33,806 nt of DNA from a virus. The DNA lies in IMG/VR virus record IMGVR_UViG_3300010354_000303, positions 1 through 33,806 of that record, one strand, 5' to 3'. Shown one piece after another: positions 1 through 33,806 of this stretch; within the stretch, counting starts at the first letter, position 1; each line of letters opens with the position of its first letter. A program made the translations under genes and the position numbers. The notes beneath the pieces were generated by a model. The model searched no databases. It was not told where the DNA came from and saw only the letters and a list, made by a program, of their open reading frames with translations.

Positions 1-29
1 ATCGCCTCGGGCATCAGCTCTTCGTCCAT
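1..29 (-). CDS. Start of a further leftward gene (partial)
   Basis: A reading frame opens with ATG at 29 and runs off the left edge after about nine codons (MDEELMPEA). A GAGGAG Shine-Dalgarno sequence lies six bases upstream, and the preceding gene stops 13 bases before it. The spacing matches the other genes of this operon, so this is probably the next virion or lysis gene. Too little is visible to name a product. Confidence 0.6.
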
Positions 30-42
30 GATGGACTCCTCG

Positions 43-1545
43 TTAGATGTCTTCGACCCAGATGGTGGACGCGCTGACGTCGCTCGCGTTCACGCTGTAG
101 GCCGTGATGGTCAGCACGTCGCCCGCCTGCATGAATAGGGCGAGGTCCGTCACGGACTCCGTGGCGTTGCCCGTCTTGCCGACGGAGAAGGCGTAGACCT
201 GCGTGCCAGACCCGAGCGTGAACGCGGTCGCTGCCGAGTCGTAGTCGGTGGCGCTGGTGTTAGCGTTGACGCGCGCGAACTGAGGCGCGGTCAGCGTGCC
301 GTTCTTGTAGACCTTGAAGTCCACGGTCTTGGTGCCATCGCACGCCACGCTGAAGCGGTCGATCTGGAGCTGCGCGGTCGACAACCGATTGAGGTACACC
401 GTGCTGGCGCGGATAGACAGCACGGGCGTCTCGACGGCAGCGCCGATGCTCTTCGTGACCGTCGTGCCGAACTGCGCGCCGAGGAACTCGATGGCGCCCT
501 CGACGAACGCCCCACCGGACGCCCCGTACATCGTGACAGAAGTCCCCGTTCCGATGTTTCGGCTCTCCCAGGTCAGGTAGAGATTCGGGTTCCGCAGGTT
601 GGTGCTGGTTCGCGTGTTCGCGTTGCGGATGGTGTGCACGAGCACGGGGCGTCCGGTCTGCCCGTTCACGATGTAGAAGAAGGCGTCGCCGTAGCCGAGG
701 TACTGGAACTGCACGCCGTAGACGTTGCCCTTCGTCGGGTCGAGGACGACGTTGCTGGGGCTAAACTGCCCGCCATCCATGCGGTCCACGTTCCACGTCG
801 ACTGCGCGATGAACTGCTCGGTCGGGTTCACGCCGAGCGTCAGCGTGGCGAACGCGCCGACTGCACCGCTCGTGCCCGGGTTGAACGTCGAGGCGCCTGC
901 GGGACCGGCCACCCTGCGGGTGAAGTAGACGACGTTGCCTACGGCCGCCGCGTCCCAGCCGCCTGCCACGCCAGAGTAGTCCGCCGCCGCGATCTCCGCC
1001 GCGGTGACGCTGGTGTTCGCGCCGTTGGTGACGGGCACGGTTACCGCCGGGCCGCCGTCGAGGGTCACGGTCACGTTCGTGGCGCTGCCCGCCTTGACCG
1101 TGATGGTCAGCGTCTGCACCTCAACGGTCGCCGACTCGGTGTAGAGGATGCCGAACGTCGTGCCCTGATAGCCGAAGCGGTAGCCAGCCTCGATGTTGTA
1201 GAGGCCCGCCATCTGCTGGTTGCCCGCGCTGCCCGCGGAGAAGCGCGCGGTCCACTTCGCCATCGTCGCCTGTCCAGCGCGGTACTTCGCCACCTTCTTC
1301 GAAGTCAGGCGCGCGTAGCCGGTGGCCGTCGTTCCGCTGGCCAAGACGGCCTCGCCGTTCACAGCCGTGACGGATGCACCGACACCGAACGTGTCCGTGG
1401 TGGTGAGCAGGGGGTTCAGACCCGACACGAACGCCACCTGGCTGGTAGGCACAGGCGACACCGTCTCCAGCTCCCCGAACCCGGACAGAGGGCTGGAGAG
1501 GGCGACGGACATGACGCCTTGGCGGCTCGGGTAGGTCTGAGACAT
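43..1545 (-). CDS. Virion structural protein, beta-rich, fibre/receptor-binding candidate (500 aa)
   Basis: The 500-aa product is rich in Gly, Ala, Thr, Ser and Val and has no membrane segment, as in phage fibre and surface proteins. Around residues 90-140 it has a segment with the words YRAGQATMAKWTARF, then GYRFGYQGTTFGILY. I have seen similar 'GYxFGYxGTxFGIL' segments in large structural proteins of phages and algal viruses; this is recollection, not a search. Ig-like beta-strand patterns follow (LTITVKAGSATNVTVTLDG). The start ATG overlaps the upstream stop as TGATG, with an AGGAG site upstream. It lies among fibre and small virion genes, which supports an exposed virion role. Receptor binding is inference. 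Confidence 0.6.
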   Translation of the reverse strand: MSQTYPSRQGVMSVALSSPLSGFGELETVSPVPTSQVAFVSGLNPLLTTTDTFGVGASVTAVNGEAVLASGTTATGYARLTSKKVAKYRAGQATMAKWTARFSAGSAGNQQMAGLYNIEAGYRFGYQGTTFGILYTESATVEVQTLTITVKAGSATNVTVTLDGGPAVTVPVTNGANTSVTAAEIAAADYSGVAGGWDAAAVGNVVYFTRRVAGPAGASTFNPGTSGAVGAFATLTLGVNPTEQFIAQSTWNVDRMDGGQFSPSNVVLDPTKGNVYGVQFQYLGYGDAFFYIVNGQTGRPVLVHTIRNANTRTSTNLRNPNLYLTWESRNIGTGTSVTMYGASGGAFVEGAIEFLGAQFGTTVTKSIGAAVETPVLSIRASTVYLNRLSTAQLQIDRFSVACDGTKTVDFKVYKNGTLTAPQFARVNANTSATDYDSAATAFTLGSGTQVYAFSVGKTGNATESVTDLALFMQAGDVLTITAYSVNASDVSASTIWVEDI

Positions 1546-2264
1546 CAGTTACTCCTGGAGGTCGCCTTGGGCTTCAGCTTCTCGTCGACCTTCTTGAGCA
1601 GGCGCTTCTCGAAGGCGGCTTCATCGAAACTATCAAGGTTCGAGGAGACGGACTTGACATTCTTGTCCAGCCGTGCTACCTTTGCTTCAAGAGAAGCGAT
1701 CTCCTTGCGAAGCTCCGCGTTGGCGGCTTGGCAGGGTGGCGGCTGCGCGCCTGCGAGTCCCGACTTCTGCGCGTCGATCTCCATGCGCTTCATGGCCTGC
1801 TCGTGGCGCTGTTCGCTGAGCGTGGACCAGAACTTCCAGCCAGCGGTGCCGCCGCCCACGACGATCAGCGCCAGCGCGATCATCAGGACGGGGTCGCCGT
1901 TCGCCAGCGCGCCGATCTGAGACAGGTCGGGCGGCGCGTCCGCGGCCACTTCCGACGTGCCTTCAGAGGTGCTCTCCGGCGTCTGCGCCTGAGCCGGAGC
2001 CGCGACTACGTCCAGAACGGCGGGCACCTCGGCGGCCTTGTGCGCGGGCGCGTTGGGTGACGAGGACTGCTCTGCACCGGACGCCTCGGGCAGAACAGTA
2101 TCAGCGGGAGCAAGCGTCTCAGGCATGAGCGGTTCCTCGTTGTAGGAGAAGGAGAAGATCACTCCTTCAGGCAGCACACATCCGCTCAGCGCTTCCGCTG
2201 TTCCGGTGTTGAGCCAGATGCGTTCGCCCGGCGCGACATCGCACGGCGGGCGAGCGTCGGACAT
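1545..2264 (-). CDS. Membrane protein with Ala/Pro linker, one TM segment and coiled coil (239 aa)
   Basis: Not recognised as a named family. Four zones are visible. Residues 1-60 look like a small folded domain with two Cys (8 and 29). Residues 60-115 are an Ala/Pro/Ser/Glu-rich linker. Residues about 126-142 form one hydrophobic membrane segment (PVLMIALALIVVGGGTAGW). Residues 180-235 are a charged heptad-like coiled coil ending in a Lys-rich tail. The start overlaps the upstream stop as TAATG and the stop overlaps the next start as TGATG. One membrane span plus a coiled coil fits a lysis-associated or virion-attached membrane protein, but there is no spanin signal or lipobox, so no lysis role can be assigned. 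Confidence 0.65.
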   Translation of the reverse strand: MSDARPPCDVAPGERIWLNTGTAEALSGCVLPEGVIFSFSYNEEPLMPETLAPADTVLPEASGAEQSSSPNAPAHKAAEVPAVLDVVAAPAQAQTPESTSEGTSEVAADAPPDLSQIGALANGDPVLMIALALIVVGGGTAGWKFWSTLSEQRHEQAMKRMEIDAQKSGLAGAQPPPCQAANAELRKEIASLEAKVARLDKNVKSVSSNLDSFDEAAFEKRLLKKVDEKLKPKATSRSN

Positions 2265-2449
2265 TAGTCGAGCACGTCCAGCGCCACCTTGGCGGTGAGC
2301 TTCGTCAGACGACGCAGAAGCTCGCGGCCCTCGTCCGGGTCGAGGCGCTTCTTGCCCGAGTCGTCGGGCTTCAGGGCCTTGTCAAGGAACGACGCCAGGT
2401 CGGCGAGTTCGAGGGCGAGGTGGATGGCCTCGTCAGAGGTGAGCGGCAT
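2264..2449 (-). CDS. Small helical hypothetical protein (61 aa)
   Basis: This 61-aa acidic/basic helical protein has no recognised family. The first half is Leu/Ala-rich (EAIHLALELADLASFLDKAL) and the second half has a charged patch and a helix (RELLRRLTKLTAKVAL). An AGGAG site lies five bases upstream of its ATG, and its TAA overlaps the next ATG. The conserved operon spacing and helical periodicity argue that it is a real gene. Function unknown. Confidence 0.6.
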   Translation of the reverse strand: MPLTSDEAIHLALELADLASFLDKALKPDDSGKKRLDPDEGRELLRRLTKLTAKVALDVLD

Positions 2450-2459
2450 GGTGAGCTCC

Positions 2460-2678
2460 TTAGCAGAAGAACTGGCAAACGAGATTGCCGAGTGCGTCGT
2501 ATCCCATGCACAGGGATGGCAGCGAATCGTCGGGCAACTTCTCGATAGCCACGCGGCTGGGGATGGACTGCTCGTCCACGGGCACCGGGCCGATGGCCAC
2601 GTCGTAGGCAGACGCGTTGAGCTTCAGCGTCGCCACGTCCGAGTTCGCATCGAGCACTGCGTTGATGTAGGCGTACAT
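2460..2678 (-). CDS. Small hypothetical protein (72 aa)
   Basis: No family recognised. The protein has mixed composition, no membrane segment, and three Cys in its last third, including a C-terminal FFC. The start is supported by GAGGAG six bases upstream, which overlaps the TGA of the preceding gene. The frame is intact between two well-supported genes and fills the space exactly. Probably a minor virion protein or fibre accessory by position only. Confidence 0.55.
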   Translation of the reverse strand: MYAYINAVLDANSDVATLKLNASAYDVAIGPVPVDEQSIPSRVAIEKLPDDSLPSLCMGYDALGNLVCQFFC

Positions 2679-2688
2679 CTGGCTCTCC

Positions 2689-3672
2689 TCAGTAGCTTAG
2701 GACCACGGCGTCCGTCTGGGTGCCGAGCGTCGTGCCGTGAGTGTACCCGAGCACGGTCGCGCCGTTCTGGTACGTCAGGCGGGTCGCGGCGTCACGGATG
2801 ATCGACACTTGACGAAGCTGGCCGACGAATGCCCCCGTGTTGGTGACGACCGTGAACGGCACACGCGCAATGTCCCCGTTCGTGGAAACAAGCGTGTTCG
2901 AAGGAGAGAAGTTCCCGAAACGCGTGGTCTGCCCGCCAGCGCCGCCGAACATCACGTTCGTCCCAGGAGCGAACACGCCAGCGTGGCAGTTGCCGTTCGA
3001 CGTGGACCCGTTGCCCCACATATGCCCGTCCGCGCCGCCACCGTTGTTGAGCCACGAAGCGTTGGAGATCGTGTTGGAACCAGATCCCCACATCATGTAG
3101 AGACGCCCGTCCGTCTCGGCGTTGCCCGCCCCCGTGGAGAGCGGATCGACAAGAGCGCCGAGCCCGATGTTGCTCGTCGTAGACGACGCCGTGTGGCTGA
3201 ACTGGATGACGCAGCCTTCCTGCGACTCCCACATCGCCACGCCATCGTATGGCACCGTGACGAACGTGCGAGTGCCGCGCCAATACCCAGAGAAGCCGGC
3301 GTTCGTGAACGGCGTTGCGCTCGTCCAGGTCGTGTAGGCCCCGCTCGCGCGGTTCATGCCGTACACGATGACGTTCGCCAATGTCGCGGTATCGGGCGTC
3401 AGGAACGTGTAGGCAGAGGCTCCGACCGTTCCGCCGATGATGTACTTCATCGTCAGCGCGTTGATCGGGGGCGTGCCGTTGCAAGCGACAGTGACTCCGC
3501 TGACCTCGCGCGCCCAAGTCCACGCAGACCCGGAACCAGGCGTACGCGTGCTGCCGTCCGCGTACGTGACCGCCGTGCCGAGGTCGTAGACCGCGTCGAG
3601 CGCGCCGTTGATGCTGCCCGCCGTGAACGAGCGAACGCCGATGTAGCGCCAGTTGAGAGCCGCGAGTGCCAT
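2689..3672 (-). CDS. Virion structural protein, tail fibre/appendage candidate (327 aa)
   Basis: A 327-aa protein rich in Gly, Thr, Ser, Asn, Ala and aromatic residues, with almost no Lys, as in secreted or fibre-like beta proteins. Segments such as MWGSGSNTISNASWLNNGGG and FGNFSPSNTLVSTNGD are loop-rich and look like the surface of a beta-structured appendage. No enzyme motif is visible. Its start overlaps the stop of the upstream fibre gene (TAATG), so the two are probably translated together and may form one appendage. A lectin-like or carbohydrate-binding fold is possible but not demonstrated. Confidence 0.6.
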   Translation of the reverse strand: MALAALNWRYIGVRSFTAGSINGALDAVYDLGTAVTYADGSTRTPGSGSAWTWAREVSGVTVACNGTPPINALTMKYIIGGTVGASAYTFLTPDTATLANVIVYGMNRASGAYTTWTSATPFTNAGFSGYWRGTRTFVTVPYDGVAMWESQEGCVIQFSHTASSTTSNIGLGALVDPLSTGAGNAETDGRLYMMWGSGSNTISNASWLNNGGGADGHMWGNGSTSNGNCHAGVFAPGTNVMFGGAGGQTTRFGNFSPSNTLVSTNGDIARVPFTVVTNTGAFVGQLRQVSIIRDAATRLTYQNGATVLGYTHGTTLGTQTDAVVLSY

Positions 3673-4373
3673 TAGAGGATGCTCCCTGCTGCGACGATGC
3701 AGTCATCTACGAGGACGGAGAAGGTATCGGTCCTGGTGGTGAACTCGACCTCAAGAGATCGGTAGCTGTTGTTGATGACGGCGGCGGCAGCCGCAGCCAC
3801 TACGAACTGAAGCACGCCGTTCACGTACATCAACACGGCACCGTCATCCACAGCCTGCACGGTCTGGGCCGCGCCCGCGCCGTTGAAGCAGGCAACGCTC
3901 TGGGACGTGCCCGTATGGCCGCTGGCCGACCAGCCCAGCGTGGTGAGCGACGGATGCGAAGGCGCTGGAACAGACCCGTTCGCCGCCGAGGTCACTCGAC
4001 CCTTTGCGTCGACGGTGATGTTGGCCGCCGTGTACGACCCAGCGGGAGACGGCGAGAGCGAAGCGAGGCCCAGCGTGACGTTGCCGCCCGCACCACCATC
4101 CGTCCGCGTCAGCTCGTTCGTCGTCACGGCGAGCACGCGCTCGTTGGCCAGCCCGGCGTCCGCGGTCATCAGAACGTACTGCGCCGTCGTCGGAGCGAGC
4201 GCCGGCAGCGTCGGAGTGCCGTGCGTGTGGTCCGCGCGGGCGTAGTCCGTCGAGGTGCCCACCGCGCTGGCCTGCGCGAAGGACGTCTCGGTGACCACCG
4301 TCGTAGCGGGCGTGCCGCCGCCACCGCCACCACCAGAACCAGCCGGAGGGGTCGGGAAGACCTGCGTACTCAT
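3672..4373 (-). CDS. Tail fibre protein with collar-type repeat motifs (233 aa)
   Basis: Two short motifs known from many phage tail fibres are visible. YARADHTHG at about residues 44-52 is the common 'ARADH.H' repeat. At about 112-132, SYTAANITVDAKGRVTSA is the common 'YTxAxITVDxxGRI' repeat. A Gly-rich stretch near residues 13-20 acts as a hinge. An Ala-rich and hydrophobic segment near 190-200 (VVAAAAAAVI) lies inside a beta-rich C-terminal domain and is probably not a membrane span. In T4-like fibres HxH motifs can bind iron in the trimer axis; the HTH here could do so, which is inference. The ATG overlaps the upstream stop by four bases (ATGA). Confidence 0.78.
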   Translation of the reverse strand: MSTQVFPTPPAGSGGGGGGGTPATTVVTETSFAQASAVGTSTDYARADHTHGTPTLPALAPTTAQYVLMTADAGLANERVLAVTTNELTRTDGGAGGNVTLGLASLSPSPAGSYTAANITVDAKGRVTSAANGSVPAPSHPSLTTLGWSASGHTGTSQSVACFNGAGAAQTVQAVDDGAVLMYVNGVLQFVVAAAAAAVINNSYRSLEVEFTTRTDTFSVLVDDCIVAAGSIL

Positions 4374-4774
4374 CCGACCACCTCATACACGACGTAGTAG
4401 GCGAAGGCGTTGTCCGCGCCCGCGTTCGGGCCAGGCTCAAGGTAGAACTGTCCAGCGGTGTCCGTCTGGAACACCACACCCGCGGCCGCCACGTCGAACA
4501 GGTTCGCGACGAGCGTGCTGCTCCCCTCGAACTGCATGTCGATGGTTCCAGCCACGCCCGCGACCGCGTTGTAGAGGCGAGGCACGAAGCTCGCCGCGGC
4601 GCCCGCAGTCCAGTCCAGCTTGATGCGGAGAATGTTCACCGTCGTGACGCCGCCGCCCGCGTCGATGGTGAGCCGCGTTGCCGCGCCGTAGTTCGTCACG
4701 GAACCGGAAGCGACCTTCACGTTCCCAATGGAGGCGCAGCTCGCAGAGCCGCCAGAACCAGTACCGCAGGACAT
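4370..4774 (-). CDS. Small beta-rich virion protein (134 aa)
   Basis: Not recognised. The protein begins with a Cys/Gly/Ser-rich segment (MSCGTGSGGSASCAS) and continues with alternating hydrophobic strands and small residues, typical of phage fibre or decoration domains. No membrane segment or catalytic motif is seen. It follows the membrane-anchored 87-aa gene by three bases and overlaps the start of the fibre gene by ATGA, so it is likely an appendage or fibre-accessory protein. A short GGAAGG lies close to the start. Confidence 0.55.
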   Translation of the reverse strand: MSCGTGSGGSASCASIGNVKVASGSVTNYGAATRLTIDAGGGVTTVNILRIKLDWTAGAAASFVPRLYNAVAGVAGTIDMQFEGSSTLVANLFDVAAAGVVFQTDTAGQFYLEPGPNAGADNAFAYYVVYEVVG

Positions 4775-4777
4775 GGG

Positions 4778-5041
4778 CTACCTTCCGTTGATGAGGATGT
4801 TCTCGATGCGGGCCAGCCGCGCGTCCATCTGGGCCACCTGAGCGTTGAGCGCCGCCACGTCTTCCTTGACGGAGTCGAGCCCGTTGCAGTTCGACGCGGC
4901 TGCGGCTGTCTCCGCTCCCTGCGCCTGCTGCCAAGTCAGCCAGCCACCGCCACCCACCAGCGAGATCGCGAAGACCCACGCAGGCACCTGGATAGGCTTG
5001 CTGATGTTGAGCATCCCTTCGCCAGACGGAGCAGTAGGCAT
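4778..5041 (-). CDS. Small membrane protein, one TM plus coiled coil, holin-like candidate (87 aa)
   Basis: The longer frame begins at 5077, but ATG 5041 is preferred. It overlaps the upstream TGA as TGATG and has AAGGAG five bases upstream. The 87-aa product has a polar N terminus, one hydrophobic segment at about 18-37 (VPAWVFAISLVGGGGWLTW), then a heptad-patterned coiled coil at 54-83. Single-span, under-100-residue proteins of this type are often phage holins or holin partners, and XhlA-type proteins combine a coiled coil with one span in the opposite order. No endolysin was found nearby, so the lysis role stays a suggestion. Confidence 0.6.
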   Translation of the reverse strand: MPTAPSGEGMLNISKPIQVPAWVFAISLVGGGGWLTWQQAQGAETAAAASNCNGLDSVKEDVAALNAQVAQMDARLARIENILINGR

Positions 5042-5466
5042 CAGGACTCCTTCATCACCGGGCCGCCGGTGATCCACGCGTCACAGGTGCGCTTCGCTGC
5101 ACAGGCGAAGTCGAACGCCGCGCAGAACCCGATCTGCCCAGCGATCATCACTTCCTCCGCGTCCGCGCGGATCCCGCCCTCGATGCACTTGAGCATCTTC
5201 GGCGTGATGATGAACTTGGCGCAGTTGCCGCACAGCATCTTCTTGATGCCCGCCTCGTCGGCGTTCATGCGCTCGGCCTTCTGCATCCAGTAGTCGCCCG
5301 GCTCCTGCGGATTGGCGGGGCCGTAGTTGGCGCTGTCGATGGCCTTCTGCCGGTTGGCGAGGTTCATCTCGACGCTCTGCGTCGCCGCAGGACACGCCTC
5401 GCCTTCCTCAGCAACGGCGCCCGCCTTCATGGCGCGCATCGCAGTGTAGTAGTCCTGCTCAGCCAT
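5041..5466 (-). CDS. Cysteine-rich, HiPIP-like metal/cluster-binding candidate (141 aa)
   Basis: The C-terminal half carries a regular Cys pattern: C79-x2-C82-x11-C94-x20-C115-x6-C122-x5-C128, with a GFC at 113-115 and an RTCDAW at the end; C25 lies apart. Four of these (CxxC, C, GxC) follow the spacing logic of high-potential iron-sulfur proteins, where the last ligand is in a GWC-like motif. The two further Cys depart from that. A zinc or disulfide-bonded knuckle is the alternative. Similar Cys-rich proteins sit beside structural genes in other environmental phages, from memory. Start and stop both overlap the neighbouring genes as TGATG. Confidence 0.6.
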   Translation of the reverse strand: MAEQDYYTAMRAMKAGAVAEEGEACPAATQSVEMNLANRQKAIDSANYGPANPQEPGDYWMQKAERMNADEAGIKKMLCGNCAKFIITPKMLKCIEGGIRADAEEVMIAGQIGFCAAFDFACAAKRTCDAWITGGPVMKES

Positions 5467-6059
5467 CAGCTCGCCCGTCCGGCGTCGATCTCAACGATCA
5501 GCTCGTTGCCCGCCGTGGCGTTGTCGGTGGAGAGCAGAACGGACAGCGAGTTGCCCGCGGCGGCCGTCGTCACCTCGAACTCGAAGACGATGACGATGCT
5601 CTCGCCGGGGACGAACGTCTGGTTGGGGACGTTCGCGGTGACGTTGTTCTCGATGTAGGTGGCGCCGCCCAGCACGTCGAGGGGGCGAGGCTTGCCGACG
5701 CCCTTCACCAGGCCAGCGATGCTGGACACGTTGCCGCTGGTGTCCTTGCGCTTCACGTCCATGTTGAAGCGGCCAGCCGCACCCGCAGGCGCAGCGGCGA
5801 CCTGCTGCCACCGCACCTTGGCGCGGATCTGGCCAGCGAAGCTCACGTTGTACGCGCAGCGGAGGCTGTACTGGAACGCGAACTTGACGCCCGGAGCGGT
5901 CGTGTCCACAGAGGCGATGGTCGTCGTGGTCAGCGTCGGCGCCTTGTTCAGCGCGGTGCCGGGGATCAGCACGCCATCCGTGTAGACCGTCGCCGCGACC
6001 GCCGTCGAAGGCGGAGCCGCGTACCAGCCACCGCTGAACATGTTCGCTACGTCAGCCAT
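5466..6059 (-). CDS. Virion structural protein (197 aa)
   Basis: A 197-aa beta-rich protein with no recognised family name. It has repeated Thr/Val/Ala strands, YSLRCAYNVSFAGQIRAKVRW in the middle and FVPGESIVIVFEFEV near the C terminus, which look like the beta-sandwich of a small virion or baseplate-like domain. There is no membrane segment. Its ATG lies directly behind a strong inverted repeat that contains its AGAGAGG ribosome site (see 6065-6130), so its translation may be separately controlled. The TGA overlaps the next ATG. Confidence 0.6.
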   Translation of the reverse strand: MADVANMFSGGWYAAPPSTAVAATVYTDGVLIPGTALNKAPTLTTTTIASVDTTAPGVKFAFQYSLRCAYNVSFAGQIRAKVRWQQVAAAPAGAAGRFNMDVKRKDTSGNVSSIAGLVKGVGKPRPLDVLGGATYIENNVTANVPNQTFVPGESIVIVFEFEVTTAAAGNSLSVLLSTDNATAGNELIVEIDAGRAS

Positions 6060-6064
6060 GCGGA

Positions 6065-6130
6065 CCTCTCTCGCGCGTAGGCTATCACATCGCGAGAGAG
6101 GACGCTATCTACACGAAGAGACTACGCGCG
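6065..6130 (-). promoter_or_regulatory. RBS-sequestering hairpin with competing alternative stem
   Basis: On the transcribed strand an 11-bp perfect inverted repeat pairs 6091-6101 with 6065-6075 around a 15-nt loop. The 3' arm contains the AGAGAGG ribosome site of the gene starting at 6059. A second, mutually exclusive 9-bp perfect pairing joins 6122-6130 with 6072-6080. It includes the UAG stop of the upstream gene and would leave AGAGAGG (6071-6065) unpaired. The repeats are read directly from sequence; the switching role is inference. Confidence 0.6.
6079..6087 (-). promoter_or_regulatory. Extended -10-like promoter motif (TGATAGCCT)
   Basis: The loop of the hairpin holds TGATAGCCT on the minus strand, fitting TGnTAnnnT. 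It ends exactly 19 nt before the start codon at 6059. The same motif and spacing recur at 20927 and 30547. A transcript starting six or seven bases downstream would begin at the ribosome site. No clear -35 element is present. Confidence 0.4.
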
Positions 6131-6553
6131 CCAGTGCAAACGAAGGTTGCCGTTTGCCGTGCCCGCGTTAGTCTTGATCACGACATAGACCGTCCCGCGA
6201 GTCTCGACCGCAAGCTGCTGGTAGTGGTAGTCCAGGTCGATGCACGCGATGGCGGAGCCGTCAGAAGCAGTCGTGAACCCGAACTGCACGGACGCAGTCT
6301 GCTCTGCGGTCAGCGGGATGTCGCCCGCCGCGTCACGCGCCAGGAAGAACGTCACGCTAGAAGCGCCCGCGGCGATGGTGTCCATCTCCACCGCGAGGTG
6401 CTGGAAGTGCGCGAAGTCGGGCACCGACGCCGTGCGGGGCGCGTTGGTGGTGTCGGCGGTCAGCGTGAAGACCTGGTAGCTGGTGGTCAGCGCAGCCTGG
6501 TGCTTGTAGCTGATGCCTGCGTGGTTGAAGCCGCCGTAGCGTGCGATGGACAT
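6122..6553 (-). CDS. Small virion structural protein (143 aa)
   Basis: Not recognised by family. The 143-aa product is beta-rich (YQVFTLTADTTNAP, SSVTFFLARDAAGDIPLT, GTVYVVIKTNAGTANGNLRLHW) and resembles small single-domain phage surface or adaptor proteins. There is no membrane span or catalytic motif. GGAGG lies four bases before its ATG, within a nine-base gap behind the giant gene. Its last codons and stop take part in the alternative stem described at 6065-6130. Confidence 0.6.
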   Translation of the reverse strand: MSIARYGGFNHAGISYKHQAALTTSYQVFTLTADTTNAPRTASVPDFAHFQHLAVEMDTIAAGASSVTFFLARDAAGDIPLTAEQTASVQFGFTTASDGSAIACIDLDYHYQQLAVETRGTVYVVIKTNAGTANGNLRLHWRA

Positions 6554-6562
6554 GATGCCTCC

Positions 6563-9500
6563 TTAGAACTTCTTGGTTTCCTTCAGCTTCGTCGGCTCTT
6601 CCGACCTCATCGTCTTGGACGCGGACACGACAGAGACGTCGAACCCGCCAGCGGCTCGCGCCACTCGCAGTATGTCACCACGGATGTTCGCGCGCTCAAG
6701 CGGCTCCTGCTCCCAGCGCAGAAGCAGAGTGTTGATCTCGCCGAGCGGGCTGTTGTAGAGCGCGGTCGACATGACGCCACCCAGCATGTAGATGCGCTCG
6801 TCGCGGCGCACGCCGATGTCCGGCACCTCGTCGTTGAGGCGGCGGATGCGCTCCACTTCCTCCGGGGAGAGCTGCGGCAGCTTGCCGTCCACGTCGACGA
6901 GGAACGGGTCCTTCTCCGCAGGCACGCGGACGAACGTGGTCCCGTAGCTGTCGCTCAGCAGCTTGGCTACCGCGGGGTGAAGCTCCATCACCGCGTCTGC
7001 GGTGCTCACGAGGGCCTTCGCCACGCGCTTCGGCGGGGCCACCGGCTCCATGCTCCCGGCGCTGATCGCCGGAAGGATCGGCCCGAGGATGGGCGACCGC
7101 TCCAGCGAGACGACCGGCTCAAGGACGTTGGCGAGGCTCACTCCCTCGATGCCGCCCTCGGTCAAGCTGCCGACCGGGGCGACCAGGTCGATGCCGTTGG
7201 CGCCGAGCAGCAGCATGCCCGCCATGACCTGCGTGTGGTACTTCATCCCGGCCTCAAACGCGGACTCCGGCCAGTAGATTTCCATGTACGTGTAGTTGTC
7301 GCCGAGCAGGCCCATCACCGTGCGGACGGCCTCGGTGCGCGGGAACGGAACGGCGACGCCGGTCCGGTCACGGAACGAAGACATGCGCGCCGACTTCTCC
7401 GGGCGCAGCGAGATGTACTCGCCGAACTTCTGGAGGTCGGCGAAGCCGCCCGCGCCGCGCTGCGTCATCAGCCGGTGGGCCACCTCGAAGTACTTGCCGC
7501 CCTCAACCCCGACGGCGCGGCCCGTCATGAGCAGCCGCAGCGCGCGCTTGGCGTCTTCCGGCGGGTCGCCGTTGTACGCGTCGTAGAACGCCGTGACGAT
7601 GGAGTAGTAGGTGTCCTGAAGCTCGGGCGGCATGGACTTCACGTCCAAGCCGTACTCGGAGCCGACTTCGTTGTAGAGCACCTCGGAGAAGAGGTCCGCG
7701 AAGCGCTCCTTCGCGCGCTTGATCACCATCGCCCGGTAGGCTCCAGCCGGGCTAAAGATGAGGTTGAAGACCTGCGCGTTGGCGTTCTTCTGGAAGGCCC
7801 AGAAGGGGAAGAGCACGCCGACCAGCCAGCTACGGTCGCCCTGCGACATCGACTGGCTGTAGTCGTACAGCGCGTCGATCACCAGGCGCGCCGCGGTGCG
7901 CGGGTCGTACCCGGCTTCCATGAGCGTGACCATCGCGCCCAGGCGCTCGCGCTCGCTCCATGCCTCCGCCATGTCGGAAGCAGACTCCGACAGCTCACCG
8001 AAGAAGTTGCGAAGGCGCGCCGTGACCGTCGAGTCGCTCTTGCCGAAGGTGATGGTGCCCTGCCCGATCAAGTTGGCGTTCGCCATGGACAGGCGGCCTT
8101 CCTTCGTGATGAGCGCCGCGAGCTGCGAGGTGTCGAACGAAGAGAAGATCCCTTCCTCGACGGCCGTGTTGCGGATGTCGCGGAACGAGTACACGTTGCC
8201 GCCTGCGCGGAACGTGCCGCTGGAGCCTTCCATGATCGGGTTGACCTCGATGCGGTACTTGCCCGTCGAGAACAACTGACCGACCATCCATGCCGCGCGG
8301 TCACCACCCGCCTGAAGACCACGACGCACCTTCTCGACGACGTCTGGCTTGATGCGACCACCAGACATGATGCGCGCCAGTTCCATGCCCGTTCCGAGCC
8401 CGGTCATGGTCACGACGTTCTGGCCGATGAGACGCGTCGTGGAAGTGGCCGCCACGCCGAACCCGACCACGGTGCCCAGCGCAGCCGCGTGGTCAGCGGT
8501 GTTCATCATGAAGTAGCGCGGGATCGTGATGAGGCTGCCGCGCGTCATGCGGAGCTTCATGTAGCGGTAGACCGCGTTGAACGCGTCGGACACCCGCGCC
8601 GACAGCGCCGTCGGGTCGCGGAAGTTGGCGCGCGCCAGCGCCTGAGCCATACGGTCACGCGCCATGGACGGGATGTAGAAGTCCACGCCAAGAACCGGGT
8701 CCGCCACGAACTCGGGGTTGAACCCGTAGCGATTGATGACGCGCTGGATCTCCGGCAGGTACTTCGGGTCCACCGAGCCGCCGACGATCCAGCTCCGGAA
8801 GTTCCGCTCCGCCTCTGGACTGATCCCAAGGTTGATGTTCGCCAGCATACGCTTGGCGCGGTCCGCGCCGCCGAAGCCACCGATCAGCACGGCCACGCGA
8901 CGAGACGACTCGTCGTCGTAAATCTTCGCGATGTCCCCGAGCAGGATGCGCGTAGCGTCCGCGTCCGTGCCAGAGAAGAGCCTGCCGTTGCGCTGCGTGC
9001 GCTTGGTCACGTACAGCAGCGTCTCCATGAGCTTCAGCTCATGCGACGGGCGCGGCGTCGGAGATGCCTGCACAGCGTTGCGGAGAGCGCCTGCCAGCGT
9101 GGACCCGAAGTCCACCTTGCCCTGCTGCGCCGTGGCGTTGAGCGTCTTGGCGATGGCGGCCCCGGCCGCGTCCTGCACAGCCTGGCGCATCGCATCCGAA
9201 ACCTTGAACGTGGTCCCATCGGTGCCGAACCCGAATCTTGAGATAGCTACATCCGGGTCGGCAGAGTTGATCGCGTCGGCCATCTTCTCTAGCGCGGCCT
9301 TCTGCACGTCCGACAGCGTCTCGAACATGCCGTCGATCATTCGCAGCACGGCGCCGGAGTAGTTGTACCCCGCCGACAGGACCGGTCGCCCGGACCGCCG
9401 CACGACGCGCTCGGAGCCGGTCAAGAACCGAATCAGCTCGGTGTCGTCGCCCGTGTCAACCGCGCCGTTGACCATCGCGATGGTGTCGCCGATGGACTGC

Positions 9501-12500
9501 GCGACGGTGCGCTCCGTGCGATCCATCACCGCGCGGAACTCAGGAGGCGCGTAGCGCAACGCCGTCCGCCCCTCGTCCGAGAGGACGTCGCCGCCGAAGA
9601 AGGCCGACACGATCACGCGAGCGGTGGCGCGCAGCGCACGGGGAAGCCCCGTCTCGCCCTCGACTGGCGTCGTCAAGCTGCGAAGCGCCTCGACTGCCTT
9701 CTCCTCGGTGATCATGGACGCGGCCGTTCCCTTGCCGCGGCCCGTGAGGTCGAGCCGGATGCCCGCTCGGTTGCCCTTGCGGATCGCGTAGGCTTCCTCT
9801 GCGGCGTTCTGCGCCTGCGTCAGGTCCAGCGCCGTCCATTCCTTCTTGCCACCCACCTTGACCGGGAAGCTGAGGTGAACCTGGTTCGCGGGCTTGCCCG
9901 CGGCCTTCGCGTCGTCGAACTGCTTGGCGAGGTCTTCCAGCGAGGCGTTCGGGATGCCCTTGCGCTTCGCCTCCCGCGCCAGACGCACGATGACCCCCTC
10001 GACTCCGGGCTCGGGTGCGCCGAGGATGTCGCGACGCAGGCGCTCCATCAGCGTGGGGTTCGCCTTCTGGCTCATGCCCTCAAACATCCGGTCGAACACC
10101 TTCCGGACTTCGGGATCCATGGGCACGCCGATGACCGGGTCATTCGCGGCGGAGTACAGGTTCGCCAGCGCGTTCCGCAGCACCTGGAAGGCGCGCTCCA
10201 AGTACGGCGCAGCAGGAGGCGGCCGTCCTTCCAAGGCGTAGTTCTCAAACGCCTTGGCGAACAGCTCCTCCGCCTTCTCGACCTCCGCCGGGTCACCGAC
10301 GAACTCGCCGTACTGATGGGTGACGTTCACGCCCTGGCGACGAATCCAGTCCGTGATGTAGCCCATGTCCGTGTTGTCGAGCACGGAGCCGCGCAGGATG
10401 TGCGCGGCCTCATGCAGGATGGTGGACGCGTCGGCGTTCTCGAACAGGTAGAAGATCGTCTTGCCGTCCGACAGCGTCTCGACAGCGCCCTTCACTTGAC
10501 CAGCCGGGGTGACCTGCTTGAGAATGCTGGGGTCTTCGATTTGACCCTCGGCAGCCGCCGTGATACCGGAGGGTACCGGGGCCTGCGGCTCGACGGACTT
10601 GAACACCCGGCCCTGCGACAGCATGTCTTCCGACACGAACGTGCCGTCGCCCTTGATGACGGCGTCCAGGCCGCGAACGAGCGGAGCGTCGGACTGAAGC
10701 CCGAACACGCTCTTGATCTTTTGCGCGAACTCGGTCACCCACTGCTTCGCACGAGCGACGAGGCCCTTGTTGAAGGCAGCGTAGCGACCAGACACGATCT
10801 TGCTGGCGTTGACCGCCCAGAACTCAGACGGGTTGGCGAACTGATAGAACTTCGCCGGGTCGAGGTTGCCCGGGTTGAAGGCTTCCGTCCGCAGCTTGAG
10901 GTTCTCCTTCGAGGGCGCGAGGAACGCGGCGAGAAACGGGCGCTCCGTCTCCGTCGCCTTCTCGATGGCCTTCGTCAGCCGCTTCGTGTACTCCTTGCGG
11001 ACCGCGTCCTGCAAAGCGCTGGGGAGCATGCGCTCGGTGCGATGCAGCAGCTCGTGCGTTGCCGTCAGCTCGCTGCCGCGATTCGTGATGAGCGCGACGA
11101 TGTCCGTAATCGGCTCGTACGCTCCGGCGACCGCGCGACCGATGGGCTCGCCCAGCTTGCTACCAACATACTTCGGCGCACCGATGATGATGGCGAGGTT
11201 GTCGGCGATGCGCGGGTTCTGCCGCACGAACCACTCAGCGAGGTCCGCGCCTTCCGCGCTGATAATGCCATCGGCCTTGGCCGCCAAGAGGCGCGAGCGC
11301 ACCACGTCTGCGCCGCGGCGAGGCTCGGCCGTCTCGGCACGCGCACGACGGATGTCGCGCTGGTCGTTCAGATCGGCAGCGACGTTGCGGACGAGCTTGT
11401 TGAAGTCCTCCTGGTTGATCTTGCCAGCCGCCAGCGCCTCCTGCGCCTTCGTGAGCCGCCGCCCCGCGTTGACGCGGAACTGCTCAGGGATCTCCTCCCA
11501 TTCGGCGGCGACACTGCGACCGTACAACTCGCCGAGCATGATCTCCGTCTGGCGGGCCGTCTCCTTGCGCGTGATGTCGGCACGACGCGCGTCACGCTCG
11601 ATGCTGGGGAGCAGCGTGGTCGGCTCTTCCGGAACGGCCGGGGCGACCTCAGCAGGCGCGACCTCGGCCTTCTTCCCGCGAGAAGCGCGCGGGCGCTTGG
11701 CAGGAGCGGGGGCCTCAACAATCTTTGCGGCTTCGGCTTGCGCTTCAGCAGTTGCCACGATAGGGGCAGGGGTAGCGGGTCCTGCGGTAGTAGGAGCCGG
11801 AGCAGCGGCCCTGCCTCCTATGCGGCGCGCTTCCTCGACGGCCTGCGCCTCGGTCAGCGCACCAGACTGCACGCGCGCAACGAGTTCCGCCGCCTGGTTG
11901 TAGCCGATGCCGCCCTCGCGCTGTAGCGCGACCGTGCCGAACTTCTGAGGAGCGGCGGCCACAGGAGGCGCGACAACGGGCTCAGCTACAGGCGCGACCG
12001 GGGCCGTGATGGGAGCCGGCGCCTCGGGCGAAGTCGTTCGCCTGAACTCCTTGAGCGCGTCTTCCAAGGCCAATTTGTTCGTCCGCGCCTCGCGGAATGC
12101 GGCGTCCGCTGCCTCGTTGCTTGCGTCGAGTTCCTGCTGCTTGGCCTTCGACGTAAACGGGTTCATCCGTCCCCGCGTCCGCTGCGCGTCGGTACGCTTT
12201 ACTTCTTCCCACGCATTCCGTTCTGCTTGCTGTGCCGCCTCAATCTGGCGCTCAAAATCGGCGATCTGCTCTTGCCTCGTGGGCACAGCGCGCGTGGACG
12301 GAACCGGAGTCGGTGTCGCGGTCGGAACAGTCGGACTGGAAGCCGGAGCAGCGGCAGGGGCAGCCGTGCGCTCGGCCTTCACCTCGCGGTGGATCTGTCG
12401 GACGTCGTCCGGCTTGAGATCGAACTGGGTGAAGAGCGGCTGGAGCTTGATGCCCGGGTTGGCGCGTAGGTACTCGCGAAGCTGCTCCTTCCGCGCCGTA

Positions 12501-15500
12501 ACCGTGTCCGCGAGGACAGGAAGCTGGGAGGGCGCAGGCGCGGCAGCAGGCACAGCAGCAGCAGGCGCGGGCGCCGCGGGAGCAGCCGGAGCCGCAGGGA
12601 CGCGCGGACGAGGAGCAGGCGCCGCCGCGGCAGCGGGCTTGTAGATCGTCGGGATGTCGACGGCGCCGGGCGTGGCGCCGCGCAGCGTCTCCTTGAGCTG
12701 CGACAAGACAGTCGCGGCCTGCGCCTTGATCTCCGTGTCGTTCAGCCCGGTGGCCGCACGCAGGAACGCCATGTACTTGTCGTGGGCGGCAGACTTCTTC
12801 TTCGAGCTGGCGATGATGAACAGCGCCTTGTCGATGTCAGACTCGAACTTCGGAGAGAACGCGTTCTTTCCGATGTTGTAGCCCGGCGTGGCGCCCGCCA
12901 GGTCGCGGGGCAGCTTGGTCGGACGCGCAGCCGCAGGAGCCGCAGGAGTCGCCGCGGCCGGAGGAGCCGTAGGCGCTGCCGCAGGACCGGGGACGACCGC
13001 GGGCGCCGCGGGCGCCGTAGGAGCGGTCTGAGGCACAGGAGCGCTGGGCACGGCAGAGGAAGGCGTGGCCCGCGCGGCAACCTGTCCCTTCACCGGAGCA
13101 TCGACGATGGCAGGGCCGCCCGCAGCCACACGATCCTTGATCAGCCCTCCGGCGATGGTCTGCGCCTTCTTGAACGCCGCATCCTGTCCCTTCACCGCCA
13201 GCAGCGTCTCGACCTTGGTGTTGCTACCCCGTCCGAGGGTGATGACGACGTTGAACTCGTCGATGTTCGGGGTGCGGTCCAGCACGATGCGGACGTCGCC
13301 AACGATCACCGCCACAGACTCCACCGTGCGGTTGGTCCCCGGCTCGATGGTCGTGCGCTTCAGGTCAGGGATCTTGCCTTCGATGGCGGCGGCGATGGTC
13401 TTCTTGGCGTCCGCCACATCGACGATGTTCTGCGCCGTGTAGCCCGGAGGCACCGGCAGATTCGCCAGCAGAGCCGCGTCCGCGCCGATGGAGAGGCCGA
13501 ACGGCAACCGCACAGCGGCCGTCCGCACCGACGGAGACGAGCCGGAAATCTGGCGGCGCACGAACCGCTGCACGTCTTCCGCCGTTCCCTGGCGGACCTC
13601 GGGGAATAGCTGGTAGTACAGATCCGCCGGGTCCATGTTGAAGCGCTCGGCGGCCGCCTTTACGATGGCGTCGATCTTCGCCACCGCCGAGTAAGCCTCC
13701 TTGAACGGCATGTTGGGAGCGGCGCGACGAATCGAGAACAGGAAGACGTGGCCGCCGTCCGTCAGCCGGATGGGCTCTCCAGAGGGAGCCTTGACCGCCA
13801 CTTGGTCGAAGACGCCAGAAGGCTGCACGATGATCTTCGCGTCCTGCGCGAGCTGGTCCCGAAGCAGCAGGGCCGCGTAGGCGCGGGACTCGTTGTTCGA
13901 CTCGGCCGACTTCAGCATGCGGTCGAAGAGCGCGACCTGCGACGCCTGAAGGTCAGCCACGTTCTTGCCGCGAATGTTGGCTACGCTGTCGAGGATGCGC
14001 GAGCTGTTCTTGTAGTAGGCGTCGCGGACCTCCTTGAGGTCGTCGCCCGGGAGCGTCGCCTTGATGATCGCGCGGACCTCCGTCTTGAACTTCGCGGGAT
14101 CGTTGAGCGCCTGATTGGCTCGGGCGGCGATGGTGTCCGACAACTGGTCGATCTGCGCCGACGTTGTGGCCGCGCGCTTCTCCTCGTTCAGCCCGGCGAA
14201 GACATCACGCACCGCGCCGCGCAGATGCTGCTGGGCGAACGCGTCCAGCGTCCGCGGCGGGTTCTGGATGTAGCGAGCCTTCGCCTCGTTGATGGTGCGG
14301 AGGCTCTTCTCGGTGTTGAACAACAGATCGTACGTCGTGACCGGGGTCATCTTTCCGGCCTGCTTCATCGACAGCACCTGACGGCGCTCCGAGGAGTGCA
14401 GGTACGGGCGAGAGGCCGCCGTCAGCGCCTCGGTGGGAACCTGCGAGCCGACGAGCGCCGCGAGGTCATCGTTGAGCTGGTCGCTGTCCGGCTTCACGAT
14501 CCCCATCGCCGCGGCTGCGCGTGCGTCCTTGCGGTCGAGGTCGTCGGCCACCGCGGGGAACATCGTACGCAGCTCAATCTCTGCTTTGCGTGCGTCGTCG
14601 TAGCGGCCCGCCTTGCGCGCCTCGGCGATGGTTTCCGTCAGCTCGATGGCCTTCGGAGCCAGCTTCGCCAGCTTGCGCGACTGAGCAACGCCACGCACCA
14701 GCTTGGTCGCCGTCGAGGCGGCAGAGAACATGTCAGGCGACAAGATGGAAGCCACCGTCGCAGCACCCACCAGCGGAGCGCGCGTCCACAGCGACTGCCC
14801 CTCCGTGGCGTCGATGGCGAACTCCATGAGGTTCGCGCCGGTCTGGATGCCGCGCGCAGCGCCCATGCCCGACACGACGCCCGTCAGCGCCGACTGCGGG
14901 ATGTCGATTGCGCGCAGCGCCATGCCCATCGGAGATTCCATCCGATAGATGGCCTGGTTCTTGTTGTTGATGCCGATGATCTCGATGTTCGGCGTGGTCG
15001 CCGCCTCCCACAGCGTGGGGTCACGAGAGCCCTCGACCGCCTCGAAGTCCAGCGCGGTGACGACCGGCGTCCACATGCCGATGGTCTTGTAGGCCAGCAC
15101 CTCGTTGAACGCGCGACGGTACAGCGCGCGCTTGCGCTCATCGAAGTCGGGAGTGTCGGCGCGCAGGTTCGTGCTGCGGATCAGGTCCTTGACCCGGTCC
15201 TCGACGTACTGCTGCGTGGCGCCCGTCGCCATCCGACGGCCGTACATGTCGTACAGTTCAGAGGGGCGGTCCTCCTTCAGCAACGAGTCCACGAGCATCG
15301 AGGCCAACGTGTAGCCATGCTCGCCTGGCTTGGTGACCTCGGGAAGCTCCTCGCTGGTGCCCATGATGGTCTGCGCGCCTGCGCGAGACGCCTTCAACTC
15401 GATGGGCTTGTCATCCGCCTGGCCTCGACGGGCCTTGTCCGCAGCCTCTGCGACACTGCGGAACCGCGCTTCGCGCTCTGTCGCGGGAAGGAAGCCGACG

Positions 15501-16162
15501 ACACCACGCTCTCGGTTCGCGCGCTCGATCTCTTCGTACGTGCGGCCCTTCGCACGAGCGGCGTAGATGGCATCGAGGTCAACGCCCTGCGCGGACGCCA
15601 GTTCTTGGAGCCGCTGCGGCGACATGCCGAGGTCTTCCGCCGCAAGAGCCAGCCTCGACTGCTTAGTAAGCAGCGCACCCGCATCGTAGACCTTGCGGTA
15701 GTCGACGACCTCGGCGACATCAGGCGGCAGGACGAACGGAGCAGGCGCAGCGGCCGCGGTCGTCGCCGCCTCCGCCGCGCGGCGGGCTTCACGCTCACCC
15801 TTCTCACGCGACTTCCGGAGCTGAGCGGCCAAGTCGGCGCCGTACTCGCGCTCAACTTCCTTCTCCGACATCGTGCGCTGAGACTTCTTGCCGCCATCTT
15901 CGATGGTCAGCGTCCACGCACCGTCCTTGTAGGACCCGCTGAACTTCGGCTGCGAACGCCGCTCCCGCTCACGATCTTCATCTTTTTGTTCGACAGCTTG
16001 GGCGGCACGGGTTACCGTAGGGGCAGGCCGGGGCTGCGTAGTAGAAGGCACGGCGGCAGTCGGCGCCTTCGGCGGAGTCGCGGCGGGCGCCGCAGGGACA
16101 ATCCCCGCCGCCTTCTCGAACGCTGCCTGCTGCGCCTTCCATTCTGCGTACGACCGCGCCAT
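6563..16162 (-). CDS. Giant multidomain virion protein with two HExxH metallopeptidase-like domains (3,199 aa)
   Basis: The frame opens at 16225, but ATG 16162 has GGAG seven bases upstream and starts MARSYAEWKAQQ, so it is preferred. Visible layout: a charged N terminus with Ala/Pro linkers; a helical region to about 900; Ala/Pro-linked small domains at about 1000-1600, including a phage 'LPRDLAGATPGYNIG' type domain at 1083-1172; HELLH at 1703-1707 with a later SEFWAV; HEAAH at 1917-1921 with AKAFENYALEG and a later VFDRMFE. The HExxH-plus-downstream-Glu layout matches metallopeptidase domains of phage 'polyvalent' proteins. The C-terminal third has IPRYFMMN near 2546 and LFPFWAFQKN near 2784, words I associate with giant ejected virion proteins. 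I infer that it is packaged and injected with DNA. I found no convincing RNA-polymerase motifs of the N4 virion type. Confidence 0.8.
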   Translation of the reverse strand: MARSYAEWKAQQAAFEKAAGIVPAAPAATPPKAPTAAVPSTTQPRPAPTVTRAAQAVEQKDEDRERERRSQPKFSGSYKDGAWTLTIEDGGKKSQRTMSEKEVEREYGADLAAQLRKSREKGEREARRAAEAATTAAAAPAPFVLPPDVAEVVDYRKVYDAGALLTKQSRLALAAEDLGMSPQRLQELASAQGVDLDAIYAARAKGRTYEEIERANRERGVVGFLPATEREARFRSVAEAADKARRGQADDKPIELKASRAGAQTIMGTSEELPEVTKPGEHGYTLASMLVDSLLKEDRPSELYDMYGRRMATGATQQYVEDRVKDLIRSTNLRADTPDFDERKRALYRRAFNEVLAYKTIGMWTPVVTALDFEAVEGSRDPTLWEAATTPNIEIIGINNKNQAIYRMESPMGMALRAIDIPQSALTGVVSGMGAARGIQTGANLMEFAIDATEGQSLWTRAPLVGAATVASILSPDMFSAASTATKLVRGVAQSRKLAKLAPKAIELTETIAEARKAGRYDDARKAEIELRTMFPAVADDLDRKDARAAAAMGIVKPDSDQLNDDLAALVGSQVPTEALTAASRPYLHSSERRQVLSMKQAGKMTPVTTYDLLFNTEKSLRTINEAKARYIQNPPRTLDAFAQQHLRGAVRDVFAGLNEEKRAATTSAQIDQLSDTIAARANQALNDPAKFKTEVRAIIKATLPGDDLKEVRDAYYKNSSRILDSVANIRGKNVADLQASQVALFDRMLKSAESNNESRAYAALLLRDQLAQDAKIIVQPSGVFDQVAVKAPSGEPIRLTDGGHVFLFSIRRAAPNMPFKEAYSAVAKIDAIVKAAAERFNMDPADLYYQLFPEVRQGTAEDVQRFVRRQISGSSPSVRTAAVRLPFGLSIGADAALLANLPVPPGYTAQNIVDVADAKKTIAAAIEGKIPDLKRTTIEPGTNRTVESVAVIVGDVRIVLDRTPNIDEFNVVITLGRGSNTKVETLLAVKGQDAAFKKAQTIAGGLIKDRVAAGGPAIVDAPVKGQVAARATPSSAVPSAPVPQTAPTAPAAPAVVPGPAAAPTAPPAAATPAAPAAARPTKLPRDLAGATPGYNIGKNAFSPKFESDIDKALFIIASSKKKSAAHDKYMAFLRAATGLNDTEIKAQAATVLSQLKETLRGATPGAVDIPTIYKPAAAAAPAPRPRVPAAPAAPAAPAPAAAVPAAAPAPSQLPVLADTVTARKEQLREYLRANPGIKLQPLFTQFDLKPDDVRQIHREVKAERTAAPAAAPASSPTVPTATPTPVPSTRAVPTRQEQIADFERQIEAAQQAERNAWEEVKRTDAQRTRGRMNPFTSKAKQQELDASNEAADAAFREARTNKLALEDALKEFRRTTSPEAPAPITAPVAPVAEPVVAPPVAAAPQKFGTVALQREGGIGYNQAAELVARVQSGALTEAQAVEEARRIGGRAAAPAPTTAGPATPAPIVATAEAQAEAAKIVEAPAPAKRPRASRGKKAEVAPAEVAPAVPEEPTTLLPSIERDARRADITRKETARQTEIMLGELYGRSVAAEWEEIPEQFRVNAGRRLTKAQEALAAGKINQEDFNKLVRNVAADLNDQRDIRRARAETAEPRRGADVVRSRLLAAKADGIISAEGADLAEWFVRQNPRIADNLAIIIGAPKYVGSKLGEPIGRAVAGAYEPITDIVALITNRGSELTATHELLHRTERMLPSALQDAVRKEYTKRLTKAIEKATETERPFLAAFLAPSKENLKLRTEAFNPGNLDPAKFYQFANPSEFWAVNASKIVSGRYAAFNKGLVARAKQWVTEFAQKIKSVFGLQSDAPLVRGLDAVIKGDGTFVSEDMLSQGRVFKSVEPQAPVPSGITAAAEGQIEDPSILKQVTPAGQVKGAVETLSDGKTIFYLFENADASTILHEAAHILRGSVLDNTDMGYITDWIRRQGVNVTHQYGEFVGDPAEVEKAEELFAKAFENYALEGRPPPAAPYLERAFQVLRNALANLYSAANDPVIGVPMDPEVRKVFDRMFEGMSQKANPTLMERLRRDILGAPEPGVEGVIVRLAREAKRKGIPNASLEDLAKQFDDAKAAGKPANQVHLSFPVKVGGKKEWTALDLTQAQNAAEEAYAIRKGNRAGIRLDLTGRGKGTAASMITEEKAVEALRSLTTPVEGETGLPRALRATARVIVSAFFGGDVLSDEGRTALRYAPPEFRAVMDRTERTVAQSIGDTIAMVNGAVDTGDDTELIRFLTGSERVVRRSGRPVLSAGYNYSGAVLRMIDGMFETLSDVQKAALEKMADAINSADPDVAISRFGFGTDGTTFKVSDAMRQAVQDAAGAAIAKTLNATAQQGKVDFGSTLAGALRNAVQASPTPRPSHELKLMETLLYVTKRTQRNGRLFSGTDADATRILLGDIAKIYDDESSRRVAVLIGGFGGADRAKRMLANINLGISPEAERNFRSWIVGGSVDPKYLPEIQRVINRYGFNPEFVADPVLGVDFYIPSMARDRMAQALARANFRDPTALSARVSDAFNAVYRYMKLRMTRGSLITIPRYFMMNTADHAAALGTVVGFGVAATSTTRLIGQNVVTMTGLGTGMELARIMSGGRIKPDVVEKVRRGLQAGGDRAAWMVGQLFSTGKYRIEVNPIMEGSSGTFRAGGNVYSFRDIRNTAVEEGIFSSFDTSQLAALITKEGRLSMANANLIGQGTITFGKSDSTVTARLRNFFGELSESASDMAEAWSERERLGAMVTLMEAGYDPRTAARLVIDALYDYSQSMSQGDRSWLVGVLFPFWAFQKNANAQVFNLIFSPAGAYRAMVIKRAKERFADLFSEVLYNEVGSEYGLDVKSMPPELQDTYYSIVTAFYDAYNGDPPEDAKRALRLLMTGRAVGVEGGKYFEVAHRLMTQRGAGGFADLQKFGEYISLRPEKSARMSSFRDRTGVAVPFPRTEAVRTVMGLLGDNYTYMEIYWPESAFEAGMKYHTQVMAGMLLLGANGIDLVAPVGSLTEGGIEGVSLANVLEPVVSLERSPILGPILPAISAGSMEPVAPPKRVAKALVSTADAVMELHPAVAKLLSDSYGTTFVRVPAEKDPFLVDVDGKLPQLSPEEVERIRRLNDEVPDIGVRRDERIYMLGGVMSTALYNSPLGEINTLLLRWEQEPLERANIRGDILRVARAAGGFDVSVVSASKTMRSEEPTKLKETKKF

Positions 16163-16266
16163 CGTGCTTCTCCGTAGGCGCTGCGTATCACGTAAACGCA
16201 CGAACGCCCGCCCGCATCGTAGCATATTGCCACGGCGGATGGGCGTCTTCGCGCTGGCGGGGCCGT
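16163..16266 (-). promoter_or_regulatory. Gap before the giant gene: -10-like motif inside an inverted repeat
   Basis: This 104-bp gap holds CAATATGCT (minus strand, 16221-16229), similar to the motif in other gaps. It sits in the 19-nt loop of an imperfect inverted repeat, 16204-16215 with 16235-16246, where 10 of 12 positions pair by Watson-Crick and one more by G-U. The ribosome site GGAG is at 16170-16173, outside the repeat. A promoter or attenuator for the giant gene is likely. The motif lies 58 nt before the start, farther than in the other gaps. Confidence 0.4.
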
Positions 16267-17271
16267 CTACTGAGGGTTGATCTCCTCTTCGGTCATGCCG
16301 TACTCACGCATGGTCGCTTCCTTCGCGGCCATCTGCGTCGTAAGCGCGCGCTGCTTTGCGGCCATCTCACGCAGCTTGCCGCTGATCTCCCCCATTCGCT
16401 GCGCCCGTACTTCCATCTGAGCCGCGCGCGACTGAGTGGGATCGATAGTTGCCGGGCTCCGCGCTGTCGCCAACTCGGCTTCCAGCCCCCTAATTATCTT
16501 CTGGTTCTGCGCGTGCTTTAGGTCCAGCGCGCTACGCTCTTGGATGACGCCAGCGAGCTTCTGCGCCCCGAGCAGTGGAACATCCAGCTCCTGCGCCGTC
16601 GGGCGCTCAATGTAATTTTGGTCGGGCGCGCGCATCAGCTCCGGCTTTCCGGCTTTGGGTGACACCCGCTTCGGCTGAGCCGCCGGGTACCGCATCGTCG
16701 TCGCAGTCCCAGACATCGGGCGTTCCGTGTCCCGAACCTGCGGTCCGATCTTGCCCTCGCTACGGAGCTGCTCGACACGCCGGATCGCCTCAATATGCGG
16801 TCGCATCATCCAGAGGTCCGCCACGTCCGGCGCCGTCGAGGGACGTTCCGCTGCCGCCGCGACTGCCGGTTCCGTCATGAAGCGACCGACAGGAGACGTC
16901 GCGTCCTGCATCTCGACCCGACTCAGAGACGGTTCTTCCGTGAATTGGTAGACAGGGGCGCCGATTCCGAGCGCGGCGAGCGGGCCCCTCCGGCCGACCA
17001 TCTCTGTCTTCATGGGCTCAACAGTGCCTGCGGCTGGCGCGCTCTTGGTGGCCGGAGGCGACGCGGCCGGTGCCTTCGGAGGCGCCGTCTCCTTGGGAGG
17101 AGGCGGAGGCTTCGGCTTGCTCTCTTCCTTGGCGACCTTCGGCGCAGGAGCCTCGGCCTTGGGCGCAGGCTTCACCTCGGCCTTTGGCTCGGGCTTCGGC
17201 TTCGGCTCAGGCGTAGGCGCAGGAGCGGCGGGCGCAGCGGGTGCGGCCGACTTGATCAGGGGCTTTGGCAT
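16267..17271 (-). CDS. Proline/alanine/lysine-rich virion-associated protein with coiled coil (334 aa)
   Basis: Residues 1-85 are an extreme Pro/Ala/Lys/Glu repeat (PEPKPKPEPKAEVKPAPKAE and similar), as in extended TonB-like or linker segments. A middle region of about 90-220 has short conserved-looking words (GRRGPLAALGIGAPVYQF, RPHIEAIRRVEQLRSEGKIG). The C-terminal 100 residues are a Gln/Ala/Arg-rich coiled coil ending EEEINPQ. No family is recognised. It lies between the giant and the 1,000-aa proteins, and its ATG overlaps the upstream stop as TAATG with GGAG upstream, so it probably joins them in the same internal virion or ejection assembly. Confidence 0.65.
   Translation of the reverse strand: MPKPLIKSAAPAAPAAPAPTPEPKPKPEPKAEVKPAPKAEAPAPKVAKEESKPKPPPPPKETAPPKAPAASPPATKSAPAAGTVEPMKTEMVGRRGPLAALGIGAPVYQFTEEPSLSRVEMQDATSPVGRFMTEPAVAAAAERPSTAPDVADLWMMRPHIEAIRRVEQLRSEGKIGPQVRDTERPMSGTATTMRYPAAQPKRVSPKAGKPELMRAPDQNYIERPTAQELDVPLLGAQKLAGVIQERSALDLKHAQNQKIIRGLEAELATARSPATIDPTQSRAAQMEVRAQRMGEISGKLREMAAKQRALTTQMAAKEATMREYGMTEEEINPQ
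16985..17270 (-). repeat. Pro/Ala/Lys low-complexity coding repeat
   Basis: Imperfect codon repeats encode alternating PxPK, APA and PPPP tracts at the N terminus of the 334-aa protein. The GC-rich tandem nature makes this stretch prone to length change. It is protein-coding low complexity, not an independent element. Confidence 0.7.
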
Positions 17272-20200
17272 TACTCAGCTCCTCCGTTCGCCGCGGTGCG
17301 CTCGGCCTGCGCGGCCCTTTGCGCTTTGCGAAGTGCGGCCAGCCTATCTCGACTCTCTCGCCGTGCCTCACGGGTGCTCAGCTCTCCGCCCTTCGCCCTG
17401 GGAGGCGCGAGCGTCGGCGTCTCTTCTTCCTCTCGGGCACCGCCTACATTCGCGCCACCAAGCCCCGTCGTCGCGTAACCCGTCCGGTACAATTCCTGCG
17501 TCACCGCAGGCTTCTGCTGCTTGACGGCCTTGCGCTTCGTTTCCGCGCGCTGTGCTGCCGTCGGCGGAGCCAGTTGACCCGACTCATCTGGAAGCGGAAT
17601 GTCGAGCGGCGCCTGCTTGTACGTCTTGCCACGACCAAACGTACTGGCCGCCGGGACACGACCGGTGCTGGCGGCAGCAGACCCGGCAGGCGGAGGACCA
17701 GGCGGACGGACTCCTTCCGGTTCGGGCGGAGGCGCAGCCTCTCCACCCATCGCGGCTTCGTCCTCTCGCTTTGCGCGCGCTTCCGAGATGCGCTCGCGCA
17801 GCTTCTTGAACAGCTCGATGCGCTCCTTCGGCAGTTCGGGGTAGTTGATGACCGGGCCGGTGCGCTCCGTGGTCACCTCGTACGCGGGCTTCTCGGGCTG
17901 GACGGTCTGGCCCGTGCCGAGGTACTGACGCTCCAGTCGGCCCGCTTCCGCGGCGGCGAGCGGCTCTCCGCTCTTGAACTGGCGGTCGAGCGCGCCGTAC
18001 TCCCGACTGTCTCCCCTGCCCGTGGTCCGCAGTTCTTCCGCCGGAAGCACCTGACCAGGCGGCGCCTGGATCATGGTGATCGCGCCGGTAGTCTCGTCCT
18101 TGCGGTAGACCGCGCCGTTGCTGGTCTTGGCGTACGTCACCTTCGGCGCAGCCGGTGCGGTCGCAGGCGCGGTTGCCGGTGCGGCAGCGGGCGCCGCAGC
18201 CGCAGGAGGAGCCGCCGCAGGGGCCCCAGCAGCAGGGGCTCCGGCGGCAGCAGCCGCGGGCGCAGCAGGAGCCGTCGCGGCGGGCGCGGCAGGCGCAGTT
18301 CCGGCGGGCGGGGCTTCAAGCGCTGCTGTGGGGACAGGCTCTGTGAGCAAGCCGCCCTGGGCGAGCATCTGACCGCGAGGCGCGGCGAAAGGCTCGTCTG
18401 CCACAGCCAGCTCGCCGAGCGGGGTGAGCTGCTCTCGCATAACAGGAGGCGGTGCGGCTGCGGGCGCACGAGCAGCCGCCATGCGAACCGCCGTCGCGTC
18501 CAGAAGCTCCGGACCCTTTTCCGTCCGGCGCTCAGCCGCCTTCTCGCGGTCGCGCAGGAAGGTGGACTCATTCGTTCCGAGCACCTCGACCTTGGCACCC
18601 TTCGTGAAGACGTGCTCGCCGCCGTTGATGCTGAACGTGCCCTCGCCCTTCGTCAGGATGTCCTTGGCGTTGGCCTTGTCCAAGTAGCCGATGAACGACA
18701 CCTCGCCCACGGCGGGCAGCTCCTCGGCCGTCACCAGCTTGATCGGAGCGAAGTCTCGGATCTTGGCCTCGTCCCCCTCGTCGGGAGTCAGAATGGCGTT
18801 GGGATCTCCAAGCGTGAGAAGATCCCGGCTCGTCATGTAGCGGAACTTGTCGTCTCCCAAAGAGACAAGCCCGGGCTCGAACGTCAGTCCCTCCGGGAGA
18901 GCTTCGTTTTTGTCAGCGTCAAGCTCGCGGAACTTGCCGTCATCGAAGACGTAGTTGGCAGTGACGGTCGTGGCGAACACCTTACCGTCAGCGGTCGTCG
19001 CCACCTTGATGCCCGTCGGAGCGAAGCCGCCCTGATACAGCTCCGTCTCGTACTGCAACGGAGACAGCACCGTGCCATCGTCGGTCACCGCGTACCGGCC
19101 GTCACCGAGGTTGTAGTCGCGCACGATCTGGTCGCGCTTCTCGGGGTCCACCGCAGTCACGCGCACGCGCTGACCCGTGCTGCTGGGCATGAGCCCGAGC
19201 GGCTTGCCGGTGATCGCCTGCCGACGGAACGCCAGAATGGCGCGCTCGTCCTGTACGCCGGGGATGTAGCGAACCTCGCCCGTGTTCGGGTCGATGGTCG
19301 CCTCGCCGATCTTGAAGCCGTTCTCCGCGGCCCATGCCTGGAACTCAGGATTGGCGATGGCGCGCCCGATCTTCGTCCGCAGACCCTCCTGTCCGGGCTG
19401 CACGGCGAGCTGCTGGAGCCGCTCCGCTTCCTGCTGGAGATAGGCGTAGGTCGAGTCCAGCGAAGCGACGCGCTCCATCTCCGTGCGGAGATCGGTCGCC
19501 GAACCGCCCGCCATCGCCTGCACCGCGCCCAAGGCGCTCTGTGCGCCCCGCTTCATCTCGTCAGCACTCAGCGGCGACCCGGCTTTCATCGCGTCTTCTG
19601 CGTTGCGAATGCTGTCTTGGACGCTCGCAATCGTCTGGGTCTGCGCGTTGTAAGCGGACTGCGCGGCTGCCATAAACTCATACGTCTTCGCGGCCAACGT
19701 CGGATTGTTGCTGGCGGCGAACACCCGATCCCGCGCGGCTTCCGGGGTCAAGTTCGCTAACGAGGAGCCGAACATCCGGGTGGCCACTACTTGGCCCAAG
19801 GAAGCCATGTCGGGCGAGTTCATGTTCAGGCTCATGCCAGAGCTTTCGTACAGATTTACCAGCTCAGACATTCCGTTCGTCAAGCCAGCGTTGCCGCCGT
19901 TAGCCGCGGTGTACGCTTGCAGCGCAGGACTGGCGCGCGTCGACATATAGTCGTTGCCGTCCGACTGGAGCCTCACAAGGTTGTCGTAGTTGCTCTTGAG
20001 CAACCCAACGTATGCTTGCGTGTTGGCGATGGACGCCTGCGTCGCGGCCGCGTTGATCTGCGCCGCCATGCGCTGCGCGCCTGCGAGCGCATCGCTGCGC
20101 GCCCTCAGCGCGGCGCGCCACTGCGACAGAACGGCCTGGTTGATGCCGCCCTTGCGGTAGTCCGCCAAGGTGTCTCGCGCGCGACGGGCCTCGGCAACGA

Positions 20201-20273
20201 GCTTCTCGTCTACGACGGGCTTGGTGTCGTCGTAGATTTCACGCGACAGAAGGTAATCGAGGTACGTGCTCAC
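17271..20273 (-). CDS. Large internal/ejection-type virion protein (1,000 aa)
   Basis: The open frame extends upstream to 20648, but those 125 residues are Arg-rich shadow sequence. The real start is GTG 20273, with AAGGAG seven bases upstream and overlapping the preceding stop; it reads (M)STYLDYLLSREIYDD. Residues 1-330 are helical and Ala/Gln-rich. About 340-640 contains beta-rich segments with repeated GD-type turns (LGDGRYAVTDDGTV, LGDDKFRYM). An Ala/Pro linker lies at about 654-709, and a charged, Pro-rich C-terminal region follows. There is no enzyme motif. Position beside the giant and the 209-aa protein suggests an internal core or ejection complex like the gp14/15/16 set of T7, as an analogy only. 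Confidence 0.7.
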   Translation of the reverse strand: MSTYLDYLLSREIYDDTKPVVDEKLVAEARRARDTLADYRKGGINQAVLSQWRAALRARSDALAGAQRMAAQINAAATQASIANTQAYVGLLKSNYDNLVRLQSDGNDYMSTRASPALQAYTAANGGNAGLTNGMSELVNLYESSGMSLNMNSPDMASLGQVVATRMFGSSLANLTPEAARDRVFAASNNPTLAAKTYEFMAAAQSAYNAQTQTIASVQDSIRNAEDAMKAGSPLSADEMKRGAQSALGAVQAMAGGSATDLRTEMERVASLDSTYAYLQQEAERLQQLAVQPGQEGLRTKIGRAIANPEFQAWAAENGFKIGEATIDPNTGEVRYIPGVQDERAILAFRRQAITGKPLGLMPSSTGQRVRVTAVDPEKRDQIVRDYNLGDGRYAVTDDGTVLSPLQYETELYQGGFAPTGIKVATTADGKVFATTVTANYVFDDGKFRELDADKNEALPEGLTFEPGLVSLGDDKFRYMTSRDLLTLGDPNAILTPDEGDEAKIRDFAPIKLVTAEELPAVGEVSFIGYLDKANAKDILTKGEGTFSINGGEHVFTKGAKVEVLGTNESTFLRDREKAAERRTEKGPELLDATAVRMAAARAPAAAPPPVMREQLTPLGELAVADEPFAAPRGQMLAQGGLLTEPVPTAALEAPPAGTAPAAPAATAPAAPAAAAAGAPAAGAPAAAPPAAAAPAAAPATAPATAPAAPKVTYAKTSNGAVYRKDETTGAITMIQAPPGQVLPAEELRTTGRGDSREYGALDRQFKSGEPLAAAEAGRLERQYLGTGQTVQPEKPAYEVTTERTGPVINYPELPKERIELFKKLRERISEARAKREDEAAMGGEAAPPPEPEGVRPPGPPPAGSAAASTGRVPAASTFGRGKTYKQAPLDIPLPDESGQLAPPTAAQRAETKRKAVKQQKPAVTQELYRTGYATTGLGGANVGGAREEEETPTLAPPRAKGGELSTREARRESRDRLAALRKAQRAAQAERTAANGGAE
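18145..18310 (-). repeat. Ala/Pro/Gly low-complexity coding repeat
   Basis: About 55 codons encode imperfect repeats of APAAP, AGAPAA and APATAP inside the 1,000-aa protein. Comparable Ala/Pro linkers occur in the giant protein near 12520-12640 and 12920-13090. These are flexible domain linkers. Confidence 0.7.
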
Positions 20274-20277
20274 TTCT

Positions 20278-20907
20278 CTACTCCTTCTTGCGCTGGCGCG
20301 AGAGGTACGAAAGGTACGTCCCCTGCGTCGGGGCAGCCTGCGTGTCCGCCCCCATCTCCGCGCCCTCGCCGAGCCGCGACTCGCGGATCTGCTTGGCCGA
20401 AACAGCCGTCTCCGCTCCGTACATCTGAGCCGCCTGGCCCATCGCCGCGCCCATGTCGCGCGCTTCCTTGCGCTTCGCGGCCAGCCGTCCCATGATGTCG
20501 TCAAAGCGCTGCCGAGCCAGCGCCTGCGACTGCTCGTCGATGCGGCCGGCCTCTGCCGCGATCTTCTCCCCCTGCCCCGCCGCAAGCTGACCGAGTGCCG
20601 CCGTCTGCGCGCCAGAGCGACCGAAGCCGCCCTGCGCCGCGGCCGCACGCCGCAGGTTCGCTTCCAGCCCCGCGGTCTGCGCCTGGAGCGAGCGCTGCGT
20701 GCCCGCGAGCATCGTCCGCTTCTCCGCTTCCGACAGGCCGAGCTTGCCCTCGCGGAGCGCCGTGACGTCCTTCTTCAACTGCTTGCGGTACGCGATGGCC
20801 GCCGGGTCGACGGCAGACGCGATGGCCTGGCCTACGCCTCCGACCAAAGTCGCCGCGCCCTGCCCAGCGAGAGCGGTGAGAGGGGCGGCAGCAGCGATAG
20901 GAAGCAT
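20278..20907 (-). CDS. Ala/Gly-rich internal virion protein candidate (209 aa)
   Basis: The frame reaches 20931, but ATG 20907 has AAGGAG six bases upstream, and the extra codons would contain that ribosome site. The 209-aa product starts with a hydrophobic Ala/Gly-rich segment (MLPIAAAAPLTALAGQGAATL, then GGVGQAIASA). Long Gln/Ala/Arg helices follow (RSLQAQTAGLEANLRRAAAAQGG, FGRSGAQTAALGQLAAG). This composition and length resemble internal virion proteins of the T7 gp14 or P22 gp7 type, which form part of the ejection channel. That is family-level analogy; no motif proves it. The TAG lies four bases before the next GTG start. Confidence 0.62.
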   Translation of the reverse strand: MLPIAAAAPLTALAGQGAATLVGGVGQAIASAVDPAAIAYRKQLKKDVTALREGKLGLSEAEKRTMLAGTQRSLQAQTAGLEANLRRAAAAQGGFGRSGAQTAALGQLAAGQGEKIAAEAGRIDEQSQALARQRFDDIMGRLAAKRKEARDMGAAMGQAAQMYGAETAVSAKQIRESRLGEGAEMGADTQAAPTQGTYLSYLSRQRKKE

Positions 20908-20926
20908 GGATTTCTCCTTGCCGCCG

Positions 20927-20935
20927 AGCATATCA
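20927..20935 (-). promoter_or_regulatory. Extended -10-like promoter motif (TGATATGCT)
   Basis: On the minus strand the 52-bp gap holds TGATATGCT, a good extended -10 match (TGnTATnnT), ending 19 nt before ATG 20907. A transcript would begin almost at the AAGGAG. A six-pair stem including one G-U (20951-20956 with 20920-20925) encloses the motif. No -35 match is visible. Confidence 0.45.
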
Positions 20936-20959
20936 TGTTGCCCCCGCGCAGGCGACGGG

Positions 20960-21742
20960 TTACTTGAACATCACGCACCGGACGTTCCGTGTCCCGAAAG
21001 AGATACGGGTGTGCACGGTCGAGTTCACGGTGACGTCAGTGGCGCCCGAGGGGCTGAACGCTGACAGCGGCACATCTATGTTCAACTCGTCCGGGTCCGG
21101 GTCCAAGCCCTGTGGGTTGTAGGTCACGCGCGGCAGGTACAGCTTCACCGCGATGTCGTGGTAGCCCGCTGCGGGCGCAGGCTGAAGGTACGTGAGGTCG
21201 AACCAGAGCGGGCAAATCTGCTCGTGGTTGTTGAACGTGTTGTTCTGCACGTCCACTTCCGCGGACACGGGGAAGTTCCGTCGCCACGCGGGCAGCTCGA
21301 CTCCATCCACGAACACGCGAACGGCGATGGCGGCGATGTCAGGCCCGGACTGGTTCTCCATGTCGATCATGAACGGCCGGAACACGGAGACATGGAACGA
21401 CCACTGCCACGAAGCGAACGCCGCCGGGTACGGGAAGTACACGCGCTGGCACAGCCCGGCGAGCGCCACGTACGCCGGGTCGGAGTCGTCGCGGATGCCG
21501 AACGCGTTGTTGTACACGTCCATCGGGACGGTGGTGCCGTCCATGAGCGCCATCACCGCCTCTTGAGGCATGATGTGCTCGTCCTTGACCGTGAACGCCG
21601 CGTCGAGGTTGACGACCTGGAGTCCGCCGTTCGGCTCGGACATGATGCCGCGCCCGGACGTCGTCGAGTAGATGTTGGCGTTGTGAGCAGCGACGACGAA
21701 CGGTCCAGCCGGGTAGGTCGTGTTCGGAGTGATGACAGCCAT
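20960..21742 (-). CDS. Virion structural protein (260 aa)
   Basis: ATG 21742, two bases behind the upstream TAA and with GGGAG five bases before it, is chosen over the longer frame at 21793. The 260-aa product is beta-rich and aromatic, with FPYPAAFASWQWSFHVSVF in the middle and YHDIAVKLYLPRVTYNPQG in the C-terminal half. No family is recognised. It is paired with the 544-aa gene and precedes the internal-protein block, so a tail or vertex structural role is likely by position. Confidence 0.6.
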   Translation of the reverse strand: MAVITPNTTYPAGPFVVAAHNANIYSTTSGRGIMSEPNGGLQVVNLDAAFTVKDEHIMPQEAVMALMDGTTVPMDVYNNAFGIRDDSDPAYVALAGLCQRVYFPYPAAFASWQWSFHVSVFRPFMIDMENQSGPDIAAIAVRVFVDGVELPAWRRNFPVSAEVDVQNNTFNNHEQICPLWFDLTYLQPAPAAGYHDIAVKLYLPRVTYNPQGLDPDPDELNIDVPLSAFSPSGATDVTVNSTVHTRISFGTRNVRCVMFK

Positions 21743-21744
21743 GG

Positions 21745-23379
21745 TTACTCCCGCAGCGAGATGAAGGACAGGCTGCCGCGAATGACTTCGCACTCGTTGT
21801 TGGTGTTCGCGACGCTGCCGAAGATGCCGAGATTGATCGGCGTGGCCGACGCGGGAAGGTCAAGCATCGCCATCAGGTGGACCTCGACGTTCTCGATCCC
21901 CCACCCTTCCAAGTAGTCGCCCGGCTGTAGCCCGGAGGGCGGCTCGCGCGTGAACCAGATGAAGTTGTTCACCATCCCGAGGCTCTCTTCCATCGAGGTC
22001 CACGCCGTCGGACCGTTCGTGGACGGCTGCCACATGAGCTGGAACAGCGCGAACGAAGCGATGTCCGCGACCGCGTACGGGGCTTGGTTCATGTCTGGAT
22101 CGCCCGGAGACGTCTCCCTTCCAACCACGTTCCGGATCTGGAGGTTTCCGAGCACCAGGATCTTCCTTCCGGTGCTGATCGAGACGTTGTTGAGGCGGAG
22201 GCCCGCGACGTTGCTCCAGCCCGTGGCCTGCGCGCCCGCGTAGGCCGTCAATGTGACCGTGTCTCTTGCGGGCAGAAGCCAGCCGGGATAGAAGCTGTTG
22301 AACAACCAAACACCCGATGACGTCCCATCGAAGGTGTCTTGGCCGAACCCGAGCGTCGCCGGTGGCAGGTGGTAGTGCATCAGTGCGCCACGAGCCAGCG
22401 ACCCTTCCTGCACGTCGTTGTAGGCGTTGACCACGGGCTGCACGCGGTTCCCGTACATGGTTAACGTGGTGAGCGGCTCTTCAGGCTCAAACGCAGGCGC
22501 GGTGACCTCGGCCGGACCGACGCTGTCGATGGGGAACGACTTCAGCTCGACCACGTTGACTTGGCGGCAGTACACGTAAATCTTGTCGTAGGAGCCGTAC
22601 TGGCGCACGCCCGTGTCGGTGATGAACGGCACACGACGCACCACGATCTCTACCTTCTGCGGGCCGGGCACGCAGGGCACACAGGCTCCGATACGAATCG
22701 GCAGGCAGGGAGGACCGAGCGCGCAGACCTGCTCGCCGCGGATGTCCTGCGGCCCAGGCAGAACCGTTCCGCCGACGCCGATCTGCTGGAGCGGCTTGAT
22801 CGGCACGGACACGCGGTAGGTCAGGTCGTCGATGCCCGTGACCGTCTCGCGGATGACGTTGCCGTTGACGCGCAGCGCGAACTGCAAGTTGCACGGCACG
22901 CTGGTGGCGTTGTTCTCGTGGGAGAACGCGGTGGACGAAGACGTGGTGATGCTGCCTGGAGTGGGGTTGAACCCCCACCAGAGGTACTGGACGTACGCGT
23001 TGATCCACAGGATGGACTGCCCCGTGGTCAGCGTGACTTCCGTCGCCTCACCCGTTCCATCGACGAGCGCCTGCCACTCGAAGTTGTTCTGCACCAGAAC
23101 TTGGTCCGTCGCGGTCAATCCGTCAGGGAACCCCCACGGCGGAGTAGCGACTGGCACGAACGGCCGCGACCACAGGAACGGCGAGAACTTCTCGTAGTGG
23201 TGGATGGAGTAGAACGCTTCCCCGTCAATCGCGACCGAGGCCGCGATTCCTTGGTTGAAGTTGTGCATGTTCAGCTTGCCGCTGACACGGTCGGCCGCAG
23301 GCGTGATGTCCTCGGTCAGCTCGACGTTGTCCATCACGTCGCCGCTACGGAGCACACGGCGGGGGAAGATGTAGCTCAT
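21745..23379 (-). CDS. Large virion structural protein with a four-Cys cluster (544 aa)
   Basis: ATG 23379 overlaps the upstream TGA as ATGA and begins MSYIFPRRVLRSGDV; the longer frame from 23499 is Arg/Pro-rich shadow. The 544-aa protein is beta-rich, with many aromatic and Asn/Gly turns and no membrane span. A compact cluster of C-x5-C-x7-C-x2-C at about residues 216-233 (ALGPP, LPIRIGA and VP between the Cys) could bind metal or form disulfides. By position behind the propeller-like tail protein it may be a tail, vertex or fibre-anchor protein. Function not recognised. Confidence 0.6.
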   Translation of the reverse strand: MSYIFPRRVLRSGDVMDNVELTEDITPAADRVSGKLNMHNFNQGIAASVAIDGEAFYSIHHYEKFSPFLWSRPFVPVATPPWGFPDGLTATDQVLVQNNFEWQALVDGTGEATEVTLTTGQSILWINAYVQYLWWGFNPTPGSITTSSSTAFSHENNATSVPCNLQFALRVNGNVIRETVTGIDDLTYRVSVPIKPLQQIGVGGTVLPGPQDIRGEQVCALGPPCLPIRIGACVPCVPGPQKVEIVVRRVPFITDTGVRQYGSYDKIYVYCRQVNVVELKSFPIDSVGPAEVTAPAFEPEEPLTTLTMYGNRVQPVVNAYNDVQEGSLARGALMHYHLPPATLGFGQDTFDGTSSGVWLFNSFYPGWLLPARDTVTLTAYAGAQATGWSNVAGLRLNNVSISTGRKILVLGNLQIRNVVGRETSPGDPDMNQAPYAVADIASFALFQLMWQPSTNGPTAWTSMEESLGMVNNFIWFTREPPSGLQPGDYLEGWGIENVEVHLMAMLDLPASATPINLGIFGSVANTNNECEVIRGSLSFISLRE

Positions 23380-25496
23380 CGGTCCTGCCTGAGCGGGATG
23401 CGCCCGCGGAGATTGCCGCTTCCAGCCGCGCTCTGGTCGAACGCAAACGCAGCCAGTTCCAAGCGGATCGGGTAGGTGACTTCGATCTCGAACGCCCACG
23501 CGTAGACGTTCTCCAAGCCCGCCGGGACCATGCGCCAGACGAGCCGAGGCTCATGCGCCTTGGACGACCCGACGATGGCAGCTCCGGCGATGTCGGTCAC
23601 GATGCTGCTGCCGTCATCGACTCCGATGGCGAGCACGTCCGTGATCTCGATGACCGGGTTCCACGAGCCGTTGCGGTAGTAGCGAACGGTGAAGTTGCCG
23701 TTGAACCCGTCCATCATGCCGAGGTAGATGGAGCGCACATGGACGGGCGTCATGCCCGTCTCGTCGGCCTTGATCCACGCAGAGCGGTAGGTGGCCTTGC
23801 GTGGCAGCGGCTCATACGCCGTCGTCTCGTGGTCCGCGACGTACACGTCGTAGCCTGCGGGGCCGCCTTGCTGATTGACCTTCGTCGGGTCACGCGCGGC
23901 CATGAGGATGTACTGACGATAGTCGTCGGTACGGCACATATCCGCGATCCACAGGGTGCTGGCGGCGTCTCCGCTGCCCAGTTCCTGACGGCGCCAGTTC
24001 TCGCCGTCGAAGATGAACAGGAGCGTGTTGCGCTGCACGCCCGCAGGCGCCACCGCACAGCGGTACTCCAGCGACCGAGCGTCCACGACCGACACCGCCT
24101 TGCGGTAGCGCGCCATGTTCAGGCCCGTGCGGGTCAGCGCCTGGATGGGCTGGGACACGCGCGTGATCCGCTGCGACGCGTCCATGGTGTAGAAGCCGTC
24201 GCGCGCGAGCCAGATGAGGCGCCCATCGGCCAGCGCCTTGACGCTGCGTGGAGCGACGCAGCCGACACCCATGGCGAGCGTGACCGAGCCAGACAGCTTG
24301 CCGCTCTGACGGTCGGGCGTGATGTCGTAGATGGCGTTCTCGGTGAACGCCAGCAGGAACCCGGCGTGAGAGGCGACCGCCGTGACCTCGGCTCCGTTGG
24401 AGTCGGGGTAGACGAAGTCGTCCTCGGGCCACGTACCCGGGAAGCCCGGAGACGAGCGCCGCACGAGGCCCGGGTCCACCAGCATGTTGGCGGCGATCAA
24501 GCAGCCCTGATGCGCGCACATCGTGCGGAACACGGTCACCGGGGAGACGCGCTCCATCTCCGGGCCGAGGAAGCTGTCAGCAACGCGGTCGCCGAAGAGC
24601 AGCGTGTCACGGCCGCTGAACCTCGCCAGCAGGCGCGGCTTGGTGCTGCCACGTACGGTGTCCGGCGTGCGGTAGAGGTTGATGGCGACAGTGTGGTCGG
24701 GCCCCTGCGCCGTCATGCGGACCATGAACTGGCGCGTGAGGTCGTCGATGGTCGCGCCTGTGGTTTCCGCTCCCGTGGACGGGTCGTAAGGAGACGCCTG
24801 CACGGTGCGAATGAACGCTTGGTTCGACGGCGAAGACGGAGCCGACAGGTTGCCGTAGATGTCTTCGAGCTGGACGTAGTAGTACCAAGTGCCGTCGAGG
24901 ACAGCGCCCTGCGTTCCGTTCAGCACGTCACCCGGGGTGCCGATCTCGCCGCGCCACGAATAGCCGCCCGAGTTGGGGTACGTGATCCCCTTGTTCGGCG
25001 TGACCTGCGGCCCGTACACGGACGGCGGAGATGGAATCTCTTGGAAGCCGAGAGGAACCGTACGCCCCTGCGCGTCGATGATGAGCGGGTAGTCAGTTCC
25101 GTTCGTCCAGATGACCTTGTCGTTCAGGACGAGGAACTGGTCCGGGTAGCCCGGACGCGTGTCCGAGGTCAGCCCGGAGTAGATTTGCTCCCACCCACGC
25201 TGCCAGCCCGCGTGGCGGAAGAGCTTGTCGCCAGACCGGACGAGCAGGATGTCCGCCACGCCACCCACGAGGGAGGCGTGGAAGACACCGTGCATCTCGC
25301 CGAACACGGCGGACGGAATCGTCGCGCCGCGCGTCGGCTCGTAGACAGTAGGGCCACGGACAGTCGCCAGCGTGGAGCGGATCGTCGTCTCGAAGTTGAT
25401 GATCTGCTGCGCGATGTTCGACGGGGCGTAGACCGAGGGCGCTTCACCGATGGGGATGAAGAGCTGCCGGGTCGACTGGTTGTCCGGGCCTGCCAT
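23376..25496 (-). CDS. Beta-propeller-like tail hub/nozzle protein (706 aa)
   Basis: The 706-aa product has repeated blade-like units: short hydrophobic strands separated by Gly/Asp turns, such as GVADILLVRSGDKLFRH, DQFLVLNDKVIWTNG, AGFLLAFTENAIYDITPD, ADGRLIWLARDGFYTMD and RNTLLFIFDGENWRR. It contains VGCVAPRSVKAL before a strand ending in DGFY, a layout I recall from T7 gp12-like tail nozzle and P22 gp10-like tail stabilisation proteins. It would then extend the portal-adaptor tail channel. Length fits (T7 gp12 is about 790 aa). It follows the 143-aa gene by three bases and overlaps the next gene by ATGA. Confidence 0.65.
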   Translation of the reverse strand: MAGPDNQSTRQLFIPIGEAPSVYAPSNIAQQIINFETTIRSTLATVRGPTVYEPTRGATIPSAVFGEMHGVFHASLVGGVADILLVRSGDKLFRHAGWQRGWEQIYSGLTSDTRPGYPDQFLVLNDKVIWTNGTDYPLIIDAQGRTVPLGFQEIPSPPSVYGPQVTPNKGITYPNSGGYSWRGEIGTPGDVLNGTQGAVLDGTWYYYVQLEDIYGNLSAPSSPSNQAFIRTVQASPYDPSTGAETTGATIDDLTRQFMVRMTAQGPDHTVAINLYRTPDTVRGSTKPRLLARFSGRDTLLFGDRVADSFLGPEMERVSPVTVFRTMCAHQGCLIAANMLVDPGLVRRSSPGFPGTWPEDDFVYPDSNGAEVTAVASHAGFLLAFTENAIYDITPDRQSGKLSGSVTLAMGVGCVAPRSVKALADGRLIWLARDGFYTMDASQRITRVSQPIQALTRTGLNMARYRKAVSVVDARSLEYRCAVAPAGVQRNTLLFIFDGENWRRQELGSGDAASTLWIADMCRTDDYRQYILMAARDPTKVNQQGGPAGYDVYVADHETTAYEPLPRKATYRSAWIKADETGMTPVHVRSIYLGMMDGFNGNFTVRYYRNGSWNPVIEITDVLAIGVDDGSSIVTDIAGAAIVGSSKAHEPRLVWRMVPAGLENVYAWAFEIEVTYPIRLELAAFAFDQSAAGSGNLRGRIPLRQDR

Positions 25497-25499
25497 GCG

Positions 25500-25931
25500 C
25501 TACACCTGGGGGAGCTGCGGCGCCGGGAGCTTCGGCGGCAGGCCGCGCTTCCGCGTCATCGCGTTGGTGATCTCGGAAGCATCGGCGACGAGGAACTCGT
25601 CCTTCGTCTCCGGCTCGGCGACGGCCACCTTGGCCGCCTCGGCGGCGCGACCGGCGTCGATCTTCGCCTTGTCCGCGGGCGAGTACCAGTTGCCGTTCGC
25701 GTCATCGAAGACCCAGCCCTGCGGGCGCCAGTCGTAGATGTTGCGGTGCTCGGCGTCGCCGGTCACGAACTCGATGCCGTTCTTGGTGTTCATCGTCGCC
25801 TGCCAGAGCGAGCCCGCCTTCGTGCTGTACTGCACGGACAGGATCATCGCCTCCTCTTCGTTGCCGTTGAGGTTGCGGCGCACGAAGACATCGCCGAGCT
25901 GGGGACGGGGGAAGAAGTTCGTCAGGGCCAT
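25500..25931 (-). CDS. Small virion/tail accessory protein (143 aa)
   Basis: No family is recognised with certainty. Residues 1-85 are a compact aromatic domain (NFFPRPQLGDVFVRRNLNG, YDWRPQGWVFDDANGNWYSP); the rest is an Ala/Lys/Glu helix and a Pro-rich tail. GAGGAG lies six bases before ATG 25931, within a 41-bp gap that also holds a promoter-like motif and a hairpin. Its place between the 494-aa connector candidate and the propeller-like tail protein suggests a small tail or adaptor component. Confidence 0.6.
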   Translation of the reverse strand: MALTNFFPRPQLGDVFVRRNLNGNEEEAMILSVQYSTKAGSLWQATMNTKNGIEFVTGDAEHRNIYDWRPQGWVFDDANGNWYSPADKAKIDAGRAAEAAKVAVAEPETKDEFLVADASEITNAMTRKRGLPPKLPAPQLPQV

Positions 25932-25956
25932 GAGGTTCTCCTCGGGTTGCCACTAA

Positions 25957-25983
25957 GGTATAACACGAAGGATCACGTCGTGT
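25957..25983 (-). promoter_or_regulatory. Hairpin followed by extended -10-like motif (TGTTATACC)
   Basis: On the minus strand ACACGA (25983-25978) and TCGTGT (25968-25963) form a perfect 6-bp stem with a 9-nt loop that includes the stop codon of the upstream gene. TGTTATACC (25965-25957) overlaps its 3' arm and ends 25 nt before ATG 25931. The hairpin could end or pause upstream transcription while the motif restarts it. There is no long U tract. Confidence 0.35.
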
Positions 25984-27457
25984 CCCTGAACCTCCCGAAC
26001 CGGAAGCGAGCGGTGAATCCGGTGATGGGCATGGGCTCGACCGCACCACCGGGGTTGGCGTAGCGCTTGCGGAAGTGTCGAGCCAGCTCGTTGTAGCGGC
26101 TGAGATGGACGTTCGCGCCCGTCTGGTCCACGCCATCGAGCAGGCTGATGTAGTACAGGCACAGCTCGATGTAGGACATGACCGCGTCGCGCTGGATGGG
26201 CACGGTGTCCTGGTCGTCGACCAGCGCCTTCGGCAGCCGCTGGACGCGCAGGTCGATCTCGTAGCGCTGGTCCTGGTGCGGGAACACCTGGTAGGCGTAG
26301 TAGCCCGTGCTGTGCTTCAGCTCGCGCTGGTAGTCGGGCACCGCGCTGCCGGTCCACGTATACGTGCCGGTCGTCGGCTCGATCTCAGCCAGCAAGTAGA
26401 ACTTCTCGTTCGACTCCACCCGGTCGAAGCCGGTGCCGTACGCCGACGAGGTGAACAGCGCGTCGCGCGCGACGTAGATGCGAATCCGCATCCCGCTCTT
26501 GCCGTAGCGCAGCGTGCCCGTCTCGCCGAAGTCCATCATGGCGTCGATGTTCGCGCCCGTGATGTCGATGACCGCGCCCGGCGTCGTCGCGTGAGACACG
26601 GCAGCGCTGATGGGCGAGGGCGCAGACTCCCAGACGGGGTCGCGGATTCCGCTCGGGGCGGTCGTCCACTCAGGGTCCCGCCGTCCCCAGACGTAGGTGT
26701 AGCAGAACCGGAAGGTGCCTTCCCACTCCGGACCCACCCACGATTCCTTGTCGTCGAGGACGATGGTCGGCGCCTGCGTCGGGGCGGGGATCTGGAAGTG
26801 CCGTCCGCGCCACATGCGGAACGGGTAGCCCTTGTCCTGCCCGCGGAAGTCGATCATGTCCTGACGGGAGGCCCCGCCAGTGTCGATGGCCCAGACCTGC
26901 TGCCGCGTCTCGTCGAAGATGCGGCCCGGCTCCAGAACGCGCATGACGTCGTCGGTGACGAAGAACTCGGGCTGGTGCAGCCGAAACGACATCGCCGTCC
27001 CGCCCAGCGTCCAAGGCCGGTCGATGGAAGCGAAGTAGCCGTTGATGTTGCCGAGCAGGTCCGTCGTCACGAAGAACTCGCGGGACTGACGGCGGTGGAG
27101 CTGACCGTTCACGTCGGTCACCTCGAAGTGCATCGTCCCGTCGAACGTGCCCGTCACGTTGGGCACCCACGGTGCTCCGGGCAGGATGGCCGCTCCAGAC
27201 GAGTCGACGAACTTGAAGACCTTCGGGTCGGCCGTGGCCGCAACGTACGCCTGCACGTTGGCATCGTCGCCCACCACGTCGGGGAGCAGGACGATGTGCT
27301 CGTTGTCGGGGACAACCGCCTCTGGCACGTCGCCAGCGATGCGGTCCAACGCGGTGTTCATGGCCTGCTTGATGCGGCCATCCAGCGTCGGGCCCGTGCT
27401 GTCCCAAGCACGGAAGTTGAAGAGGCGGGCACGAAGCGCACCGAGAGATGTGTCCAT
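25973..27457 (-). CDS. Virion connector/tail protein candidate (494 aa)
   Basis: The 494-aa protein starts MDTSLGALRARLFNFRAW and has an N-terminal helical word IKQAMNTALDRIAGDVPEAVVP that resembles the start of podovirus head-tail or tail-tube components. The centre is beta-rich (FRFCYTYVWGRRDPEW, GKSGMRIRIYVARD). The C-terminal part, VPIQRDAVMSYIELCLYYISLLDG, is helical and ends with an Arg/Phe-rich tail. No catalytic motif is seen. TAGGAGG lies six bases before the ATG. Between the capsid genes and the propeller-like protein, an adaptor or tail-tube role is the best guess from gene order. Confidence 0.55.
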   Translation of the reverse strand: MDTSLGALRARLFNFRAWDSTGPTLDGRIKQAMNTALDRIAGDVPEAVVPDNEHIVLLPDVVGDDANVQAYVAATADPKVFKFVDSSGAAILPGAPWVPNVTGTFDGTMHFEVTDVNGQLHRRQSREFFVTTDLLGNINGYFASIDRPWTLGGTAMSFRLHQPEFFVTDDVMRVLEPGRIFDETRQQVWAIDTGGASRQDMIDFRGQDKGYPFRMWRGRHFQIPAPTQAPTIVLDDKESWVGPEWEGTFRFCYTYVWGRRDPEWTTAPSGIRDPVWESAPSPISAAVSHATTPGAVIDITGANIDAMMDFGETGTLRYGKSGMRIRIYVARDALFTSSAYGTGFDRVESNEKFYLLAEIEPTTGTYTWTGSAVPDYQRELKHSTGYYAYQVFPHQDQRYEIDLRVQRLPKALVDDQDTVPIQRDAVMSYIELCLYYISLLDGVDQTGANVHLSRYNELARHFRKRYANPGGAVEPMPITGFTARFRFGRFRDTT

Positions 27458-27471
27458 GCCCGCCTCCTATT

Positions 27472-27485
27472 CCTGCCGAAGCAGG
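27472..27485 (-). terminator. CCTGC-TTCG-GCAGG hairpin in the capsid/tail gap
   Basis: The minus strand carries a perfect 5-bp stem capped by the stable UUCG tetraloop, 14 bases after the stop of the 178-aa gene and immediately before the TAGGAGG ribosome site of the 494-aa gene. No U tract follows, so full termination is unlikely. It may be an mRNA 3' stabiliser or a partial attenuator that sets capsid-to-tail ratios. Confidence 0.4.
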
Positions 27486-27499
27486 GTTGCTACCTCAGA

Positions 27500-28036
27500 C
27501 TACGGACGGCAGGTGATGTACGCCGAACCCACGGTGCTCGCCGGGATCTGAACGTGCGTGACACCGATGGTCGCGTTCGCGCCGACGCCGCTGTTAGCGG
27601 CGATCTCGACCGAGCCCGCGACGACACTAGACGAAGCGAACGAGGTGTCCGCCGCGAGAGCGCCTGCGCTGTCGTTGAGGATCGAACCCTCGCCGAGCAT
27701 GAGCACCCAGCCGTAGGCACCGACAGAGAACGTCGAGGTAGCGCCCGCCGAGGTGACGTAGGTCTGAGCCACGCCGAGGATTCGGTTGCGCGCGAGGCTC
27801 GCCGTGGCGGTCGCGGTCTGGCCGGTGCCGAGGTTCTGCGCCGTGTTCGCAACCGCGAGAACGACCTGACCCTCGGTCCACGCCGCGGCACCAGCGTTGG
27901 TGACGTAGCGCCACACCTGATCGCCCTTGCCCGTCTGGGAGGCGAGCACAGTGCGCGTGGTGCCGAGCGGGTAGAGCTGAGTAGTATCGAGGACGTTGAC
28001 GTCGTTGCCAAAGACCTGGTTGTTGCTGTAGGACAT
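27500..28036 (-). CDS. Capsid decoration/head-fibre candidate (178 aa)
   Basis: A 178-aa, very Ala/Thr/Ser/Gly/Val-rich protein with few charges and regular beta-strand patterns (TRTVLASQTGKGDQVWRYV, GAYGWVLMLGEG, IGVTHVQIPASTVGSAY). Small proteins of this composition encoded next to the major capsid gene are often head-decoration proteins. It has AAGGAG eight bases before its ATG and lies 45 bp behind the capsid stop. The decoration role is inference from composition and position. Confidence 0.6.
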   Translation of the reverse strand: MSYSNNQVFGNDVNVLDTTQLYPLGTTRTVLASQTGKGDQVWRYVTNAGAAAWTEGQVVLAVANTAQNLGTGQTATATASLARNRILGVAQTYVTSAGATSTFSVGAYGWVLMLGEGSILNDSAGALAADTSFASSSVVAGSVEIAANSGVGANATIGVTHVQIPASTVGSAYITCRP

Positions 28037-28059
28037 GGATGAATCTCCTTGAAGTTTAA

Positions 28060-28071
28060 GAGGTGAACCTC
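28060..28071 (-). terminator. Weak GAGG-TTCA-CCTC hairpin after the capsid gene
   Basis: A short inverted repeat (4-bp stem, 4-nt loop) in the 45-bp gap between capsid and decoration candidate, followed by TCTTAAACTT. It is too weak for a confident terminator but could act as a partial attenuator. Nothing else is seen in the gap except the AAGGAG site. Confidence 0.25.
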
Positions 28072-28081
28072 GTCGCGGTGA

Positions 28082-29140
28082 TTAGACCGCGCCGCCGGAG
28101 ACGCAGCCCTGCGCCGGGGTCTTCGTGCAGATGAGGTTGCCCTGCATCGAGAAGATGGCGGTGACCACGTCCTGGTCGCCAACACGCTCGGTGAACGGCG
28201 TGATGGACGGGGCCTCCATGAGGGGCATCTCGATGAAGTCCGTGTTCAGGATGTAGGTGACGCCGTTGAGGGCGTTCGCCGTGGAGAACCCACCGCCGGT
28301 CGGGTTCAGGTCGATGGACGAGTAGACCTTGGCGACGCCCAGCTCAAGGCCGAGGGTGTTCGTCTTCTCGGTCTTGTCCTCGACGAGCGCGACGCGGACG
28401 AGGGACAGGCGGCTGTCCTCGAAGTTGGTGTAGGTGCCGTCGTCCATGATGACGAGGTCCGGCCCCTTGCCCATGCCACCCGCGTAGTGCGCGCACTGGC
28501 GGTAGGTCTTGCGGAGCGTCGGGAGGCCGTCGGTGGCCCAGGAGGTGATCGCGCCGTACTGGTTGAAGTGGTAGTACGACGAGGACTTCTGGACGCTCTG
28601 GACGGTCTGGTTCTGCGTCGCCGGGGTGGCGAAGTCGAGCAGGCCGTTCGTCACGCCGGTGCCCGAGCCAGCGGAGAAGTCGCCGTTGATGCTCAGGAAG
28701 CCCGCGAGGTCGGCGGTCTGGAAGACCAGGCCACGGGACACGCCGGTGAGGAGGAAGGAGTTGAGGTCGGCCTTCGCGCCCTCAAGCGTGGTCTGCGGGT
28801 ACTCCTCGATGAGACGGATCACCGCGAGCTTGCCGCTGTTGAAGAGCAGCTCCTTCTTCGGGATGTTGATCGCAGCCACGATGCGGTGCGGCTCGACCTG
28901 GAAGCGCTTGGTCTGCTGACGGCGCGTCATGTTGAGAAGCTCGTCGCCGACGAACACGCCAACGCCGCGGGCGGGGGCGCCACCGGCGAAGGAACGCTCG
29001 ATCAGGCTGCCGCCCTCAGAGGGCATGCGAGCCTTGCTCATGAGCGCGTCGAGCAGCTCATTGGAGCGGATGAACGAGTTGATGAGCGGCCCACGGAGGT
29101 CCGCGAACGTGGTGTTGAGGATTTCGGTAGAGATAGCCAT
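28082..29140 (-). CDS. Major capsid protein, HK97-fold candidate (352 aa)
   Basis: ATG 29140 (MAISTEILNTTF) is chosen over the ATG four codons upstream because GGAG lies six bases before it. The 352-aa protein has the expected length. The N-terminal half shows features of HK97-type capsids: an N-terminal helix region (FADLRGPLINSFIRSNELLDAL), a Gly-rich segment like the E-loop (FAGGAPARGVGVFVGDELL), a helical spine-like region (RIVAAINIPKKELLFNSGKLAVIRLI) and an FLLTG turn. The C-terminal half is beta-rich (VYSSIDLNPTGGG, FTERVGDQDVVTAIFSMQGN). Its own long leader and place at the head of the structural genes agree. Assignment rests on pattern and gene order, not on a search. Confidence 0.75.
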   Translation of the reverse strand: MAISTEILNTTFADLRGPLINSFIRSNELLDALMSKARMPSEGGSLIERSFAGGAPARGVGVFVGDELLNMTRRQQTKRFQVEPHRIVAAINIPKKELLFNSGKLAVIRLIEEYPQTTLEGAKADLNSFLLTGVSRGLVFQTADLAGFLSINGDFSAGSGTGVTNGLLDFATPATQNQTVQSVQKSSSYYHFNQYGAITSWATDGLPTLRKTYRQCAHYAGGMGKGPDLVIMDDGTYTNFEDSRLSLVRVALVEDKTEKTNTLGLELGVAKVYSSIDLNPTGGGFSTANALNGVTYILNTDFIEMPLMEAPSITPFTERVGDQDVVTAIFSMQGNLICTKTPAQGCVSGGAV

Positions 29141-29371
29141 CTTGTGCTCCATAGCCGGGGGCAGACGCGAAAAGCGACTCCGACCGGCTGGGTCGAAGGA
29201 ACGGTTGAGGTTCGTGCTTCGCCTGCCCGCTCATGGACTACGGACCCTTACGGGCTACCCGGAGCAACCTTGAGGGGTGCTTGAAGAAAGTAGCACGACC
29301 AGTTGCAAGCGCGCAAGGCCGTGTTACATAAAAAACGCCGCCGCGAGTGGAGGGTCCCCGCACGCCTATGA
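29141..29371 (-). promoter_or_regulatory. Structured 5' leader and promoter region of the capsid gene
   Basis: This is the largest gene-free stretch (231 bp). On the minus strand a weak promoter can be drawn: TTGCGC (29316-29311), 18 nt, TACTTT (29292-29287) preceded by TGC. Downstream, an 8-bp stem with one G-U (29191-29198 with 29178-29185, 5-nt loop) sits inside an outer stem that pairs 29223-29228 with 29159-29164 and continues with five more pairs after a 2-nt bulge. The outer stem ends eight bases before the GGAG site. A six-T run at 29335-29330 follows GC-rich sequence but has no good stem. No ORF is seen here. Confidence 0.45.
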
Positions 29372-29794
29372 TTAGCGGTCCTTGCCCTTGTGGAGCCCGT
29401 GGCGCGCGAACTGCTCGCCCTTCTGGAGGGCGGCGCGCTTGGCGCGGGTAGCCGAGACGAGCTTCTGCATTCCGCCCGGGCTGGAGCGGAGACGCTCGAT
29501 GGCCTTCTTCGGCGCGTAGACCTCGCCGGTCGCCTTCGGTCCCTGCACGCTGGGCTTGCCGGAGGGCGTGCGCCACTCCTGCTTGGTCCAGCGCTTCAGG
29601 CTCTTCTGCGACTTCGACGGGCCGCTCTTGTAGCCGCCGCCTGCCTTCTTGTACTGCTGGGCGACCATCTGCGCCTTGCGGGCGGACCACTGGCCCGGCT
29701 TGCCGCCTTTGCCGCCCGCGAGGACGCGCTTCTTGATGCGCTCCCGCAGTTCGGGGTTGGAGTAGACCTGCTTCAGCGTCTGGCGGCGGTCCAT
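29372..29794 (-). CDS. Basic DUF5872-like protein (140 aa)
   Basis: The 140-aa protein is strongly basic. It has the words NPELRERIKKRVLAGGKGG, PGQWSARKAQMVAQQYKKAG and GGYKSGPSKSQKSLKRWTKQEW, a pattern I associate from memory with the DUF5872 family found in phages and large viruses. Near the C terminus are YAPKKAIERL and an ARHGLHKGKDR tail. Its positive charge suggests contact with DNA or with the virion interior. ATG 29794 overlaps the upstream TGA as TGATG; a GTG one codon earlier is the alternative start. It lies between small basic genes and the capsid gene. Confidence 0.6.
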   Translation of the reverse strand: MDRRQTLKQVYSNPELRERIKKRVLAGGKGGKPGQWSARKAQMVAQQYKKAGGGYKSGPSKSQKSLKRWTKQEWRTPSGKPSVQGPKATGEVYAPKKAIERLRSSPGGMQKLVSATRAKRAALQKGEQFARHGLHKGKDR

Positions 29795-30180
29795 CACTTC
29801 CCTCGCTTGTCGGCCGCCTCCATCTGGCGGACGACCTTGTTGGCCCAGGACTTCCCGGCTTCTCCTCCCCAGAGGAGGCCAGCGACGTACCCCTTGTCTT
29901 CCTTGGGGCTCTTCCCGGCGTCGAGCTTGTAGTCGCTGGCGTGGCGGTCGAAGTACGCCTTCATCCGCTTCACGGTCGACGGGCTCATCGTGGCGCGGGC
30001 CTTGAGGTCACTCGCGCGCTGAACGCCGGAACCGATGCCCTGCGCGGCGGCCTGCTTCACGTCGAGGCCCGCCTTCTGGGACTTCGACTGCTGGCGACGC
30101 AGCATCAGTCCACGCACGGCGGCGGCCGACACGGACTGCGGGGGCTTGAAGTTGATGTGGCCGTACTTGCCGTCAGCCAT
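29794..30180 (-). CDS. Small phage protein with RMKAYFDRH / LLWGGEAG motifs (128 aa)
   Basis: The 128-aa basic protein has the order F-PP (FKPPQSV), GIGSGVQRASDLKARATMS, STVKRMKAYFDRHASD, GYVAGLLWGGEAGKSWANKVVRQM. This pattern ('SGVQRA..L', 'RM..FF.RH', 'LLWGGDAG..WA') is widespread in environmental phages, often next to capsid genes. I believe it is a DUF family (possibly DUF6321) but could not check. Function is not known to me. AAGGAG lies ten bases before the ATG, inside the upstream small gene, with which it overlaps by eight bases. Confidence 0.65.
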   Translation of the reverse strand: MADGKYGHINFKPPQSVSAAAVRGLMLRRQQSKSQKAGLDVKQAAAQGIGSGVQRASDLKARATMSPSTVKRMKAYFDRHASDYKLDAGKSPKEDKGYVAGLLWGGEAGKSWANKVVRQMEAADKRGK

Positions 30181-30310
30181 TGGAGCCGTACTCCTTCTTG
30201 GGTCGGGCCATGACCAACTGCTTGATCATCGCGCGCTTCTGGGCGGCGGGGATGGCCTTGCCCGGCTTCTTGTCGGGCAGGGTGGTGTTCTGCACGTCGG
30301 TGCCGATCAC
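30173..30310 (-). CDS. Small basic protein with KQLVMAR motif (45 aa, GTG start)
   Basis: A frame of 45 codons fills the space between the 128-aa and 72-aa genes. It starts at GTG 30310, which overlaps the upstream stop as GTGA, and ends at 30173, eight bases inside the next gene. Residues 25-36 (KRAMIKQLVMAR) match the C-terminal motif of the 72-aa neighbour (KRMLLKQLVLAR), so the two probably share ancestry. The shared motif is the main evidence that it is coding. The ribosome site is weak, so it may depend on translational coupling. Function unknown. Confidence 0.55.
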   Translation of the reverse strand: MIGTDVQNTTLPDKKPGKAIPAAQKRAMIKQLVMARPKKEYGSNG

Positions 30311-30525
30311 TTCTTCATCTCGCCGAGCGTACGGGCGAGCACGAGCTGCTTGAGCAGCATGCGCTTGGCGGCGGAGAGCTTCTTGTCGCCCTCGCCTTCC
30401 TTCTGAAGCGCGCTGATCTTGGAGCGGACCTCGCCCTTGGGGATCTTCTCCCCGGCCTTGACGCCCATCTTCTCACGCAGAGCACCGGGACGCTTGATGG
30501 CCCCCTGAATCCACTTCTCCGCCAT
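30307..30525 (-). CDS. Small basic phage protein, first gene of the leftward unit (72 aa)
   Basis: The frame is open to 30714, but ATG 30525 has GGAG six bases upstream and begins MAEKWIQGAIKRPGALREKMG. The word WIQxAIKxPGAL is familiar from many environmental phage small proteins located near terminase or capsid genes. The 72-aa product is Lys-rich and helical, with KRMLLKQLVLAR near the C terminus repeated in the next gene. A role in DNA binding or head assembly is possible but not shown. It is transcribed away from the terminase out of a 49-bp gap. Confidence 0.65.
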   Translation of the reverse strand: MAEKWIQGAIKRPGALREKMGVKAGEKIPKGEVRSKISALQKEGEGDKKLSAAKRMLLKQLVLARTLGEMKK

Positions 30526-30574
30526 GTCGCACTCCAGCCCATACCATGATAGCATAGACGTCAGGGAGTCTACC
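30526..30574. promoter_or_regulatory. Divergent intergenic region, bidirectional promoter candidate
   Basis: This 49-bp gap separates the leftward virion genes from terminase. On the plus strand TGATAGCAT (30547-30555) ends 19 nt before the TTG at 30575. On the minus strand TATGCT (30556-30551) lies 25 nt before ATG 30525. The near-palindrome around 30543-30552 could serve both directions. AGGGAG (30563-30568), six bases before TTG, fixes the terminase start. ACTCC at the left side can pair with GGAGT of either ribosome site in the corresponding transcript. Confidence 0.5.
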
Positions 30575-32224
30575 TTGTCCGCACCCGCAAGTCTACCGGG
30601 CGGCGCGAAGATCGCGCAGGTCCCCGGCCTGCACATGGGAAAGGTGAACGCGCTGTTCTCGACCCCATGGGCGTTCGTGTCGATGTGCCAGATCGTCCGA
30701 GAGGACGAGTCCATCGGCTACCTTGAACCGACGAACATCCAGATGAAGTTCTTGCAGGCTTGCTCGGACCACCGCTGGGTGCTCTGCGACAAGTTCCGCC
30801 AGGCGAAGATCACGACGCCGTCCGTCATGCTCTTGCTGCGCGACTGCATGTTCTTGGAGGGCGTGAAGGGCGTGCTCATCGCCGAGCGGCAGGACACGGC
30901 CGAAGACATCTTCGAGCGCATCCTGTTCGCCTACGGGCGCCTGCCGTCGGACGTGAAGGTGCCCGTGCAGGACGGCCGCAAGCCCGGCACGACGCAGATT
31001 CACTTCGTCCATGGCGGCGGCATCAAGGTGCTGACGGCCGGTGGCCGCAGTCCTGCCGTCGGTCGCTCCATCGACCGCCTGCTCATCACCGAGTTCGGTG
31101 AAGCGCAGTGGCAGCGCAAGGCCGCGGCGAACATCTTCCCCGCCGTCAACAAGCGCCAGAACGCCCGCGTCATCTTGGAGTCGACGCCGGGCGCTGCGGG
31201 CAGCCACCACGAGACGATGTGGCACAACGCGCTCGAAGGCAAGGGCCGCTTCCACCCCGTGTTCTTGGAGTGGTGGCTGGACCCGTCGTGTCGCGCGGAC
31301 CCCTCGGGGCTCAAGCCGACCGACGTCGAGCTGGAGTACATGAAGCGCCATCCGGGGATGGACCTTCACAACTTGGCGTTCCGCCGCCTGTCGCTCCAGA
31401 CGGAGATGGCGAACGACGAGCGGCTGTTCACGTCGAAGTACCCGTCCGACCCGTACGACGGCTGGCTCGGCTCCGGCTCTCCGGTCATGCCGGTCGACGT
31501 GCTGAAGAAGAGCTTGGGCGACTCCATCGTTCCGCCGGACCCCACGCAGCGAGGCGCGAGCCTGCTGGAGCGCCCGGTGCAGGGTCGCGCGTACCTCATC
31601 TGCGCGGACCCCGCGGGCTTCGGAAGCGTCGGCGACAACAGCGCGCTGACGGTCTGGGACGCCATCGAGCGCCGCGAGGTCGCCGTGTGGGAAGGCCGCG
31701 AGGACCCGGGTCGTTTCAGCGAGCGGCTCTTGAACCTCCAGCGCTTCTACAACCAAGCGCTCTTGGCGGTCGAGTCCAACGCAGCGGCGTGTATCGCCAT
31801 GCTCAAGGACAAGGGAGCCAAGAACCTGCTCTGGACCGACCGCAACCACCCCGGCTGGTACGCCACCGAGAAGCGGGTGCAGGAAGGCGAGGCCCGCTTG
31901 GTTCGCATGCTGCGCGAGGACGAGCTGACCATCCGCTCGCGTCCGCTGCTGCACCAGCTCATCAACTACGACGGCAACCGGACGAAGCGGTCCGCCAACA
32001 GCGACGGCACCACGCACCACTTCGACTTGGCGCGCACCGCGGTCATGGCCGCGGACATTCTCTCTCGCCGCCGGTTCACCAGCGACGAAGCGCCTGTGCC
32101 CGTGCAGAACTACGCGCCTGCCGACGAAGCTCGCGTTACCATCGCAGACCTCGACCGTTTCAAGCATCATGAGCGGGCAGCCTCGCGGAATCCCTTCAAG
32201 CCCATCGCTCGGGAGTGGACATGA
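30575..32224 (+). CDS. terL: Terminase large subunit (549 aa, TTG start)
   Basis: Motor of DNA packaging: an ATPase that drives DNA through the portal and a nuclease that cuts the concatemer. TTG 30575 has AGGGAG six bases upstream; ATG 30524 would lie across the neighbour's start with no ribosome site. In the 549-aa numbering: Walker A-like KFRQAKITT at 73-81 (Ala in place of the usual Gly before Lys); Walker B-like LLITEFGE at 169-176 with catalytic-type Glu near 173; coupling motif ESTP near 202-205. The RNase H-like nuclease shows ICADPAG with Asp 345, AVESN with Glu 400, and HHFDLA with Asp 484. The TGA overlaps the portal ATG. Confidence 0.88.
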   Translation: MSAPASLPGGAKIAQVPGLHMGKVNALFSTPWAFVSMCQIVREDESIGYLEPTNIQMKFLQACSDHRWVLCDKFRQAKITTPSVMLLLRDCMFLEGVKGVLIAERQDTAEDIFERILFAYGRLPSDVKVPVQDGRKPGTTQIHFVHGGGIKVLTAGGRSPAVGRSIDRLLITEFGEAQWQRKAAANIFPAVNKRQNARVILESTPGAAGSHHETMWHNALEGKGRFHPVFLEWWLDPSCRADPSGLKPTDVELEYMKRHPGMDLHNLAFRRLSLQTEMANDERLFTSKYPSDPYDGWLGSGSPVMPVDVLKKSLGDSIVPPDPTQRGASLLERPVQGRAYLICADPAGFGSVGDNSALTVWDAIERREVAVWEGREDPGRFSERLLNLQRFYNQALLAVESNAAACIAMLKDKGAKNLLWTDRNHPGWYATEKRVQEGEARLVRMLREDELTIRSRPLLHQLINYDGNRTKRSANSDGTTHHFDLARTAVMAADILSRRRFTSDEAPVPVQNYAPADEARVTIADLDRFKHHERAASRNPFKPIAREWT

Positions 32225-33806
32225 ATCTCAGCAATCTCATCGACCGTCATCGCCGCTTCTACGAGCGCACCGAGAAGAAGAACTTCGACAAGGCGCGGCG
32301 CTACTACCGCGGCGAGTTCTACACGAGCCGCAACGACGTCAACCTGAGCGACGGCGCGATCCCCTCGTTCCTCTGCTCGAAGAACATGATCTACGCCATC
32401 GCGGACACCGCGGTGTCGGCGCTGCTCGGGCCCAACCCGAAGGTCGCGGCCAACCCGCGCAACCGTCAGAGCCAAGAAGCCATCCCGCTCGTCAACGGGC
32501 TGATGGAGTACGTGTTCGACGTGAACAACATGCGCCGTCGTGCTGCGACCGCGCTCATCGACGCGGTTCTCTGCAAGCGCGGCGTGTTCAAGGTCGGCTG
32601 GGACGTGAACGGTGACAAGCCGGTGGTCCGCGTCATCGAGCCCGGCGCCATCTTCTTCGACCAGACCGTCCGGGACGTGGACGATATCCGCTACTGGCTG
32701 GAAGCCGCGGTCATCCCGTGGACCGAGTTCCAGCGCCGCGTGAAGACGGGCGCCTACAAGTCGCCCAAGATCGCGGACGTGACGCCGGACCGCTACCCGA
32801 AGTGGATCACGGACTCCTACAAGAACAGCGACGTGTCGCAGCTCCGCGACGCGTTCGAGTGGGTCACGGTCTGGGAGTACTACGACCGCGAGACGAACAA
32901 GGTCATCCACTACGTCCGCCAGGCGGACGCGGTCGTGTTCGAGCAGGAGCTGGACTACATCCCCTACTCGATGTTCACGCTGAACCAGAGCGCGGTCGAC
33001 TGCCTCGGTCTGTCCGAGGTCCAGCTCGTTCTGAACCAGCAGGAGACGATCAACGACCTGCTCACGCACATGAAGCAGATCGTCTACCTGATGATCCCGC
33101 GCATCCTCTTCAACAGCGAGCTGATCACCGAAGAGGATCTGAACAAGGCGGTCGAGGCGGCGACGGGCTCGTTCGTGCCCATCAGCCCGACGAACGCCGA
33201 GGGCCTCCGCACGCTCTCGACGCTGTTCTACGAGATGCCGATGCCGCAGGTCCCGGTCGGCGTCGAGAACTTCATCGCCCGGCAGGAAGGCGACGCGGCG
33301 TTCATCTCAGCGCTCGCCGAGGCGGCCCGCGGTCAGGTGGCCGGAGCGCGCACCGCCACGGAGATGGCGATCATCGACGCGCAGATGCGGACCCGTCTCG
33401 CCACGCGCGAGGGCCACATCAACACCGCGTTGCAGGACGTGGCGGAGAAGTGCTTCTACCTGGCGAAGAAGTACATGAAGGAGCCGAAGCTCGTGGCCGT
33501 GAGCGGTCATGAGGGCTGGAGCGAGGTCGGGCTCGCGGACATCCGCGAGGTGGACGTGAACTTCTCGATGGTGTCGTACAACCCCATCCGCCAGAACCCC
33601 TCGGTCATGGCCGAGACGATGCTCAAGCTGTTCCCGGTCCTCGCGCAGGACCCGAACATCAACAAGCGCGTCCTGCTCGAAGAGCTGGTCAGCGGCGTCG
33701 GCCTCTCCACGAAGCTCCTCATCCCGAAGGAGGAGCTGGAGCAGCAGGAGGCGATGGCGCAGCAGATGATGATGGCGCAGATGATGGGCATGGGCGGCGG
33801 CGGAGC
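32221..33806 (+). CDS. Portal protein (partial, at least 528 aa)
   Basis: The ring at the capsid vertex through which DNA is packaged. ATG 32221 overlaps the terminase stop (ATGA), with GGGAG five bases upstream, and the frame is open to the right edge. The start is MNLSNLIDRHRRFYERTEKKNF. Early helices and a KRGVFKVGWDVNG strand resemble the clip/wing region of podovirus portals. LGLSEVQLVLNQQETINDLLTHM is a typical portal helix near the middle. A long helical region with GARTATEM follows. The visible end is Gln/Met/Gly-rich (QQMMMAQMMGMGGGG), a common portal C-terminal feature. Gene order after terL and length support the call. Confidence 0.8.
   Translation, partial: MNLSNLIDRHRRFYERTEKKNFDKARRYYRGEFYTSRNDVNLSDGAIPSFLCSKNMIYAIADTAVSALLGPNPKVAANPRNRQSQEAIPLVNGLMEYVFDVNNMRRRAATALIDAVLCKRGVFKVGWDVNGDKPVVRVIEPGAIFFDQTVRDVDDIRYWLEAAVIPWTEFQRRVKTGAYKSPKIADVTPDRYPKWITDSYKNSDVSQLRDAFEWVTVWEYYDRETNKVIHYVRQADAVVFEQELDYIPYSMFTLNQSAVDCLGLSEVQLVLNQQETINDLLTHMKQIVYLMIPRILFNSELITEEDLNKAVEAATGSFVPISPTNAEGLRTLSTLFYEMPMPQVPVGVENFIARQEGDAAFISALAEAARGQVAGARTATEMAIIDAQMRTRLATREGHINTALQDVAEKCFYLAKKYMKEPKLVAVSGHEGWSEVGLADIREVDVNFSMVSYNPIRQNPSVMAETMLKLFPVLAQDPNINKRVLLEELVSGVGLSTKLLIPKEELEQQEAMAQQMMMAQMMGMGGGG

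Follow-up and report, generated by a model that had tools for sequence, protein, structure and literature searches.

A predicted promoter-in-hairpin translation gate before a 197-aa gene in a clade of uncultured tailed phages

We analyzed a 33.8-kb virus fragment from IMG/VR (hereafter the window, meaning this whole stretch of DNA), which its terminase and major head protein matches identify as a tailed phage. On the minus strand, a 197-aa gene is preceded by a hairpin that encloses a promoter motif, and comparison with related contigs makes it probable that this arrangement acts as a translation gate. Messenger RNA arriving from upstream, from a 143-aa gene and a giant gene, would carry both arms and fold into an 11-bp hairpin, and because this hairpin would bury the Shine-Dalgarno (SD) sequence, no 197-aa protein would be made from that message. 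Polymerase starting at the extended -10 in the loop would produce a message that begins ~13 nt before the AUG and lacks the 5′ arm, so that the ribosome site would be free. Production of the 197-aa protein would thus be tied to the gene's own promoter and insulated from read-through. That read-through RNA is made is an inference, as are the strength of the repression and the time at which it would act. The elements considered are as follows.

16182-16191, minus strand: GTGATACGCA, a weak copy of the promoter motif by motif comparison, 29 nt before the ATG at 16162 of the giant gene
6122-6553, minus strand: the 143-aa upstream gene, which stops 62 nt short of the 197-aa start
6122-6130, minus strand: 5′ arm of the competing 9-bp stem, with 6072-6080 as its partner; unconserved
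6102-6107, minus strand: TAGCGT, conserved, in the -35 position; by sequence comparison the spacer to the -10 is exactly 17 nt
6091-6101, minus strand: 5′ arm of the SD-hiding hairpin, CCTCTCTCGCG, perfect over 11 bp; the arms covary in six contigs, and this one sits within the -35/-10 spacer
6079-6089, minus strand: putative loop promoter TGTGATAGCCT, an extended -10 TGATAnnnT (hexamer TAGCCT at 6079-6084); TGATAnnnT is invariant in seven contigs
6065-6075, minus strand: 3′ arm CGCGAGAGAGG with the SD GAGAGAGG (6065-6072), assigned from pairing and p(unpaired)
6072, minus strand: predicted transcription start (+1), within the 3′ arm, placed from the -10 position; 13-nt leader GAGAGAGGTCCGC
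5466-6059, minus strand: the 197-aa gene behind the hairpin; predicted beta-sandwich in a low-confidence model, no PHROG or Pfam match

Two perfect stems can be drawn at this junction. In the first, 11 bp long, CCTCTCTCGCG (6101-6091) pairs with CGCGAGAGAGG (6075-6065) around a loop of ~15 nt, and the SD GAGAGAGG (6072-6065), 5 nt upstream of the ATG at 6059, is part of the 3′ arm; this stem is the window's sole perfect non-palindromic inverted repeat of at least 11 bp within 70 nt. In the second, 9 bp long, CGCGCGTAG (6130-6122), which contains the TAG stop of the 143-aa ORF, is perfectly complementary to CTACGCGCG (6080-6072). Since the stems share positions 6072-6075 they are mutually exclusive, and both are present just as the first-pass annotation of this DNA had described them. 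When the minus-strand region was folded the 11-bp stem dominated, with a probability of 0.9995 compared to ~1e-5 for the 9-bp stem, and p(unpaired) of the SD in the window was 0.000 in the read-through RNA versus 0.95 in the predicted short RNA. Taken as a whole, the 131-nt region had a fold energy that was only modestly unusual (z = -1.75). A few percent of the SDs in the clade are buried (p(unpaired) is < 0.007 for 5% of the SD-bearing genes in its GC-rich genomes), so that SD accessibility alone is little proof. The main evidence is instead the conservation of the 11-bp stem and the absence of such conservation for the 9-bp stem.

Protein searches recovered five relatives with the same junction (G001-G005, IMG/VR contigs of 67-76 kb), which together with the window form a hairpin set of six sequences, two of them nearly identical. 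An extra relative, G013, has the 197-aa gene; the 143-aa gene was not found in it. In all six hairpin contigs the SD lies inside the 3′ arm, within a helix of 10-14 bp whose 5′ partner is upstream of the -10. Across the six, p(unpaired) of the SD was 0.000-0.002 in read-through RNA and 0.25-0.99 in the predicted short RNA, depending on the relative, so that the site is not fully open in all of them. The arms themselves have been rewritten: CCTCTCTCGCG/CGCGAGAGAGG, GCGTTCTCTCGTGC/GCACGAGAGGGCGC, GCCCTCTTTCG/CGAAAGAGGGC, CCCTCTCCTG/CGGGAGAGGG and CCTCCCGCGTCGT/ACGGCGCGGGAGG. Read by hand and anchored on the GAGG/CCTC core, each of the first four inner pairs shows a compensatory change (T-A to C-G; C-G to T-A; T-A to G-C and C-G; C-G to T-A). 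Additional G-U pairs in G001, G004, and G005, together with a drifting loop length, fit with pairing at the RNA level. Because a MAFFT alignment slips the 3′ arms, we chose an arm-swap permutation over pair counting. By pairing energy, the native assignment of 5′ to 3′ arms was the best of 120 permutations in the six contigs and the best of 720 with G013, a seventh and weaker relative, included; none of 2000 shuffles of the 5′ arm reached the native pairing energy. These comparisons indicate that compensatory change has preserved the 11-bp stem in related phages, and the covariation in six contigs supports the earlier proposal that this stem hides the ribosome site.

A skeptical reading is that the promoter alone is functional, the hairpin having arisen by chance in GC-rich sequence and been kept by descent. 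Hidden SDs are fairly common in the clade genomes, and G013 keeps the promoter and the gene with a weaker and differently shaped hairpin, as this reading would allow. However, divergence of the arms has been accompanied by compensation, exchanging the arms worsens pairing overall, and the helix is seldom regained by shuffling: an equal helix over the SD arose in 1 of 300 trials when the 20-nt segment upstream of GTGATA was shuffled in the window, and in only 0-5 of 300 trials per genome when the same 5′ segment was shuffled in each of six genomes. We regard this reading as very improbable.

For the 9-bp stem, the first-pass annotation had proposed a coupling switch, in which this stem, with the upstream stop codon in its 5′ arm, exposes the ribosome site until a ribosome terminating on the 143-aa gene melts it. 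Its pairing in the window is perfect, and nascent RNAs that end at 6072-6068 do favor it (P 0.93-0.97, with 0.97 at 6072). It is nevertheless displaced upon completion of the 3′ arm and gone when 6065 is transcribed, its equilibrium probability is ~1e-5, and enforcing it gave -44.7 versus -51.6 kcal/mol, a penalty of 6.9 kcal/mol. When the stop-codon region of five relatives was compared with the loop and 3′ arm, the best helices were 5-7 bp, and no compensation was seen in any of the five. The pairing is therefore unique to the window, and its loss in relatives without compensation is the outcome that the annotation had named beforehand as refuting its switch. The search for compensatory changes in related phages thus separated the two stems, with covariation in six contigs for the 11-bp stem and none for the 9-bp stem. 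The 5′ arm of the 9-bp stem encodes the conserved C terminus ...HWRA-stop and is hence constrained as protein sequence. As the stem is brief, confined to nascent RNA, and unconserved, we consider a ribosome-driven switch extremely unlikely, and the stem is at most a transient folding intermediate.

Two further readings take the hairpin to serve a purpose other than hiding the SD. The arms are symmetrical about the -10, and a dimeric repressor bound to both could block the promoter, with RNA pairing as a by-product; palindromic operators likewise co-vary between relatives. Such a DNA operator seems unlikely to us, because the inter-arm distance drifts while the promoter spacing is fixed, the arms differ even in contigs whose 143-aa proteins are 92-95% identical, and the G-U pairs disturb the symmetry of the DNA yet leave RNA pairing intact. 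In addition, the SD falls in the 3′ arm every time, a placement for which an operator has no need. The hairpin also lies directly 3′ of a gene, and it could be a transcription terminator or mRNA-end stabilizer of the 143-aa gene that has merged with the next promoter; at two sites of the same promoter class (G003 69969 and G005 24179), a terminator-like hairpin does precede the promoter. Judged by the usual marks of an intrinsic terminator (GC stem, short loop, T-run), the hairpin is not one: the loop is ~15 nt, no T-run follows, and the terminator scan was negative. The constant SD in the 3′ arm would moreover be left unexplained, and we hold this reading to be very unlikely. The terminator scan found no U-run terminator between the genes, which counts in favor of the gate.

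The translation gate, which we prefer to these readings, depends on a promoter inside the hairpin. The -10, the TAGC at the -35 position, and the 17-nt spacing were invariant in 7/7 contigs. Transcription starting 7 nt after the -10 would place +1 in the 3′ arm (6072) and yield a leader of ~13 nt without the 5′ arm. The annotation had noted a promoter-like motif in the loop and suggested a short mRNA lacking the 5′ arm, as in the T4 lysozyme gene; the former is supported by the invariant -10 and spacing and by the occurrence of the motif genome-wide in the clade, and the position of the promoter supports the latter. In the nine contigs searched, GTGATAnnnT was found in 20 copies, 18 of which had an SD and an ORF (60 codons or longer) behind them, compared to 6 of 19 for three scrambled motifs combined (Fisher p = 0.0002). 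The usual distance from GTGATAnnnT to the start codon was 28-31 nt, as seen for the terminase, the giant virion gene, a 142-144 aa gene, and the 197-aa gene. The clade motif GTGATAnnnT / TGWTAGCAT was present in G000-G005, G013, and others, and a TGATAGCAT/TGTTAGCAT-like site upstream of the terminase was visible in the 13 contigs examined. We read GTGATAnnnT as a promoter motif of the clade; with so clear a motif, transcription units become readable from metagenomic contigs. At other promoters of the GTGATAnnnT class, the helix over the SD was at most 6 bp. Since these promoters lack an SD hairpin, the hairpin belongs to this junction and not to the promoter class.

Canonical TTGACA is absent from the loop promoter, and a plain sigma-70 scan gave no match, points that speak against the gate. 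Searches of eight contigs detected no sigma factors over the cut-off. A T7-type RNA polymerase was likewise not detected over the cut-off in eight contigs; the PF00940 control was equally silent, so that a phage RNA polymerase in the clade is possible. In G001 (L014 7521-7554), TGTGATAGCGT occurs twice, 23 nt apart, at the hairpin, possibly as tandem promoters. In another group of phage contigs (L246, L255, L265, L266, L280, L293, and L310), the TAGC-N17 -10 geometry recurs in CTAGCGCGGTTGGTTGCAATGTGATAAAGT; this sequence stands before an SD and an ORF whose product begins MAALAGR, is duplicated in some cases, and has no SD hairpin.

We also examined the genes around the junction. No nucleotide match for the first 25 kb of the window was found in 50,697 GenBank phage records, and an MCP alignment gave no match in genome_contigs. 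Neither the 143-aa nor the 197-aa gene had a match in PHROG or Pfam or a protein match in GenBank phages. The model of the 197-aa product had a pLDDT of 60, and a structure search with it returned weak beta-sandwich matches only; no endonuclease match was found for this product. ORFs of 143, 197, 141, and 134 aa lie on the minus strand downstream of the giant gene, which encodes 3199 aa from its likely true start, the ATG at 16162 and not 16225. The weak motif copy GTGATACGCA before this start is a plausible source of the read-through mRNA. In the window (16162-16250, minus strand) and at the corresponding position in G001-G003, a conserved hairpin-like element, GCCGTGGCAATATGCTACGATGCGGGCGG, also precedes the giant gene, together with the GTGATA motif.

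Nine relatives at a greater distance have a 143-aa homologue that terminates in TAATG or TGATG, its end overlapping or directly adjoining the next gene's start, and they carry neither the promoter nor the hairpin at this junction. The simplest reading of these junctions without a hairpin is that a gene was inserted and either brought the promoter-hairpin module along or had it built for its use; arrival together with that gene is probable from this comparison. Behind the hairpin of G005 stands a 132-aa homologue of the window's 134-aa ORF in place of the 197-aa gene. Tentatively, the promoter and the SD-hiding arms might form a portable insulator, which entered the virion operon with the inserted gene, shields that gene from the giant upstream message, and stays when the gene behind it differs; we regard this as possible but rather doubtful.

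The T4 lysozyme-type gate is a textbook form of control. For T4 gene e, repression of the longer transcripts amounts to about 100-fold while those from the late promoter are free, and soc, 49, and I-TevI are under the same type of control (PMC3014915). There the SD is in a helix on transcripts initiated upstream, and a promoter in or beside the helix gives rise to a translated mRNA without the 5′ strand (PMC3014915). The junction described here resembles gene e: the SD is predicted to be paired on upstream transcripts, and the promoter is placed such that its own transcript would lack the 5′ strand. The promoters differ, however: T4 uses a gp55-type late promoter, TATAAATA, which is not in the loop, where TGTGATAGCCT is found instead, an extended -10 with TAGC at the -35 position. 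Here the 5′ arm fills the promoter spacer, and the gene stands among the virion genes of an unrelated phage clade. The junction would thus work like gene e, yet it is not a T4-type late-promoter unit. The hairpins of homing-endonuclease genes in T4-like phages (I-TevI/II/III, segB, and mobE) are similar in that the module accompanies a gene inserted in a transcribed operon and prevents its expression from read-through mRNA (PMC2988022). In contrast to these, the 197-aa gene has no endonuclease match and a low-confidence beta-sandwich model, and its insertion is deduced from the distant relatives only. The seg43 gene of Aeromonas phage 25 also has a stable hairpin directly upstream of the ribosome-binding site, but with the SD just outside the stem, whereas here it is inside (PMC2988022). 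On the sequence evidence, the junction appears to be a further case of a known gate logic, with a different promoter, in an unrelated clade of uncultured phages. A gate with compensatory changes in such a clade suggests repeated invention of this control by phages, as a means of insulating genes that have been inserted into operons.

In a wider search, a DNA-pattern scan with N13 spacing found the promoter and a strong SD hairpin together in the known relatives only, with scores of 29-34; in the chance control, 74 matches of an N15-spaced pattern, the maximum score was 16. Further protein scans for additional members yielded no more hairpin bearers, and Rfam gave no family above the gathering threshold over the window.

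A separate observation concerns the major head protein gene (28082-29152), upstream of which we noticed a strongly conserved structured leader RNA of ~65 nt (29217-29286, minus strand). Its pattern, GCACCY...GGGUAGCC...GGUCC...RGGCAGGC, was represented by 59 distinct sequences from 80 loci (L115-L194), with double-sided changes at 7 of 12 predicted pairs and no Rfam match at E<=1. A strong match occurs once per genome, at the major head protein gene, and the leader RNA seems to begin directly behind a promoter-like TTGC-N17-TAnnnT.
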